A DNA stretch of 64,000 nt from Lutibacter sp. GTDB lineage: Bacteria > Bacteroidota > Bacteroidia > Flavobacteriales > Flavobacteriaceae. Below, piece by piece: positions 1-64,000 of the stretch (position 1 is its first letter; every line of letters begins with the position of its first letter). The translations under genes were made by a program, and so were the position numbers. Below the pieces are notes generated by a model that did no database searches, was not told the origin of the DNA, and saw only the letters and a list, made by a program, of their open reading frames with translations. Location: positions 1 through 64,000 of the forward strand of contig JAUYUA010000092.1 in the NCBI GenBank assembly GCA_030694935.1, given 5' to 3'.

Positions 1-133
1 TTAGCGTTGAGCAACTAAAATATTAAAATTACAAAAATCCTTATTTTTAGGGGTAGCTTTTTATTGACTTAAAAATAAATAATAAAAATTAAAATACTGA
101 TAATCAGCACTTAAAATAATAAATCATAAACAG
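1..133. other. AT-rich leader with no recognisable gene
   Basis: Very AT-rich sequence upstream of the first gene. I see no open frame, RNA gene or convincing promoter in it. It presumably holds the promoter of the DUF3108 gene. Confidence 0.4.
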
Positions 134-964
134 ATGAAAAACATTATACCTATTTTTATTTTATTAATTGCATTTTCTTCCGTTGGGCAGTCCGTTCAAA
201 AAACGAGTGGAAAATCATTTGAATCCGTTTCAAAAACTAAAGATTCTCCGCAAGTTTTTGCCTTCCAAAAAGGAGAATGGCTAAAGTTTAAAATGAGCTA
301 CAGCAATTTTTTAAATGCAGGTTTTTCAACAATGGAAGTGAGAGAAACTACAAATAACCAAAAAGAAGCGTTTCATATCCTCGGGAAGGGAAAATCTACC
401 GGAATTGTGAGTTTGTTTTTTAATGTGACAGACGATTATCAAACTTTTATGTATAAAGAATCTTTATTGCCGTATCGTTTCATCAGAAAAATTGATGAAG
501 GCGGTTATACCAAAGACGAAGAAATCTTGTTCAATCACGACAAAAAAGAAGCCATTGTAAAAAACCACAAACGCAACACCGTAGACAAACACCCAATAGG
601 TGACGATATTCAGGACTTATTATCAACTTTATACTATCTGAGAAATCAAAATTTAACCAATTTGAAAGCTGGCGATGAAATTGAAATAAAAATGTTTCTT
701 GATAAAGAAACCACCAGTTTTAAATTTCATTTTTTGGGAAAAGAGGTGGTGAAAACCAAATTTGGCAAAGTTAAATCTTTGAAATTTAGACCGATGGTGC
801 AAACTGGCCGCGTTTTTAAAGAGCAAGAAAGCCTCACTATTTGGATAAGTGATGATGAAAACAAAATTCCGTTGCTTATTAAAGCTTCGCTTACCGTGGG
901 CTCTCTGCGAGCAGATTTAGACCAATATAAAGGTTTAGCACACCCTTTTAACATAATTTTTTGA
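134..964 (+). CDS. DUF3108 domain-containing exported protein
   Basis: A 276-residue protein with a hydrophobic N-terminal signal peptide (roughly residues 1-18, ending near SVGQS) followed by a DUF3108-type body; the region around GEWLKFKMSYSNFLNAGF is typical of the family start. The function of DUF3108 is not established; the proteins are predicted to be periplasmic or outer-membrane associated beta-rich proteins. Its neighbours are an M23 endopeptidase lipoprotein and pgi on the same strand, so a cell-envelope role is plausible, but this is inference from context. The gap to the next gene is short (62 bp), which is compatible with co-transcription. The family call is fairly secure and the function unknown. 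Confidence 0.75.
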   Translation: MKNIIPIFILLIAFSSVGQSVQKTSGKSFESVSKTKDSPQVFAFQKGEWLKFKMSYSNFLNAGFSTMEVRETTNNQKEAFHILGKGKSTGIVSLFFNVTDDYQTFMYKESLLPYRFIRKIDEGGYTKDEEILFNHDKKEAIVKNHKRNTVDKHPIGDDIQDLLSTLYYLRNQNLTNLKAGDEIEIKMFLDKETTSFKFHFLGKEVVKTKFGKVKSLKFRPMVQTGRVFKEQESLTIWISDDENKIPLLIKASLTVGSLRADLDQYKGLAHPFNIIF

Positions 965-1026
965 AATAAAATTGTATTTTCGCAATTCATTTGTTGATTC
1001 AAATTTAATTGTTAAAATAGCATACC

Positions 1027-2259
1027 TTGAAAAAATTACTTGCCCTTTTATTCGTTGTTCTAAGTATTGCCTGTAAAAATGAAAAACCTGAAACCGTATT
1101 AATCCCTGAAAAAATTGTTTATGAATTTGGTTATAGATTAAATGATTATAAAGTTATTAATGACACCTTAAAATCAGGAGAAAACTTTGGGGAGATTTTA
1201 TCAAGAAATAACATTAGCAGCTCCAAAATACATGAAATTGTCACCAAGATAAGGGATTCTTTTAACATTAGAAGCCTTAAAGCGGGAGTGCCTTACACCA
1301 TACTGGCTAAAGAAGATTCAACCCAACAAGCACAAGTATTTATTTACAGGCAGTCAAAAATTCTTTACACCATTATAGATTTTAAGGATTCGACAATTTT
1401 TGTGGTTAACGGAAAAAGACCTATTAAAACTAAAATCACAACAGCATCTGGATTAATTACCACACATCTTTCGCACGCTATCAAAAGTCAAGGATTAAGT
1501 CCGGATTTAACCTACAAAATGGCCGATGAAGTTTTTGCCTGGGCCATCGATTTTTCCAAGCTTCAAAAAAATGATAAATTCAAATTGGTATACGAGCAAT
1601 TTTACATTGAAGACACCATTCCTGTTGGAATAGGAAAAATAAAAGCCGCCTATTTTGAGCATAACGACAAACCATTTTATGCCTTTAATTATAAAACCGA
1701 TTCTACCCATAAAGTTTCAGAGTACTACGATGAAAAAGCCAATATTTTACGTCGGCAATTTTTAAAAATGCCTGTAAAATTCAGTAGAATTTCTTCAAAA
1801 TACAATTTACAACGACGCATTGCCTATTACGGGAATAAAATTAAAGCGCACAAAGGGACAGATTATGCCGCTCCAATTGGGACACCAATTGAAGCTACCG
1901 CAAATGGCAAGGTAACAGAATCAAAGTATGCTGGCGGCAATGGAAATTATGTTAAAATTAAACATAACGGAACTTACAGCACACAATATTTGCATATGAG
2001 CAAACGAGCGGTTAAAGTTGGGGATTATGTAAAACAAGGGCAAACTATTGGCTATATTGGGATGACAGGGAATACGGCCGGGCCACATGTATGCTATCGT
2101 TTCTGGAAAAATGGGGAGCAAGTTGATCCGTTAAAACAAAAGTTTCCAAATTCAGAACCTATGAAAAAAGACAAAGTGCCTGCTTACAACAAATATATTG
2201 GGCCACTTAAAATTCAATTGGATTCCATAGAATATCCAGAAAATAATATTTTATTTTAA
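1027..2259 (+). CDS. M23-family peptidoglycan DD-metallopeptidase lipoprotein
   Basis: A 410-residue predicted lipoprotein. The reading starts at a TTG, and the N-terminus ends in a lipobox (LSIAC, Cys17). The C-terminal half is an M23/LytM peptidase domain with HKGTD (His275, Asp279) as the first zinc motif and a central LHM histidine. The last motif reads GPHVCYRFW, so the usual HxH is HxC (His354, Cys356). In LytM the second histidine of that motif is a zinc ligand, so cysteine may replace it, or the protein may be a degenerate regulator. The region before the domain resembles the N-terminal extension of cell-wall M23 proteins. It sits between a DUF3108 gene and pgi. A peptidoglycan-hydrolase fold is well supported; catalytic activity is not proven. 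Confidence 0.85.
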   Translation: MKKLLALLFVVLSIACKNEKPETVLIPEKIVYEFGYRLNDYKVINDTLKSGENFGEILSRNNISSSKIHEIVTKIRDSFNIRSLKAGVPYTILAKEDSTQQAQVFIYRQSKILYTIIDFKDSTIFVVNGKRPIKTKITTASGLITTHLSHAIKSQGLSPDLTYKMADEVFAWAIDFSKLQKNDKFKLVYEQFYIEDTIPVGIGKIKAAYFEHNDKPFYAFNYKTDSTHKVSEYYDEKANILRRQFLKMPVKFSRISSKYNLQRRIAYYGNKIKAHKGTDYAAPIGTPIEATANGKVTESKYAGGNGNYVKIKHNGTYSTQYLHMSKRAVKVGDYVKQGQTIGYIGMTGNTAGPHVCYRFWKNGEQVDPLKQKFPNSEPMKKDKVPAYNKYIGPLKIQLDSIEYPENNILF

Positions 2260-2295
2260 TAGAAATAAACAGCAATTAATTCTCAGAGCAAGACC

Positions 2296-3858
2296 ATGAA
2301 GAACATCAACCCAACCGAAACAAAAGCTTGGCAAAAGCTAACATCACACTATAAAACCTTAGAGTCAGTTCATTTAAAATCAATGTTTAGCAATGACCTT
2401 GATCGAAAAAATAAATTCACCATCAATTTCAATGATTTTGAATTTGATTATTCAAAAAACAGAATTACTGAAGAAACACTGAAACATTTATTGGATTTGG
2501 CCCATGAAGTTGATTTGGAAAGTGCCATAGAAGCTTATTTTTCGGGTGAAAAAATTAATAAAACCGAAAACAGGGCGGTATTGCACACTGCTTTAAGAAA
2601 CCAATCAAATGAAGCCGTTTTATTTGAAGGAAATAATATTATGGTTGACGTAAAAGATGCCTTGAGTAAAATGGAGTCTTTTACCGATAAAATTGTTTCT
2701 GGAGATTGGAAAGGTTACACCAATAAATCGATTACCGATGTGGTAAATATTGGTATTGGCGGATCGGATTTGGGACCTGACATGGTGGTGGAATCTTTAA
2801 AATATTATAAAAACCATTTAAACGTTCATTTTGTGTCAAATGTTGACGGTGACCACGTTCAGGAAGTGATTAAAACCTTGAATCCGGAAACCACTTTGTT
2901 TGTCATTGTTTCAAAAACATTTACCACTCAAGAAACCCTTACCAACTCAACTACCATAAAAAAATGGTTTTTGAAAACTGCTTCAGAAAGCGATGTCACA
3001 AAACATTTTGTGGCAGTTTCCACCAATTTAAAAGCAGCGAATGGCTTTGGCATTGCCGCAGAAAATGTTTTTACTATGTGGGATTGGGTTGGCGGCCGAT
3101 TTTCATTGTGGAGCACCGTTGGCTTAACCATAAGTTTGGCTGTTGGCTTCAATAATTTCAAGGAATTGCTTATTGGCGCTTATGAAATGGATGAACATTT
3201 TAAAAATACGCCTTTTGAAAACAATGCGCCGGTAGTTTTAAGTTTGATAGGTGTTTGGTACACCAACTTTTTTAATGCGGAAACCGAAGTCATTTTACCT
3301 TACACGCAATATCTAAGTAAATTTGCGCCTTACCTGCAACAAGCCATTATGGAAAGCAATGGCAAAAGCGCCGACAGAAACGGAAAACGGGTAACCTACC
3401 AAACCGGAAATATTATTTGGGGAAGCACAGGCACAAACGCCCAACATGCTTTTATCCAATTATTGCATCAGGGAACCAAATTAATTCCGGCCGATTTTAT
3501 CGGATTTAAAGAATCACTTTACGGAAACACCGAACATCACACCAAATTAATGGCCAACTTTTTTGCGCAAACCCAAGCATTGGCCGAAGGAAAAACAAAA
3601 GAAGAAGCGCATTTGGATTTAAAAATGCAAGGTAAAATGGATGAAATAGAAACCTTGTTGCCTTACAAAGTTTTTGAAGGTAACAAACCAAGCACCTCTA
3701 TTTTAATCACAAAACTAACGCCTAAAACTTTGGGAAGTTTAATTGCCTTTTATGAACACAAAATATTTGTTCAGGGAATTATATGGAATATTTTCAGTTT
3801 TGACCAGTTCGGCGTTGAATTGGGGAAAGAATTGGCCAATAAATATCTACAAAAATAG
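2296..3858 (+). CDS. pgi: glucose-6-phosphate isomerase
   Basis: Interconverts glucose 6-phosphate and fructose 6-phosphate in the cytoplasm (glycolysis and gluconeogenesis). The 520-residue length is normal. The PGI signature [15 protein letters not shown] is intact near residue 262. The catalytic glutamate region ([16 protein letters not shown]), the histidine region ([15 protein letters not shown]) and the C-terminal lysine signature ([13 protein letters not shown]) are all present, together with the SIS sugar-phosphate fold ([10 protein letters not shown]). It follows the M23 gene after 36 bp on the same strand. A hairpin with a T-tract lies about 110 bp downstream. Confidence 0.97.
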
Positions 3859-3967
3859 TTATTTGCCTTTAGTCAATTATTGAAATTTTGGAGCAAATAA
3901 AACACTATAATGAAGTAATTCTCATTTTAAACTGAGACCTAAAATGCTTCTTAATAAACCTTCTCAC

Positions 3968-4007
3968 AAAAACGGCTGATTTTTTATAAATGATGCCGTT
4001 TTTTTAT
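3968..4007 (+). terminator. intrinsic terminator after pgi
   Basis: Perfect 9-bp inverted repeat AAAAACGGC / GCCGTTTTT with an 18-nt loop, running into a T-tract. It lies downstream of pgi and before the promoter region of the TonB-dependent receptor. Confidence 0.7.
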
Positions 4008-4296
4008 TAGAAATACGTTTTTATTATTTCCGCATAACTTACTGTTAATCAATCAACAAGTATTTATTCCGTTATTTGGCCACTTATTCTTTTTAGACTT
4101 TAAGCAACTTATACACAATATTTACATCTGTTAATAAACTGTTAATATATAAAATAAGGAAAGTCAGTTTTAAAGGTGTTTTTTACTACATTTATTTGTC
4201 TTAAATTTTTGTTAAAAACTTAACAATTTATTAAAGATTCATTTGGTAAAAATGACCAATTTTGCACAAACATTTAATTCAAATTTAATTTAAACA
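4008..4296. other. leader region of the TonB-dependent receptor gene
   Basis: AT-rich non-coding stretch of 289 bp between the pgi terminator and the receptor. I see no RNA gene or riboswitch. An AATTTTGC sequence about 35 bp before the start codon resembles the -7 element of Bacteroidota promoters, but I cannot pair it with a clear TTG element. Confidence 0.35.
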
Positions 4297-7059
4297 ATGA
4301 GAAAATTTAAAAATTTGTTAATGGTAGTACTATTAATTAGTTCTTCTGCCATTTTCGCTCAAACCAAACTTACAGGTAAGGTTGTTGATGAAACAAATCA
4401 ACCATTACCAGGCGCTTCTTTAGTTGTTAAAGGAACAAAAGCTGGAGCTTCTTCAGATTTTAACGGAAATTTTACCCTAGAAACTGCGGTTGCTAGCGGT
4501 ACTTTGCAAGTTTCATTTGTTGGTTATTTAACAACTTCTGTGTCATTTAACGGAAATGCCAATTTAGGTACAATTACGTTAAAACCTTCTGCTGAATCAT
4601 TGGAAGAAGTAGTAATTACAGGTGTTATAGATGTCGCTAAAGAGCGATACACTCCTGTTGCTGTTTCTACTATTAAAGCTTCAGAAATTCAAGAAAAATT
4701 AGGATCTCAGGAATTTCCAGAAATTTTAGCCAACACACCTTCTGTTTATGCAACAAAAGGCGGTGGAGGATTTGGAGATTCCAGAGTAAACATTCGTGGA
4801 TTCGACCAAAGAAATATTGCGGTAATGATTAATGGAGTTCCCGTTAATGATATGGAAAATAGCGCTGTATACTGGAGTAACTGGGCTGGTTTATCAGATG
4901 TTACCTCAGCAATGCAAGTACAACGTGGTTTAGGGTCTTCAAAATTGGCGATATCTTCTGTTGGAGGTACGATTAATGTGGTTACAAGAACTTCTAGCAT
5001 GAAAGAAGGCGGATCTCTTGGTTCTACTTTCGGCAATGATGCTTACATGAAATTTCAAGCTTCTTATTCCACAGGCAAAATGCAAAATGGCCTTTCGGCA
5101 TCTGTTTTATTAAGCTCTACCACTGGAGACGGTTATGTGGACGGAACTAAATTTGAAGGAAAAAATTATTTCATCGCTTTAGGGTATGAATTTAATGACA
5201 GACACGACATTCAATTTACTTTTACTGGTGCTCCTCAATGGCATAACCAAAGAAGTTTTGCCAATAGATTAGAAGATTACATTAAATATGGCGATCCAGT
5301 TGCTAACGAACCTGATATAAAATATAGTTCAGATTGGGGATATTTAAACGGTAAGGAATATGCATGGACAAGGAATTTTTATCATAAACCCGTAGCTTCC
5401 CTTAATTATGATTTCAAAATTTCTGAAAAAACCAAATTATCTTCAGTATTATACGGTTCTTGGGGTAGAGGTGGCGGAACAGGCAACATTGGAAAAAGCC
5501 CATTCGGTTTTAAAACCGTAGATGGATTGGTTCCTTTTGATGACTTTGTGGCATACAATACGGGCACCTATACTTTTCCAAGCGGAAATAGCACAACAAC
5601 TTTAGGCACACCTCTTGCGCCAAGTGCAGCAGTTGGCCATGTTGGGGAGTATGTAACAAACAGATCTACTGGTTTCACCCGAAGGGCATCTATCAACTCT
5701 CATGACTGGTACGGAGCGGTTATCAATTTAAATACAGAATTAACTGAAAATTTAAAACTTGATTTTGGTATTGATGCCAGAACTTACACTGGTTACCATT
5801 TCAGAAACATCAATGACCGTTTGGGTGCTGACGTGTATTATGACAATGTTAATGTAAATTACCAACCAACGGGCAGATATTTGTACGAAACTTATTCTGC
5901 TTCGCCAAGCCTTAATCCTTTTACTGATATTAAAGATCAAGAAAAAATTGAGTATAATAACAATGGATATGTAAGATGGTTAGGCGCGTTTACGCAATTG
6001 GAGTATGCCACTGAAAAACTTTCCGCTTTTATTCAAGGTGCTGTTTCTCAACAAGGATTTAAAAGAGAAGATACTTTCATTTATTTGGAGTCTAATCCAT
6101 TATACGAAACTGATTTCGAAAATATTTTAGGAGGAAACATTAAAGGTGGGGTGAATTACAACATCGATGAAAGTAATAACGTTTTTGTAAACTCAGGATT
6201 TTATTCAAAACAACCTAATTTTAGTTCAGTTTATCCAAACAACAAATCAATTCTCAATGAAAATTTAACGAATGAGAAAGTTTTAGGCATAGAAGCAGGA
6301 TATGGTTTCCGTTCAGCAATATTTAGTGCTAACCTAAACTTATATTATACTTCCTGGAAAGACAGATACCAAAGATCTACGGACTCTAGTGTGGACAATG
6401 TTGGCGGATACTTTGATTTTGCAGGTATTACAGAGATACACTCAGGTATTGAACTTGAAGTGAGTGCCAAGCCAATTCCACAGTTAAGTCTAAACGGAAT
6501 GGTTTCCATAGGTGATTGGAATTATGACGGAAATGTAACCAGTAATAGATATGATGCCAGCAACACACAAATTGGCACTGGTACCACTTTATACTTGGAC
6601 AAAGTAAAAGTTGGGGATGCTGCCCAAATTACAGCAAGTCTTGGTGCAAGATATGAAATCATCTCAGGCCTTAATGTAGATGCAAATTACAGAGTTGCAG
6701 ATAAATTATATGCTTCAATTGACCCAGCCAGATTTTCTTCTGAAGCAAACAAAGGCTCTTTAGAGTTGCCTTCTTATGGATTGATGGATGCAGGTATTTC
6801 TTATAAAATGATGCTTGGAGCTGATAAAAGCAAATCGCTTAACTTCAGATTGAATGTGAACAACGTTTTAGATGAGGTTTATATTTCTGAATCAAGAACT
6901 AATATTTTTGCAGATGATATCAAAACCGCTGCTACACCTACAACTCCTGCGATTACTTATGAACAGGCGGGTGCAATCTATGATGGTGTGGCTACTGCCA
7001 ATCAAGTTTTCTTCGGTTATGGAAGAACTTGGAATTTCTCTCTTAAATATAGCTTCTAG
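4297..7059 (+). CDS. TonB-dependent outer-membrane receptor with carboxypeptidase-regulatory-like N-terminal domain
   Basis: A 920-residue outer-membrane transporter. Order: signal peptide (residues 1-21, ending in FAQ), a carboxypeptidase D regulatory-like beta-sandwich (about 22-105, containing GKVVDETNQPLPGASLVVKG and SDFNGNFTLE), a plug domain starting around EEVVITG with the typical VNIRGFDQRNIAVMINGVPVNDM region, then a long beta-barrel ending in an aromatic residue (NFSLKYSF). This is the usual Bacteroidota architecture for import of siderophores, oligosaccharides or peptides using TonB energy. There is no SusD partner next to it, and the gene stands alone between two terminators, so the substrate cannot be inferred. 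Confidence 0.92.
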   Translation: MRKFKNLLMVVLLISSSAIFAQTKLTGKVVDETNQPLPGASLVVKGTKAGASSDFNGNFTLETAVASGTLQVSFVGYLTTSVSFNGNANLGTITLKPSAESLEEVVITGVIDVAKERYTPVAVSTIKASEIQEKLGSQEFPEILANTPSVYATKGGGGFGDSRVNIRGFDQRNIAVMINGVPVNDMENSAVYWSNWAGLSDVTSAMQVQRGLGSSKLAISSVGGTINVVTRTSSMKEGGSLGSTFGNDAYMKFQASYSTGKMQNGLSASVLLSSTTGDGYVDGTKFEGKNYFIALGYEFNDRHDIQFTFTGAPQWHNQRSFANRLEDYIKYGDPVANEPDIKYSSDWGYLNGKEYAWTRNFYHKPVASLNYDFKISEKTKLSSVLYGSWGRGGGTGNIGKSPFGFKTVDGLVPFDDFVAYNTGTYTFPSGNSTTTLGTPLAPSAAVGHVGEYVTNRSTGFTRRASINSHDWYGAVINLNTELTENLKLDFGIDARTYTGYHFRNINDRLGADVYYDNVNVNYQPTGRYLYETYSASPSLNPFTDIKDQEKIEYNNNGYVRWLGAFTQLEYATEKLSAFIQGAVSQQGFKREDTFIYLESNPLYETDFENILGGNIKGGVNYNIDESNNVFVNSGFYSKQPNFSSVYPNNKSILNENLTNEKVLGIEAGYGFRSAIFSANLNLYYTSWKDRYQRSTDSSVDNVGGYFDFAGITEIHSGIELEVSAKPIPQLSLNGMVSIGDWNYDGNVTSNRYDASNTQIGTGTTLYLDKVKVGDAAQITASLGARYEIISGLNVDANYRVADKLYASIDPARFSSEANKGSLELPSYGLMDAGISYKMMLGADKSKSLNFRLNVNNVLDEVYISESRTNIFADDIKTAATPTTPAITYEQAGAIYDGVATANQVFFGYGRTWNFSLKYSF

Positions 7060-7080
7060 ATTTTTATAAAACACAAGCAT

Positions 7081-7108
7081 AAAAACCACCCAAATCGGGT
7101 GGTTTTTT
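7081..7108 (+). terminator. intrinsic terminator after the TonB-dependent receptor
   Basis: Strong stem of AAAAACCACCC and GGGTGGTTTTTT around a 5-nt loop, ending in a T-tract, 21 bp after the stop codon of the receptor. Confidence 0.88.
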
Positions 7109-7127
7109 TGTTTAACCCACATTGCAG

Positions 7128-7663
7128 CTAAATAGGCGTTAAGTGCTGTAATAGTGTTGTTTTATTTTTTTTGAGTTCCGAGCTGTGTACTACGGATTTT
7201 CGTTTTACAAAAGGATAAAATTTGTATTTTAGAGCTGTATAAATATTTTGGATAGCTTCGTCTGGTTCGGAACATCTTCTGGTAGCAATTGTTTCATTTT
7301 CAAAGTTAATACCTGTTGTAGTTACGATTTTTTGAGTATTTCCAATGCGTACAATTTCTTGCCAATCATGGTAGATTTTTTTTGTTTTAGCTGATATCGA
7401 ATGCTGTTTACCAACCAATATGCCAACAATCCCAAGTGCAAATGCGCCATGGTTGATTCGTCATTTTTATAATAAATTGGGCGTAGATCTAAATCTGTTT
7501 TTAGCGTTCTAAAAGTGCTTTCTATCTCTCGAATGGTGTTGTAAATGCTCCAAAGCGTCTGCTCATCTTTTGGTTGGAGGTTAGTTCTGACGAAATAAAC
7601 ACCAAGATTTTCGTTGATTTGTTGATTTGTTTTTTCTTTTTTGACGCAAAGATCATCAATCAC
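7128..7663 (-). pseudogene. transposase remnant (IS1634/IS4-like, 5'-truncated and frameshifted)
   Basis: Two overlapping minus-strand reading frames (7663 to 7322 and 7418 to 7128) together encode only the C-terminal part of a DDE transposase. The first carries the region REIESTFRTLKTDLDLRPIY, which fits the catalytic-glutamate block, and the conserved HLHLGLLAYWLVNSIRYQLK helix. The second continues with the C-terminal tail after a frameshift between about 7322 and 7418. There is no N-terminal half with the two aspartates, so the copy is dead. I could not identify terminal inverted repeats with confidence, although TTAGTGGGA...TCCCACTCTAA at 7685-7716 forms an imperfect inverted repeat just beyond the truncated end. 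The family assignment is from memory of sequence character. Confidence 0.75.
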
Positions 7664-7887
7664 AAACTTATTTGAAAGATGGGGTTAGTGGGATGGATAC
7701 GTTTCTCCCACTCTAATTGCATTGGAGTATAGCAATTATAAATTTGTTTACACTTAATAAATTGCAGTAGTAACAAGGATTAAAAATCCAAGTCTTCGAG
7801 ATTATTTAAGGTTTTACCAAAGTTTTAAACTTGTTTAGTAACTATAATATTCATTTGCACTAAATTTGTGGTTTAATTTTAAAAAAA

Positions 7888-8562
7888 ATGAATCTAAAAT
7901 TTTTCCAAAAATCTGTTCCAACACTTATTATTATGGCTGTTTTTTCAGTTGGGATGGTTTATGCCATATACTCGCTTTTAACGCCCGAAAAAAAATTGCC
8001 GATTTTCAATCCTGCCGACGTAAATCCTAAATTGGTTGATGAAAGCGTGGTTCATATCAGAAGAAACCATAAAGTTGCCGATTTTAATTTGATCAACCAA
8101 AATGGGGAAATTGTGACACATGAAGATTATAAAGACAAAATATATGTGGCTGACTTTTTCTTTACGCGTTGCATGACCATTTGCCCGGTGATGACCAATA
8201 ATATGGGAAAATTGCAGGAAGTTTTTAAAAATGATGATGACATTAAATTTTTGTCGCTTTCTGTAACGCCAGAAATGGACAGCATTCCTGTTTTAAAAGA
8301 ATACGCCGTTAATAAAGGAGTGATTGATGCCAAATGGAATATCACCACAGGCGACAAAAAACACATTTATGAGCTGGCGCGCAAAAGCTATTTTGCCGTT
8401 TTGGATGAAGGTGATGGCGGATTGCAGGATTTTATCCATACTGAAAATTTTATATTGGTCGATAAAAAACGTCAGATACGAGGTTTCTATGATGGTACAG
8501 ACAGTGAAGACATTGAACGATTAATTCTGGATATAAAAATATTGCAGAATGAATCTAAATAA
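7888..8562 (+). CDS. SCO1/SenC family copper-binding protein
   Basis: A 224-residue membrane-anchored thioredoxin-fold protein. One N-terminal transmembrane helix (about residues 12-32) is followed by a periplasmic domain with the copper motif CMTIC (CxxxC, in FFFTRCMTICPVMTNNM) and a downstream histidine in FIHTENFIL, the three ligands expected for SCO proteins. SCO proteins deliver or reduce copper for the CuA site of cytochrome c oxidase. The heme A synthase gene ctaA elsewhere in the window is consistent with an aa3-type oxidase. It precedes feoA by 71 bp on the same strand, but palindromes in that gap suggest separate control of feo. A TAAATTTG element lies 20 bp before the start. Confidence 0.9.
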   Translation: MNLKFFQKSVPTLIIMAVFSVGMVYAIYSLLTPEKKLPIFNPADVNPKLVDESVVHIRRNHKVADFNLINQNGEIVTHEDYKDKIYVADFFFTRCMTICPVMTNNMGKLQEVFKNDDDIKFLSLSVTPEMDSIPVLKEYAVNKGVIDAKWNITTGDKKHIYELARKSYFAVLDEGDGGLQDFIHTENFILVDKKRQIRGFYDGTDSEDIERLILDIKILQNESK

Positions 8563-8563
8563 G

Positions 8564-8607
8564 TGATAATTATCATTGTTTAGAATCATTCTAATTTAGT
8601 ATATTTG
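8564..8607 (+). promoter_or_regulatory. candidate iron-responsive promoter/operator of feoAB
   Basis: Two palindromes lie between the SCO stop codon and feoA. TGATAATTATCA (8564-8575) is a perfect 12-bp palindrome resembling part of a Fur box. TTAGAAT-C-ATTCTAA (8580-8594) is a perfect 7+1+7 inverted repeat. A TTG at 8576-8578 and TATATTTG at 8600-8607 (21-bp spacer) fit the Bacteroidota -33/-7 promoter, which puts the second palindrome between the two elements, where a repressor would block transcription. Which regulator binds is inference. Confidence 0.55.
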
Positions 8608-8633
8608 CCTATTATTTATAATTATTCTTAATA

Positions 8634-8864
8634 ATGGGAGATACTATAGCAAATTTGAAGATTGGTGAAATAGGAATTATTCAAGATTTTTGCCTAGATG
8701 CTATTCCATTAAATCTTTTGGAAATGGGCTGCTTGCCTGGGAAAGAAGTTAGATTGTTACAAATTGCTCCTTTAAAAGATCCTTTATACATCAAAGTAAA
8801 CGGAAGCCATTTAGCCATAAGAATAGAAACGGCAAAACAAATTAACATTACCAAGTTGCGCTAA
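8634..8864 (+). CDS. feoA: FeoA family ferrous iron transport protein
   Basis: A 76-residue cytoplasmic protein with an SH3-like FeoA fold (LKIGEIGIIQDF, LLEMGCLPGKEVRLLQIAPL, YIKVNGSHLAIRIETAKQI). FeoA supports FeoB-mediated Fe(II) uptake, probably by binding FeoB directly. Its stop overlaps the feoB start by one base (TAATG), so the two are translationally coupled. Paired palindromes upstream suggest metal-dependent repression. Confidence 0.92.
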   Translation: MGDTIANLKIGEIGIIQDFCLDAIPLNLLEMGCLPGKEVRLLQIAPLKDPLYIKVNGSHLAIRIETAKQINITKLR

Positions 8865-10975
8865 TGAAAAGCAATTCGCTTTTAAATATAGCCTTGGTTG
8901 GAAACCCCAATACAGGTAAAACTTCTTTATTCAACCAACTTACGGGTTTAAATCAGAAAGTTGGAAATTACCCTGGAATTACCGTTGATAAAAAGCAGGG
9001 AAGATGTAAAATTTCCGAGTATTTAACTGCTGAAATCACCGATTTACCTGGAACTTACAGCATAAATCCAACCACTTTAGATGAAACCATTGTGCTGGAA
9101 ACCTTGCTTAATGAAAGCAATAATTCATATCCCGATTTGGTTATTGTGGTTGCTGAAGTTGAAAACCTCAAACGAAACCTGTTTTTATTTTCTCAAATAA
9201 AAGATTTACAATTTCCTTCCATTTTGGTCATCAATATGTCGGATCAAATGATTAGAAAAGGAATCACTATTGATATTGAAGCCTTAAAGCGGGAATTAAA
9301 ATCGGAAATAATTTTAATCAGCGCCAGAAAAAATTTGGGGATTGATGACTTAAAAAGAGAAATTGAAAATTATGAAAACTGGAATACAGAGCCCATTGCC
9401 AATATTTCAGACAAAATTGACACTGTATTTTTTGAAACTATAAAAACTACTTTTCCCGAATTTTCTTTATATAAATCGTGGCTGTTGATTACCCAGCAAA
9501 AAAATTGCGCTTTTTTATCAAGCGAACTATATCAAAAAATTACGGCGTTTAATCCTGATAGTGAAAAAGTAAAAAAATATCAGCATAAAGAAACCATCTA
9601 CAGGTATCAGATCATCAATGAAATTCTAAAGAAAACTTATGCTGTTGATAAAAATGAAGCGACAGATTTGCGTTCCAGACTTGATAAAATTTTAACCCAT
9701 AAAATTTATGGGTATATCATATTTTTTGGGGTTTTGATGCTCATTTTTCAATCCATTTTTGAATGGGCCAGTTTGCCGATGGACTTAATTGACAGCTTAT
9801 TTGCCAATGTAAGCGAACTTGCCAAAACCAACTTGCCAAAAGGAACATTCACCAATTTAATTGCCGAAGGCGTCATTCCGGGCATCGGCGGCATCGTCAT
9901 TTTTATTCCGCAAATAGCCATTTTATTTTTGTTTATCGCAACCCTGGAAGAAACAGGTTATATGAGCAGGGTTGTGTTTTTGATGGATAAAATTATGCGA
10001 AAGTTTGGGATGAGCGGCAAAAGCATTATTCCGTTAATTTCGGGAACAGCCTGTGCCATTCCGGCAATTATGGCTTCAAGAAACATCAGCGACTGGAAAG
10101 AAAGATTAATCACCATATTGGTGATTCCTTTTACAACTTGTTCGGCACGTTTGCCGGTTTACGCCATTTTAATTGCTTTAATAATTCCCGATGAGCGTAT
10201 TTTTGGCATTTTCAATTTACAGGGATTAACCTTAATGGGATTGTATCTTTTGGGTTTCGCAGCGGCAATTTCCTCTGCTATTTTACTGCACAATGTGTTA
10301 AAAATTAAAACGCAAAGTTTGTTTGTCATAGAAATGCCAAACTATAAATTGCCTTCTTTTAAAAATGTTTTTTATGAAGTTGTTGAAAAAACAAAGGCCT
10401 TTATTTTTGGTGCCGGTAAAATAATTTTGGCCTTGTCCATTATTTTGTGGTTTTTAGCCTCAAACGGGTCTGAAAAATTCAAAAATGCAGCTGAATATGT
10501 GACAACACAGGAATCTGCCAAACATTTAAATGATGATGTTCTTAACAAAAAAATAGCTTCTTACAGATTGGAACACTCCTATATTGGAACTATGGGAAAA
10601 GTAATTGAACCCGTCATTAAACCAATGGGTTACGATTGGAAAATAGGAATTGCTTTAATAAGTTCGTTTGCGGCACGTGAGGTTTTTATTGGCGCTTTGG
10701 CCACTATTTACAATGTAGGCAGCGATGGTGTAGGTTCGGGAACAATAAAAGAACGAATGGCGGCGGAAGTTGATTCGGTAACCGGCGAAAAAAGATTTAA
10801 TTTTGCCACAGGAATGTCTTTGCTGTTATTCTATGCCTTTGCAATGCAATGTATTGGCACGCTTGCGATTGTAAAGCGTGAAACCAAAAGCTGGAAATGG
10901 CCAATTTTACAACTTACGGGAATGGGCGCTTTGGCTTATATCGTTTCAGTAATCACCTATACTATTCTAAGCTGA
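8864..10975 (+). CDS. feoB: ferrous iron transporter FeoB
   Basis: A 703-residue inner-membrane Fe(II) transporter with a cytoplasmic GTPase. The N-terminal G domain shows the P-loop GNPNTGKTS (residues 13-21) and the G3 motif DLPG (in TDLPGTYSINP). A helical domain is followed by the FeoB_N and C-terminal Gate and FeoB_C membrane blocks with conserved segments such as EETGYMSRVVFLMD, SGTACAIPAIMASR and the Cys-containing TTCSARLPVY. Gene order feoA-feoB-Cys-rich protein, with overlapping ends on both sides, indicates one operon. The length is typical of Bacteroidota FeoB. Confidence 0.97.
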   Translation: MKSNSLLNIALVGNPNTGKTSLFNQLTGLNQKVGNYPGITVDKKQGRCKISEYLTAEITDLPGTYSINPTTLDETIVLETLLNESNNSYPDLVIVVAEVENLKRNLFLFSQIKDLQFPSILVINMSDQMIRKGITIDIEALKRELKSEIILISARKNLGIDDLKREIENYENWNTEPIANISDKIDTVFFETIKTTFPEFSLYKSWLLITQQKNCAFLSSELYQKITAFNPDSEKVKKYQHKETIYRYQIINEILKKTYAVDKNEATDLRSRLDKILTHKIYGYIIFFGVLMLIFQSIFEWASLPMDLIDSLFANVSELAKTNLPKGTFTNLIAEGVIPGIGGIVIFIPQIAILFLFIATLEETGYMSRVVFLMDKIMRKFGMSGKSIIPLISGTACAIPAIMASRNISDWKERLITILVIPFTTCSARLPVYAILIALIIPDERIFGIFNLQGLTLMGLYLLGFAAAISSAILLHNVLKIKTQSLFVIEMPNYKLPSFKNVFYEVVEKTKAFIFGAGKIILALSIILWFLASNGSEKFKNAAEYVTTQESAKHLNDDVLNKKIASYRLEHSYIGTMGKVIEPVIKPMGYDWKIGIALISSFAAREVFIGALATIYNVGSDGVGSGTIKERMAAEVDSVTGEKRFNFATGMSLLLFYAFAMQCIGTLAIVKRETKSWKWPILQLTGMGALAYIVSVITYTILS

Positions 10976-11094
10976 TGCAGGATTATTTGGTATATATCGC
11001 TTTAGGACTCGCCATCACATTTTTGATAAAAAAGTATTTTTTTAAGTCGAAAAAGAAAGGCAATTGCGATACAGATTGCGACGGTTGCCATTAA
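10975..11094 (+). CDS. FeoB-associated Cys-rich membrane protein
   Basis: A 39-residue protein starting MQDYLVYIALGLAITFLIKK, with one transmembrane helix, a short basic linker (KKYFFKSKKKG) and a Cys-rich tail NCDTDCDGCH. This matches the small FeoB-associated Cys-rich proteins often encoded after feoB, thought to help FeoB at the membrane, although their function is not proven. The ATG overlaps the feoB stop (TGATG). A longer in-frame reading from 10897 lies inside feoB and is unlikely. Confidence 0.85.
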   Translation: MQDYLVYIALGLAITFLIKKYFFKSKKKGNCDTDCDGCH

Positions 11095-11450
11095 GGTTGT
11101 TGAATCGTTTAGGTGTTTAACTGTTTATTTGTGGATTTTAACTGCCTACTGAAACTGCTCACTGCATACTAAATCGTTTAATTGTTTAACTGTGGATTTG
11201 TTTAACTGCCTACTGAAACTGCTCACTGCATACTAAATCGTTTAATTGTTTAATTTTTTCTACGCTTTATTATTTTAGGCTTTTCCAACTTCCGACTTCC
11301 GTCTTCCGTCTTCGGACTTTTTAACTGTTCAGGCGTTTAACTGTTTATTTGTAGTTTAATTCCTAATGTTTAGTCTAAATTCTCTCTTATTTCTAATTGG
11401 CAAATTTTTCATTCCAATTATTAATTCCCCCTTTGGGGGTTAGGGGGCCT
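11095..11450. repeat. intergenic repeat region (53-bp direct repeat plus heptamer-like tracts)
   Basis: No gene is visible. A 53-bp unit beginning TTTAACTGCCTACTGAAACT occurs twice, at 11137-11189 and 11201-11253, with identical sequence and 64-bp spacing. The surrounding sequence is built of loosely repeated seven-base words (GTTTAAC, CTGTTTA and similar), and at 11289-11316 a cleaner heptamer run reads CTTCCGA, CTTCCGT, CTTCCGT, CTTCGGA. No CRISPR-like spacing is present. Confidence 0.75.
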
Positions 11451-12272
11451 TTAACTCAATCCCACATCCAAAGTCATCATAATTATAAATCCGGCTATAA
11501 ATCCTAAGGTTGCGATATCGGTATATTTGTCTCTTTGCGTTTCTGGAATTACTTCTTCAACCACCACAAATATCATGGCACCGGCGGCAAAAGCCAAGGC
11601 GTAAGGTAAAATTGGCTGAAAAGTCATTACGGCCCAAGCACCGATTACTGCCGCAATAGGTTCAACCATTGCGGATGATTGTCCGTACATAAAACTTTTC
11701 GTTTTACTAAAGCCTTGTCTCCTTAATGGCATAGAAACCGCAAATCCTTCCGGGAAGTTTTGCAATCCAATTCCAATAGCGAGTGCAACAGCCCCGCCAA
11801 TGGTTGCGCCATCAAAACCGGCCGCAACGCCGCCAAATAATACGCCTATTGCCAATCCTTCAGGAATATTGTGCAAGGTGATGGCAAGTACCAATAAAGT
11901 GGTTTTGTGCAAAGGTGTTTTTACGCCTTCCTTTTCTGTTTCTTTAAAGTTGATGTGTAAATGGGGCAAAACTTTGTCCAATCCAAACAAAAACAAAGCG
12001 CCCAATCCAAAGCCCACAACTGCCGGAATCACTTTTACAAATCCTTCGCCCGGACTCATTTCTATGCCCGGCGCCAACAAGCTCCAAAAGCTGGCAGCAA
12101 CCATAACGCCTCCTGTAAATCCCAGCATTCCGTCAAATAGGGCACGGTTCATTCCTTTGAATAAAAAAACCAACGATGCGCCTAAGGCCGTTAATGCCCA
12201 TGTGAATAATGTGGCATAAAATGCAGCTAAAATAGGATCGATACTTTTAAAATAGTCAATAATTTGTACCAT
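11451..12272 (-). CDS. ZIP family divalent metal transporter
   Basis: A 273-residue inner-membrane protein with about eight transmembrane helices and the two ZIP metal-site helices, HNIPEGLAIGVLFGG and NFPEGFAVSMPLRR, with His-Asn-Pro-Glu type motifs. ZIP proteins import Zn(II), Mn(II) or Fe(II). It lies 3 bp downstream of a DtxR/MntR-type regulator gene on the same strand. This suggests regulation by manganese or iron and a matching substrate, but the metal itself cannot be read from the sequence. Confidence 0.92.
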   Translation of the reverse strand: MVQIIDYFKSIDPILAAFYATLFTWALTALGASLVFLFKGMNRALFDGMLGFTGGVMVAASFWSLLAPGIEMSPGEGFVKVIPAVVGFGLGALFLFGLDKVLPHLHINFKETEKEGVKTPLHKTTLLVLAITLHNIPEGLAIGVLFGGVAAGFDGATIGGAVALAIGIGLQNFPEGFAVSMPLRRQGFSKTKSFMYGQSSAMVEPIAAVIGAWAVMTFQPILPYALAFAAGAMIFVVVEEVIPETQRDKYTDIATLGFIAGFIIMMTLDVGLS

Positions 12273-12275
12273 ATT

Positions 12276-12935
12276 TTATAAATTTTTTACGAATATATTT
12301 TTTGAAATTTGATTTGATATTGAAATTGAACCGATTGTTGTTTCTACAAGCATCGAATTGTCAAACGGTTCTTTTGAAATTACTTTTAAGGTGTTTCCCA
12401 ATTGAATTTGCAGCTTGTCCAAAAATTTTAAAAAGGGATCCGAAGAATCTTTAATGCCAATAACAACGCAAGACTTTCCTGTTTCTACGGATGATAGCAT
12501 CGTGTCATTATGATGCTTAATGTTACCTTCCTTATCTGGAACTGGGTCTCCGTGCGGATCGTGCGTGGGGAATTCCAAAAATATTTCTAATTTGTCAATT
12601 AAAGTTTCAGACTTAATATGCTCCAATTGTTCGGCCAATTCATGAACTTCATCCCAATTATAATGAAGTTTATTCAGTAAAAAAACTTCCCACAATCGGT
12701 GTTTTCTAACAATTTCCACGGCAATTTTCTGGCCAATTTCTGTTAAGGAAACACCTTGATATTTTTTATAATGAACCAGGTCTTTTTCAGCCAATTTTTG
12801 AATCATATCCGTAACGGAAGACGCTTTTGTTTTTACGGCTTCTGAAATGAGCGTTGTGCTTACATTGTTGGAATTGGTGTATGTCAAGCTGTAAATGGCT
12901 TTTAAGTAATTTTCTTCTGTTTGGGATAACATCAT
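12276..12935 (-). CDS. DtxR/MntR family metal-dependent transcriptional repressor
   Basis: A 219-residue regulator: N-terminal winged helix (LSQTEENYLKAIYSL, ASSVTDMIQKLAEKDLVHY), a helical dimerisation and metal-binding domain rich in His and Glu (VRKHRLWEVFL, VHELAEQLEHI, PTHDPHGDP), and a C-terminal FeoA/SH3-like domain. An upstream in-frame ATG would add 14 residues but would place the start inside the operator/promoter region. The MM pair at 12935 and 12932 opens directly onto the conserved LSQTEENYLKAIY and is preferred. It is co-transcribed with the ZIP transporter, so it probably represses its own operon when metal-loaded. Confidence 0.9.
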   Translation of the reverse strand: MMLSQTEENYLKAIYSLTYTNSNNVSTTLISEAVKTKASSVTDMIQKLAEKDLVHYKKYQGVSLTEIGQKIAVEIVRKHRLWEVFLLNKLHYNWDEVHELAEQLEHIKSETLIDKLEIFLEFPTHDPHGDPVPDKEGNIKHHNDTMLSSVETGKSCVVIGIKDSSDPFLKFLDKLQIQLGNTLKVISKEPFDNSMLVETTIGSISISNQISKNIFVKNL

Positions 12936-12945
12936 CAAATTTATA

Positions 12946-12984
12946 TTTAGACAAATATAATAAAATAATTTAGACAAGCCTAAA
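12946..12984 (-). promoter_or_regulatory. tandem DtxR/MntR-type operator and promoter
   Basis: On the minus strand TTTAGGCTTGTCTAAA (12984-12969) is an inverted repeat of the kind recognised by DtxR/MntR-family repressors. A second, half-conserved copy (TTTAGACAAATATAA on the plus strand) lies at 12946-12960 and overlaps a TATATTTG promoter element (minus strand, 12959-12952). This is consistent with autorepression of the regulator-transporter operon. Binding is inferred. Confidence 0.6.
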
Positions 12985-13503
12985 AATATAAATAGATTTA
13001 CAAAAAAGTAAAAAATTAATGATTAAAAACTGTGGAGTCAAAGGCTTTTTTTAAAAAAGGCTATATACTGAAATTAACAGCAAACCATTGGTTCAATTGC
13101 CTTTGGTTTTAACCAAAGGTATGAGAAAGATAGGTTTTATTGGCTTTAGTCAAAACAAGAAATATTGGGCTAAAGCCATTTTTTATTCCATTTTAACCCG
13201 TTGACTAAAGTCAACGGCAATTAATAAAATTTTGCGAAAACCATAAATTATAGAATTTAGCCATATTGGTCAATGTTTTCCTTTCAAAAACATATTAAAA
13301 ATGCTGTGTATTTTAGAATTAAGCATTAGAAATAAAGCAACAACCTTATTTTAGGAGTTGAGACCAAATCACTTTTCATTTTTGTTATTGCGGAGCCGTC
13401 TTTTTTATTATTGCCGGAAACGAAATGTTTATGTAAATATAATTTTCGGTTTCACTTTAAAATAAATTTTAAACCTTTATTTTTGATTTTAAATATTGAA
13501 TTT
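12985..13503. repeat. intergenic region with palindromic GGCTTTAGCC-type repeats
   Basis: No gene is recognised. At 13100-13216 there is a cluster of palindromes: CCTTTGGTT-TT-AACCAAAGG (13100-13119), TTGGCTTTAGTCAA (13140-13153), GGGCTAAAGCC-like (13166-13178) and CGTTGACT-AA-AGTCAACG (13199-13216). The same core recurs at 28.5-28.7 kb. The layout resembles REP-type elements. The rest, up to the panE start, is featureless AT-rich DNA. Confidence 0.7.
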
Positions 13504-14454
13504 ATGCATATTGTAATTTATGGAACGGGCGGTGTTGGCGGTTATTTCGGTGCGCGATTGGCTCAGGCCGGAAACAAGGTCACTTTTATTGCCCGCGGAA
13601 AACATTTGGAAGCCATTCAAAAAAACGGATTGAAGCTTAAAAGTCCAAAGGGAGATTATTTGGTTTTTCCCGCAAATGCAACAGCAAATATTGCTGAAAT
13701 TACCGATATCGATCTCATTTTAGTTTGTGTAAAAACGTGGCAACTGGAAGCGGCAGCCAAAGAAATTAATCAGGTTTTGAATAAAAGAACGACGGTTATT
13801 TCATTGTTGAACGGCGTAAATAATGCTGAAGTTTTAGCTGCGATTATTGATAAAAAACATGTTTTGGGCGGATTGTGTAAAGTGGTTAGTAAAATTGAAG
13901 ATTTTGGTATTATCAAACATATTTCTTTTGAACCCACCATTGTTTTTGGGGAACTGGACAATACAAAAACCGATCGCGCTATATTGCTGGAAAAAGTATT
14001 TTTAAATGCCGGCTTCACAACCAAATTGGCAGATGATATTCAAACAGAAATATGGTCCAAGTTTTTATTTATTTCAACTATTAGCGGTATCGGCGCTTTA
14101 ACCAGATCCCCTGTTGGAGAAATAATTGCATCGCCGCAACTCAAAAAAATGATGAGCCAAACTGCCGAAGAAATAGTGGCGGTGGCCAAAGCAAAAGGTG
14201 TTCATTTATCTAATAACCTTGTTGAACAGCAATTTAAAATTATAGAATCCCAACCGTACAACACAACTTCTTCACTTCAACGTGATATGATGGAAGGAAA
14301 ACCATCGGAATTGGAAGCGCAAACCGGCACCATTGTAAAAATGGGTACTGAATTGGGAATTCCGACTCCGGTTAATGCGTTTATTTATCATTGTTTGCTG
14401 CCGCAGGAGAAAAAGTCCCAAGTCCGAAGTCAGAAGACTGAAGACCGAAGTTGA
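13504..14454 (+). CDS. panE: 2-dehydropantoate 2-reductase (ketopantoate reductase)
   Basis: NADPH-dependent reduction of ketopantoate to pantoate in coenzyme A biosynthesis. The chosen ATG opens directly on the Rossmann motif IVIYGTGGVGGYFGARLAQAG. An earlier in-frame start would add 31 atypical residues. The ApbA N-terminal domain is followed by the C-terminal domain with SKFLFISTISGIGALTRSPVGE and the NTTSSLQRDMMEGKPSELE block. The last dozen or so residues (from about EKKSQVRSQ) are encoded by a run of degenerate heptamers (AGTCCGA, AGTCAGA, AGACTGA, AGACCGA) that also supplies the stop codon, so the natural C-terminus has been replaced or extended by repeat DNA. Other ApbA-family 2-ketoacid reductases cannot be fully excluded. 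Confidence 0.85.
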   Translation: MHIVIYGTGGVGGYFGARLAQAGNKVTFIARGKHLEAIQKNGLKLKSPKGDYLVFPANATANIAEITDIDLILVCVKTWQLEAAAKEINQVLNKRTTVISLLNGVNNAEVLAAIIDKKHVLGGLCKVVSKIEDFGIIKHISFEPTIVFGELDNTKTDRAILLEKVFLNAGFTTKLADDIQTEIWSKFLFISTISGIGALTRSPVGEIIASPQLKKMMSQTAEEIVAVAKAKGVHLSNNLVEQQFKIIESQPYNTTSSLQRDMMEGKPSELEAQTGTIVKMGTELGIPTPVNAFIYHCLLPQEKKSQVRSQKTEDRS

Positions 14455-14455
14455 A
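14414..14455. repeat. degenerate heptamer tandem repeat forming the 3' end of panE
   Basis: Six consecutive seven-base units: AGTCCCA, AGTCCGA, AGTCAGA, AGACTGA, AGACCGA, AGTTGAA. The TGA stop of panE falls inside the last unit. Confidence 0.8.
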
Positions 14456-14507
14456 AAGACCAATATTTGAAGTTCCAGCCAAATAAAAATCAATATTATT
14501 TATTGAC

Positions 14508-14716
14508 AAGGGGTTTAAACCCCTTGGAACGTTTCTCAATATACTTCCAATTATTTATTTTAATTCAATGCGTGTTAAGGATTGCAGCCCTTCGGCTCCG
14601 CTCAGGGTAAACTTATCCTTTTTTGTAATGAAATGGGAAAAAAGATTTAGTGAAAAGCCTGACCTGCCTGCCGGCAGGCAGGCCTGCCAGCTGGCGGGGA
14701 ACGCCCAAAAAAACTA
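14508..14716. repeat. intergenic palindromes (three repeat families)
   Basis: AAGGGGTTTAAACCCCTT (14508-14525) is a perfect 18-bp palindrome. CCTTCGGCTCCGCTCAGG (from about 14589) belongs to the repeat that is translated as CPERSRR elsewhere. CCTGCCTGCCGGCAGGCAGG (14663-14682) is a perfect 20-bp GC palindrome, followed directly by a GCCAGCTGGC palindrome. The GC content contrasts sharply with the flanking AT-rich DNA. No gene is present. Confidence 0.8.
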
Positions 14717-15631
14717 TTAAATTAAAGGTATTTTAGATTTCTTGCTGATCAAATAAACGCCCGCAACCACCAGCAAACAACTGAATATTTTGACAAAACC
14801 GATGTCTTGGGCATATTCGTCGAAATTTAAGACAAAAGCGTAAATGGCAACCATGATAAAACTGACCACGGGCTGCAAATAAATATAACTTCCGGTGACG
14901 GATGGCGCCACTTTGCTGAGTGCATAAATGTTAAACAGGTAGGTTAAAAAAGTGGTACCAAGCACCACAAATGCTATTGTTAGGTAAGTATGCGATGTAA
15001 ATGCGGCAAAATTGGTGCTTAACAAATCGCTAATGCCAATGGGAAACATAAACAGAAATCCGAATAAAAACGCCCAGCTCACAATGGTAATTGGGTTGTA
15101 TTTTTTCATCAATGGTTTTACCAAAACCAAATAAAATGCATAAGAACATGCGTTGATAAAAACAAATACATTTCCTAAAACCGAACTGGTTCCACCGGCT
15201 TTTTTTCCGTATAAAATTAAAATAACAGCGCCAATGGCACCAAGCGTAATGCCAATAAGTTTAATCAGCGTTATTCTTTCTTTCAGCATAAAAGCGCTAA
15301 AAACCAACACCAATACCGGAACTGCCGTGATTATAATGGACGCATCAATGGGTGATGTTAAACTTAAGCCGTTAAAGAAAAATAACTGATTGGAGGCAAC
15401 TCCCATCAATCCGCAGAGAATCAGCAAAGGAAAATCTTTTTTGTCGATTTTTTCTTTGATAAACGATTTGATCATCCAAAACAGCAATCCGGCGCCCAAA
15501 ATTCTTAAAAAAACAAATGCTGACGGCCCAATTTTATCGGGCATCACACCTTTGGCCACAATGTGGTTTATCCCATAAATAATGTTGGCGCCAAGCAAGG
15601 CTAAATGTGCTTTGTAATTGAATTTGTTCAA
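14717..15631 (-). CDS. EamA/DMT family transporter
   Basis: A 304-residue inner-membrane protein with about ten transmembrane helices arranged as two EamA repeats. The second half carries SYAFYLVLVKPLMKKYNPIT, and the helix with ATYLFNIYALSKVAPS-like sequence is typical of the drug/metabolite transporter superfamily. Such proteins usually export amino acids or other small metabolites; no substrate can be inferred. It is convergent with panE and divergent from leuS. A second member of the family lies at 45.2 kb. Confidence 0.87.
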   Translation of the reverse strand: MNKFNYKAHLALLGANIIYGINHIVAKGVMPDKIGPSAFVFLRILGAGLLFWMIKSFIKEKIDKKDFPLLILCGLMGVASNQLFFFNGLSLTSPIDASIIITAVPVLVLVFSAFMLKERITLIKLIGITLGAIGAVILILYGKKAGGTSSVLGNVFVFINACSYAFYLVLVKPLMKKYNPITIVSWAFLFGFLFMFPIGISDLLSTNFAAFTSHTYLTIAFVVLGTTFLTYLFNIYALSKVAPSVTGSYIYLQPVVSFIMVAIYAFVLNFDEYAQDIGFVKIFSCLLVVAGVYLISKKSKIPLI

Positions 15632-15799
15632 GATGTTTTTATTGAGTGAAAGTCGAAATTTACATATTTTGCAGAATATAAACTGATACTATTTAATCAT
15701 TTAATCCTATTTAAAATCCGAGGCGATTTATTCAAAACAAACATTTTACAGTTTTCTATATAAAACGTAACTTCGCATCTTTAGAAATGGAATCGCAGC

Positions 15800-18700
15800 A
15801 TGGAATATAATTTTAGAAAGATAGAAGCCGACTGGCAAAAGTATTGGGCGGAAAACCAAACGTTTAAATCCGAAAACAATTCAACCAAACCAAAATATTA
15901 CGTATTGGATATGTTTCCGTATCCGTCGGGTGCCGGTTTGCACGTGGGCCATCCGCTTGGTTACATCGCTTCCGATATTTATGCACGCTACAAACGCCAT
16001 AAAGGATTTAACGTTTTGCATCCGCAGGGTTATGATTCTTTCGGATTGCCGGCCGAGCAATATGCGATTCAAACGGGTCAGCATCCTGCAATTACCACCG
16101 AAGAAAATATCAAAACATACAGAAAACAATTGGATCAAATCGGATTTTCATTCGATTGGTCGCGTGAAGTGCGAACTTCCGATCCCAATTATTACAAATG
16201 GACCCAGTGGATTTTCATTCAATTGTTCAATTCCTGGTACCATAAAACAACTGATAAAGCGGAGGATATTTCAACATTAATTGCCATATTTTCTTCTGAA
16301 GGAAACAGCAAGGTAAAAGCCGCTTGCGATGATAATATTGAAGCATTTTCTGCGGATGAATGGAAAAATTTTTCCGAAGAAAAACAACAAAAAATATTAT
16401 TGCAATACCGATTGACTTTCTTGTCGGAAACCGAGGTAAACTGGTGTCCGGGATTGGGAACGGTTTTGGCAAACGATGAAATTGTGAACGGCGTTTCCGA
16501 ACGCGGCGGCCATCAGGTTATTCGTAAAAAAATGATGCAGTGGAGTATGCGAATCACCGCATACGCACAACGTTTGTTGGACGGAATGGCAAAAATAGAC
16601 TGGCCACAACCGCTAAAAGATATACAAACTTATTGGATTGGCAGAAGTGAAGGTGCGATGGTTTCTTTCAAAGTCCTATCCCCAGCCCCTACCGTGGCAG
16701 GTAAACTTTCCCAAGGAAAGGGAGTTAGAGATTCGGGTTACTTAACAGGAAATCAAGATATAGCACATTTATTGTTGGAGAAAGCAAAAGAAATGCGAGC
16801 AAATCCAACACCAGCTGAATCATTTCTTTGGGAACAACTGAAAAGCAAAAAATTAGACATAAAATTTAGGCAGCAGCATTTAATAGATGATTTTATTGTT
16901 GATTTTGTGTGTTTAACTAAACTGTTAATTATTGAGGTTGATGGAAAAATTCATGAATCTCAGATTGAAAAAGATCTTGAAAGAACTAAAATCCTTGAAA
17001 ATAAGGGATACAAAGTAATTCGATTTACAAATGAGGAAGTCATTGGGAATATTGATGGAGTTGTTTCAAAAATTATTGTAGAACTTGAAAAACGCCCAGC
17101 ACCTACCACGGCAGGTAAACTTTCCGAAGGAAAGCGAGCCAGCGAGAACAATGAAGTCCTTCCCTTGGGGAAGGATTTAGGATGGGACATTCCTGTTTTC
17201 ACCACACGTCCCGACACAATTTTCGGTGTAAGTTTTATGACTTTGGCACCTGAACATGATTTGGTGCCGATGATCACAACGCCTGAACAAAAAGTAGTAG
17301 TTGAAGCTTATATAAAATCCACCGCAAAACGCAGTGAATTGGAACGAATGGCCGATGTGAAAACCATTTCCGGCGTATTTACCGGCGCGTATGCCTTGCA
17401 TCCGTTTTCGGGAAAAAAGATTCCAATTTGGATTGGCGATTATGTGTTGGCTGGCTACGGAACTGGCGCTGTGATGGCAGTTCCTTGCGGCGACCAGCGC
17501 GATTATGATTTTGCAAAACATTTCAATCTTGAAATTCCGAATATTTTTGAAGGTGTCGATATTTCTGAAGGCGCTTATACCGACAAGGAAAATTCGGTAA
17601 TTGCAAATTCCGATTTTTTGAACGGATTGCCTTACAAAAAAGCATTGAAACGCATTATTGACGAAACTGAACAACTTGGTTTTGGTTACGGAAAAGTGAA
17701 TTTCCGCTTGCGCGATGCTGTTTTTAGCCGCCAGCGTTATTGGGGAGAACCATTTCCGGTGTATTACAAAAACGGTTTGCCGCAAATGATTGACGCAAAA
17801 TATTTGCCGATTGTGTTGCCCGAAGTTGAAAAATATTTGCCAACAGAAGACGGAAAACCGCCTTTGGGAAACGCCACAGTTTGGGCTTGGGACACAAAAA
17901 AGTCGGCAGTTGTCAGTAATCAGTTGATTGATCATAAAATGGTGTTTCCATTAGAATTAAACACAATGCCGGGTTGGGCTGGAAGTTCTTCTTATTTTAA
18001 CCGGTATATGGATCCGCACAATACAGAAGAATTTGTGAGCAGGGAAGCGGTTGAATATTGGCAGGATGTTGATTTGTATATCGGTGGCAGCGAACACGCA
18101 ACCGGACATTTATTGTACTCCCGTTTTTGGCAAAAATTCTTATTCGACAAAGGCATTGTTCCTGTTGATGAATATGCGAAAAAGCTAATTAACCAAGGTA
18201 TGATTACTGGGACGAGCGCTTTTGTTTACAGGTGGGAATTTGGCAAAGGAAACGGTTCGGATATGGCGAAGAAAACTATTTTTGTCAGTAAACCTATAAT
18301 GGAGAGAATTATTGCAGAAAGAAGCACTATTAAACATTCCAATAAGAGGTTAATAAAAGAGCAAGTTGATTTGTTGGGTGCTTGTGAGGTAAAGGATTCT
18401 TCAGCAAATGAATGGTCAAACTTTACGCCAATTCACGCTGATGTATCTTTGGTAAACGCTGCCGACGAATTGGATATTGAAGCTTTTAAAAATTGGCGGC
18501 CAGAAAATAAAGATGCTGAATTTATTTTAGAAGAGGGGAAATATATTGTGGGTCGCGAAGTCGAAAAAATGTCGAAATCCAAATACAATGTGGTAAATCC
18601 GGACCAGATTTGTGAGGAATACGGCGCCGACAGTTTGCGTATGTTCGAAATGTTTTTAGGTCCGCTGGAACAGTCGAAACCCTGGAAAACATCAGGAATT

Positions 18701-19246
18701 TCAGGCGTGCTTAGTTTTTTAAAGAAACTTTGGAAATTGTATATTGTTGATAATAAATTTTCTGTTTCAGAAGAAAATCCATCAAAAGAGGAGTTTAAAA
18801 TTTTGCATAAAACCATTAAAAAAGTGGAAGAAGACATTGATAATTTTTCTTTCAACACTTCGGTTTCCACCTTTATGATTGCGGTAAACGAATTAACCGC
18901 CTTAAAATGCAACAAACGGGCAATTTTAGAGCCGATGGCGATTTTAATGGAACCTTATGCGCCGCATATTGCAGAAGAATTGTGGAAAAACTTGGGTCAT
19001 GCAACTTCAGTTTCATCAGTTGATTTTCCGATTTTTGAACCAAAATATTTGGTTGAAAGCAGCAAGGAATATCCGGTTTCATTCAATGGCAAAATGCGTT
19101 TTAAAATTGAATTGCCCTTGGATTTAAGCGTAAAAGAAATAGAAGATGCGGTGATGGCCCACGAAAAAACTCAGGAACAATTGCAGGGGCGTGTGCCTAA
19201 TAAAGTGATTATTGTTCCGGGAAAAATTATAAATATTGTAGGGTAA
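15800..19246 (+). CDS. leuS: leucyl-tRNA synthetase with an in-frame DUF559 nuclease-domain insertion
   Basis: Charges tRNA-Leu. The 1148-residue reading frame is continuous. Catalytic motifs are intact: HVGH (residues 48-51, HIGH motif) and KMSKS (923-927). The CP1 editing domain (FTTRPDTIFGVSFMTLAPEH onward) and the C-terminal anticodon-binding domain are present. Between GAMVSFK and IPVFTTRPDT about 172 residues (292-463) are foreign. This insert begins KVLSPAP, ends KDLGWD, and contains a DUF559 domain (about 318-432) with RANPTPAESFLWEQL, FIVDFV (Asp368), EVDG (Glu379, Asp381) and His385. DUF559 belongs to the Vsr-like PD-(D/E)XK nucleases. Without the insert the enzyme would be about 976 residues, close to the normal Bacteroidota size. 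The insert has no intein splicing motifs and no stop, so it is probably translated as part of the enzyme at the editing-domain hinge. A TAACTTCG element lies 24 bp before the start. Confidence 0.95.
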   Translation: MEYNFRKIEADWQKYWAENQTFKSENNSTKPKYYVLDMFPYPSGAGLHVGHPLGYIASDIYARYKRHKGFNVLHPQGYDSFGLPAEQYAIQTGQHPAITTEENIKTYRKQLDQIGFSFDWSREVRTSDPNYYKWTQWIFIQLFNSWYHKTTDKAEDISTLIAIFSSEGNSKVKAACDDNIEAFSADEWKNFSEEKQQKILLQYRLTFLSETEVNWCPGLGTVLANDEIVNGVSERGGHQVIRKKMMQWSMRITAYAQRLLDGMAKIDWPQPLKDIQTYWIGRSEGAMVSFKVLSPAPTVAGKLSQGKGVRDSGYLTGNQDIAHLLLEKAKEMRANPTPAESFLWEQLKSKKLDIKFRQQHLIDDFIVDFVCLTKLLIIEVDGKIHESQIEKDLERTKILENKGYKVIRFTNEEVIGNIDGVVSKIIVELEKRPAPTTAGKLSEGKRASENNEVLPLGKDLGWDIPVFTTRPDTIFGVSFMTLAPEHDLVPMITTPEQKVVVEAYIKSTAKRSELERMADVKTISGVFTGAYALHPFSGKKIPIWIGDYVLAGYGTGAVMAVPCGDQRDYDFAKHFNLEIPNIFEGVDISEGAYTDKENSVIANSDFLNGLPYKKALKRIIDETEQLGFGYGKVNFRLRDAVFSRQRYWGEPFPVYYKNGLPQMIDAKYLPIVLPEVEKYLPTEDGKPPLGNATVWAWDTKKSAVVSNQLIDHKMVFPLELNTMPGWAGSSSYFNRYMDPHNTEEFVSREAVEYWQDVDLYIGGSEHATGHLLYSRFWQKFLFDKGIVPVDEYAKKLINQGMITGTSAFVYRWEFGKGNGSDMAKKTIFVSKPIMERIIAERSTIKHSNKRLIKEQVDLLGACEVKDSSANEWSNFTPIHADVSLVNAADELDIEAFKNWRPENKDAEFILEEGKYIVGREVEKMSKSKYNVVNPDQICEEYGADSLRMFEMFLGPLEQSKPWKTSGISGVLSFLKKLWKLYIVDNKFSVSEENPSKEEFKILHKTIKKVEEDIDNFSFNTSVSTFMIAVNELTALKCNKRAILEPMAILMEPYAPHIAEELWKNLGHATSVSSVDFPIFEPKYLVESSKEYPVSFNGKMRFKIELPLDLSVKEIEDAVMAHEKTQEQLQGRVPNKVIIVPGKIINIVG
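16671..17188 (+). mobile_element. hairpin-bounded repeat element carrying a DUF559 nuclease, inserted in leuS
   Basis: Left end AAGTCCTATCCC and right end AAGTCCTTCCC...GGATTTAGGATGGGAC match the bare element in ileS. Inside, two 40-bp direct repeats (16681-16720 and 17095-17134, 36 of 40 identical, core CTACC..GGCAGGTAAAC) flank the DUF559 coding part. The right end folds as CCTTCCC-TTG-GGGAAGG (17158-17174). An internal in-frame ATG at 16793, just before RANPTPAESFLW, could allow separate translation of the nuclease. The length keeps the host frame open. No transposase or splicing domain is visible. Confidence 0.8.
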
Positions 19247-19252
19247 AAATAA

Positions 19253-19510
19253 ATGATAGACAGCAACGAAATAATTGGGTTAATTGCCGGCGTTTTAACA
19301 ACGGCGGCTTTTGTGCCCCAGGTTTATAAAACCTGGAAATCTAAATCGGCCGAAAGTTTGTCGTTAACCATGTATTTGGTGTTTTTTGTCGGCATTATTT
19401 TATGGTTAATCTACGGAATCTCCATAAACAGTCTGGCGATGATTTTTGCAAATGCGGTCACGGGATTTTTGGCATTGTTACTCATTTTTTTCAAACTGCG
19501 ATATAAATAA
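19253..19510 (+). CDS. SemiSWEET-type sugar transporter
   Basis: An 85-residue protein with three transmembrane helices and one PQ-loop (AFVPQVYKTWKSKSAESLSL). SemiSWEETs work as homodimers moving sugars down their gradient across the inner membrane. It begins 6 bp after leuS and ends 2 bp before the next gene, so the three are probably co-transcribed. Confidence 0.9.
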   Translation: MIDSNEIIGLIAGVLTTAAFVPQVYKTWKSKSAESLSLTMYLVFFVGIILWLIYGISINSLAMIFANAVTGFLALLLIFFKLRYK

Positions 19511-19512
19511 GA

Positions 19513-20274
19513 ATGAAATTCAAGAAAAATATCAATTATAATGCGCGTAAAATTCACCGCTATTTGGGTGTTTTTATGGGTGTGCAATTCTTTTTTTGGG
19601 CATTGGGCGGATTGTATTTCAGCTGGAACAATATGGATGATGTTCATGGGGAAACATTGTTGAAACAAGAAAAAAAGTACGTTGAGTTGGTTGATTTTTC
19701 TCAAATTCAAAAAGGAATAGACTCCTTAAAAACTTTCACAATAATTGATTCTGTTCACTCCGTTAAGTTGGTTGAAACATTAAAAAAATCATTCGCACAA
19801 TTCAGGTTTTTTGAAAACGGACAGTTAAAATCGCAATTAATTTCAACGGAAACAGGAAGTTTGCGACCAGAATTTACCGGACAGGAATGTTTGGAAATCG
19901 CAGAACAACAATTATTAGTGCCCATTCCAATTGGAAAAGCAAAATTTCTTCCAAAACATTCAACAGGAATGCATCATGAATATAGGGAAAAACCGCTTCC
20001 GGCGTTTGCTTTTACTTTGAACCATCCATCAAAAACAACCATCTATGTTTCTACGGAATCGGGTGAAATTACAAGTGTGAGAAACAACAATTGGCGGCGA
20101 TTCGATTTTTTATGGATGCTTCACACGATGGATTATCAATCCAGAGACCATATTACCAATTGGGTGCTTCGTATTTTTTCGGCACTGGGGATTGTCACTA
20201 TTTTATCAGGATTTTTTCTGTTTTACCTTACTTCATCATCAATAAAAAAAATCAGAAAGAGAAAAAAGCAATAA
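19513..20274 (+). CDS. PepSY-type membrane protein
   Basis: A 253-residue protein with a transmembrane helix near residues 15-35 (HRYLGVFMGVQFFFWALGGLYF), an extracytoplasmic middle and a second helix near the C-terminus (SALGIVTILSGFFLFYL), followed by a basic tail. The HRYLGV start and the ALNLPSGEI-like middle (STESGEITSVR) match PepSY-associated transmembrane proteins. Larger relatives have been linked to iron reduction or peptidase inhibition; the role here is unknown. It follows the SemiSWEET gene by 2 bp. Confidence 0.75.
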   Translation: MKFKKNINYNARKIHRYLGVFMGVQFFFWALGGLYFSWNNMDDVHGETLLKQEKKYVELVDFSQIQKGIDSLKTFTIIDSVHSVKLVETLKKSFAQFRFFENGQLKSQLISTETGSLRPEFTGQECLEIAEQQLLVPIPIGKAKFLPKHSTGMHHEYREKPLPAFAFTLNHPSKTTIYVSTESGEITSVRNNNWRRFDFLWMLHTMDYQSRDHITNWVLRIFSALGIVTILSGFFLFYLTSSSIKKIRKRKKQ

Positions 20275-20360
20275 ATTCCTTTGAACCAGAAAACTTTACG
20301 GTATGTTTATTGTTGTTATCCAACAAATTAATTAGGTATATTTACTTCAAATTTTGGCCT

Positions 20361-20574
20361 GAAACGAGCTTAACAAATTTTGAGACACAGTTGAATGATG
20401 AATAGCGAACCAGCCAGCCGGCAGGCAGGCAGCATCTGTACCAATAAAAAATAAAAGATAAACAGATGAAACGAGCCTAACAAATTTAGATACACAGTTG
20501 AATGATGATTAGCGAACCAGCCAGCCGGCAGGCAGGCAGCATCTGTACCAATAAAAAATAAAAGATAAACAGAT
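20361..20574. repeat. 107-bp tandem duplication ending at the sensor kinase start codon
   Basis: Copy 1 (20361-20467) and copy 2 (20468-20574) differ at only four positions, and the last 60-odd bases are identical. Each contains the GC-rich word CCAGCCGGCAGGCAGGC and ends AAAGATAAACAGAT. The second copy leads directly into the ATG of the kinase. The same ATG in copy 1 opens a reading of only a few codons before a stop. The 86 bp before the duplication hold no gene. Confidence 0.92.
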
Positions 20575-22027
20575 GATAATTAAACGGCTTTCTTTACGAA
20601 TCAGAATATTTCTGGCAATGATATTGTTAATATTGCTGGCATCAATTTTAATTGCCACAGTTACCATTTATCAGTATAAAGAACAAACAGATGAATACAA
20701 TAGATCGAGGCTGGAAAGAAAAGAACAATCCATTAATGCCGCAATATATTATTGGCTGAGCAGCGGCAACACTTTTCCGTTAGAAACCAAAAACTTGCCT
20801 TATATTTTTAAAGATAAAATTTACGAAATTTCCAATATTGAGAAAGCAGAACTTAATATTTATGATTTGGAAGGGAATTTGGTTAAAAGTTCGCATTCGG
20901 GCTTTGTAAAAAGCGATGCGCCCGAATTACTGTCCGATACTGTTTTAGAAGCCATAGCCAACAACTTTCAACATCTTTATGTGAACGAAAAAGTGATAAA
21001 TGACAACAGTTATCAATCGTCCTTTTCCTATATTACCGACAATAAATTCAAGCCGTTCGGGATTTTAAATTTACGCTATGTACAAGATAATACTGAGCAG
21101 AATAAGGATCTTAAAGAATTTTTATATCGCTTAACTATGGTGTATGCATTGATGTTTGTTTTGGCAATTTTATTGGCTTATTTTATATCCAGCTATATTA
21201 CGCGATCCTTGAAAGCCATTACCGAAAAAATTAGCCAAACACGTTTAAGCAACCTTAACGAAAAAATTATTCTGAGAGATTCAAGCACAGAAATTGCAAC
21301 TTTGATAAATGCCTACAATGAAATGATTGATAAATTGGAGGAAAGCGCCGTGAAATTGGCAAAAGGCGAACGAGAGCAGGCTTGGCGGGAAATGGCAAAA
21401 CAAGTGGCTCATGAAATTAAAAATCCGCTCACGCCCATGCGTCTGACCGTGCAAAGTTTTCAGCGAAAATTCGATCCCGATGATCCAAATATTAAAGATA
21501 AAATAAATGAATTCAGCAATATGTTAATTCAGCAAATTGACACTTTGAGCACTATTGCATCCGCATTTTCTAATTTTGCAAATATGCCTGCCCAAAATAG
21601 AGAGGAAATAGATGTTGTGGAAGTTGTGAAGCAAGCCTTGGATATTTTTACGGAAGATTACATCTCCTTTTTCCCAAAACAAAAGTCGATAATTGCCAAA
21701 TTGGACAAAACCCAGGTCATAAGAATTGTAACAAATTTGGTAAAAAATGCCACGCAGTCTTTAGAGGATGTTGAAAATAAAAAACTGGAAGTTTCTGTTG
21801 ACGAAGACAATGGGGATATTTGTATCACAATTGCCGACAATGGCAAAGGAATTTCGGAAGCAGACGGAGAGCGGGTTTTTGAACCAAAATTTACCACCAA
21901 AACAAGCGGAATGGGGTTGGGACTGGCGATGGTAAAAAATATTATTGACGCGTATGACGGTAACGTCGCGTTCACTTCACAAGTAAATATAGGAACCGTA
22001 TTTAAAGTAAAATTACCTAAAAATTAA
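20573..22027 (+). CDS. NtrY-like sensor histidine kinase
   Basis: A 484-residue membrane kinase: TM1 (about 12-32), an extracytoplasmic sensor region, TM2 (about 188-210), a HAMP linker (RSLKAITEKISQTRLSNLNEK), an H-box with the phospho-acceptor histidine (QVAHEIKNPLTPM) and an ATP-binding domain with N-box (NLVKNATQSLEDV), G1 (DNGKGIS) and G2 (GMGLGLAMVKNII). The VAHEIKNPLTPMRLTVQ box is typical of NtrY-type kinases. No response regulator gene is adjacent; a crotonase follows after 4 bp. The signal is unknown. The start codon lies at the junction of a 107-bp duplication, so its leader has recently been rearranged. Confidence 0.9.
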   Translation: MIIKRLSLRIRIFLAMILLILLASILIATVTIYQYKEQTDEYNRSRLERKEQSINAAIYYWLSSGNTFPLETKNLPYIFKDKIYEISNIEKAELNIYDLEGNLVKSSHSGFVKSDAPELLSDTVLEAIANNFQHLYVNEKVINDNSYQSSFSYITDNKFKPFGILNLRYVQDNTEQNKDLKEFLYRLTMVYALMFVLAILLAYFISSYITRSLKAITEKISQTRLSNLNEKIILRDSSTEIATLINAYNEMIDKLEESAVKLAKGEREQAWREMAKQVAHEIKNPLTPMRLTVQSFQRKFDPDDPNIKDKINEFSNMLIQQIDTLSTIASAFSNFANMPAQNREEIDVVEVVKQALDIFTEDYISFFPKQKSIIAKLDKTQVIRIVTNLVKNATQSLEDVENKKLEVSVDEDNGDICITIADNGKGISEADGERVFEPKFTTKTSGMGLGLAMVKNIIDAYDGNVAFTSQVNIGTVFKVKLPKN

Positions 22028-22031
22028 TATT

Positions 22032-22808
22032 ATGCATTTTGAGAACATCATTGTAACACAGTTTGAAAACACCGCGTTAATTACCATTAACAGGCCAACA
22101 AAATTAAATGCGCTTAACATAAAAACCATTGAAGAACTGCATTCGGCTTTTCAAGCTTTGGAAGCCAATCAATTTGTAAAGGCAATTATTATAACCGGAA
22201 GCGGCGAAAAGGCTTTTGTTGCCGGTGCCGATATTTCTGAGTTTGCAGATTTCAATATTGAAGAAGGCACAGAATTGGCTCGAAATGGCCAAAAAATCTT
22301 ATTCGATTTTGTCCAAAATCTAAGCAAGCCGGTAATTGCGGCAGTGAACGGATTTGCCTTGGGAGGCGGTTTGGAATTGGCGATGGCTGCACATTTTAGG
22401 GTTGCAAGCACCAACGCAAAAATGGGTTTGCCTGAAGTTTCTTTGGGTGTAATTCCAGGTTATGGCGGTACACAACGATTGCCGCAATTGGTTGGAAAAG
22501 GAAAAGCCATGGAAATGATTATGACTGCCAATATGATTTCCGCAGCCGAAGCCAAAGATTGGGGCTTGATAAATTATGTGGTGGAACAAGAAGAACTATT
22601 GCCTTTATGTGAAAAATTGGCCAACAGAATGGCTCAAAATTCTTCCGTTGCCATCGCTGCAGCAATCAAAGCCATCAATGCTAATTATGCAAATCTGGTA
22701 AATGGATTTGGGGTTGAAATAGAACAATTCGGATTGATTTTTGGCACTGATGATTTTAAGGAAGGCACCACCGCATTTTTAGAAAAACGCAAACCTGATT
22801 TTGATTAA
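22032..22808 (+). CDS. enoyl-CoA hydratase/isomerase family protein
   Basis: A 258-residue crotonase-fold enzyme. The oxyanion-hole segments GADISEF and FALGGGLELAMAAHFRVAS and both catalytic glutamates (in GGLELA and in GLPEVSLGVIPGYGGTQRL) are present, which favours hydratase over isomerase activity, most likely in fatty-acid or hydroxybutyryl-CoA metabolism. The length is normal. It begins 4 bp after the kinase gene, although a functional link is not obvious. Confidence 0.9.
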   Translation: MHFENIIVTQFENTALITINRPTKLNALNIKTIEELHSAFQALEANQFVKAIIITGSGEKAFVAGADISEFADFNIEEGTELARNGQKILFDFVQNLSKPVIAAVNGFALGGGLELAMAAHFRVASTNAKMGLPEVSLGVIPGYGGTQRLPQLVGKGKAMEMIMTANMISAAEAKDWGLINYVVEQEELLPLCEKLANRMAQNSSVAIAAAIKAINANYANLVNGFGVEIEQFGLIFGTDDFKEGTTAFLEKRKPDFD

Positions 22809-22857
22809 AAAAAGAGAATGGTTTAAAGAATAAAAAGAAAGGACTTAAAGCTGAAAA

Positions 22858-23763
22858 CTAGTCTTTTTCCGTTTTTAAGCCTAAAACCCTGTTTATTTGC
22901 TTAAATCTTTTTGAATAATATGCTTCCTTGATAGAGGAAACAATAACACCCAATGATGTGGATGAGTGAATAAATTTTATTTCGTCTCCAATAATTTCCG
23001 TAATCATCCCAACGTGGTTGATGGATCGACTGCCATTGGTGGCAAAAAATATCAAATCACCTTTTTGTGCTTGCGATTTTTGAATTTTAGTACCTATTTT
23101 AGCTTGTTGATTGGATGATCTTGGCAAGGTAAAGTCTATTTCTTTAAAGGTGTTGAACATCAATCCCGAACAATCAAAACCGCTAAAAGTGGTTCCGCCG
23201 CTTCTGTATCTGGTTCCTAAATTTTTTGAAGCGGTTTCAATTAAAAATTGAATTGTGGCAGGTTCTTCTGTTGCAAGTTCCGGAGTGTTTTCAACGATGG
23301 CATTTACACCGAATTCTTTTGTAATTGCTTCAATTGTTGGCGGTTCTTCTCTGATAATTAAGGAATAACCAATTGGAAGTTTTTTAGGAATAGCTGGGTT
23401 TAAACGTTCCAATTCTATTATGGAAGTTCCGTATTTTTTTGAAATTTTAGATAAAGTTTCACCTGATGCAATAATATGGTTTTGTGCCTGTGATAAGTCT
23501 GTTTTTGAAGTGTTTACGGCTATTTGATCCGCAGTAAATTTATTGTTAGGGATTAGTAAAACAGCATTCAATTTTAATAATTTCCCTTTGATATCAGGAT
23601 TTAATTCATAAATAGCGGCCTCTTTTACATCGTATTTTTTAGCGATTGCATAAATACTTTCACCTTTTGTGATTTTATGTTTGATATTGGTTTGGGAATA
23701 TATCAGCGAACTGGTCAGTAAAAGCAGGAATGTAAGGAATGTAAAAAGTTTGTAGGTATTCAT
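22858..23763 (-). CDS. LysM and NlpC/P60 domain peptidoglycan endopeptidase
   Basis: A 301-residue exported protein: signal peptide (1-23), two LysM domains (about 28-72, KITKGESIYAIAKKYDV, and 92-138, ASGETLSKISKKYGTS), a linker and a C-terminal NlpC/P60 cysteine peptidase with the catalytic Cys in GFDCSGLMFNTF and the histidine in SINHVGMI. Such enzymes cut the D-Glu-mDAP bond of peptidoglycan stem peptides, with LysM giving wall binding. It stands alone on this strand. Confidence 0.92.
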   Translation of the reverse strand: MNTYKLFTFLTFLLLLTSSLIYSQTNIKHKITKGESIYAIAKKYDVKEAAIYELNPDIKGKLLKLNAVLLIPNNKFTADQIAVNTSKTDLSQAQNHIIASGETLSKISKKYGTSIIELERLNPAIPKKLPIGYSLIIREEPPTIEAITKEFGVNAIVENTPELATEEPATIQFLIETASKNLGTRYRSGGTTFSGFDCSGLMFNTFKEIDFTLPRSSNQQAKIGTKIQKSQAQKGDLIFFATNGSRSINHVGMITEIIGDEIKFIHSSTSLGVIVSSIKEAYYSKRFKQINRVLGLKTEKD

Positions 23764-23980
23764 TTAATCTTATATTTTCTATAATTAATGTAATTGAATT
23801 TATAAAAGTGAGTAAAGATATAAAAACTATCAATGGATATGAAATTTTAACATAACTTTATAACCTTACGGCCACTTATTTTTTGATTTTCAAAACACTT
23901 TTTGAGGCGTAGCGATGAAATATAAACGCAATTAAACCTTTTTTAGTATATCGATTGAAGTAAGTTATTTCCCTTATAAA
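23764..23980. other. intergenic region without visible gene
   Basis: AT-rich spacer between two minus-strand genes. No repeat, RNA gene or clear terminator was found. Confidence 0.3.
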
Positions 23981-24634
23981 TTATAATTTCCCATTCCATT
24001 CATCATAAAATTGTGCTAAAAAATGTTCCATATATTGATGTCTGTTTGCAGCGATTTCCCTGCCTGTAGCCGTATTCATTCTGTCTTTTAGCAACAGCAA
24101 TTTTTCATAAAAATGATTGATTGTTGGTGCTTCTGAATTTTTATAGGCTTCTTTAGATTGATTTAAATTGGGCGTAATTTCGGGATTGTAAAGCGGTCTG
24201 TTTTTAAATCCGCCGTAATTAAATGTTCTGGCGATTCCAACCGCGCCAATGGCATCCAGCCTGTCGGCATCTTGGATAACTTCCAATTCAGGCGAATTAA
24301 ATTTCTGCTCAAAATTGCCTCCCTTAAAAGAAATATTGCTGATGATGTTTTCAATATGGACAATAATTGATTCATCAACCCGCTGGCTTTCCAAAAATTC
24401 ACGGGCTATTTTGGGTCCAATTGTTTCGTCGCCATTGTAAAATTTTGAATCGGCAATATCGTGTAATAATGCGCCCAATTCTACCACAAATCCGTCAACA
24501 TTTTCATTTTTTGAAATGAGTTTTGCATTGTTCCAAACGCGCAAAATATGAAACCAATCGTGGCCGCCTTCTGCATCTTTTAAGGCATTTTTTACAAATG
24601 CTTCGGTATTTTTAATGATTTGCTGGGTATTCAT
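23981..24634 (-). CDS. HD domain-containing phosphohydrolase
   Basis: A 217-residue cytoplasmic protein with an HD metal site: GHDWFHILRVWNNA, LGALLHDIADSKF (the HD pair) and VIQDADRLDAIGAVGIARTF. This matches the YedJ-like branch of the HD superfamily, phosphohydrolases whose substrates are mostly unknown (nucleotides are likely). The start fits MNTQQIIKNTEAFVKNAL. No operon partner is evident. Confidence 0.88.
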   Translation of the reverse strand: MNTQQIIKNTEAFVKNALKDAEGGHDWFHILRVWNNAKLISKNENVDGFVVELGALLHDIADSKFYNGDETIGPKIAREFLESQRVDESIIVHIENIISNISFKGGNFEQKFNSPELEVIQDADRLDAIGAVGIARTFNYGGFKNRPLYNPEITPNLNQSKEAYKNSEAPTINHFYEKLLLLKDRMNTATGREIAANRHQYMEHFLAQFYDEWNGKL

Positions 24635-24690
24635 AAGTTGAAATAATTATGTTTAAAAATCATTGTTGCCCGATTAAATTTTTAATACAG

Positions 24691-24840
24691 ACAGGTCGCC
24701 CCGATGGGGCTTTAATAACTGAATATTTATATTATTCTACAAACATTTCGCTCCTACGGAGCTATTTTAGTCCCAGCGGGACGACCTGTTTGTAGTAGAT
24801 AATAGATTTTCCGCGAAAACAAGCCCCTTCGGGGCGACCT
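24691..24840. repeat. composite palindromic intergenic repeat (GTCGCCCC...GGGGCGAC)
   Basis: The element is bounded by AGGTCGCCCC (24693-24702) and its reverse complement GGGGCGACCT (24831-24840). Inside are GCCCCGATGGGGC (24698-24710), GCTCCTACGGAGC (24750-24762), TCCCAGCGGGA (24771-24781) and GCCCCTTCGGGGC (24823-24835). It has no coding capacity. The same sort of element is common between genes in Bacteroidota. Confidence 0.85.
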
Positions 24841-24966
24841 TTTATCAAGCCCTATTTAGATTGAGATTATTTAATTGCAATGAATTTTTACCGGACAACA
24901 ATGCTTAAAAATATATAAACTACCGAGAATATCAGTAGTTTTTAAATCATTTTTTTGAAATAATTA

Positions 24967-25356
24967 TTAGTAAACAGCGCTACATTTTCCGGCTATGCAA
25001 GTAACATTCTCTGGTGGTGTTGGTACTGAGCAATCTGAAATAATTCCCCACTTTTTGTTAAAGGAATTTTCAAGCGCGTTGTAAGTTTCCACTTTTCGCT
25101 GAAGCAATTCTACATTAATGGAAGTGCTAAAAACGAGATATGTTTTTGGTCCGCCGCAAGCTTTGCTTCCGAAGGCAATATAATCGCAACCCGAATTTTC
25201 TGAACAAACGCCTGAATCAACCAGCAGCTCAATTTCTTCCCGAAAAGCAGTTAATTCGGCCAAATCTTCTTCTTTAGTGAATTCTGTATTGTTTGTACAA
25301 CCAAAAACGATTGCCAATAAGACAATCGTTTTCGAGATATTTTTAATGAGTTTCAT
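24967..25356 (-). CDS. hypothetical Cys-rich lipoprotein
   Basis: A 129-residue predicted lipoprotein with a lipobox ending at Cys20 (AIVFGC). The mature part has six further cysteines (VCSENSGCDYI, KACGGPK, SDCSVP, TCIAGKCSAVY), which suggests disulfide bonding in the periplasm or on the surface. I do not recognise a family. It lies 16 bp downstream of the bacilliredoxin gene on the same strand, so the two may be co-transcribed; a thiol-related link is speculative. Confidence 0.7.
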   Translation of the reverse strand: MKLIKNISKTIVLLAIVFGCTNNTEFTKEEDLAELTAFREEIELLVDSGVCSENSGCDYIAFGSKACGGPKTYLVFSTSINVELLQRKVETYNALENSFNKKWGIISDCSVPTPPENVTCIAGKCSAVY

Positions 25357-25372
25357 TTTGAAGGAAATTATT

Positions 25373-25783
25373 TTAACAATACTCCTCGTAAGCTCCGGCT
25401 AAATTTGAAGCAATCACTTCTGCTGGTCGGCCTTCAATGTGATGACGCTCTAACATATGAACCAAAACACCATCTTTAAATAAGGCAATTGCCGGTGATG
25501 ATGGAGGAAATGGAATCATGTTTTCACGTGCTTTTGCGGTTGCTTCACTGTCAACGCCTGCAAAAACAGTCACTAAATTAGTTGGCACTTTGTCGTATTG
25601 CAAAGAAACAACAGCTCCAGGACGCGCTGTGCCGGCGGCACAACCACAAACTGAATTAACGACAACTAAGGTGGTTCCTTCTTTTTTCAATGCCGCTTCA
25701 ACTTCTTGGGCGGTATGTAATGACGTAAAACCTGCATTCTCTAATTCAGCTTGCATCGGTTTTACCAATTCTGGTGGATACAT
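25373..25783 (-). CDS. BrxA/BrxB family bacilliredoxin
   Basis: A 136-residue thioredoxin-fold protein of the YphP/YqiW family with the diagnostic CGC motif (VVNSVCGCAAGTARPG). In Firmicutes these remove bacillithiol from oxidised proteins, and many Bacteroidota also make bacillithiol. The start MYPPELVKPMQAELENAGF is the conserved family start. A TATATTTG promoter element lies on the minus strand at 25827-25820. Confidence 0.93.
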   Translation of the reverse strand: MYPPELVKPMQAELENAGFTSLHTAQEVEAALKKEGTTLVVVNSVCGCAAGTARPGAVVSLQYDKVPTNLVTVFAGVDSEATAKARENMIPFPPSSPAIALFKDGVLVHMLERHHIEGRPAEVIASNLAGAYEEYC

Positions 25784-25923
25784 ATTTTTATATTTTTTTA
25801 GTTAAACGTAATTTAGGTACAAATATAAGCGTTTAAATATGAAATGGCTAAACACAAATTTTAATTATCTCTTCAATAAAAAAAGTTTATAACTATTTTA
25901 ACAATTGTGATATAACTAACTTT

Positions 25924-25952
25924 TTGGATACTGACAATTCAATGTATCTTTG
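25924..25952 (+). promoter_or_regulatory. Bacteroidota-type promoter of the TerB-DnaJ gene
   Basis: TTG at 25924-25926 and TATCTTTG at 25945-25952 are separated by 18 bp, a near-perfect match to the -33 TTG / -7 TAnnTTTG consensus of primary-sigma promoters in this phylum, 18 bp before the ATG. Confidence 0.7.
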
Positions 25953-25969
25953 CGCTCTAAATAAAAATT

Positions 25970-26710
25970 ATGGCGAATTTTGTTAAATGGTTAGGTGCAG
26001 GATTGGGTTTTACGCTTGGCGGTCCAATTGGAAGTATTTTGGGTTTTGCGGTTGGCAGTTTTATTGATGGATTCTCAAAAGAAGATCTTGAGTTGGCTAA
26101 AACTTATGGAAGAACAAGTGCAAATGTGCAATCGGGGGATTTTGAAGTAAGTTTATTGTTATTGTCATCGGTGGTTATTAAAGCCGACGGAAATGTAAAC
26201 GAACGGGAATTGTTATTTGTTAGAGAACATTTTAAGCGAATGTACGGCGAAGAACGCGCCAACAATGCATTTAAGTTGTTTAAAGTATTTATGAAAAACA
26301 ACCAAATCTCAACGCCACAAATTTGTACCCAGATTCGTCAAAATTTAACGCATGCTTCACGTTTGCAGCTCATTCATTTTTTGTTTGGCATTGCAAATGC
26401 TGATGGCGCCGTACTTGAAGTTGAGGTAAATGCCATAAAAACCATTGCAGGTTATTTGTATGTAAATCCGCACGATTTTGAATCGATAAAAGCGATGTTT
26501 TATAACAGCACCGACAGTGCTTACCGAATTTTGGAAATCGATAAATCAGCCGATAATAACGAAGTAAAATTGGCGTACCGAAAAATGGCCAAAAAATACC
26601 ATCCCGATAAATTGCAACATCTTGGCGACGAACATATAAAAGGCGCTGAAGAAAAATTTAAGCAAGTGAGCATTGCTTATGAAAAAATTCAGAAAGAAAG
26701 AGGGATTTAA
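25970..26710 (+). CDS. TerB-DnaJ domain protein (DjlA-like co-chaperone)
   Basis: A 246-residue protein with a Gly-rich hydrophobic N-terminus ([21 protein letters not shown], probable membrane association), a central TerB-like helical domain (about 55-165) and a C-terminal J domain (about 180-246) with the HPD motif in KKYHPDKLQ. This order is that of DjlA-type co-chaperones, which stimulate DnaK at the membrane. It is a single gene with its own promoter. Confidence 0.9.
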
Positions 26711-26717
26711 TATTAAA

Positions 26718-26768
26718 AGCCTGCCTGCCGGCAGCAGGTTAAAAGTTAAAAGTTAAAAGTTAAAAGTT
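26718..26768. repeat. GC palindrome followed by GTTAAAA heptamer repeat
   Basis: GCCTGCCTGCCGGCAGCAGG is followed directly by four perfect tandem copies of the seven-base unit GTTAAAA (26738-26765). The tract lies between the co-chaperone and the toxin-antitoxin pair. Confidence 0.85.
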
Positions 26769-26896
26769 TTCCATTTTATTCGTCGGCTTTTTTAACGTTC
26801 AATACGCTTGTTAGCAACTATATGGAATATTCGAAGCTTAAATTTTTTTGTAAATGATGTATTTTTGGTGTAAATTTACATCAAAAATCAGAAATT

Positions 26897-27142
26897 ATGG
26901 GAAGACAAAGCATTTCATTCACAGATCCGAATGATGAATGGTTAAAAGAGCAAGTTGAAAATAAAGAATACGCCAGTAAAAGTGAACTTGTTAATGATTT
27001 AATTAGACAAGCCAGAAAACAGCATATTCAGATTGACTGGATTAAAACTAAAATAGAGCAAGCTGAAAATAGTGGATTTACGAATGACAGTAAAGAGCAA
27101 ATATTAAAACAATCAAAGGCTTTACTTAATGTCAAAATATAA
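26897..27142 (+). CDS. ParD-like type II antitoxin
   Basis: An 81-residue protein with an N-terminal ribbon-helix-helix (SISFTDPNDEWLKEQVENKEYASKSELVNDLIRQARK) and a C-terminal tail for toxin binding, typical of ParD/CopG antitoxins. It overlaps the toxin gene by 14 bp, the usual coupled arrangement, and probably autoregulates the operon. A TGTAAATTTACA palindrome lies in the promoter region about 20 bp upstream of the start. Confidence 0.88.
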   Translation: MGRQSISFTDPNDEWLKEQVENKEYASKSELVNDLIRQARKQHIQIDWIKTKIEQAENSGFTNDSKEQILKQSKALLNVKI

Positions 27143-27416
27143 GTTAAGCAATGCTGCTAAAGAAGATTTAATACGGATTCATCATTACGGTGTAAAAAAA
27201 TTCGGAATTGTACAAGCCGACAAATACTATGATTCATTTTTTGAATACTTTGAGATTATAGCTCAACGACCTTTATCATTCGAATCGGTTGATTTTATAA
27301 TAAAAGGATATAGACGTTGTGTGTGTGGATCTGACAGTATTTATTACAAAATAAATAATGACATTGTTGAAATAATGACCATAATTGGAAGGCAAGATTT
27401 AAACAATATATTTTAA
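27129..27416 (+). CDS. RelE/ParE family toxin
   Basis: A 95-residue protein with the RelE/ParE fold signature: KYKLSNAAKEDLIRIHHYGVKKFG at the start, then ADKYYDSFFEYFEIIAQRP and the C-terminal YYKINNDIVEIMTIIGRQD. The pairing with a ParD-type antitoxin favours ParE (DNA gyrase inhibition) over RelE, but the sequence alone does not settle this. Confidence 0.88.
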   Translation: MSKYKLSNAAKEDLIRIHHYGVKKFGIVQADKYYDSFFEYFEIIAQRPLSFESVDFIIKGYRRCVCGSDSIYYKINNDIVEIMTIIGRQDLNNIF

Positions 27417-27529
27417 CCTTCTGAATTTAAAAGTACAGTTGCCAACATTACATAAAAAATTGCTCAATGGACTTAAATAGGAAGTTTTAAAATTTAATTT
27501 TTTAGGTTAAAAAGTTAGAGATCGAAAAA

Positions 27530-28223
27530 TCATTTTTTAAACCCAATTTGTTTTCTTTCATCTTGCGAAATTTGTTGCTCGTCCTTGTTCAATAAATAAT
27601 GCAAAGCCTGGTTAATATCTTTAAAATTAAGATTCATTTGGTTTTCAAGTTTCGCGATATTTTCTTTGAGGAACTGTAATGAAATAAAGTGTGCAGAATT
27701 GGCGACGTAATTTTGTTCTTTTTTAAGGCGTAAACGATGCGAATAGCCTATGATATTTAAAGAGTTTACAACGAATAAAAAGGGCAAAAGAACAAGCCAA
27801 AATGTATAATTTATTTCATTACAGTTCCTTATGTCTTTGTAATCAGCTAAATGTTGTCGCAATACCACAAATGCCCTTATTACTGCAATATTTACTTGTA
27901 TGGCTTTTTTGCTGTTTAAGACACTTGAAAGCATGGCGACACTCCTTCGGCTCCGCTCAGGACAGGCTTTGTTCCGTAAAGGCAAAAGGTTTTGCGCCGC
28001 CAAGTTTACTTTTAGATGGTATCACAGATTGTGATACCAAGTTTTCGATTTCTTTTTCATTTAATTCGAACATAAAATCATTAGGAAAGCGATCAATATT
28101 TCGTTTAATTGCCTGTTTTAATGCACGAGTTTCCACGTCATACATCTCAGCAAGATCGAAATCGAGCATAACGCGTTGTCCGCGTATTTCATAAATTTTG
28201 TTTTGAATACGTTGTAATTCCAT
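27530..28223 (-). pseudogene. ORF6N domain gene broken by a CPERSRR-type repeat insertion
   Basis: The 5' part (28223 to 27957) encodes an intact ORF6N start (MELQRIQNKIYEIRGQRVMLDFDLAEMYDVETRALKQ, KRNIDRFPNDFMFELNEKE) up to KPFAFTEQ. The next frame resumes with VAMLSSVLNSKKAIQVNIAVIRAFVVLRQ and ends with ERKQIGFKK. Between them lies about 26 bp of the CCTTCGGCTCCGCTCAGGA repeat (27943-27968), read as ACPERSRRS in the second frame. The insertion shifts the frame, so the full-length protein cannot be made without frameshifting. ORF6N domains occur in phage antirepressor-like proteins. An intact paralogue lies at 60.6-61.1 kb. Confidence 0.85.
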
Positions 28224-28965
28224 AGCGATTTTTTGATAATTTGATGATTGTCTTTTCCGTCTTTAAAGATATGATTTTCAATTTAATACTGCTGAATAAT
28301 TTTCATTTTAACTGTATTTTGATTATTTATTCAACTTGTAGGAAAAGATCATAAAACAAATTCTAAAATTGGCTATTGAGCATTGCTCTGTATAACTCTC
28401 TTTTATCTCAGCGTAAATGGTGAAATAATTATTGCACCGAGATTCACAGAGAAAAATATGGTTAAAAATATTTTTTAATTATTGAAGAATGAATAACAAC
28501 TACAATTGCCATATAATATTTGGCTAAAGCCAATTTGAAATTCAACATTTGCCCGCCAGCTAAAGCAGGCGGCAATTAAAAAACATTATAAATTAGGAAA
28601 AAGAATTGAATTGCCAGAGGCTTCAGCCTATGGAAATATAAACAGATCAGATACATCAAATTGGCTTTAGCCAAACTTAATCTGTTAGCTTTTTTTATCA
28701 ATATTTCATTATTTATTCAATTTGCGTTAGTGATTGAAGCGGAAATCCTTTTTTGAGGCTTTTTTTTGCCGAAAAAAAGATTGCAGCGGAAAGCACGCCC
28801 CGCCAGCTGGCGGGGAACGCCCACCAAAATGGCTGAAAAACCAAAATTTTACCAAAAATCACTCGAATTTCAGCTTAAAATTAGTCGATATTTTTTTACA
28901 ATTATTGAAATGATATTTTCAATAAAATCCGTAATTTCGCACACTAATTGATTTAAGGGCATAAA
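28224..28965. repeat. gene-free region with several repeat families, upstream of ileS
   Basis: 742 bp without a credible gene. It holds a CACAGAGA-rich tract near 28430-28460; palindromes TTGGCT-AA-AGCCAA (28520-28533), GCCCGCCAGCTAAAGCAGGC (from 28551) and TTGGCTTTAGCCAA (28661-28674); a duplicated word GATTG(A/C)AGCGGAAA at 28732-28745 and 28779-28792; and a perfect 18-bp palindrome CCCCGCCAGCTGGCGGGG (28798-28815). TAATTTCG at 28932-28939 may be the ileS -7 element. Confidence 0.8.
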
Positions 28966-31900
28966 ATGAGCAAAAAATTTAGAGAATATAAAGGATTGGA
29001 CCTCACCAAAGTAGCGGAAGAGACTTTAGCGTTTTGGGACGCGGAACATATTTTCGAAAAAAGCATTAGCACACGAGACGAGAATAAATCTTTTGTATTT
29101 TATGAAGGACCACCATCGGCAAACGGATTGCCGGGAATTCACCATGTGATGGCCCGTGCGATAAAAGATATTTTTTGCCGTTACAAAACACAGCAGGGAT
29201 TTCAGGTAAAACGAAAAGCTGGCTGGGATACGCACGGTTTGCCAATTGAATTGGGTGTAGAAAAAGAATTGGGAATTACCAAAGAAGATATCGGCACAAA
29301 AATTTCGGTTGAAGCATATAACGAAGCTTGTAAAAATGCCGTAATGCGCTATACCGATGTTTGGAACGATTTAACCAAACGCATTGGTTATTGGGTGGAT
29401 ATGGAAGATCCGTATGTGACTTACAAGCCAAAATATATGGAAACGGTTTGGTGGTTGTTGGCGCAATTGTATAAAAAAGGATTGATTTATAAAGGATATA
29501 CCATTCAGCCTTATTCGCCAAAAGCGGGAACAGGGTTGAGTTCACACGAATTAAACCAACCAGGAACGTATCAGGATATTACAGATACCACGGTTATTGC
29601 GCAATTTAAAGTCCTATCCCCAGCCCTTTCCCAAGGAAAGGGAGTTTTAAAAGTCCTTCCCTTTGGGAAGGATTTAGGATGGGACAATACTTATTTGTTA
29701 GCCTGGACAACAACGCCTTGGACATTGCCATCGAACACCGCGCTTACGGTTGGGAAAAAGATTGATTATGTTTTGGTGAAATCTTTCAACCAATATACGT
29801 TTGAACCGATCAGCGTAATTTTGGCAAAAGCTTTGGTTGGGAAACAATTTTCAGGCAAATTTTTTGCGGTTGAAAATGAATCTCAGCTGTCGGAATACAA
29901 CGAAAACGAGAACCTGCCTGCCGGCAAGGCGGGAAAGATTCCTTATTTTATTGCTGGAGAATGCAAAGGAGCCGATTTGGTTGGTTTAAGATATGAGCAA
30001 TTGATGCCTTATGCGCTTCCGTATAAAAATGCGGAAAATGCTTTTAGGGTTATTGCAGGTGATTTTGTGACTACAGAAGACGGTACAGGAATTGTGCACA
30101 CAGCGCCAACTTTTGGGTCCGATGATGCAATGGTTGCAAAACAAGCAGTGCCGGAAGTGCCGCCAATGTTGGTGTTGGATGACAATGGGAATCCGGTTCC
30201 GCTGGTAGATTTACAGGGAAGATTCACCAAACATATGGGCGAATATGCCGGAAAATATGTAAAAAACGAATATTATGAGGATGGCGAAGCGCCAGAGCGC
30301 TCGTTAGATGTTGAAATTGCCATTCAATTAAAAGAAGAAAACAAAGCGTTTAACGTTGAAAAATACAAACACAGTTATCCGCATTGCTGGAGAACCGACA
30401 AACCGGTTTTATACTATCCGTTAGATTCCTGGTTTATAAAAGTGACCGACAAACGTGATCGTATGTTCGATTTGAACAATACCATTAACTGGAAACCAAA
30501 ATCGACCGGCGAAGGCCGTTTTGGAAACTGGCTGAAAAACGCCAACGACTGGAACTTGTCGCGTTCCCGTTATTGGGGAATTCCATTGCCAATTTGGAGA
30601 ACGGAAGACGGAACTGAAGAAATTTTTATCGGTTCGGTGGAAGAATTGATGGCCGAAATGAAAAAATCGGTAGCAGCTGGACAAATGAAAGCTGCTATTT
30701 TTGCCGATTTTGAAGTGGGGAATATGAGCGAAGAAAACTATGATAAAATCGACTTGCATAAAAATGTGGTTGATGAAATTGTCTTGGTTTCGGCCTCAGG
30801 AAAACCAATGAAACGCGAAGCGGATTTGATTGATGTTTGGTTCGATTCTGGTTCGATGCCTTATGCACAATGGCATTATCCGTTCGAAAATAAAGAGTTG
30901 ATAGACAATAATAAATTCTTTCCTGCCGATTTTATTGCGGAAGGTGTTGACCAAACAAGAGGTTGGTTTTATACGCTTCACGCCATATCAACGATGGTTT
31001 TTGATTCCGTTGCCTACAAAAATGTGGTATCAAACGGATTGGTTTTGGATAAAGACGGCAAAAAAATGTCGAAACGATTGGGAAATGCTGTTGATCCTTT
31101 TGAAACGATGGACAAATACGGAGCCGATGCCACACGTTGGTACATGATTGTAAATGCGAATCCGTGGGACAATTTAAAATTTGATTTGGAAGGCATTGAT
31201 GAGGTTCGAAGAAAATTCTTCGGAACCATTTACAATACGTATTCCTTCTTTGCTTTGTATGCAAATCTGGATAATTTTTCCTATTCCGAAGAAGAAATCG
31301 CATTGGATGAAAGACCTGAAATTGACCGTTGGATTTTATCTGAACTGAATACCTTGGTAAAAAACACAGAAAGTTTTTACGAAGATTACGAGCCAACAAA
31401 AGCGGCTCGTGCCATTCAGGATTTTGTTTCAGAAAATTTAAGCAACTGGTTTGTACGCTTAAGCAGAAGACGTTTTTGGAAAGGCGATTACGAAAAAGAC
31501 AAAGTTTCGGGCTATCAAACACTTTATACCTGTCTTTTAACAGTAGCAAAATTGGGCGCTCCAATTGCACCTTTTTTTATGGACAATCTTTACAAAGATT
31601 TAACAAATGTTTCTGAAAAAGAAAAATTTGAATCCGTACATTTGGCAACTTTTCCAGCGTATGATAAAAGTTTAGTTGACAATAAGTTAGAGCACAAAAT
31701 GCAACAGGCTCAAAAAATATCCTCTATGGTTTTATCATTGCGTAAAAAAGAAATGATAAAAGTGCGCCAGCCATTGCAAAGAATTATGATTCCGGTTTTA
31801 AACGATGAAGAACGGGAAGAAATTTTAGCGGTGGCAGATTTGATAAAATCGGAAGTGAACGTGAAAGAAATTGAATTGATTGATGATGCCTCCGGAATCG

Positions 31901-32424
31901 TGGTAAAAAGCATAAAACCTAATTTTAAGGTGTTGGGGCCAAGGTTTGGAAAAGATATGAAAATGATCTCTGAAGCCATTCAAAATTTAACACAAAATGA
32001 TATAGCGATTGTTGAAAAACAGCAAGAAATATCGTTGGTAATAAATGAGAAAGTCGTAACTTTAAAACTTGACGAAGTAGAAATTATTTCGCAGGATATT
32101 GAAGGCTGGTTAGTGGCAAACCAAGGAGGTTTAACAGTGGCATTAGACATCACTATTACCGATGATTTACGAATGGAAGGCAACGCCAGGGAGTTGGTGA
32201 ACAGGGTGCAGAATTTGCGTAAAGATTCGGGATTGGAAGTTACTGACAAAATAATATTAGTTATTGAAAAAAATGATATATTAGGGCGTTCAATTGCAGC
32301 AAATGAACATTATATTAAAACCGAGACATTAACAAAAGAACTCGTTTTTGTGGATGAATTAGAAAACGGCACAGAGATTGCCTTTGACGATGTGCAAACA
32401 AAAATATTAATAAAGAAAAATTAA
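28966..32424 (+). CDS. ileS: isoleucyl-tRNA synthetase with two repeat-derived insertions
   Basis: Charges tRNA-Ile. The 1152-residue class Ia enzyme has its HIGH-type motif in GLPGIHHVMARAIKD (His59-His60 region), KMSKR at 700-704, the editing domain (LLAWTTTPWTLPSN, GTGIVHTAPTFG) and the C-terminal tRNA-binding region. Residues 216-240 (KVLSPALSQGKG...KDLGWD) are encoded by a 75-bp hairpin-pair repeat placed between TTVIAQFK and NTYLLAWTTTPW, the same structural position as the insert in leuS. Residues 317-323 (LPAGKAG) come from a second, GC-rich palindromic repeat inside the editing domain. Both keep the frame. The gene precedes dksA by 3 bp. Confidence 0.96.
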   Translation: MSKKFREYKGLDLTKVAEETLAFWDAEHIFEKSISTRDENKSFVFYEGPPSANGLPGIHHVMARAIKDIFCRYKTQQGFQVKRKAGWDTHGLPIELGVEKELGITKEDIGTKISVEAYNEACKNAVMRYTDVWNDLTKRIGYWVDMEDPYVTYKPKYMETVWWLLAQLYKKGLIYKGYTIQPYSPKAGTGLSSHELNQPGTYQDITDTTVIAQFKVLSPALSQGKGVLKVLPFGKDLGWDNTYLLAWTTTPWTLPSNTALTVGKKIDYVLVKSFNQYTFEPISVILAKALVGKQFSGKFFAVENESQLSEYNENENLPAGKAGKIPYFIAGECKGADLVGLRYEQLMPYALPYKNAENAFRVIAGDFVTTEDGTGIVHTAPTFGSDDAMVAKQAVPEVPPMLVLDDNGNPVPLVDLQGRFTKHMGEYAGKYVKNEYYEDGEAPERSLDVEIAIQLKEENKAFNVEKYKHSYPHCWRTDKPVLYYPLDSWFIKVTDKRDRMFDLNNTINWKPKSTGEGRFGNWLKNANDWNLSRSRYWGIPLPIWRTEDGTEEIFIGSVEELMAEMKKSVAAGQMKAAIFADFEVGNMSEENYDKIDLHKNVVDEIVLVSASGKPMKREADLIDVWFDSGSMPYAQWHYPFENKELIDNNKFFPADFIAEGVDQTRGWFYTLHAISTMVFDSVAYKNVVSNGLVLDKDGKKMSKRLGNAVDPFETMDKYGADATRWYMIVNANPWDNLKFDLEGIDEVRRKFFGTIYNTYSFFALYANLDNFSYSEEEIALDERPEIDRWILSELNTLVKNTESFYEDYEPTKAARAIQDFVSENLSNWFVRLSRRRFWKGDYEKDKVSGYQTLYTCLLTVAKLGAPIAPFFMDNLYKDLTNVSEKEKFESVHLATFPAYDKSLVDNKLEHKMQQAQKISSMVLSLRKKEMIKVRQPLQRIMIPVLNDEEREEILAVADLIKSEVNVKEIELIDDASGIVVKSIKPNFKVLGPRFGKDMKMISEAIQNLTQNDIAIVEKQQEISLVINEKVVTLKLDEVEIISQDIEGWLVANQGGLTVALDITITDDLRMEGNARELVNRVQNLRKDSGLEVTDKIILVIEKNDILGRSIAANEHYIKTETLTKELVFVDELENGTEIAFDDVQTKILIKKN
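29611..29685 (+). mobile_element. minimal hairpin-pair repeat inserted in ileS
   Basis: A 75-bp insert made of two hairpins, CCCTTTCC-CAA-GGAAAGGG (29624-29642) and CCTTCCC-TTT-GGGAAGG (29655-29671), whose outer sequences are roughly inverted copies of each other. The ends match those of the larger element in leuS, and both are read in the same frame (KVLSPA... and ...KDLGWD). It carries no cargo and resembles a MITE-like derivative. Confidence 0.85.
29913..29933 (+). repeat. GC-rich palindromic repeat inside ileS
   Basis: CCTGCCTGCCGGCAAGGCGGG is a variant of the CCTGCCGGCAGG palindrome found between genes elsewhere in the window. Here it is translated in frame as LPAGKAG. Confidence 0.75.
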
Positions 32425-32427
32425 GTT

Positions 32428-32805
32428 ATGGACGAAAATAACAGATATTCAGATAAAGATTTGGCTGAATTTAAAGAATTAATTTTGCTAAAAAAAGCAC
32501 GTGCCGAAGAAGATTTGGCTCTTTTAAAGAGCATTTTTAAAAACGACAGCGATAACGGAACCGATGATACTTCTCCTACATTTAAAGCTTTTGAAGAAGG
32601 TTCAGAAACTATGTCAAAAGAGGCAAATGTACAATTGGCCATTCGTCAGGAAAAGTTTATTCGCGATTTAAAAAATGCCTTGCAGCGCATTGAAAACAAA
32701 ACCTACGGAATTTGCCGCGTAACCGGTAAATTAATCCAAAAGGAACGTTTAAAATTAGTGCCGCATGCAACATTGAGCATTGAAGCCAAAAATATGCAAC
32801 AATAA
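32428..32805 (+). CDS. TraR/DksA family protein without complete zinc finger
   Basis: A 125-residue protein with the DksA/TraR coiled-coil and C-terminal finger region (YGICRVTGKLIQKERLKLVPHATLSI). In canonical DksA this finger has four cysteines; here only one remains (GICRVTG), so zinc is probably not bound. DksA-like proteins modulate RNA polymerase, often with ppGpp. The acidic coiled-coil tip region (NDSDNGTDDTSPTFKAFEEGSET) is long enough to reach the secondary channel. It lies between ileS and lspA, a conserved order in this group. Confidence 0.88.
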   Translation: MDENNRYSDKDLAEFKELILLKKARAEEDLALLKSIFKNDSDNGTDDTSPTFKAFEEGSETMSKEANVQLAIRQEKFIRDLKNALQRIENKTYGICRVTGKLIQKERLKLVPHATLSIEAKNMQQ

Positions 32806-32824
32806 TAAAAAGTATATACTATTG

Positions 32825-32857
32825 CGAAGCTTCATTTCGTTGAAGCTTCGTCTTTTT
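32825..32857 (+). terminator. hairpin with T-tract after the DksA-like gene
   Basis: CGAAGCTTCA / TGAAGCTTCG, a perfect 10-bp stem with a 6-nt loop, followed by TCTTTTT. It lies between two genes on the same strand, so it may be a partial terminator or attenuator before lspA. Confidence 0.7.
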
Positions 32858-32884
32858 ACTACGCTTAAATAAAATCCACTACCG

Positions 32885-33493
32885 TTGAAAAAACCCATCA
32901 TCATCATCATTTTAATATTGTTAATTGATCAAATTAGCAAAATATATATAAAAACCAATTTTTTGTATGGTGAAGAAGTGGTTGTATTCGATTGGTTTCG
33001 CATTCATTTTATTGAGAATAACGGGATGGCCTGGGGCGCTGAATTTGGCGGCAGAACCGGTAAATTGTTTTTAACGATATTTAGGTTATTTGCCATTGTT
33101 GGTATAGGATACTGGCTTTATAGCGCTGTTAAAAAAAATGCGCCATCTATTTTAATTGTGGCTATTTCTTTAATTTTTGCAGGAGCAATGGGAAATATTA
33201 TTGATTCTGTTTTTTACGGCGTTATTTTCGATACGCCAAGAAACGCTGTAGCCACAATGTTTGCTGAAAAACCCTACGGGACCTTATTTCACGGGAAAGT
33301 GGTGGATATGTTTTATTTTCCTATCTGGAGCGGTGATTTGCCAAGTTGGCTGCCTTTTTGGGGCGGAAAACCCTTCACTTTTTTCAACGCAATTTTTAAC
33401 GTTGCCGACGCCTCCATTTCCACGGCGGTCGGTATTTTGATTTTCTTCAACAAAAAAGCGTTTCCTAACGAAAATATTGAAGAAGCTGCATAA
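32885..33493 (+). CDS. lspA: lipoprotein signal peptidase (signal peptidase II)
   Basis: An inner-membrane aspartic peptidase that removes signal peptides from prolipoproteins. The 202-residue protein has four transmembrane helices, the conserved NNGMAWG segment, and both catalytic aspartates in GNIIDSVFYG and FNVADASIS. It starts at TTG. There is an extra loop between the aspartates (about residues 118-150), as usual for Bacteroidota LspA. The window encodes several of its substrates (M23, GldD and small lipoproteins). Confidence 0.95.
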   Translation: MKKPIIIIILILLIDQISKIYIKTNFLYGEEVVVFDWFRIHFIENNGMAWGAEFGGRTGKLFLTIFRLFAIVGIGYWLYSAVKKNAPSILIVAISLIFAGAMGNIIDSVFYGVIFDTPRNAVATMFAEKPYGTLFHGKVVDMFYFPIWSGDLPSWLPFWGGKPFTFFNAIFNVADASISTAVGILIFFNKKAFPNENIEEAA

Positions 33494-33666
33494 AATTTTA
33501 TGGATTTTTATTGATTATCTTTAATCGATAATCGTTTTTATGATGAATAAATGACCTTGAATGATTGTTTATTTCGTCTTAAAAATCGATAAAATTTAAC
33601 ATCATAAAAGAAAATTACAAATTCAATAAAAATCTGTAATTTTATTTTTTAAAATCACAGCACTTT

Positions 33667-35457
33667 TTGGAACTAGAAATTCAAATAAAAACATTGCCGT
33701 CGCTTCCCGGTGTTTATCAGTATTATGATAAAAACGGGACTATTTTATATGTAGGAAAAGCCAAGAATCTTAAGAAAAGAGTTTCATCGTACTTCAATAA
33801 AACCCACGAAAACGGAAAAACCAATGTATTGGTCAAGAAAATTGTGACCATTGAACACATTGTCGTAGATACGGAAACCGACGCTTTGTTGCTGGAAAAC
33901 AATTTGATAAAAAAATACCAGCCGCGCTACAATGTGATGCTGAAAGATGACAAAACCTATCCGTGGATTTGCATTAAAAAGGAACGCTTTCCGCGTATTT
34001 TTTTAACAAGAAATGTAATAAAAGACGGATCTGAATATTACGGACCTTATCCTTCTGTAAAAATGGCCAAAGCCTTGCTTGATTTAATCAAGGAATTGTA
34101 TCAATTGCGTTCATGCAGCTACGATTTAAGCGTAAAAAATATTGAAACCAAAAAATATTCCGTTTGTCTCGATTTTCATATCGGCAATTGCAAAGGTCCT
34201 TGCGAAGATCTTCAAACTGAAGAAAATTACAATACCGACATCAATGCCATAAGAAATATTGTAAAAGGAAATTTTAAAGAATCAATTCAGCAGTTTTATG
34301 ACATGATGATGTATTATTCAAACGAAATGGAGTTTGAAGAAGCACAAAAAATTAAGGAAAAAATTGATGTACTGGCCAATTATCAGGCAAAATCTACCGT
34401 AGTAAATCCGTCAATTACCAATGTCGATGTTTTTTCCATTATTTCTGATGAAAGCTATAGTTATGTCAACTTTTTCAAAATAATTAACGGCGCCATCATT
34501 CAATCTCACACCGTTGAAATTAAAAAGAAATTGGACGAAACCGACAAAGAACTGTTGGAACTTGCAATTATTGAAATCAGGCAGCGTTTTAATTCGCAAT
34601 CTACTGAAGTTTATGTGCCTTTTGAAGTGGATTTGGGAGAAAACATAAAGGTAACGGTTCCTAAACTTGGGGATAAGAAACGTATTGTAGATTTGAGCTT
34701 GCGAAACGCCAAGTATTACCGGCAAGAGCAGTTTAAACAATTAAAAATTGTGGATCCCGACAGGCATGTGAACCGAATTATGGCGCAAATGAAGAAAGAT
34801 TTGAGATTAAGTGCCGAACCAAGATACATTGAATGTTTTGACAATTCAAATATACAGGGAACAAATCCGGTGGCAGCCTGTGTGGTATTCAAAAATGGAA
34901 AAGCCAGTAAAAAGGATTACAGGCATTTTAATATTAAAACGGTTGAAGGGCCAGATGATTTTGCTTCTATGGAAGAAGTTGTTTTCAGAAGGTATAAAAG
35001 ATTGCAGGAGGAAGGACAAGAATTACCGCAGTTAATTGTTGTCGATGGCGGTAAAGGGCAACTGTCATCTGCCGTAAAAAGCTTGGATATTTTGGGACTT
35101 CGGCATAAAATAGCTATTATTGGCATTGCCAAGCGCCTGGAAGAGATTTATTACCCGAATGATTCAGTGCCATTATATTTAAATAAAACTTCGGAAACTT
35201 TAAAAATTATACAGCAATTGCGTGATGAAGCGCACCGATTTGGAATCACACATCATCGAAACAAAAGAAGTAAAAGTTTGTTGGTGAATGAACTGGAACA
35301 AATTTCTGGGATTGGTAAACAAACTATTGTATCTTTATTAAAACATTTTAAATCGTTAAAAAGAGCTGAATCGGCAACATTAGATGCTTTAGAACAGGCT
35401 TTGGGAAAATCTAAAGCCGATATTATATATATTTATTTTCAAAAAAATAAAAGTTGA
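33667..35457 (+). CDS. uvrC: UvrABC system protein C
   Basis: The nuclease that makes both incisions in nucleotide excision repair. 596 residues from a TTG start: N-terminal GIY-YIG domain (GVYQYYDKNGTILYVGKAKNLKKRV), the Cys-containing linker (YSVCLDFHIGNCKGPCE), a UVR motif (NEMEFEEAQKIKEKIDVL), the RNase H-like 5'-nuclease domain (ECFDNSNIQGTNPVAACVVF, VDGGKGQLSSA) and a C-terminal helix-hairpin-helix (LEQISGIGKQTIVSLLKHF). Its TGA overlaps the start of the following gene. Confidence 0.96.
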   Translation: MELEIQIKTLPSLPGVYQYYDKNGTILYVGKAKNLKKRVSSYFNKTHENGKTNVLVKKIVTIEHIVVDTETDALLLENNLIKKYQPRYNVMLKDDKTYPWICIKKERFPRIFLTRNVIKDGSEYYGPYPSVKMAKALLDLIKELYQLRSCSYDLSVKNIETKKYSVCLDFHIGNCKGPCEDLQTEENYNTDINAIRNIVKGNFKESIQQFYDMMMYYSNEMEFEEAQKIKEKIDVLANYQAKSTVVNPSITNVDVFSIISDESYSYVNFFKIINGAIIQSHTVEIKKKLDETDKELLELAIIEIRQRFNSQSTEVYVPFEVDLGENIKVTVPKLGDKKRIVDLSLRNAKYYRQEQFKQLKIVDPDRHVNRIMAQMKKDLRLSAEPRYIECFDNSNIQGTNPVAACVVFKNGKASKKDYRHFNIKTVEGPDDFASMEEVVFRRYKRLQEEGQELPQLIVVDGGKGQLSSAVKSLDILGLRHKIAIIGIAKRLEEIYYPNDSVPLYLNKTSETLKIIQQLRDEAHRFGITHHRNKRSKSLLVNELEQISGIGKQTIVSLLKHFKSLKRAESATLDALEQALGKSKADIIYIYFQKNKS

Positions 35458-37670
35458 TGAAGAGATTTTTTTTACTTGCTTTTATATTTTCAATAACACT
35501 ATCCTTTTCACAGGAAGTTGTTGAAAGGGAAAACATAAAAGTTGGTTTGGTGCTTAGCGGCGGCGGGGCAAAGGGATTTGCTCATGTGGCAGTTTTAAAA
35601 GTTTTGGAAGAAGCCGGCGTGCGCATAGATTATATTGGAGGAACAAGTATGGGCGCCATTATTGGCGGACTGTATGCTTCGGGCTATAGCGCAAACCAGC
35701 TTGATTCCATTATAAAAACAACAGATTTTACTAAAATCTTGATCGATAATTTGCCACGGAAATCAAAGCCATTTTATGATAAAGAGCATGGTGAAAAATA
35801 CATACTTAACGTACCCATAAAAAACGGAAAAGTTGGCATGCCAACTGCCTTGTCAAATGGGCAAAATGTGCTTAATTTATTAACCAGTTTAACGCAGCAT
35901 GTGAATAGCATTAATGATTTTAGCAAGTTGCCAATACCATTTGTTTGCATTGCCACCAATTTGGAAACCGGTAAAGAAGAGGTTTTAAATAAAGGGTTTT
36001 TACCTGAAGCCATTTTGGCAAGTGGCGCATTTCCAACTTTATTGGCTCCGGTTGAGATTGACGGAAAATTGATGACAGATGGGGGAGTTACCAATAATTT
36101 TCCGGTTGAACAAGTGAAAGCCATGGGAGCCGACGTTATTATTGGTGTTGACATACAAAGCGGATTGGAAAATAAGGAACAATTAAATTCAGCCGTAAAA
36201 ATATTGAATCAAATTGTTGGTTTTCAAATGTATCAATCAATGGAGCACAAATATGACAGTTTGGATTTGGTGATAAAACCCAATATGAAAACGTATAATG
36301 TGATTTCTTTTGATAAAGCCAAAGAAATTATGCTTGAAGGTGATTTAGCCGCACGTGAACAGTTTAGCGAATTAAAAGCTATTGCAGCAAGGCAGGTTCA
36401 TCATGAAAATCAAAAAATTGATTTGGATCAAATTAAGGAATTTAGCATAAAGAAAATTAATATTGAGGGGAAAAACCACTATACACGCGCCTATATTGTT
36501 GGAAAACTTAATATAAAATACGATGAAATAATAGATTATGGAAAAGTGGTTTCGGGCATAAACAATTTATCGGCCACCAGCAATTTTGAATATGTGCAAT
36601 ATCAAATTATTCATGAAAGTGATGGGTGTGTTTTAAACCTCAAAGTGAAAGAGAAAAACGTGTCAAATTTTTTAAAACTGGGCGGGCATTATGATGATTT
36701 ATATAAAACTTCAATTTTGCTGAATCTCACTTCAAAACACATTTTAGCCAATAATGATATGGTTTCAGCTGATATAATATTGGGAGACAATTTACGGTAT
36801 AATTTTGATTATTTTATTGACAATGGATTTTATTGGAGTTTTGGAATAAAATCGAGGTATAATAATTTTAATGCAAACATTAAATTTGATGAGGCCAACA
36901 TCAATAAACTAAATTTAAATTATCAGGATTTTACCAATCAAATTTATCTGCAAACGGTGTTTGAAAGAAAATTCGCTATTGGTGCTGGCGGCGAATTCAA
37001 AAGAATTAAAGTATTTTCCGAAACCATTTCTTCTTTAGAAAACGAGATCCAGGCTGATACAGGAAAGCTCACTTTTGACAAGTCAAACTATTTAAATTTA
37101 ATAGCGTATTTAAAAATTGACACCTATGATAAAAAATATTTTCAAAAAGAAGGCGCTTATTTAGATGTTGATTTTAGATGGTATTTGGCATCTTCCGACT
37201 ATAACAAAAATTTTGTGTCCTTTTCTCACTTAAAAGGAAAAATAGGTTTTGCACATACTTTTTTTGACAAGTTAACGACACACCTCGTTTCTGAGGCAGG
37301 AATTACTATTGGTGAAAATGTAAACAGGGTTTTAGATTATAATGTTGGAGGCTATGGAGAAAACTTTATAAATACTTTTATTCCATTTAATGGTTACGAT
37401 TATGCCTCGCTAAATGGAGATTCTTTTTTGCGGTCTGCTATTACTTTTAGGTATGAGTTTTTGCCAAAAAATTATTTTCAGGCAACAGCAAATTATGCGA
37501 GGGTAGGAAGCGATTTGTTTAATGAAGGTAAGATTTTTGAAAACACGAAGTCAGGTTATATGTTCGGCTATGGATTGGATACCTTTTTGGGGCCCATTGA
37601 ATTTAATTATACCTGGTCGCCAGATCACAGCGAGAATTATTGGTATTTTAACGTTGGGTATTGGTTTTAA
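35457..37670 (+). CDS. patatin-like phospholipase fused to an Omp85-type outer-membrane barrel
   Basis: A 737-residue protein. Signal peptide (1-19), patatin domain with the oxyanion loop LSGGGAKGFAHVAVL, nucleophile GTSMG (Ser64) and catalytic Asp in MTDGGVTNNFPVE, then a POTRA-like segment (IKKINIEGKNHYTRAYIVGKL) and a C-terminal beta-barrel ending in a phenylalanine (YWYFNVGYWF). This PlpD-like architecture suggests an outer-membrane phospholipase; relatives act as type V secretion-like proteins. A TTG one codon earlier is possible, but the ATG overlapping the uvrC stop is preferred. A strong terminator follows. Confidence 0.9.
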   Translation: MKRFFLLAFIFSITLSFSQEVVERENIKVGLVLSGGGAKGFAHVAVLKVLEEAGVRIDYIGGTSMGAIIGGLYASGYSANQLDSIIKTTDFTKILIDNLPRKSKPFYDKEHGEKYILNVPIKNGKVGMPTALSNGQNVLNLLTSLTQHVNSINDFSKLPIPFVCIATNLETGKEEVLNKGFLPEAILASGAFPTLLAPVEIDGKLMTDGGVTNNFPVEQVKAMGADVIIGVDIQSGLENKEQLNSAVKILNQIVGFQMYQSMEHKYDSLDLVIKPNMKTYNVISFDKAKEIMLEGDLAAREQFSELKAIAARQVHHENQKIDLDQIKEFSIKKINIEGKNHYTRAYIVGKLNIKYDEIIDYGKVVSGINNLSATSNFEYVQYQIIHESDGCVLNLKVKEKNVSNFLKLGGHYDDLYKTSILLNLTSKHILANNDMVSADIILGDNLRYNFDYFIDNGFYWSFGIKSRYNNFNANIKFDEANINKLNLNYQDFTNQIYLQTVFERKFAIGAGGEFKRIKVFSETISSLENEIQADTGKLTFDKSNYLNLIAYLKIDTYDKKYFQKEGAYLDVDFRWYLASSDYNKNFVSFSHLKGKIGFAHTFFDKLTTHLVSEAGITIGENVNRVLDYNVGGYGENFINTFIPFNGYDYASLNGDSFLRSAITFRYEFLPKNYFQATANYARVGSDLFNEGKIFENTKSGYMFGYGLDTFLGPIEFNYTWSPDHSENYWYFNVGYWF

Positions 37671-37671
37671 A

Positions 37672-37703
37672 AAAAAGTCCTGCAAAATTTTGCAGGACTT
37701 TTT
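37672..37703. terminator. bidirectional terminator between the patatin gene and rng
   Basis: A perfect 32-bp inverted repeat (AAAAAGTCCTGCAAAA and its complement) with A- and T-tracts on both sides, lying between two convergent genes. Confidence 0.92.
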
Positions 37704-37720
37704 AGATATTGATGCCTTAT

Positions 37721-39292
37721 TTAGTCAATTATTTTACCTTCATTGTCGGTAAAATCAAATCTTAAATATTGGTAGGTAATTCTAGGTAAAATTTTAATCC
37801 ACTTTTTATATTTTAAATACCATCGCATTTGAATAGATGGAAATCCTTTTTTTAAATAAGCCACAATAAAAGGATGTGTGTTTAAAGTAATATTTACGTG
37901 TGTTTTTGAGCTGACAAGTCTTTCAAGTTCTGATTCAATTTTATCCAATAAAATAATTGGAGACTCAACTTCGCCAACACCGCTAGGGTTAGGCTCTTGC
38001 GTTTTTATAACCATTTCTGGCCTTACGCGTTGTCTTGTAATTTGAATCAATCCAAATTTACTTGGAGGCAATATTTTATGTTTTGTTTTGTCAAACTCCA
38101 TTTCGGCCTTCAAATGGTCAAATAATTTTTGTCTGTGCTCAGGGGTGTTCATGTCAATAAAATCAACAACAATAATGCCTCCCATATCTCTCAATTGTAA
38201 TTGTCTTGCAATCTCTGAAGCTGCAATTAAATTTACCTCAAGTGCGGTGTCGGCTTGTGTGTTGGCTTTGTTTGAACGATTGCCGCTGTTTACGTCGATT
38301 ACATGAAGTGCTTCGGTATGTTCAATAACCAAATAGGCTCCTTTGCTCATAGAAACTGTTCGTCCGAATGATGTTTTTATTTGGCGTTCAATTCCATGTT
38401 TTTCAAAAATAGGAACTTGTGACTTGTATAATTGCACGATAGACTCTTTTTTAGGCGCTATTTCTTGTAAATACTCTTTAATTTCTAAATACAGAATTTC
38501 GTCATTAGTTACAATACTTGTAAACGAATCATTAAACAAATCTCTTAAAATTGACGAAGCTCTGTTTAATTCACTTAAAACTTTAACGGGTGCTTGTTGT
38601 GATTTTACGGTAACAATTTGTTTGCACATGGCAACCCATCGTTCTAAAGAATTTTGAAGATCTTTATCCAATTCTGCAACTTTTTTATTTTCGGCTACAG
38701 TTCTGATAATAACGCCAAAACCTTTAGGTTTAATGCTTTTGATCAGTCTTTTTAATCGTTCTTTTTCTTCGGGATCATTTATTTTTTGAGAAACTGAAAC
38801 CCTGTCAGAAAAAGGAACCAATACCAAATATCTACCCGCAATGGATATCTCTGAACTCATCCGCGGACCTTTGGTAGATATGGGCTCTTTTACAATTTGT
38901 ACTAATAAATTTTGACCTGTTTTTAGAACATCAACGATACTTCCGTTTTTGTCGATATCCTTTTCTAGTTGAAAATTCTTTAAAGTGAAATCTTTAATTT
39001 TACCTGTGGTGATACCTTTTATAAATTTATTTAAGGAAAGCATTTGAGCTCCTAAATCGTGATAATGCAAAAATCCGTCTTTTTCATAACCTACATCAAC
39101 AAATGATGCATTTAAACCAGATAGAACTTTGCCAATTCTAGCTAAAAAAACATCTCCTACGGAGAATTTATTGCTGTTGGATTCGTTGTTTAGTGCTGTT
39201 AATCTGCCGTCTTTCAATAAGGCAAAATCAATATCAGAGAAGTTTGATCTAATTATTAATTCTGTTTTCACTCTGAATTGTTTTGTGTTCAA
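37721..39292 (-). CDS. rng: ribonuclease G (Rne/Rng family)
   Basis: A 523-residue endoribonuclease acting in rRNA 5' maturation and mRNA decay. It has an S1 domain near the N-terminus (GDVFLARIGKVLSGLNASFVDVG), the 5'-sensor and RNase H-like region, and the DNase I-like catalytic site with the metal-binding aspartates in HVIDVNSGNR and VVDFIDMNT. The length and the lack of a long C-terminal scaffold fit RNase G rather than RNase E. It lies downstream of the 30-residue basic protein and hup genes. Confidence 0.93.
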   Translation of the reverse strand: MNTKQFRVKTELIIRSNFSDIDFALLKDGRLTALNNESNSNKFSVGDVFLARIGKVLSGLNASFVDVGYEKDGFLHYHDLGAQMLSLNKFIKGITTGKIKDFTLKNFQLEKDIDKNGSIVDVLKTGQNLLVQIVKEPISTKGPRMSSEISIAGRYLVLVPFSDRVSVSQKINDPEEKERLKRLIKSIKPKGFGVIIRTVAENKKVAELDKDLQNSLERWVAMCKQIVTVKSQQAPVKVLSELNRASSILRDLFNDSFTSIVTNDEILYLEIKEYLQEIAPKKESIVQLYKSQVPIFEKHGIERQIKTSFGRTVSMSKGAYLVIEHTEALHVIDVNSGNRSNKANTQADTALEVNLIAASEIARQLQLRDMGGIIVVDFIDMNTPEHRQKLFDHLKAEMEFDKTKHKILPPSKFGLIQITRQRVRPEMVIKTQEPNPSGVGEVESPIILLDKIESELERLVSSKTHVNITLNTHPFIVAYLKKGFPSIQMRWYLKYKKWIKILPRITYQYLRFDFTDNEGKIID

Positions 39293-39400
39293 ATAAATAA
39301 TTATGAGAACGATTTATACTAAGTTTTACAGGGTATATACCCAACAATATTTGCATTAACTGCAAATATTTATTTCAATGAACTTTTAAAATTGAAAAGA

Positions 39401-39425
39401 AAAAAGTAAGCCAAGCTTACTTTTT
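39401..39425 (-). terminator. terminator overlapping the stop codon of the 30-residue protein gene
   Basis: AAAAAGTAAGC-CAA-GCTTACTTTTT: a perfect 11-bp stem with a 3-nt loop and flanking T-tract. It includes the last codon and stop of the small gene, so termination sits right at the end of the coding sequence. Confidence 0.8.
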
Positions 39426-39509
39426 CTTTTTATGTCTGTTTGCTCTTGCTCTTTTTTTACGTTTATGGGTCGATATTTTCGCCCTCTTTCTTTTTTTACC
39501 ACTTGGCAT
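39417..39509 (-). CDS. 30-residue highly basic conserved small protein
   Basis: An ATG on the minus strand opens MPSGKKRKRAKISTHKRKKR followed by ARANRHKKKK and a TAA. Two thirds of the residues are Lys, Arg or His, which suggests an RNA-binding, ribosomal-type peptide. It sits between hup and rng and ends in a strong terminator. I recall near-identical short proteins in other Flavobacteriia, usually annotated as hypothetical. It could be a small ribosomal protein of the phylum (a large-subunit protein bL38 has been described from a Flavobacterium ribosome), but I cannot confirm identity. Its size means many gene callers miss it. Confidence 0.75.
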   Translation of the reverse strand: MPSGKKRKRAKISTHKRKKRARANRHKKKK

Positions 39510-39563
39510 AATTAAAAGTTGTTTTTTAAATTAATAAATATTTTTAACCTACTTCAATGTAGA

Positions 39564-39851
39564 TTATACTGCTACCTTACTTTTAACTCCTTCTACAAAT
39601 ACTTTTGCTGGCTTAAATGAGGGGATGTTGTGAGCCGGAATTTTAATGGTGGTGTTTTTTGAAATGTTTCTTCCAGTTTTTTCAGCTCTTGTTTTAATAA
39701 TAAAACTGCCAAAACCTCTTAAATAAACATTATCTCCTTTTTCTAAGGAGTTTTTTACCTCTTCCATGAACGCTTCAACAGTTGCTAAAACATCTGCTTT
39801 TTCTATTCCAGATTTGTCTGCAATATTTGATACGATTTCTGCTTTCGTCAT
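39564..39851 (-). CDS. HU-family DNA-binding protein
   Basis: A 95-residue nucleoid protein: helical dimer part (MTKAEIVSNIADKSGIEKADVLATVEAFMEEV), the GSFIIKTRAEKTGRNISKNTTI saddle and arm segment (RNISKNTTIKIPAHNIPSFKPAK) with the conserved proline of the DNA-intercalating tip. It bends and compacts DNA as a dimer. Transcribed from a well-formed promoter upstream. Confidence 0.95.
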   Translation of the reverse strand: MTKAEIVSNIADKSGIEKADVLATVEAFMEEVKNSLEKGDNVYLRGFGSFIIKTRAEKTGRNISKNTTIKIPAHNIPSFKPAKVFVEGVKSKVAV

Positions 39852-39889
39852 TTTAATATGGGTTATATGTTAATATAAAATTAAGACGG

Positions 39890-39919
39890 CAAATATATGA
39901 TATAATAATGAAATTCAAA
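39890..39919 (-). promoter_or_regulatory. Bacteroidota-type promoter of the HU gene
   Basis: On the minus strand TTG (39918-39916, within TTTTG) and TATATTTG (39897-39890) are separated by 18 bp, matching the -33/-7 consensus, about 40 bp before the start codon. Confidence 0.7.
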
Positions 39920-39981
39920 AAGTTAATTCACTAAAATTTAATTAATTAAAAGATGTATCATTGTATTTTATAAAAAACCCA

Positions 39982-41031
39982 ATGATTTTCTCTAAACAAT
40001 TAACATACTGGTATTTACATAATAAAAGAAATCTGCCTTGGCGAGCCACAACCAATCCATACACCATTTGGCTGTCTGAAATTATTTTGCAGCAAACGCG
40101 CGTCGACCAGGGAATGTCGTATTATTTTAAGTTTATTGAAAATTTTCCGACAGTATTCGACTTGGCTGAAGCATCAGAAGAGCAGGTGTTAAAACTTTGG
40201 CAGGGTTTGGGCTATTATTCCAGGGCAAGAAATTTGCACTTTTCCGCAAAATATATTGTGGATGAATTGCATGGCGAATTTCCTGCAACCTATAAAGAAC
40301 TCATAAAGCTTAAAGGCGTTGGCGATTATACCGCTTCCGCTATTGCATCAATCTGTTTTAATGAACCAACGGCGGTTGTTGACGGAAATGTTTATCGGGT
40401 TTTGGCGCGGTATTTTGGAATTGAAACCACCACAAATTCTTCCGATGGAATTAAAATATTTAAACAATTGGCGCAAGAACTTATTGATGAAAAAAACCCT
40501 GGCACGCACAACCAGGCCATCATGGAATTTGGTGCTTTAATGTGTAAACCCAGCAATCCGGATTGCGAAATTTGTTCGTTAAACAGCAGTTGTTTTGCCT
40601 TGTCAAAAAACAAGGTTAAAGAACTTCCCGTTAAAGAAAAAAAAGCCAAAATTAAAACGAGGCATTTTAATTATTTGGTGATTCAATCAAGCGACCAAAA
40701 AACCAAAATTGTAAAGCGAGAAACAGGAATTTGGAGAAATCTTTATGAGTTTCCGCTGATAGAAACAAGCGATATTATTGATGAAAAACAACTTATTGAA
40801 CATAAAATATACAAAGAGTTGTTTTATGATTCAGCCGCAAAGGTAACGCTTTTTGATGATGAAGTGCTTGTGCACAAATTAACGCATCAACATATTCACA
40901 CTAAATTTTGGGTGGTAAACACAGCTGCTTCAGAACATTTTTCAATTCCTTGGAAAGCGATAAAAAAATACCCTGTGCCAGCGTTGATTGATAATTTTTT
41001 GAATCGGTATAAATCCGACTTATTTTTTTAG
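39982..41031 (+). CDS. mutY: A/G-specific adenine glycosylase
   Basis: Removes adenine opposite 8-oxoguanine. 349 residues from the ATG at 39982; a TTG seven codons upstream is less likely because the family begins near FSKQLTYWY. The catalytic Glu33 (WLSEIILQQTRV), helix-hairpin-helix (LKGVGDYTASAIAS) with Asp134 (AVVDGN), the 4Fe-4S cluster cysteines (CKPSNPDCEICSLNSSC) and the C-terminal NUDIX-like 8-oxoG recognition domain are all present. It is divergent from hup and just upstream of ssb. Confidence 0.95.
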   Translation: MIFSKQLTYWYLHNKRNLPWRATTNPYTIWLSEIILQQTRVDQGMSYYFKFIENFPTVFDLAEASEEQVLKLWQGLGYYSRARNLHFSAKYIVDELHGEFPATYKELIKLKGVGDYTASAIASICFNEPTAVVDGNVYRVLARYFGIETTTNSSDGIKIFKQLAQELIDEKNPGTHNQAIMEFGALMCKPSNPDCEICSLNSSCFALSKNKVKELPVKEKKAKIKTRHFNYLVIQSSDQKTKIVKRETGIWRNLYEFPLIETSDIIDEKQLIEHKIYKELFYDSAAKVTLFDDEVLVHKLTHQHIHTKFWVVNTAASEHFSIPWKAIKKYPVPALIDNFLNRYKSDLFF

Positions 41032-41062
41032 TACTTTTGTTACTTAATTGATACTTAAAAAA

Positions 41063-41509
41063 ATGGCTGGGACAATAAACAAGGTGATACTGATAGGACA
41101 TTTAGGTGATGAAGTGAAAATGCATTATTTTGAGGGCGGAAACGCAATTGGGCGGTTTCCAATTGCCACAAATGAAACCTATACAAATAAGCAAACCGGC
41201 GAAAAAGTCACCACAACGGAATGGCATAATATTGTGGTGAGAAATAAATTGGCCGAAATTTGCGAAAAATATTTATCTAAAGGCGATAAAGTGTATGTTG
41301 AAGGCCGCATAAAAACAAGACAATGGGAAGGTGAAGACGGAGCTAAAAGATATACCACTGAAATTCATGTGGCGGATATGACTTTTTTAACAACCAAAAA
41401 GGAATTGAATGCGCCACAGCAAAAGGAAAGCATAAATCCAAATCCTTTAACGCCATCAAACCAAGAAATTGTAAAGCAAGAACAAGAAGAGGATGATTTG
41501 CCATTCTAA
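41063..41509 (+). CDS. ssb: single-stranded DNA-binding protein
   Basis: A 148-residue OB-fold protein (INKVILIGHLGDEVKMHYFEGG, TEWHNIVVRNKLAEICEKYLSKG, VYVEGRIKTRQWEGEDG) with a flexible linker and the acidic interaction tip EEDDLPF. The ATG at 41063 matches the family start; an earlier TTG is unlikely. Gene order ssb-gldE-gldD follows the pattern seen in flavobacteria. Confidence 0.96.
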   Translation: MAGTINKVILIGHLGDEVKMHYFEGGNAIGRFPIATNETYTNKQTGEKVTTTEWHNIVVRNKLAEICEKYLSKGDKVYVEGRIKTRQWEGEDGAKRYTTEIHVADMTFLTTKKELNAPQQKESINPNPLTPSNQEIVKQEQEEDDLPF

Positions 41510-41531
41510 AGTTTAATTAAATTTATGTAAG

Positions 41532-42854
41532 TTGGATCCTGAACCCACGATTTTATCAATTTTTTTAGCAGCGGATATTTTATCAAAAGTCCTAAGTATT
41601 GTTACCCTTTTTTTATTGCTCATTCTTTCCGCGCTAATTTCTGGTGCCGAAGTTGCCTTTTTCTCACTTTCGCAAACAGATCTTAGCAGGGCCTCTGAAT
41701 CAAAATCAAACAAAGAAAAAGCTGTGGTAACATTACTTGAAAGGCCAAAAAAACTATTGGCCACAATCCTGGTTTCAAATAATTTCATCAATATATTAAT
41801 TGTGTTGCTTTTTGCTTATATAGGCAATTTTTTGTTTGCTGAAATTGCGTCGGGCCTATTGAAATTTGTGATAGAAGTTATTTTAGTTACTTTTTTAATT
41901 TTGCTGTTTGGGGAAGTATTGCCAAAATTGTACGCCTCAAGAAATTCATTAAAGTTTGCGGCATTTATGGCATATCCTTTTAAAATGCTGGTGTCGCTGC
42001 TTTCATTTATTAGTTTTCCTTTATTAAGTTTGACCAATATTATTGAAAATAATTTAGGCAAACAGAAATCTAGCTTGTCGGTTGAAAAATTATCACAGGC
42101 ATTAGGGCTTACTTCTAATGAGTCTGCAGATAAAGACGACCAAAAAATATTGCGAGGAATCGTAAGTTTCGGAAATACGGAAACAGGCCAAATCATGACG
42201 CCCCGTATCGATATTTTTGCACTTTCAAAAGATGAAACCTATGAAAATGTGGTGGCTAAAATTGTGAATGAGGGTTTTTCAAGAAATCCTGTATATGATG
42301 AAACTATCGATGAAATTATAGGCGTTTTATATGCCAAGGATTTATTGCCTTATATAGATGTTAAAGATTTTGAGTGGCAAAAATTAATAAGAGAACCTTA
42401 TTTTGTTCCGGAAAATAAAAAACTGGATGATTTGCTGAAAGAATTTCAGGAAAAGAAAAATCATTTAGCGGTTGTTGTTGATGAGTATGGCGGTACAAGC
42501 GGCATTGTTACGCTGGAAGATGTGATTGAAGAAATTGTTGGCGATATTAGTGATGAATATGACCAGGATGATGCGCCTTATTCCATGATTGATGAAAATA
42601 ATTTTTTGTTTGACGGAAAAATCAATTTGAAAGATTTTTATAAAATTTTAGATATAGAAGACTCCTATTTATTTGAGGAGAATAGAGGAGAGTCTGAAAC
42701 ATTGGCCGGTTTTATTTTAGAAATTCACGGAAGATTTCCAAGAAAGCAAGAAATAATTATTTTTTTCAATTTTGCATTTAAAGTTGAAATTATGGATAAA
42801 AAAAGAATTAAGCAGATAAAAGTGACCATAGACCGAGCGCTTGTAAAGGAATAA
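41532..42854 (+). CDS. gldE: gliding motility-associated protein GldE
   Basis: A 440-residue membrane protein of the CorC/CNNM type: an N-terminal DUF21 region with about four helices (ILSALISGAEVAFFSLSQTDLSR), a pair of CBS domains (about 205-330, IMTPRIDIFALS and VVVDEYGGTSGIVTLEDVIEEIVGD) and a C-terminal CorC/HlyC domain. In Flavobacterium johnsoniae GldE is required, with GldD, for gliding. The start is TTG, opening MDPEPTILS as is typical of GldE. It lies between ssb and gldD with 1-22 bp gaps. Confidence 0.93.
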   Translation: MDPEPTILSIFLAADILSKVLSIVTLFLLLILSALISGAEVAFFSLSQTDLSRASESKSNKEKAVVTLLERPKKLLATILVSNNFINILIVLLFAYIGNFLFAEIASGLLKFVIEVILVTFLILLFGEVLPKLYASRNSLKFAAFMAYPFKMLVSLLSFISFPLLSLTNIIENNLGKQKSSLSVEKLSQALGLTSNESADKDDQKILRGIVSFGNTETGQIMTPRIDIFALSKDETYENVVAKIVNEGFSRNPVYDETIDEIIGVLYAKDLLPYIDVKDFEWQKLIREPYFVPENKKLDDLLKEFQEKKNHLAVVVDEYGGTSGIVTLEDVIEEIVGDISDEYDQDDAPYSMIDENNFLFDGKINLKDFYKILDIEDSYLFEENRGESETLAGFILEIHGRFPRKQEIIIFFNFAFKVEIMDKKRIKQIKVTIDRALVKE

Positions 42855-42855
42855 C

Positions 42856-43416
42856 ATGAGATATTTTTCTTCAATCATTTTTTTGGCATTTATGATAGTT
42901 TCCTGTGGAAAAGAAACCTTGCCAAAACCTGTGCCTTATCTAAAACTCCAGTATCCTGAAGCGATTTATAAAAAAATTGAATCTAATGGACCTTTCACTT
43001 TTGAAATTTCAGATCAGGCCAAAATCAACTTCAAAAATAAGAATTGGGCAAGTATTGAATATCCGCAGTTAAAAGCCACTGTTCATTTAACATATCGTCC
43101 CATAAATAACGATTTAGACGAAATTTTGAAGGAAGTTGAAAAATTAACTTTTGAACATACCATAAAAGCCGACGCCATTAATGCAGTTCCTTATGAAAAC
43201 TCAGAAAAAAGGGTTTTCGCAAAATTGTATAATATTGAAGGAAGTGTTGCCACAAATATTCAGTTTAGAGCAACCGACAGCCTGAAACATGTGCTTTCCG
43301 GAGCTTTGTATTTTTATACGCGGCCAAACTATGACTCCATTGTGCCTGCCATAAAATATGTTGAAAAAGACATCATTCATTTAATTGAAACACTGGAATG
43401 GAAAAATCAACAGTAA
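42856..43416 (+). CDS. gldD: gliding motility lipoprotein GldD
   Basis: A 186-residue lipoprotein with a lipobox at FMIVSC (Cys17). The conserved GldD segments PYLKLQYPEA, GPFTFEISDQAKI and HLTYRPINNDLDEIL are present. GldD is needed for gliding motility and surface-protein function in flavobacteria. It directly follows gldE and overlaps the ctaA start by 19 bp, so ssb-gldE-gldD-ctaA probably form one transcription unit. Confidence 0.94.
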   Translation: MRYFSSIIFLAFMIVSCGKETLPKPVPYLKLQYPEAIYKKIESNGPFTFEISDQAKINFKNKNWASIEYPQLKATVHLTYRPINNDLDEILKEVEKLTFEHTIKADAINAVPYENSEKRVFAKLYNIEGSVATNIQFRATDSLKHVLSGALYFYTRPNYDSIVPAIKYVEKDIIHLIETLEWKNQQ

Positions 43417-44462
43417 ATAATTTTAAATACACAAAAATCATAAGAATTTGGTTAATCATTGGGTTGATTATGTTAATTGGCCAAGTTGTAATAGGAGGCA
43501 TTACGCGTTTAACGGGATCGGGATTGTCTATCACTAAATGGGATATTATTACCGGCGTTATTCCGCCTTTAAATGATACAGATTGGGTAAATGAATTTGA
43601 GCTTTATAAAGAAACTCCGCAATTCCATAAAATTAATTCAACATTTACCATTCAGGAGTTTAAATTTATTTATTTCTGGGAATATTTTCACCGGCTTTGG
43701 GTGCGTTCGCTAGGATTTGTGTTTTTAATTCCTTTTATCATTTTTGCGGTTAAAAAGCAGCTCGATTTTTACCTGGTTAAGCGGCTGGCCATTGTTATTT
43801 TGTTAACCATATTAACCGCTTCAGCAGGTTGGATTATGGTGCAAAGCGGCTTGGTAAACAGGCCTTGGGTAAACGCGTATAAACTCACCATTCATTTCAC
43901 CTTGGCGGTGTTGGTGGTATGGGCGATGGTTAAAACGGTGTCGGATGTTTATTTACTGGGAAGCAAATCCCAAATTCCTTCAAAAAGAATTGTTTCTTAT
44001 GTTATTGGCATCGCATTTTTGCAAATGATAGTTGCCGGGATTATGGCTGGAATGCGCGCCGGATTGTATTATCCAACTTGGCCCGATATGAATGGGGAAT
44101 TTGTTCCCGGCATATTGCGAAATTCAACAAATTGGGATTGGCATAATATGATTAATTACGATTCTTATTTATTTGCGCCCGCACTAATACAATTTACGCA
44201 CAGAATGTTGGCTTATATATTGGCTGCTGCTACAATTTATCTATTTTTTAAATTAAGGAAAAGGGCTGAAAAAGCTTCTAAAAAATGGCTAAACAGCGCT
44301 ATGATTTTAGTTTGGGTTCAAATTGCATTGGGAATTTTGACCGTTTTAAATGTTGAAGGTAAAATTCCGTTGTTTTTTGGCGTAAGCCACCAGTTGATGG
44401 GCTTCCTGTATTTTATGGGTTTGTTATTTTTATATGACTCCTTAAGAAAACATAAGGCATAA
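43398..44462 (+). CDS. ctaA: heme A synthase (COX15/CtaA family)
   Basis: A 354-residue inner-membrane protein with eight helices that oxidises heme O to heme A for aa3-type cytochrome oxidase. The heme-ligand histidines are in EYFHRLWVRSLG, HFTLAVLVVW, FTHRMLAYIL and GVSHQLMGFLYF. The N-terminal GGITRLTGSGLSITKWDIITG block is diagnostic. The SCO gene at 7.9 kb serves the same oxidase pathway. Confidence 0.95.
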   Translation: MEKSTVNNFKYTKIIRIWLIIGLIMLIGQVVIGGITRLTGSGLSITKWDIITGVIPPLNDTDWVNEFELYKETPQFHKINSTFTIQEFKFIYFWEYFHRLWVRSLGFVFLIPFIIFAVKKQLDFYLVKRLAIVILLTILTASAGWIMVQSGLVNRPWVNAYKLTIHFTLAVLVVWAMVKTVSDVYLLGSKSQIPSKRIVSYVIGIAFLQMIVAGIMAGMRAGLYYPTWPDMNGEFVPGILRNSTNWDWHNMINYDSYLFAPALIQFTHRMLAYILAAATIYLFFKLRKRAEKASKKWLNSAMILVWVQIALGILTVLNVEGKIPLFFGVSHQLMGFLYFMGLLFLYDSLRKHKA

Positions 44463-44463
44463 A

Positions 44464-44489
44464 AAAAGCTTCAGAAGTCTGAAGCTTTT
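44464..44489. terminator. bidirectional terminator between ctaA and a small lipoprotein gene
   Basis: AAAAGCTTCAGA-AG-TCTGAAGCTTTT: a perfect 12-bp stem with a 2-nt loop and A/T-tracts on either side, between convergent genes. Confidence 0.9.
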
Positions 44490-44511
44490 AGTTTCTTAAA
44501 AGAAAAAAGTG

Positions 44512-44700
44512 TTACTCAGCAGCTGGAGTTTCTTCAACTGTAACAGCTACAGTATCAACAGCTACTTCAACTTCTACAGCTGGAGCCTCTTCTACAGTTA
44601 CTTCAACTGCAGGTACTTCTTCTTTAGGTGTTTCTTTACAAGAAACAGCAAATACACTTACAAAAAGTGCGATTGCTATAAAAAATTTAAATTGTTTCAT
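44512..44700 (-). CDS. small acidic repeat lipoprotein
   Basis: A 62-residue predicted lipoprotein: signal and lipobox FAVSC (Cys21), then a low-complexity acidic tail of Val, Glu, Pro and Ala (EEVPAVEVTVEEAPAVEVEV and similar). I recognise no domain. Such tails are common on short surface lipoproteins of Bacteroidota. A terminator follows directly. It is likely a real gene because of its intact lipobox and spacing, but its function is unknown. Confidence 0.65.
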   Translation of the reverse strand: MKQFKFFIAIALFVSVFAVSCKETPKEEVPAVEVTVEEAPAVEVEVAVDTVAVTVEETPAAE

Positions 44701-44764
44701 TTTTGATATGATTTTTATTGTTGGTGCAAATTAACAACAAATTTATTAATAATAAAAAAAAATA

Positions 44765-45148
44765 TTATTTATTTTTATCTATTACCTTAATTTCTTCAAT
44801 TTCAGTAATTTTAGTGGCTTTATATAAAGCGCCTCCGCCAATTCCTGCAATCTTATTTGCAATATCTTCCTGACTTATTTTATTTTCATCAAAAGTGAAT
44901 TGCCCTATTTTGGCTTCAAAGTTAACTTTGGAGTAAGTAACACCTTTGGTTTTTGATAATTTCGACTCAATTGTTTTTGCGCAGCCTATTTCACAAGTCA
45001 TTCCTTCTATTTCAACTTCAATGGTTTTGTAATTGGCGGCCACTTCTTGTTTTTCAATTCCCAATTTTTCATTGGAAACCTCTTTTTTGGCTTCATTGCA
45101 GGATAATAAAATAAAGGCGATTGTTAAAATTGAAATTGAAGTTTTCAT
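44765..45148 (-). CDS. heavy-metal-associated (HMA) domain lipoprotein
   Basis: A 127-residue lipoprotein (lipobox LLSC, Cys17) with an HMA domain (about 42-110: IEVEIEGMTCEIGCAKTIESKL, GVTYSKVNFEAK). The metal motif reads MTCEIGC, so the cysteines are spaced CxxxC rather than the usual CxxC, which may change metal preference. HMA lipoproteins probably bind copper or zinc in the periplasm. It is next to the small acidic lipoprotein on the same strand. Confidence 0.83.
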   Translation of the reverse strand: MKTSISILTIAFILLSCNEAKKEVSNEKLGIEKQEVAANYKTIEVEIEGMTCEIGCAKTIESKLSKTKGVTYSKVNFEAKIGQFTFDENKISQEDIANKIAGIGGGALYKATKITEIEEIKVIDKNK

Positions 45149-45236
45149 AACTGGTTTCTTTTAATTGGTTGTTCAAATTTAAAACTTTTAAATTTAATTC
45201 CGAATATTTATGCGATTTTTGTAATTATTTTTTTGA

Positions 45237-46109
45237 ATGGAAAACAAAAAATTACGCTGGATTTATTTAATTGCGCTTTCTTTAATTTGGGGAAGTTCTT
45301 TTATTTTAATGAAAAAAGCTTTAATAGGCCTAACGCCAATCCAGGTTGGCGCATTAAGAATTATAATCACCGCAGTTTTTTTGTTGCTTATTGGGTTTAA
45401 CCGATTGCTTAAAATTGAAAAGAGACATTGGAAATACTTAATCTTAAATGCATTATTGGGTTCTTTTTTTCCGGTTTTCTTATTTGCTTTTGCCCTTCAA
45501 AATATCGATAGCTCCATTGCTTCAATTTTAAATGCTTTAACGCCGTTAAACACCTTGCTTTTTGGCGCGACGGTATTTGGATTTGCTTTTAAAAGAAGAC
45601 AGCTTATAGGCGTTTTAATTGGGTTTGCCGGAACAGCAATGCTCATTTTGGAAGGCGCACAAATTCATCCTGAAAATGAATATTTGTATATGGGATTTGT
45701 GATTATAGCCTCTGTTGGCTATGCATTTAATGTAAATCTCATCAAAAAATATTTGCACGATTTAGACGCTTTGAGCATCACAGTAGGGATTTTTGCAATA
45801 TTAATTGTTCCTGCACTGATGGTTTTGTGGTTTTCTGGCTTTTTTCAGTCTGTTGAAATAAATTCCGTTACTACAACTTCATTGGTTTATGTTTCAATAT
45901 TGGCGGTAGTTGGCACCGGAATCGCAACCATTATGTTCAACCGTTTAATTCAGTTGTCAACGCCGGTATTTTCATCTTCCGTAACTTATTTAATTCCTGT
46001 TGTTGCCATCACTTGGGGAATTTTAGATGGAGAGAAAATTTCATTTCTGCAATTCTTTTCGGGTTTGGTAATTTTGGTTGGCGTGTATCTTGCCAATAAA
46101 GCCAAATAA
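45237..46109 (+). CDS. EamA/DMT family transporter
   Basis: A 290-residue inner-membrane protein with ten predicted helices in two EamA repeats (IWGSSFILMKKALIGLTPIQVGALRI; SSVTYLIPVVAITWGILDGE). Probable exporter of an unidentified metabolite. It shows little similarity beyond the fold to the EamA protein at 14.7 kb. A short stem follows it. Confidence 0.88.
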   Translation: MENKKLRWIYLIALSLIWGSSFILMKKALIGLTPIQVGALRIIITAVFLLLIGFNRLLKIEKRHWKYLILNALLGSFFPVFLFAFALQNIDSSIASILNALTPLNTLLFGATVFGFAFKRRQLIGVLIGFAGTAMLILEGAQIHPENEYLYMGFVIIASVGYAFNVNLIKKYLHDLDALSITVGIFAILIVPALMVLWFSGFFQSVEINSVTTTSLVYVSILAVVGTGIATIMFNRLIQLSTPVFSSSVTYLIPVVAITWGILDGEKISFLQFFSGLVILVGVYLANKAK

Positions 46110-46110
46110 A

Positions 46111-46136
46111 AAACGGCCCAATTTCTTGAGCCGTTT
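46111..46136. terminator. terminator-like hairpin between the EamA gene and the M16 pair
   Basis: AAACGGC and GCCGTTT with a 12-nt loop, between convergent genes. The stem is short and the T-tract weak. Confidence 0.55.
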
Positions 46137-46165
46137 AAAGTAATTGTAATTAAATTTTGATTTAT

Positions 46166-48247
46166 TTATAGAAAATCAGCTTCCGTAACGCCTTCATTTA
46201 CTTTTGCGCCTATTAATTTAAATTCAACTGTTTGCGGACCTAAACTTCCAGTTTTTGTTCCAGGGAATTTTATTCCGTTAAATTCTTGGTAATTGCCAAA
46301 AGTCGCTTCCTGATTTTGGGTTTGGCCTTGCATCGTAATCACTTGCAATTCCTTCACTTTTAATCCGCTGGCAACATCAAAATAAACCGATGATGAAACA
46401 ATTTCGCCTTTGGTTGAAATTACATAAGCGTCTTTGCCGTCAACAATTTCGATACCTTTAAGTTTAGAATTTTCGTTGTTTAACAATCCCATTTCTAAAA
46501 ATGTTCCGATGGTGTAAGTCATTTCACCGGCCATTGGCGCTGGCAACGGTTGTTTGTTCATAAACACGCCATCTTTAGTCATCACAATTTTAGCCACTAC
46601 ATTTCCACCCATACTGGTTTCATTGGCATATTTTGTTGAAGTTCTTTTTTCGGTGGATACAATAACGCTTCCCATAGCATTGGCTTCATAAGTCGCCAAA
46701 GTGCTTTTTAACGCTTTCACTTTAGCTACACCGCCGATTGCATTAAAGAAATTGTCTAAAACTGTTAATTTGGTTACTCCGGCAGGAATTGGTTTTGACA
46801 TTTCCGGTTTTGAAGCAGCGTTTGATTCTTTGTCAAAATAATTGATGGCGTAAGACAATTTTTCAAGGTTTGGCAAAGCGTCTAACGCTTTTCCAACAAT
46901 AACGATTCTTGCATTGTCTTCACTAAAATATTTTTGGGCAACGCGTTGCACATCTTCAGCCGTTACTGCATTTATTTTTTGCAGATAGGTTTCGTAGAAA
47001 TCTTGAGGCAATTTTTTAGTGACAATGTTTAAAGCGTAACTGGCTACTGTTGAAGGATTTTCAAGTGCCATCACAAAACTTCCGATATACGCAGCTTTAG
47101 CATTTTTTAATTCTTCGGCTGTTACTTTGGTGTCTCGAAAAGTTTTGATTTCTTTCATAAATTCAACCACAGAACTGTCTGTAACCACATTTCTTACTGA
47201 AGCTGCCGATTTAAAAGTCGCTGAAGTTCTTTCGTCATTTCCAATTCTTGAGTAAGCGCCGTAAGTATAACCTTTGTCTTCTCTTAAATTTAAGAATAAA
47301 CGACCTTCACCGCCACCGCCAAAAATTTTATTGGCCAATAAAGCAGCAAAATAATCGGGATTGCTCATTTTTAAATTTACCGTGTTAATCACTGCAATAT
47401 CCGATTGTACCGCATTTGGCATATCAATAAAATTAATTTCAGTCTTGGCAACATCAGCAACTTTAGGGATTTCATAAGCCGGCATCGTTCCTTTTTTCCA
47501 ATTGTTGAAATGTTTGGTTACCTGGGCCTTCACATCTTTAAAAGCGACATCGCCAACAATCACCAAATAGGCATTGTTGGGTTTGAAATAAGTGGCATAA
47601 AAATTTTGAACATCAGCCAATGTTACATTTTTGGCGGTAGTTTCAGTTTCAAATTCTCCGTAAGGATGGTTTTTTCCATAAACCAAAGCGTTTTGGGCTT
47701 TTGCGGCAATGGCAGCAACACTGTTTTCTCCCGATTTAATTCCTTCAAGCAATTGTGCTTGTTGTTTTTCGAATTCTTCTTTTGTAAACAGCGGATTTTG
47801 AACAGCATCGGCCGTTAATTCCAAAATTCTAGGAAAAAATTTAGACAGGGTATTGAAACTTGCACTTTGGCTTCCAATATTAAAGTTGGCGCCTAATAAA
47901 TCAATTTCTTCAACAAAAGCGTCTTTTGAAATTGTTTTAGTTCCATTTCCCATCATTCCTCCGGCTATCGTTGTTAATCCGGCTTTTTCTCCTTCAAAAA
48001 TAGGTCCGTTGTCTAAAATTAACGTGGCTGAAACTTTTGGTAATTTATGATTTTCAACAACCAGTACTTTTAACCCGTTTTTAAGTTCAAAAGTTTGTGG
48101 TTTGCCTAAATTAATAACAGGTGCAGGCCCGGCTTTAGGTTGTTGTGATCTGTCTATTTGTGCAGTTACTCCTAATGAAATAAGGAATAAGGCAATTAAG
48201 GTGGTTATTTTGGTTCTCATATTATTTTTCATCTGTGTATTATTCAA
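46166..48247 (-). CDS. M16 family peptidase-like protein, partner subunit lacking the zinc motif
   Basis: A 693-residue exported protein (signal peptide ending near GVTAQ). Two M16 domains occupy residues 40-480, and the C-terminal 200 residues form an extra beta-rich domain. The HxxEH site is absent: the equivalent region reads TIAGGMMGNGT. The substrate-side Arg/Tyr pair of the inactive subunit is present (LFLNLREDKGYTYGAYSRI). It overlaps the end of the active M16 gene by 8 bp, the classical arrangement of a two-subunit M16 peptidase. It probably acts in the periplasm in degrading peptides. Confidence 0.9.
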   Translation of the reverse strand: MNNTQMKNNMRTKITTLIALFLISLGVTAQIDRSQQPKAGPAPVINLGKPQTFELKNGLKVLVVENHKLPKVSATLILDNGPIFEGEKAGLTTIAGGMMGNGTKTISKDAFVEEIDLLGANFNIGSQSASFNTLSKFFPRILELTADAVQNPLFTKEEFEKQQAQLLEGIKSGENSVAAIAAKAQNALVYGKNHPYGEFETETTAKNVTLADVQNFYATYFKPNNAYLVIVGDVAFKDVKAQVTKHFNNWKKGTMPAYEIPKVADVAKTEINFIDMPNAVQSDIAVINTVNLKMSNPDYFAALLANKIFGGGGEGRLFLNLREDKGYTYGAYSRIGNDERTSATFKSAASVRNVVTDSSVVEFMKEIKTFRDTKVTAEELKNAKAAYIGSFVMALENPSTVASYALNIVTKKLPQDFYETYLQKINAVTAEDVQRVAQKYFSEDNARIVIVGKALDALPNLEKLSYAINYFDKESNAASKPEMSKPIPAGVTKLTVLDNFFNAIGGVAKVKALKSTLATYEANAMGSVIVSTEKRTSTKYANETSMGGNVVAKIVMTKDGVFMNKQPLPAPMAGEMTYTIGTFLEMGLLNNENSKLKGIEIVDGKDAYVISTKGEIVSSSVYFDVASGLKVKELQVITMQGQTQNQEATFGNYQEFNGIKFPGTKTGSLGPQTVEFKLIGAKVNEGVTEADFL

Positions 48248-49559
48248 TTTCCTTTTTTAGATAATCCATTTCAACGCGGCTGTTTTTGTTCAAATATTCA
48301 TTTGCAACGCGTTTAATGTCTTCTCTGGTTATGGAGCGGTAAATGTTAATTTCATCATTAATTAAATTTGTATTGCCTTTTAAAGTATAGTTTGCAGCTA
48401 AAGTGTTGGCAATATTTTGAACTCCGGAATTTGAATTCACAAAATTGTTTTCAAATTTATTTTGTAATTTTTGAAATTCTTTTTCTGAAATTAATTCAGT
48501 TTGAAGTTTGGAAATTTCGGCATCCATTTCAACGCCTAAATCATCTAAAGTAGTTGCGCCCATTGGCAATGCGCCCATAATATAAACGCCGTAATCTTCT
48601 TGAGAATCATTAAATGCCAACACCTGTAACGCTTTTTTCTCTTCAACCAATTTTTTGTACAAACGGGCACTTTTTCCGCTTGTTAAAATGGAAGAAACCA
48701 TATCCAAGGTATAAGAATCTTTGTCTTTATTTGATGGTGTTCTGTAAATAAAAAGTTTAACGGGAATTTGAATGTTCGAATCGTATTCGGTAACCTTTAT
48801 GCTTTCAGTGATTGAAGCTTCTTTCGCAGTTACTCTTTCAACTTTTTCTCCTTTAGGAATATCGCCAAAATAATTTTCAATCATTTTTTTGGTGGCTTCA
48901 GTTTCAAAATCGCCGGCAACCACTAAAACAGCATTGTTAGGTGCATAGAATTTTTTATGAAAATCTAAAAACTCTTGCAATTTTGCCGCATCTAAATCTT
49001 CCATGCTTCCGATGACCGAATTTTTATAAGGATGATTTTTAAAAACATGCTGATTAATACCAGTGCGATAGCTAATTTTTCCATAAGGCGCATTGTCGAT
49101 TCTGGCGCGTTTTTCTTCTTTGATTACTTCGTTTTGCGTGTCAACGCCAACTTGGTTAATCACAGGGTGCAACATACGTTCCGACTCTAACCACAAACCA
49201 AGTTCCAAATTGTTGGAAGGAAAAGTTTCATAATAAAAAGTTCGGTCTTGCGTGGTATTTGCATTGTTTGTTCCGCCATTGGCAGACACAATTTTAAAAA
49301 ACTCGCCTTTAGGAATATTTTTGGTTCCTTCAAACAATAAATGTTCGAAAAAGTGTGCGAATCCAGTACGTCCGTCCACTTCATCTTTGGCGCCAACATG
49401 ATACATTACAGAGGTGCTGATAATGGGTGCGGAATTGTCTTTGTGTAAAATAACGTGCAGGCCGTTACTTAAATCGTACTCTTCAAATGTTACTTTTTGG
49501 GCAAACATGTTAACGCTTAAAAATAGCGCCAAAGAGCTTAAATAGATCATTTTTCTCAT
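48240..49559 (-). CDS. M16 family zinc metallopeptidase, catalytic subunit
   Basis: A 439-residue exported insulinase/processing-peptidase family enzyme. The zinc motif HxxEH is intact (GFAHFFEHLLFEGTKN), and the downstream glutamate region (NEVIKEEKRAR) is present. The start at MRKMIYLSSLALFLSVNMFAQ gives a proper signal peptide; an ATG 15 codons further upstream is in frame but would precede the signal sequence with a basic leader. It forms an operon with the inactive partner. Confidence 0.92.
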   Translation of the reverse strand: MRKMIYLSSLALFLSVNMFAQKVTFEEYDLSNGLHVILHKDNSAPIISTSVMYHVGAKDEVDGRTGFAHFFEHLLFEGTKNIPKGEFFKIVSANGGTNNANTTQDRTFYYETFPSNNLELGLWLESERMLHPVINQVGVDTQNEVIKEEKRARIDNAPYGKISYRTGINQHVFKNHPYKNSVIGSMEDLDAAKLQEFLDFHKKFYAPNNAVLVVAGDFETEATKKMIENYFGDIPKGEKVERVTAKEASITESIKVTEYDSNIQIPVKLFIYRTPSNKDKDSYTLDMVSSILTSGKSARLYKKLVEEKKALQVLAFNDSQEDYGVYIMGALPMGATTLDDLGVEMDAEISKLQTELISEKEFQKLQNKFENNFVNSNSGVQNIANTLAANYTLKGNTNLINDEINIYRSITREDIKRVANEYLNKNSRVEMDYLKKEIE

Positions 49560-49604
49560 AGGTAATACTAGTTTAATTAAATTAATATGGCGTATAGGAC
49601 GCAT

Positions 49605-50029
49605 TTGTTGATTGGTTGTTACAATTTTGAAGCGGAAATAGCGAATTCATTTTGAGGTTATTTCATAGCAAAAGTGAATTCAAAGCTACTTATTTTTTTT
49701 GGAAAGTCGGCATAGTTTCAAAAATTAATCGAATCTTAATAAATATTATGACTTTTAGCCACAAGTGACACGTAAATTTACAACAAATTCATAATTGAGA
49801 ATTTTTTTACATTATTTATTGAACAACGATTCTATAATAAAAAACAAGTGAAAAATCATAAAAATCAATTCAATTCAAATTTAACGGCAAGAAACGCAAA
49901 GAAAAAACGCAAAGTGCGCAATTTTGTTTTGGTAAACATTTGATTAAGCCATAAAAACCGTAAACTGCCTGCCGGCAGGCCCAAAATATTGTTTTTATTG
50001 CGTTAAGTCCAAATTAGGCAAGTAAATAT
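49605..50029. other. intergenic region with CGCAAAG repeats and a GC palindrome
   Basis: No gene. The stretch holds an AACGCAAAG-rich tract at about 49889-49915 (AAACGCAAAG and AACGCAAAGTGCGC) and the palindromic word CTGCCTGCCGGCAGGC near 49967-49981, the same as other GC palindromes of the window. The rest is AT-rich and featureless. Confidence 0.6.
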
Positions 50030-50362
50030 TTAATCAATTTGGCTTTTAATTTTGATGAGTTCTTGTTTGATGGCTTCGAGTCGCGTGATGATTTCCTGGT
50101 TGTTTTTTACCGCTTTGGGCTGCTCCTTCATTTTGTTTTTTGCGCCTTCTAAAGTAAACCCTTTTTCTTTGACCAAATGGTAAATTAGCTTTAGATTTTT
50201 GATGTCCTCTTGGGTAAAAAGCCTATTTCCCTTTTTATTTTTTTTTGGCTTTAAAATGTCAAATTCATTCTCCCAAAATCGAATATGTGACGTGTTAACG
50301 CCAAATGCGCTGGCTACTTCGCCAATTTTGTAATAACGTTTTTCAGGTAAATCTATATGCAT
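50030..50362 (-). CDS. MerR family transcriptional regulator
   Basis: A 110-residue regulator with an N-terminal winged helix-turn-helix (YYKIGEVASAFGVNTSHIRFWENEF) and a C-terminal coiled coil. The effector domain is very short, so the inducer cannot be inferred. Its start overlaps the stop of the M23 gene upstream by one base (TAATG), meaning the two are translationally coupled. Confidence 0.9.
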   Translation of the reverse strand: MHIDLPEKRYYKIGEVASAFGVNTSHIRFWENEFDILKPKKNKKGNRLFTQEDIKNLKLIYHLVKEKGFTLEGAKNKMKEQPKAVKNNQEIITRLEAIKQELIKIKSQID

Positions 50363-51333
50363 TAGTCAAGAGATTGTCCTTCAATTTGCGCTGCTTTTTG
50401 CATAGCTTCAAATTCTTCCGGCGACAAGTTTCCGTAGTAAAAGTTAATAGGATTTATCGCTGTTCGGTTTTTATAAATTTCGTAATGTAAATGCGGACCT
50501 TGAGAACGCCCGGTATTTCCAACAAAGCCAATTAAATCGCCTCTTCTTATTTTTTGCCCTTTTCTAACGTTATAATTGCTTAAGTGCGCATATAGTGAAA
50601 CGTATCCAAAGCCGTGCTCTATTCTGATATGTTTCCCGTAGCCTGGGGAATTTTGGTCGGCCCGTTCCACATAACCATCACCCGAAGCATAAACCGGGGT
50701 TCCAACAGGCGCAGAAAAATCCATTCCCAAATGTTTTTTTCTTGCTTTGGTAAAAGGATCAGATCGCCATCCGTAGCCTGAAGCCATACGGGTTAAATCT
50801 TTATTTTCAACAGGTTGAATGGCCGGGATTGCCGCCAATAATTTTTCCTTGTTCGCCGCCAATTTTACAATTTCATCTAACGATTTTGACTGCACATACA
50901 GTTGTTTTGCCAAAATATCCATATTTTTGGTCACGTCAATTATCATATCCGAATTGTCGAAACCTTCCAGCGCTTTATAACGGTTTACGCCGCCAAAACC
51001 AGCCTTTCGCTGTTCGTCGGGAATTGGGTTTACTTCAAAATACAATCGGTAAATGTTGTTGTCTCTTTCTTGAATATCCGTTAAAACTTCTGATAATTGT
51101 ATGATTTTTTTGGCGTGTAATTCTTCATTTAATTTTACAAACTCTAACTGGCGTTTTAATTCTTTTTCTTTAGGAGATTCAAAAATATTGGCAAAAACAA
51201 CAAAACCCAATATCATAAAAACAGTGGCGCTTGCCAACGTTAACATCAATTTTTTTAAATTTTCCCCTTTTTTTGGACGTATCTTTTGATAGGATAATGA
51301 TTCTGGATCGTAATAATATTTTACCTTCGCCAT
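50362..51333 (-). CDS. M23 family peptidoglycan endopeptidase, membrane-anchored
   Basis: A 323-residue protein with one transmembrane helix (about residues 29-50), a periplasmic coiled coil, and a C-terminal M23 domain with all motifs: HLGMDFSAPVGTPV, YAHLSNY and GPHLHYEIYKN (complete HxH). The MASGYGWRSDPFTKARKKH lead-in is typical. It is predicted to cleave peptidoglycan cross-bridges during growth. It is divergent from alaS and coupled to a merR gene. Unlike the M23 lipoprotein at 1.0 kb, its active site looks complete. Confidence 0.93.
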   Translation of the reverse strand: MAKVKYYYDPESLSYQKIRPKKGENLKKLMLTLASATVFMILGFVVFANIFESPKEKELKRQLEFVKLNEELHAKKIIQLSEVLTDIQERDNNIYRLYFEVNPIPDEQRKAGFGGVNRYKALEGFDNSDMIIDVTKNMDILAKQLYVQSKSLDEIVKLAANKEKLLAAIPAIQPVENKDLTRMASGYGWRSDPFTKARKKHLGMDFSAPVGTPVYASGDGYVERADQNSPGYGKHIRIEHGFGYVSLYAHLSNYNVRKGQKIRRGDLIGFVGNTGRSQGPHLHYEIYKNRTAINPINFYYGNLSPEEFEAMQKAAQIEGQSLD

Positions 51334-51565
51334 TGTATAAAAATTATATTATTTTTGCGTCAAGTATTGGCTCATATTTTGAAGCAATAACGACAAATTT
51401 ACAAAATGTTTTATACAATCGGCAAACCCGATAATTTTTAGCATATAATTAACAGAGGATTTGTCATTTAAAAATTTTAAAAACATCAATAATAAAGCAG
51501 TCTGCAGCAATTAAGACTACTTAAAATAAGATTACGGACTTAATAAAAGAACATTAAAAAAATAT

Positions 51566-54178
51566 ATGAAATCACAACTTGTACGTCAACAATTTTTAGA
51601 TTTTTTTGCTTCAAAACAACATGCAATCGTACCGTCATCTCCAATGGTGTTGAAAAATGATCCTACGCTTATGTTTACCAATGCGGGAATGGTGCCTTTT
51701 AAAGAGTATTTTTTGGGACAAAAAACTGCGGTGGATAAACGTGTTGCCGATACGCAAAAATGTTTACGGGTTTCAGGAAAACACAACGATTTGGAAGAAG
51801 TGGGAAAAGACACTTACCACCACACAATGTTTGAAATGTTGGGAAATTGGAGTTTTGGAGACTATTTTAAAAAAGAAGCCATTGACTGGGCTTGGGAATT
51901 GCTGGTTGAGGTCTATAAAATAGACAAAGATTGTTTGTATGTCACTGTTTTTGAAGGTGCGGAAGACGATGGACTGGGATACGACCAGGAAGCTTACGAT
52001 TTGTGGAAAAAATATGTTCCAGAAGACCGAATAATCAACGGAAACAAAAAAGACAATTTTTGGGAAATGGGTGCTCAGGGTCCGTGCGGACCTTGTTCTG
52101 AAATTCACGTGGATATTCGTTCTGCGGATGAAAAAGCAAAAGTTTCCGGCCGAAGTTTGGTGAACAATGACCATCCGCAAGTGGTGGAAATTTGGAATCT
52201 GGTTTTTATGGAATTTAACCGAAAAGCCGATGGTTCTTTGGAAAAATTGCCTGCAAAACACGTAGATACCGGAATGGGTTTTGAACGTTTGTGTATGGTG
52301 CTTCAAAATAAACAATCCAATTACGATACCGATGTTTTTACGCCGTTAATCAGAGAAATTGAAGCAATTACCAACAGCGAATATGGCAATAATGAAGAAA
52401 TAGACATCGCCATTCGCGTAATTGCCGACCACGTTCGTGCAGTTGCTTTTGCGATTGCCGACGGACAATTGCCTTCTAACACTGGCGCCGGTTATGTAAT
52501 TCGACGAATATTGCGACGTGCCATTCGTTACGGATTTACTTTTTTAAACACCAAAGAACCTTTTATTTACAAATTGGCAACAACTTTAAGTCAGCAAATG
52601 GGCGACTATTTCCCTGAACTTAAAGTCCAAAAACAATTGGTGACCAACGTTATTAAGGAAGAAGAAAATTCGTTCTTAAGAACTTTAGATCAAGGATTGG
52701 TTTTATTGGACGGCATTATTAAAAACACCGAAGGAACGGAAGTTTCGGGTAAAAAAGCCTTTGAATTGTTTGATACCTTTGGTTTTCCTATCGATTTAAC
52801 CGCTTTAATTCTTTCTGAAAAAGGAATGACCTTAGATGAAGATGAATTTAAAAAAGAATTGGAAAAACAAAAAACACGTTCAAGAGCCGCTGCAGTTGTG
52901 GAAACGGATGATTGGGTAATTTTACAAGATGATGGTGAAAAAGAATTTATAGGATATGATACATTAGAAGCCAATGTTAATATAACCCAATACAGAAAAA
53001 TATCCTCCAAAAAAGAAGGTGATTTATACCAATTGGTTTTTAATATGACGCCTTTTTATCCGGAAGGCGGTGGACAAGTGGGCGATAAAGGCTATCTAAA
53101 AGAAGATGATGGAAATGTCATTTATATTGTTGACACCAAAAAAGAAAACAATTTAATTATTCATTTCGCCAAAAGTTTGCCTAAAAACCCAACCCAAACT
53201 TTTAAAGTGGTGGTCGATGAAAAAGAACGATTCAGAACTGCCTGCAACCATTCGGCAACTCATTTACTTCATCAGGCTTTGCGGGAAATTTTAGGAACGC
53301 ACGTGGAACAAAAAGGATCGGCGGTGCATTCAAAATATTTGCGTTTCGATTTTTCACACTTCGCAAAATTAACGGTTGATGAATTGCGTGCCGTGGAAGA
53401 TTTTGTGAATGCGCGTATTGCTTCGAAAATTGTGCTGGAAGAATTTAGGAATATCCCCATAAAAACAGCTTTAGATAAAGGCGCGATGGCTTTGTTCGGT
53501 GAAAAATACGGTGATACGGTACGCGCCATTCAATTTGGAAAATCTGTAGAGCTTTGTGGAGGAATTCACGTACAAAACACCGGCGATATCTGGCATTTTA
53601 AAATTGTGTCGGAAGGAGCCATTGCAGCTGGCGTTAGACGCATTGAAGCCATTACCAATGATGCCACAAAAGATTTCTTTCTTGAAAATACCCATGTTTT
53701 TTCTGAAGTGATAGAAGTGTTGAAAAACACCAAAAATCCGGTGAAAGCCATTATCGATTTACAGGAAGAAAACGCCTCGTTAAAAAAACAGGTTGAAGCT
53801 TTGCAAAAAGACAAGGCCAAAAATTTGACAGGCGATTTAATAAATCAAGTTGAAACAATTAACGGCATTCACTATTTGGCCGTAAAACTTGATTTGGACC
53901 AAAACAGCATAAAAGATTTGGCCTTTGATTTGGGAAATAAAATTGAAAATCTGTTTTTATTGGTTGGAACTGAAACCGACGGAAAGGCTTTTTTAACCTG
54001 TTTTATCGCCAAAAATTTGGTGGAAGCAAAACAATTGGATGCGGGAAAAGTGGTTCGTGAACTGGGAAAATTAATTGAAGGCGGCGGCGGCGGACAAGCT
54101 TATTTTGCAACTGCCGGCGGTAAAAAACCGGAAGGAATTGAGGAGGCGCTCGTTAAAGGAAAAGAATATTTAAAATAA
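51566..54178 (+). CDS. alaS: alanyl-tRNA synthetase
   Basis: An 870-residue class II enzyme. The catalytic core includes [22 protein letters not shown] and [21 protein letters not shown]. The editing domain has the zinc motifs [11 protein letters not shown] and [12 protein letters not shown]. The C-terminal C-Ala domain ends with [14 protein letters not shown]. The length is normal, and no repeat insertion was seen, in contrast to leuS and ileS. Confidence 0.97.
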
Positions 54179-54179
54179 G

Positions 54180-54207
54180 TTAAAAGTCAAATATTAAATA
54201 TTAAAAG
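54180..54207. repeat. heptamer repeat downstream of alaS
   Basis: TTAAAAG, TCAAATA, TTAAATA, TTAAAAG: four seven-base units of the same family as the tract at 61494-61521. Confidence 0.7.
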
Positions 54208-54242
54208 TTTTTTGTTGCAAACACTATTCAAATTTCATATCA

Positions 54243-54277
54243 AACTCCCTTTCCTTGGGAAAGGGCTGGGGATAGGA
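54243..54277 (-). repeat. solo half of the leuS/ileS hairpin element
   Basis: The 35 bp are the exact reverse complement of ileS positions 29612-29646 (the left half of the element, including the CCCTTTCC-CAA-GGAAAGGG hairpin). It lies in non-coding DNA between alaS and the GSCFA gene. Confidence 0.92.
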
Positions 54278-54305
54278 AAAAGCCGAATATCATAAATCAA
54301 AAAAA

Positions 54306-55298
54306 GTGAATTTCAGAACCAACATACAACTTCAAAAAGGAGAAAATCAAATGGATTATACTTCTAAATTGCTGTTGATTGGTTCGTGTTTTTCGGAAAA
54401 TATCAGCAAAAAACTGACTTATTATAAATTTGATGTGGCCAGCAATCCGTTTGGTATTTTGTTTAATCCAAAGGCCATTGAAACTTTAATTTTGAATTCA
54501 TTAAATGAAAAAATGTACACTGAAAAGGATGTTTTTTTGTTAAATGAACGCTGGCATTGTTTCAATGCACATTCCGATTTAAGTTCGACTGATAAAAATG
54601 AATTGCTTGAAAATTTGAATAATGCCATCAAATCAACCAATAAACGATTACACGAATCAACTCACATCATCATTACTTTAGGTACTTCCTGGATTTATAA
54701 ATTTATTGAAACTGATGCCGTTGTTGGAAATTGCCATAAAGTTTCCCAAAAAAAGTTTTCAAAAGAATTGCTGTCGGTTGATGAAATTGTGGTAACCTTA
54801 AAAAATATTTGCCTTCAAATTTCAGAAATAAATCCGAAGGCAACCATTATTTTTACGGTTTCGCCAGTGCGCCATATCAAAGATGGTTTTGATGAAAATT
54901 CGGTGAGCAAAGCGCATTTAATAGCCGCTATTCATAACCTAATTGGTTCGAGGAAAGAAAAAATAAGTCCACTGAGTCTTTCGACTCCGCTCAAGACAGG
55001 CTTAGGCGAAGTGTATTTTCCTTCTTATGAAATAATGATGGATGATTTGCGCGATTACCGATTTTACAACAGCGATATGATTCATCCCAATGAAACTGCC
55101 ATTGATTATATTTGGGAACAATTTAAACACGTATGGATTGATGAAAATACTTTTTCTGTGATGAAAGATGTTAAAACTGTCCAAAAAGGATTGGCGCACA
55201 AACCTTTCAATCCGGATTCGGAACAACATCAGAAGTTTTTGGCCGACTTGCAACAAAAAATACAATCATTAGAAAACAAACAGAGGATTAAATTCTAA
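54306..55298 (+). CDS. GSCFA domain-containing protein
   Basis: A 330-residue protein of the GSCFA family, related to SGNH/GDSL hydrolases, with the naming motif LLLIGSCFSENI and FTVSPVRHIKDG, and a late MIHPNE segment. Substrates are unknown. It starts at GTG. An in-frame insertion encodes LSLSTPLKTGLG (about 54971-55007), with the word CTTTCGACTCCGCTCAAGACAG, a variant of the CCTTCGGCTCCGCTCAGG repeat. This adds roughly 12 residues between KISP and EVYFPSYEIMMDDLRDY. A terminator follows. Confidence 0.9.
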   Translation: MNFRTNIQLQKGENQMDYTSKLLLIGSCFSENISKKLTYYKFDVASNPFGILFNPKAIETLILNSLNEKMYTEKDVFLLNERWHCFNAHSDLSSTDKNELLENLNNAIKSTNKRLHESTHIIITLGTSWIYKFIETDAVVGNCHKVSQKKFSKELLSVDEIVVTLKNICLQISEINPKATIIFTVSPVRHIKDGFDENSVSKAHLIAAIHNLIGSRKEKISPLSLSTPLKTGLGEVYFPSYEIMMDDLRDYRFYNSDMIHPNETAIDYIWEQFKHVWIDENTFSVMKDVKTVQKGLAHKPFNPDSEQHQKFLADLQQKIQSLENKQRIKF

Positions 55299-55300
55299 CA

Positions 55301-55328
55301 AAAAATAGAGGCAATTTCCTCTATTTTT
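55301..55328. terminator. bidirectional terminator after the GSCFA gene
   Basis: AAAAATAGAGG and CCTCTATTTTT with a 6-nt loop: a perfect 11-bp stem between convergent genes. Confidence 0.88.
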
Positions 55329-55348
55329 TATCTATGTTTTTTGCTTTT

Positions 55349-55660
55349 TTATTGCACAAATTTCGCAACATTTTGCCAAGGGCCGCCGTTAATAGCGTCA
55401 ATTCCCTGTTGTTTTAAAAAGGAAGTTGCTTGTCCGCTTCTTGCACCGCTTCTGCAAACCGCAATCACTTTTTTATTCATTTTTTTGATCTCTGCAACTT
55501 TCGTTGGAATGGCGTTCAACACCATATTTTTTGAGCCTTTTACGTGCCCTTCTTTAAACTCTTCAACTGTTCTTACATCAATAACAACAGCGCCTTCTTT
55601 TAAATATTCTTCAATTGAAGCTCCTGCATTTCCACCACCAAATAATCCGAAAAAACCCAT
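55349..55660 (-). CDS. single-domain rhodanese-like protein
   Basis: A 103-residue protein with the rhodanese fold (VVIDVRTVEEFKEGHVKGSKN) and the catalytic cysteine loop VCRSGARSGQAT. It transfers sulfur or binds sulfane sulfur. The N-terminus (GFFGLFGGGNAG) is hydrophobic and Gly-rich. It lies downstream of the aromatic hydroxylase on the same strand but has no obvious functional link to it. Confidence 0.92.
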   Translation of the reverse strand: MGFFGLFGGGNAGASIEEYLKEGAVVIDVRTVEEFKEGHVKGSKNMVLNAIPTKVAEIKKMNKKVIAVCRSGARSGQATSFLKQQGIDAINGGPWQNVAKFVQ

Positions 55661-55727
55661 TCTTTTTAATTTTAAAATTTTGGCAAAGATAATTCAATAA
55701 AATGGTACTTAGGTAACTATAGTTACG

Positions 55728-57473
55728 CTATTTTGCAATAAGACGAATTCCATTGACAATCAACTGTTCGTGTTTTTTATTTTTTTGAAGCTGCGTTAAA
55801 TAGGCCAAAATTTCGGTTTCCGGTGTTTTATTTGATTGATAAACAAGTTCATATATTTCCAAAGGCAATAACCAATCTGTTGGAAAATTTGCTTTTAATT
55901 TTTCAAAAACAGCTATCAATTTCTGAAAATCTACTTTCCCTGTCTTTCTCATTTCAGCAATTTCCAGATACATTTTATGCAACTTGATATCTTCTTCTGA
56001 ATAAGAGATTTTGTGCGTTTTGGTCTTAGAAACTTCTCCCAGATTCTTAAAAGAATTCACCGAAGCCGGTCCGGCATGTGCAGAAATGATGTCTTTTCCC
56101 ACCGCCATATCGTAAATTCCCCATGCTGGCTGAAACAAAATTGTATCGTTATGTGTTACCGTGCAATTTTTAAAAGAAATGAGTAAAATCTTCCCTTTTA
56201 AGTCACGTTTTCCGGTAATCACTTCGCCTTCAACTTTAACATTTCCTTCAAAAATCAAAGTGGTTTTTTTGCCTTCATAAATTCCGTAAACCTCCAAATC
56301 TTTCGGAAACATATCTTCAATGGCCAAATTGATGCCTTTTAATTTCCCTAGCGGACTTCCAAAACCTTCCAAATGATAATCGGTTCCGTGCCCAATCAAT
56401 TCCTTGTCTCTGCTAGCCAAAGCTGTTGGCCCTGTTGTTTGGAGATACACCGGTTTGTTGTTGTCATCCACAATCACATTGGAAAACACCCCCGATATTT
56501 GCAGGCCTGTGCTTAATTCAACCGTGCCAATATTTTTAGATTTTATCAATTTTTTAACCCCGCTCAATCCGCCGGTTCTCAACGCCATTTTATTGGCAAA
56601 TTCTTCCAGAACAAAACTTAAATGCGCAAAATCGGGCGTCACAAAAAGTTGCGGTTGCGGTTTGGTGATGTCGAAATTTTGCGTTGCGGCTTTTATGGAA
56701 TAAGGTAATTTTTCAACATCAGCAGTCAAACATTTTTTGCTTTCACCAATGGAAGAAAGCAATCCTGCGCCATATATTTTCGGATTATCCAAGCTTCCGA
56801 TTAAACCGTATTCTACCGTCCACCAATGTAAATTCCGTATTTCCGCCATTTCAGAAAGATCGCCCATCATATTTTGCAATGTTTCCACTTTTTGCTGCGC
56901 ATTTTCGATTAATTCTTCTGAAGAATTTGGATCTTCCTTTAAAATAGAAAGCAGCCTGATGGCTTCATACATCTCATAGTCTTCCGAAGAAGAAATTGCT
57001 TTGCAGCCAATTTCCCCAAAACGGCGCAAGTATTCGGCATATTCCGGATTTGCAATAATTGGTGCGTGGCCTGCCGCCTCGTGGATAATATCGGGAGCGG
57101 GCGTATATTCAAGATGGTCAATCGTTCTGATATCCGAAGCAATCACCAGCACATTATAAGCCTGAAATTCCATAAAAGCATTGGGCGGAATAAATCCGTC
57201 CACAGAAACTGCCGCCCATCCAATGTCTTTTAAAATACGGTTCATGCCTTCCATTTTCGGAATTTCCTCTTCAGAAATCCCTGTTTTTTTCAAGCCTTCC
57301 AAATATGATTCGTGTGCCACTTTACTTAAAAAATCAATGTTCATACGCATCACATAACGCCAAACCGCCTGATTTTGGGCTGTATATTCCTCATAAGGTT
57401 GCTTCACAATAAACTGATGCAAGTGTTTTGGCAAACGTTCAGTCACTTTATTGAATTTTATGGTGTTTTTCAT
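55728..57473 (-). CDS. biopterin-dependent aromatic amino acid hydroxylase (phenylalanine 4-monooxygenase type)
   Basis: A 581-residue protein. The N-terminal half is an aromatic amino acid hydroxylase with iron ligands His131 and His136 (HEAAGHAP) and Glu221 (WWTVEYGL). The C-terminal ~250 residues are an extra domain found in Bacteroidota long forms. It probably converts phenylalanine to tyrosine with tetrahydrobiopterin and oxygen, although some family members act on tyrosine or tryptophan. It lies between the rhodanese gene and a divergent M48 peptidase gene. No pterin synthesis genes lie nearby. Confidence 0.88.
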   Translation of the reverse strand: MKNTIKFNKVTERLPKHLHQFIVKQPYEEYTAQNQAVWRYVMRMNIDFLSKVAHESYLEGLKKTGISEEEIPKMEGMNRILKDIGWAAVSVDGFIPPNAFMEFQAYNVLVIASDIRTIDHLEYTPAPDIIHEAAGHAPIIANPEYAEYLRRFGEIGCKAISSSEDYEMYEAIRLLSILKEDPNSSEELIENAQQKVETLQNMMGDLSEMAEIRNLHWWTVEYGLIGSLDNPKIYGAGLLSSIGESKKCLTADVEKLPYSIKAATQNFDITKPQPQLFVTPDFAHLSFVLEEFANKMALRTGGLSGVKKLIKSKNIGTVELSTGLQISGVFSNVIVDDNNKPVYLQTTGPTALASRDKELIGHGTDYHLEGFGSPLGKLKGINLAIEDMFPKDLEVYGIYEGKKTTLIFEGNVKVEGEVITGKRDLKGKILLISFKNCTVTHNDTILFQPAWGIYDMAVGKDIISAHAGPASVNSFKNLGEVSKTKTHKISYSEEDIKLHKMYLEIAEMRKTGKVDFQKLIAVFEKLKANFPTDWLLPLEIYELVYQSNKTPETEILAYLTQLQKNKKHEQLIVNGIRLIAK

Positions 57474-57574
57474 TGGATACTATTTACGCTGTGAATTTAC
57501 AATTTTTAAAAATTCTGTCATTTGATTTCTAAAAAATAACGTGAGTTGCTTATATTTAGCCAAAATATAAAAAA

Positions 57575-58345
57575 ATGTTTAAAGGGAACTCAAAAGTTAA
57601 ATTATTGCTTGGCGTTGGTATTGTTTTGTTTACCTTGTTTCAATACTATTCAAGAAGTGAGGTTAACGAATTTACGGGCAAAAAACAACATATTTCGCTG
57701 AGCACCGATGAGGAAATTGCCATCGGATTGCAAAGTGCGCCGGAAATGGCAAAACAACATGGTGGCTTGCATCCCAATCAAAAATCCCAGGATTTGGTGG
57801 ATGAAGTTGGCCAAAAATTGGTTCACAGCAGCGTTGCAAAAGAAACGGTTTATGCCTACGATTTTCATTTATTGGCAGATTCACAAACGATGAATGCTTT
57901 TGCGCTTCCGGGCGGACAGGTTTTTATCACTTATGCTTTGTTTTCGAAATTGAAAAATGAAGACCAGTTGGCCGGTGTTTTGGGTCACGAAATTGGTCAC
58001 GTTGTTGGTCGACATTCTGCAGAACGTTTGGCAAAACAAGGATTGACAGAAGGAATTTTAAGCGGGGTTGCCGTTGGTATTGACCCAAATACCGCTCAAG
58101 GTGCCGCAGCCATTGCCAATGTGATCAATTTAAGCTATGGCCGAGATGACGAATTGGAAAGTGATGAATTGGGCGTAAAATTTATGATTGATGCCGGCTA
58201 TAATCCGATTGAACTGATTGGCGTGATGCAAATTTTAAAAGATGCCGCAGGTCCAAATCAGACTTCAGAAAGAATGAGCACACATCCCGATCCCGAAAAC
58301 AGGATTGAAAAAATTAAAGCAGCCATTGAAAAGTATAAGAAATAA
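57575..58345 (+). CDS. M48 family metallopeptidase
   Basis: A 256-residue protein with an N-terminal membrane segment (about 8-22) and an M48 zinc peptidase domain with HEIGH (His138, Glu139, His142) and the downstream glutamate region DDELESDELG. The fold (MNAFALPGGQVFITYALF) matches the BepA/LoiP type of periplasmic housekeeping peptidases, which act in outer-membrane quality control. Single gene. Confidence 0.92.
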   Translation: MFKGNSKVKLLLGVGIVLFTLFQYYSRSEVNEFTGKKQHISLSTDEEIAIGLQSAPEMAKQHGGLHPNQKSQDLVDEVGQKLVHSSVAKETVYAYDFHLLADSQTMNAFALPGGQVFITYALFSKLKNEDQLAGVLGHEIGHVVGRHSAERLAKQGLTEGILSGVAVGIDPNTAQGAAAIANVINLSYGRDDELESDELGVKFMIDAGYNPIELIGVMQILKDAAGPNQTSERMSTHPDPENRIEKIKAAIEKYKK

Positions 58346-58376
58346 ACTTTTTGTCAAATCCTTCTAACATTTGAAC

Positions 58377-58396
58377 GGACAGGTCGCGACCTGTCC
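58377..58396. repeat. perfect 20-bp palindrome GGACAGGTCGCGACCTGTCC
   Basis: Isolated GC-rich palindrome followed by CTAC, in the 165-bp gap between the M48 gene and gpmI. It resembles short mobile palindromes seen between genes in many environmental bacteria. A TATCTTTG promoter element for gpmI lies downstream at 58476-58483. Confidence 0.85.
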
Positions 58397-58510
58397 CTAC
58401 ATAATATCGCAATCGTTTTAGTAAATTTCACAAGAATTTATGAGCCATTCAAAAGCGCTTCAAATGAATACTTCGTATCTTTGTGTTTTTCAAAATAACA
58501 CCTATTTCTT

Positions 58511-60028
58511 ATGAACAAGAAAGTGATTTTAATGATTTTAGATGGCTGGGGAATTACCCAAGACCCGAAAGTTTCTGCAATTTATAATGCAAAAACCTCT
58601 TATATAGACAGTTTGTACCACAAATATGCGAATGCCAGTTTGCGCACTGATGGCGAATATGTGGGTTTGCCGGAAGGTCAAATGGGAAACAGTGAAGTTG
58701 GGCATATGAATTTAGGTGCCGGAAGAATTGTGTACCAAAACTTGGTTCGGGTGAATTTGGCGGTTAAAAACAAAACGCTTGGGAAAGAAAAGGAATTGCT
58801 TGACGCGATTTCTTACGCAAAAGAAAACAATAAAAATATTCACCTGCTGGGATTGGTTTCCGACGGAGGGATTCATTCACATATTGACCATTTAAAAGGT
58901 TTGCTGGATGTTGCTGCCGAGCACAACCTTAAAAATGTGTTTTTACATGCATTTACCGACGGAAGGGATTGTGATCCTAAATCGGGCATAAACTTTACTG
59001 AAACCATTCAAAATTATATGAAAGAAACCACTGGCGAATTGGCAACAATTACCGGACGTTATTTTGCAATGGACCGTGACAAACGCTGGGAACGCATAAA
59101 ATTGGCTTATGATGCTGTTGTAAAATCCGAAGGAGAAAAATCGACAAATGCATTAAAAAGTATTGAACAAAGTTATGCCAGTGATGTTACTGATGAGTTT
59201 ATAAAACCCATCATTATGACCGATGAAAACGGCCAGCCAAAAACACAAATCAAGGCCGATGATGTGGTGATTTTCTTCAACTACAGAACCGATAGAGGGC
59301 GTGAACTTACTGAGGTTCTTACCCAAAAAGATTATCCTGATTTTGGCATGAAAACAATGCCGTTATATTATGTAACCTTAACCAGTTACGACGATACTTT
59401 CAAAAATGTACACATCATTTACGAAACGGACAATCTGGAAAATACTTTGGGCGAAGTGTTGGAAAAAGCAGGGAAAAAACAAATCAGAATTGCGGAATCA
59501 GAAAAATATCCGCACGTTACTTTTTTCTTTTCCGGCGGAAGAGAAAAAACATTCGAAAATGAAACCCGGATTTTATGTCCGTCCCCAAAAGTTGCCACTT
59601 ACGATTTAAAACCCGAAATGAGCGCTTTTGACATTCGTGATGCCATTATCCCCGAATTGGATAAAAAAGAAGTCGATTTTGTATGTTTAAACTTTGCCAA
59701 CGGCGATATGGTTGGACATACAGGCGTGATGGAAGCGGCGATAAAAGCTTGCGAAGCCGTTGATAAATGCGTGGAAGATGTGGTGGCTTCCGCCTTAAAA
59801 AACAATTATACCACCATTATCATTGCCGACCACGGGAATTGCGAAACCATGATAAATCCTGATGGTTCGCCGAACACATCACATACAACCAATCCGGTTC
59901 CGGTAATTTTGGTGGATAAAGATTTGAAACAAATTGAAGACGGCGTTTTAGGCGATATTGCACCAACCATTCTAGAACTTATGGGAATTGAAAAACCGGC
60001 AGTGATGACACGCCATTCTTTAATTTAA
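58511..60028 (+). CDS. gpmI: 2,3-bisphosphoglycerate-independent phosphoglycerate mutase
   Basis: A 505-residue manganese-dependent enzyme of glycolysis (3-phosphoglycerate to 2-phosphoglycerate). The first metal motif DGWG (Asp11) and the phospho-acceptor serine (GNSEVGHMN, Ser61) are present, along with TDGRDCDP, the transferase-domain arginine ring (NYRTDRGRELT) and C-terminal metal residues in ADHGNCE. The length is normal. Confidence 0.96.
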   Translation: MNKKVILMILDGWGITQDPKVSAIYNAKTSYIDSLYHKYANASLRTDGEYVGLPEGQMGNSEVGHMNLGAGRIVYQNLVRVNLAVKNKTLGKEKELLDAISYAKENNKNIHLLGLVSDGGIHSHIDHLKGLLDVAAEHNLKNVFLHAFTDGRDCDPKSGINFTETIQNYMKETTGELATITGRYFAMDRDKRWERIKLAYDAVVKSEGEKSTNALKSIEQSYASDVTDEFIKPIIMTDENGQPKTQIKADDVVIFFNYRTDRGRELTEVLTQKDYPDFGMKTMPLYYVTLTSYDDTFKNVHIIYETDNLENTLGEVLEKAGKKQIRIAESEKYPHVTFFFSGGREKTFENETRILCPSPKVATYDLKPEMSAFDIRDAIIPELDKKEVDFVCLNFANGDMVGHTGVMEAAIKACEAVDKCVEDVVASALKNNYTTIIIADHGNCETMINPDGSPNTSHTTNPVPVILVDKDLKQIEDGVLGDIAPTILELMGIEKPAVMTRHSLI

Positions 60029-60062
60029 TTTTGTAGTTTTACGGCACATTAATTTTTTAAAA

Positions 60063-60587
60063 ATGAAAAACCTAATTTTCACTGTCTTTATATTAAGCAT
60101 TATGAGTTGTTCAGCTCAAAAAAACATAGCAACCGCCATAAAAGATCCCTCGGGAAATTTAATTGGTGTTGCCAATAAAGAAAGTTTTCTGGAGGAACCA
60201 TTCAATGCTTGGTTCACACCAAATTACGATGCTTATGAAACGGACAAAAAAGCTATTGAAAAGCTGAAACCACTTTTAAAAGAAGTAACCATAAAAGCAT
60301 TTATGGGAACTTGGTGCGGAGACAGTAAAGAGCAAACGCCAATTTTATATAAAATTTTGGATGAAGCCGGTTTCAACTATAACCAGTTAGAAATGATTAC
60401 GGTAAACAGAAGCAAAGTAACGCCCGATAATCTACAGGAAGGTTTAAACATTGAAAGAGTCCCTACCTTTATCGTTTACAAAAACAACAAAGAAATTGGC
60501 CGTTTTGTTGAATATCCAAGAGAATCTGTGGAAGCTGATTTGTTGAAAATTGTTAGCGGACAAGGATACAAACATTCTTACGAATAA
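60063..60587 (+). CDS. thioredoxin-family lipoprotein with single active-site cysteine
   Basis: A 174-residue protein with a lipoprotein-type signal (LSIMSC, Cys16) and a thioredoxin-like domain. The active-site region reads GTWCGDSKEQTP: only the first cysteine of the usual CxxC remains, so it cannot act as a normal disulfide oxidoreductase. The cis-proline segment (IERVPTFIVYKN) is intact. It follows gpmI after 34 bp. Its function is unknown. Confidence 0.83.
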   Translation: MKNLIFTVFILSIMSCSAQKNIATAIKDPSGNLIGVANKESFLEEPFNAWFTPNYDAYETDKKAIEKLKPLLKEVTIKAFMGTWCGDSKEQTPILYKILDEAGFNYNQLEMITVNRSKVTPDNLQEGLNIERVPTFIVYKNNKEIGRFVEYPRESVEADLLKIVSGQGYKHSYE

Positions 60588-60619
60588 AGCCCACTAACTC
60601 CAGAAGGGGGAACAACAAA

Positions 60620-61135
60620 TCATTCTTTCTTGTATCCTATTTTAGTTCTCGGTTCTTCTTTGGGTTTTTCCAGTAATTGCTGAAGCACTTCGTAAATCTC
60701 ACTAAACTGCTCATTGTTTTGTGATTCCATCTGATTTATTTTTTTCATTATTTCTTCATAGTTGTTGGCCAATTTTCGAAGTTGGATAAAGGTCTCAATA
60801 ATTTGCACACTCATTTTTATAGCCAATTCACTATTCAAAACACTTGAGAGCATCAATATTCCGTGCTCTGTAAATACAAAAGGAGGGTATTTTGAATGTC
60901 GCCCTCTCTTTAAGGTCGCATTTTGCGACCTTAAAGCAGCATATTCTTCAGTTGTCAGTTCAAACATAAAAAATGCCGGAAAACGATCTATATTTCTTCT
61001 GACCTGTTCTTTTAATCTTTTAGTTTCAACATTATAAAGTTCTGCTAAATCTTTGTCCAGCATTACTTTCTGATTTCTGATTAAATAAATTTTACTCGTT
61101 ATTATTTCGTCTGGAACAGCAATTTTTTCACTCAT
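60620..61135 (-). CDS. ORF6N domain-containing protein
   Basis: A 171-residue protein with a complete ORF6N domain (KIYLIRNQKVMLDKDLAELYNVETKRLKEQVRRNIDRFPAFF, FVFTEHGILMLSSVLNSELAI) and a C-terminal coiled coil ending TKIGYKKE. The start at MSEKIAVPDEIITSKIYLI is preferred over an ATG 22 codons upstream. ORF6N proteins resemble phage antirepressor-type DNA-binding proteins. It shares its strand with hypC and lies 40 bp beyond it, an odd neighbour for hydrogenase maturation genes. A broken paralogue is at 27.5-28.2 kb. Confidence 0.87.
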   Translation of the reverse strand: MSEKIAVPDEIITSKIYLIRNQKVMLDKDLAELYNVETKRLKEQVRRNIDRFPAFFMFELTTEEYAALRSQNATLKRGRHSKYPPFVFTEHGILMLSSVLNSELAIKMSVQIIETFIQLRKLANNYEEIMKKINQMESQNNEQFSEIYEVLQQLLEKPKEEPRTKIGYKKE

Positions 61136-61175
61136 TTTTTCAAGGTTTTTTATTCCCCCTTTGTAGGCTATGGAC

Positions 61176-61421
61176 TTACTCCAAATCCTGAAGTTCCCCA
61201 AGTTGTTTTAGGATGTCAAAAGTTTTTTTTGCCTCTTCTTCATTAATGGTAGAAATGGCGGCACCAACGTGAACCAACACATAATCGCCAACATTCGCTT
61301 CAGGAACCAAAGTGAGGCTCACTTCTTTTATGATTCCGTCAAAAGACACTTTCCCCATTCTGAAAGTTTCATCCAACTGAGAAGTAATTGCTATTAATTT
61401 TCCGGGAATTGATAAACACAT
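61176..61421 (-). CDS. hypC: hydrogenase maturation chaperone HypC
   Basis: An 81-residue HypC/HybG family protein beginning MCLSIPGKL; Cys2 is the residue that binds the Fe(CN)2CO intermediate with HypD. It serves the [NiFe] hydrogenase whose small subunit lies across the divergent promoter. hypD, hypE and hypF are not in the window. Confidence 0.95.
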   Translation of the reverse strand: MCLSIPGKLIAITSQLDETFRMGKVSFDGIIKEVSLTLVPEANVGDYVLVHVGAAISTINEEEAKKTFDILKQLGELQDLE

Positions 61422-61424
61422 GGT

Positions 61425-61521
61425 GATTTACGATTTACGATTTATGATTTACGATTTTTCAACTGGCGACTCCGCTCTGTGACCTTTTTAAAACTTTTAA
61501 CTTTTAATATCTAATATTTAA
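61425..61521. repeat. two heptamer repeat tracts in the hypC-hypB gap
   Basis: 61425-61459 reads GATTTAC, GATTTAC, GATTTAT, GATTTAC, GATTTTT. 61494-61521 reads CTTTTAA, CTTTTAA, TATCTAA, TATTTAA. The words are in different families but share a 7-bp period. They enlarge the gap between hypB and hypC to 96 bp. Confidence 0.85.
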
Positions 61522-62345
61522 CTTTTTCCCATTTCGTGTGTTAACGAGCCTTTCAACCATTGATACCAATCTTCCATTCCTTCACCCGTAGTTGCCGAAA
61601 CTTCAAAAAACAGCAATTTCGGATTTACCTGCAGCGCATATTTTTTAATATTGTCAACATTTATATTTACATAAGGCAGCAAATCTATTTTATTGATGAT
61701 ACAAACATCCGAAGTATAAAACATATCGGGATATTTGATGGGTTTGTCTTCACCTTCGGTGGTACTTATGATAACTACGCGTTTATTTTCTCCCAAATCG
61801 AACATGGACGGACAAACCAAATTGCCCACATTTTCAATCATTAAAATGGAATTGTCTTCAATTTTTAACTTTTTAACGGCATCATAAACCATATCGCTTT
61901 CCAAATGGCAACCTTTTCCTGTGTTTATTTGAACAACAGGAACATCGTGCGCGGCAATTCTGTTGGCATCATTTAAAGTTTGCTGATCGCCTTCAATCAC
62001 ATAAAATGAAATTTCATTTTTTAAATCGGCCAAAGTGCGTTCCAGAAGCGCTGTTTTTCCAGAGCCCGGAGAACTCACCAGATTAAGTGCGAAAATGTTT
62101 TTTGCTTCAAAATAACCCCTATTTCTTGCGGCTAAAAGCTGGTTGTTTTGAAGAATGTCTCGCTCAATTTCCAAAACTTTGTGTTGATGGTCGTGTTCAT
62201 GAGAATGACCATCATGATGATGATCATCGTGCGAATGAGAATGTCCGTCGTGATGATGATGATTCCCTTGAGAATGATGTTCTTCTCCAGGTTTTAAAAT
62301 AACGGGACCGTTATTTTCGGTGCCGCAACCACAAGTTCCACACAT
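61518..62345 (-). CDS. hypB: hydrogenase nickel-incorporation GTPase HypB
   Basis: A 275-residue protein. The N-terminal high-affinity nickel motif (CGTCGCG) is followed by a His-rich stretch of about 30 residues (HHHHDGHSHSHDDHHHDGH), then the GTPase domain with P-loop VSSPGSGKTALLERT and the NKIDLLPY G4 motif. It loads nickel into the large subunit together with HypA. The His-rich region suggests nickel storage as well as delivery. It lies 13 bp downstream of hypA. Confidence 0.96.
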   Translation of the reverse strand: MCGTCGCGTENNGPVILKPGEEHHSQGNHHHHDGHSHSHDDHHHDGHSHEHDHQHKVLEIERDILQNNQLLAARNRGYFEAKNIFALNLVSSPGSGKTALLERTLADLKNEISFYVIEGDQQTLNDANRIAAHDVPVVQINTGKGCHLESDMVYDAVKKLKIEDNSILMIENVGNLVCPSMFDLGENKRVVIISTTEGEDKPIKYPDMFYTSDVCIINKIDLLPYVNINVDNIKKYALQVNPKLLFFEVSATTGEGMEDWYQWLKGSLTHEMGKS

Positions 62346-62358
62346 ATTTAAATTTGTT

Positions 62359-62700
62359 TTAAATGACTTCCAATGCTTTTACCCTCAATTCTTTTCCCTG
62401 CAAAATACTTTTAAAATAACTTTGGCAATAGGGGCAAGGATCATATAAATTTTCCATTTCAAATTCCGTATCGCAATCAACGCACTTTCCTTTTCCTTTA
62501 ATCACAATAATTTCTTTTTCGGCAAATTCAAGGACAGTATCCTTTATGGCCGATTCCCATATAAAGTTTAAAGAATCAAGTTCAATACCCGACAAAACAC
62601 CTATTTCAAGCTCAATTTTTGTAACGCTGTTTGCCTTTGCTTTCGCTGTTTCATCTTCGGCAATCTTAACAATTCCCAATGCTATGGATAGTTCGTGCAT
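62359..62700 (-). CDS. hypA: hydrogenase nickel-incorporation protein HypA
   Basis: A 113-residue metallochaperone. The N-terminal MHELSIALGIV carries the nickel-binding His2, and the zinc finger reads CVDCDTEF...CPYCQ. It passes nickel to HypB and the hydrogenase large subunit. It is the first gene of the hypABC set and is divergent from the hydrogenase small subunit gene with a shared 248-bp region. Confidence 0.96.
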   Translation of the reverse strand: MHELSIALGIVKIAEDETAKAKANSVTKIELEIGVLSGIELDSLNFIWESAIKDTVLEFAEKEIIVIKGKGKCVDCDTEFEMENLYDPCPYCQSYFKSILQGKELRVKALEVI

Positions 62701-62948
62701 AATTAAAAAATGCGTTTAAAATCAAATTTACAAATTATCTTCAAATAAATAGGTGAATCTATTTTTTCTCCCACTATTTTTATTTGGTTTAAATAAGGAT
62801 TAAAGCTTTATTTACCTTATTTTAAATCGTTCTAAATTAGAGGGTTAACATAAATTTATTCAAAAAAATTTGTACTTTCGATTTGTGCTTTTTTCAATCG
62901 GAAAGCACACGAGTAAAAAGTCTTTGTCATTACTTAAAAACTTTACTT
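62701..62948. promoter_or_regulatory. divergent promoter region between hypA and the hydrogenase small subunit gene
   Basis: AT-rich 248 bp between divergent operons. TACTTTCG at 62873-62880 on the plus strand resembles a Bacteroidota -7 element, but no good TTG element is correctly spaced. No obvious palindromic regulator site was found. Confidence 0.4.
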
Positions 62949-64000
62949 ATGCCTACCGAAAACGAACAACGGGACACCTACTACAAAAGCATCATAAAAC
63001 AAGGTTACAGCCGTAGGGATTTTCTTAAATTTTCTACCTATATGGCTGCTTTTATGGGCTTAGAATCTTCTATGGTTGGACAAATAGCCGAATCTTTGGA
63101 AAAAACGCCAAGAATACCGATTATTTGGGAGCACTACCAAGAATGCACTTGCTGCAGTGAATCTTTTATCAGGTCGAACCACCCTATTGTGGCTGATATT
63201 ATTTTGGACAAAATTTCCCTGGATTATACCTTAACCTTAATGGCAGCTTCCGGACATCAGGCCGAAGCGGCAAAAAAAGCGGTTATGGATAAATATAAAG
63301 GAGAGTACATTCTTTGCGTTGAGGGTTCCATTCCATTAGGTGACGACGGAAATTATTGTTGTATCGCAGGAAAATCGGCAAAAGAAACATTTTTGGAAGC
63401 TGCAGAAGGCGCCAAAGCAATCATTGCTTGGGGAAGCTGTGCTTCTAATGGATGCGTGCAGGCCGCAAAACCAAATCCAACAGGCGCAACGCCTATCCAT
63501 AAAATAGTAAAAAACAAACCTATTATTAGAGTGCCTGGCTGTCCGCCAATTGGCGAAGTGATGGCAGGCGTTATTATGCATGTGGTTGCTTTTGGAAGAT
63601 ATCCGGAATTGGACAGATTGGGAAGGCCAAAAGCATTTTACGGAAAACGGGTTCACGACACCTGTTACCGACGACCTTATTATGATGCTGGCTTATTTGC
63701 CGAAACATTTGACGACCAAAATTCCAAAAATGGTTTTTGCCTATATAAAGTAGGATGCAAAGGACCTATGACATACAACTCTTGCGGAAACATAAAATGG
63801 AACAATGGCATTAGTTTTCCAATACAGTCCGGTCACGGTTGCATAGGATGCAGCGAAGAAAATTTCTGGGACAATGGCCCATTCTATGAAAGAACTACAA
63901 AAATACCTGGATTTGCGGTTGAAAGCAATGCCGATACCGTTGGGAAAGTAGCAGGTGCCGTCCTAGTGGGCGGCGTCGCCTTACACGCCGTTGCCGCAAA
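62949..64000 (+). CDS. [NiFe] hydrogenase small subunit, oxygen-tolerant type (partial at window end)
   Basis: 350 codons are visible from ATG to the window edge without a stop. The protein has a Tat signal (SRRDFLKFS, residues 21-29) and a small-subunit fold. The proximal-cluster region has six cysteines: E-C66-T-C68-C69, G-S-C164-A-S-N-G-C169 and P-G-C198-P-P. The two extra cysteines (68 and 169) are those that create the [4Fe-3S] cluster of oxygen-tolerant membrane-bound (group 1d) hydrogenases. The distal cluster (His236, Cys239, Cys264, Cys270) and medial 3Fe-4S cluster (Cys279, Cys298, Cys301) are also present. The uptake hydrogenase would couple H2 oxidation to respiration. The C-terminal anchor helix and large subunit lie outside the window. 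Confidence 0.95.
   Translation, partial: MPTENEQRDTYYKSIIKQGYSRRDFLKFSTYMAAFMGLESSMVGQIAESLEKTPRIPIIWEHYQECTCCSESFIRSNHPIVADIILDKISLDYTLTLMAASGHQAEAAKKAVMDKYKGEYILCVEGSIPLGDDGNYCCIAGKSAKETFLEAAEGAKAIIAWGSCASNGCVQAAKPNPTGATPIHKIVKNKPIIRVPGCPPIGEVMAGVIMHVVAFGRYPELDRLGRPKAFYGKRVHDTCYRRPYYDAGLFAETFDDQNSKNGFCLYKVGCKGPMTYNSCGNIKWNNGISFPIQSGHGCIGCSEENFWDNGPFYERTTKIPGFAVESNADTVGKVAGAVLVGGVALHAVAA

Follow-up and report, generated by a model that had tools for sequence, protein, structure and literature searches.

How a reading frame of only 30 codons, whose product would be extremely basic, is to be understood is the question raised by a locus between hup and rng in the DNA of Lutibacter sp. considered here, a stretch of 64,000 nucleotides referred to below as the window. 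The original prediction was of a genuine protein of ribosomal or RNA-chaperone type, possibly specific to the phylum, whose place beside an RNase was regarded as suggestive. The minus-strand frame at 39417..39509, which begins with ATG and ends with TAA, translates exactly to MPSGKKRKRAKISTHKRKKRARANRHKKKK, the peptide quoted in that prediction, which left the strand unstated, and the protein is real. The best explanation taken as a whole, with the mechanistic steps discussed below included, is almost certainly that the frame is the gene for a Bacteroidota-type “ribosomal protein bS22,” as supported by the reading frame, homology, conservation, and selection.

The peptide contains 11 lysines, six arginines, two histidines, and no acidic residues, so that lysine and arginine account for 17 of 30 residues (57%); it thus falls within the size and basicity of the bS22 proteins of Bacteroidota and spirochetes (about 28–33 residues, more than half of them lysine or arginine). 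A gene so short is easily missed by annotation, yet it is real and highly conserved. Invisible to the standard Pfam and NCBIfam models, none of which was matched in scans of the 30-residue peptide, the gene has its place fixed by the present analysis.

Identity of the Encoded Peptide

A sequence search against solved structures returned three distinct chains, each either ribosomal or labeled AURKAIP1/COX24 and each aligned without gaps. The closest is the 30-residue chain 5 of 7jil, which we take to be the F. johnsoniae ribosome; it matches the peptide end to end, with 27 of 30 residues identical (90%, E = 2.9e-10). This F. johnsoniae bS22 (also in 9oz9, 9ozn, 9ozz, and 9p0e) has the same length and shows no substantial difference, the only changes being A10H, I12V, and S13A. 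Chain 10 of 9i5v (E = 4.7e-7), a Bacteroidota “AURKAIP1/COX24 domain-containing protein” of 30 residues also present in 9i5x, is 77% identical over its whole length, with S3N and further changes at residues 10–13 and 21–23. Chain V of 8fmw (E = 2.3e-6), the bS22 of Borrelia burgdorferi, covers 28 of 30 positions at 75% identity and retains the THKRKK and NRHKK cores, although it comes from another phylum and has a GUG start (PMC10618245). Homology to structure-proven bS22 of the Bacteroidota and spirochete type thus extends over the full length of the peptide.

The protein is already known, and its biology has been published for close relatives. bS22 had been seen earlier in mycobacterial and Bacteroidetes ribosomes, and the Borrelia protein is closer to that of F. 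johnsoniae than to the mycobacterial one (PMC10618245). The F. johnsoniae protein is also described in the C. acnes paper (PMC10085706); a later paper on F. johnsoniae bS21 does not mention bS22, and according to the literature the protein is absent from E. coli. The comparison with solved ribosomes therefore bears out the ribosomal half of the original prediction, the peptide being bS22, and its RNA-chaperone half is not needed. Another small basic ribosomal peptide, bTHX, was also considered as a candidate; the PDB search returned bS22 chains only.

Conservation and Distribution

Conservation extends beyond the genome in which the gene was noticed, where a genome search finds a single copy. 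bS22 is present in 40 of 40 sampled relatives, with an identical peptide in most of the genus, and in 378 of the 393 genomes drawn from across the phylum. From 59 distinct coding sequences a pN/pS of 0.106 was obtained, a ratio somewhat biased downward because the set was chosen for proteins starting MPSGKKRKR; differences at third codon positions (17,428) are in clear excess over those at second positions (1,774). Residues K6, K8, K11, T14–K19, N24, R25, and K27 are invariant in 14 diverse sequences, and the conserved core K.K..K..THKRKK....NR.K is found in the Lutibacter peptide. Even a 345-kb single-contig genome (G039, locus L123) has kept the gene, which here stands 30 nt upstream of rng with no HU found in its vicinity; retention in so strongly reduced a genome argues for an important role.

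The distribution is at the same time broader than the phylum to which the original prediction would have confined it. Close homologues occur in Spirochaetes, in Neomarinimicrobiota, and on FCB-group contigs, and the protein is part of the Borrelia ribosome. No relative of bS22 was found among the viral contigs and phages searched.

Gene Order and the Overlapping Terminator

The upstream neighbor on the same strand is hup (39564..39851; PF00216, E = 8.1e-29), which encodes DNA-binding protein HU, and the downstream neighbor is rng (37721..39292, minus strand; PF10150, E = 1.6e-96), a member of the RNase E/G family whose true start may fall inside the listed reading frame to which these coordinates refer. 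The leader that separates hup from bS22 (39510..39563, minus strand) is A+T-rich on inspection and, judged by eye, contains no Shine-Dalgarno sequence. In 25 of 25 loci of the same genus HU lies 41–63 nt upstream of bS22 on the same strand, and rng lies downstream in all 24 of these loci whose contig extends to it. The order HU-bS22-rng is also kept in many other Bacteroidia, among them Tenacibaculum, Polaribacter, Flavobacterium, Myroides, Capnocytophaga, and several Bacteroidales; some families have insertions that separate HU from bS22. The full Flavobacteriales order HU-bS22-rng-MutY-SSB is seen as well on a contig filed under a SAR202 (Chloroflexi) metagenome-assembled genome (L066, VFGW01000013.1), which is probably misbinned. 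Elsewhere in the window, the only Rfam match is a Flavo-1 RNA (RF01705) at 28711-28804 on the plus strand, which scores 61 bits where the gathering score is 42.

A terminator scan, folding, and comparison of loci place an intrinsic terminator hairpin with a T-rich tail at 39400..39426 on the minus strand. Read in the direction of the gene it spans 39426-39400 and covers the TAA at 39419-39417, as had been claimed. The hairpin is poor in G+C, its 5′ arm being built from the lysine codons at the end of bS22 together with the stop codon, and folding predicts a longer stem of 34 nt; the inverted repeat scores on the plus strand too. Terminator-like sites in the region number seven, compared with 1.6 expected from shuffles. 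In 25 loci of the genus and 10 others of the family (L022, L023, L030, L033, L034, L051, L053, L058, L063, and L074) the hairpin starts 6–13 nt before the end of the stop codon, and AAR lysine codons together with TAA (or TAG) make up its 5′ arm, with stem bases that vary on both sides between genera (GTAAGC/GCTTAC versus GTAGT/ACTAC). Outside the family the hairpin, where found, is mostly downstream of the stop. A terminator that overlaps the stop is conserved throughout the loci inspected in this bacterial family, a compact arrangement in which A-rich lysine codons double as half of the predicted terminator.

Judging from the spacing and the hairpin, bS22 and hup are probably expressed from one mRNA, which would end at this terminator. 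The adjacency to an RNase that had seemed suggestive is indeed conserved, but it does not demonstrate a functional link between the two genes. The terminator lies between them and would separate bS22 from rng in transcription, so that their proximity cannot be taken as a sign of joint expression.

Alternative Explanations

The naming of the closest structural match is itself a source of conflict. The sequence of 7jil chain 5 carries two molecule names in the PDB, 30S S22 and “50S ribosomal protein L38,” and under the second of these the peptide would be the large-subunit protein bL38, a very unlikely assignment given that bL38 is a β-strand protein situated by uL6/uL14 and H95, unlike the helical and highly basic bS22 (PMC10618245), and that the homologue of the peptide in Borrelia is the 28-residue bS22 (8fmw chain V). 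As bL38 is described as a different β-strand protein of the 50S subunit, the L38 label is taken as a naming conflict, which the papers settle in favor of bS22, the helical 30S protein.

Activities outside the ribosome have been described for a protein of the same name, as the bS22 of C. acnes suppressed the growth of bacteria in disk assays and the free peptide, when added, inhibited cell-free translation (PMC10085706). That the Lutibacter peptide is antimicrobial or otherwise extra-ribosomal, rather than mainly ribosomal, is nevertheless extremely improbable: C. acnes bS22 is also a ribosomal component, the 30 residues include no secretion signal, and a core function in the ribosome accords with phylum-wide conservation, with presence in the 345-kb genome, and with the solved ribosome structures. 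A spurious short frame in A+T-rich DNA near a terminator, for which the very small size, low complexity, and lack of a Pfam or NCBIfam match might speak, has practically no probability left. Chance is ruled out by the single copy, by the occurrence in relatives and across the phylum given above, and by purifying selection, and the protein has a fixed gene order and structure-proven homologues.

Relation to Actinobacterial bS22 and Mitochondrial mS38

The bS22 of actinobacteria (M. smegmatis, 5o61; C. acnes, 8crx) and mitochondrial mS38/AURKAIP1/COX24 are reported to occupy the same pocket of the small subunit and to be superposable (PMC10618245, PMC10085706, PMC6582356); they are very basic short helices, as the Lutibacter peptide most likely is too. 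At the level of sequence this likeness is not recovered. The peptide has no hmmscan match to “COX24_C” (PF08213), and a genome-wide search with that model passes over its frame, giving in this genome and 13 others only a weak, unrelated match elsewhere (C72, 13.6 bits). An hhalign comparison with M. smegmatis bS22, using a query identical to the PDB chain listed for 5o61 and others, gave a probability of 4.5% over 17 columns, which is not significant, and profile searching of the PDB connected the peptide by sequence with neither actinobacterial bS22 nor mS38. Because kinship is undetected by sequence, the peptide is not filed under PF08213; the reported kinship rests on published superposition (PMC10085706, PMC6582356), according to which the peptide would work like actinobacterial bS22 and mS38.

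Genomes without Detectable bS22

Profile searches detected no bS22 in 15 of the 393 genomes of the phylum, and at E values up to 10 these 15 yielded nothing except, in one genome, a weak match of 13 residues within a longer frame. The 15 include all seven sampled members of one family, f50 (G185, G233, G237, G348, G362, G374, and G407), and five genomes of a genus, g105, of which they represent a part (G265, G313, G325, G377, and G428). The genomes of both groups are well-assembled Bacteroidota, and rng is present in six of the six that were searched for it. PF08213 has no match in the 11 of these 15 genomes that were searched with it, and in seven of the 15 no small basic frame up to 1.5 kb away from rng resembles bS22. 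The lack of a detectable copy in 15 of 393 genomes implies that bS22 is not universally required. Real loss and strong divergence are both possible, and the genomes of f50 and g105 are candidates for lineage-specific loss.

Proposed Place and Role in the Ribosome

In the ribosomes where it has been described, that of F. johnsoniae among them, bS22 binds a pocket formed by 16S helices h2, h27, h44, and h45 and touches H68 of 23S rRNA (PMC10618245); the h27/h44/h45 site has also been reported with a bridge to H67 (PMC10085706). Yeast mS38 (Cox24) is reported to be needed for stabilization of h44 and efficient assembly of the mitoribosome as well as for efficient initiation on certain mRNAs (PMC6582356). 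By analogy with these homologues, the location and role of the Lutibacter protein can be proposed. Most likely it forms a bent helix that lies within the small subunit, buried among h2, h27, h44, and h45, and would reach the large subunit at H67/H68, adding an inter-subunit contact. Its basic residues may neutralize phosphate charge and so glue h27, h44, and h45 together, stabilizing the decoding helix h44 and helping both its geometry and the joining of the subunits.

The role of yeast mS38 makes a part for bS22 in Shine-Dalgarno-free initiation conceivable. By stabilizing h44/h45 near the 3′ tail of 16S rRNA the protein may aid such initiation, and the conserved order hup-bS22-rng could couple ribosome assembly with rRNA processing; this extended reading as a whole is speculative and unlikely. 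If the initiation reading were true, f50 and the part of g105 that seem to lack bS22 would amount to natural knock-outs, from which compensating changes in the ribosome could be read. As an rRNA-binding protein close to the decoding helix, a region targeted by several antibiotics, bS22 is carried by most of the phylum.
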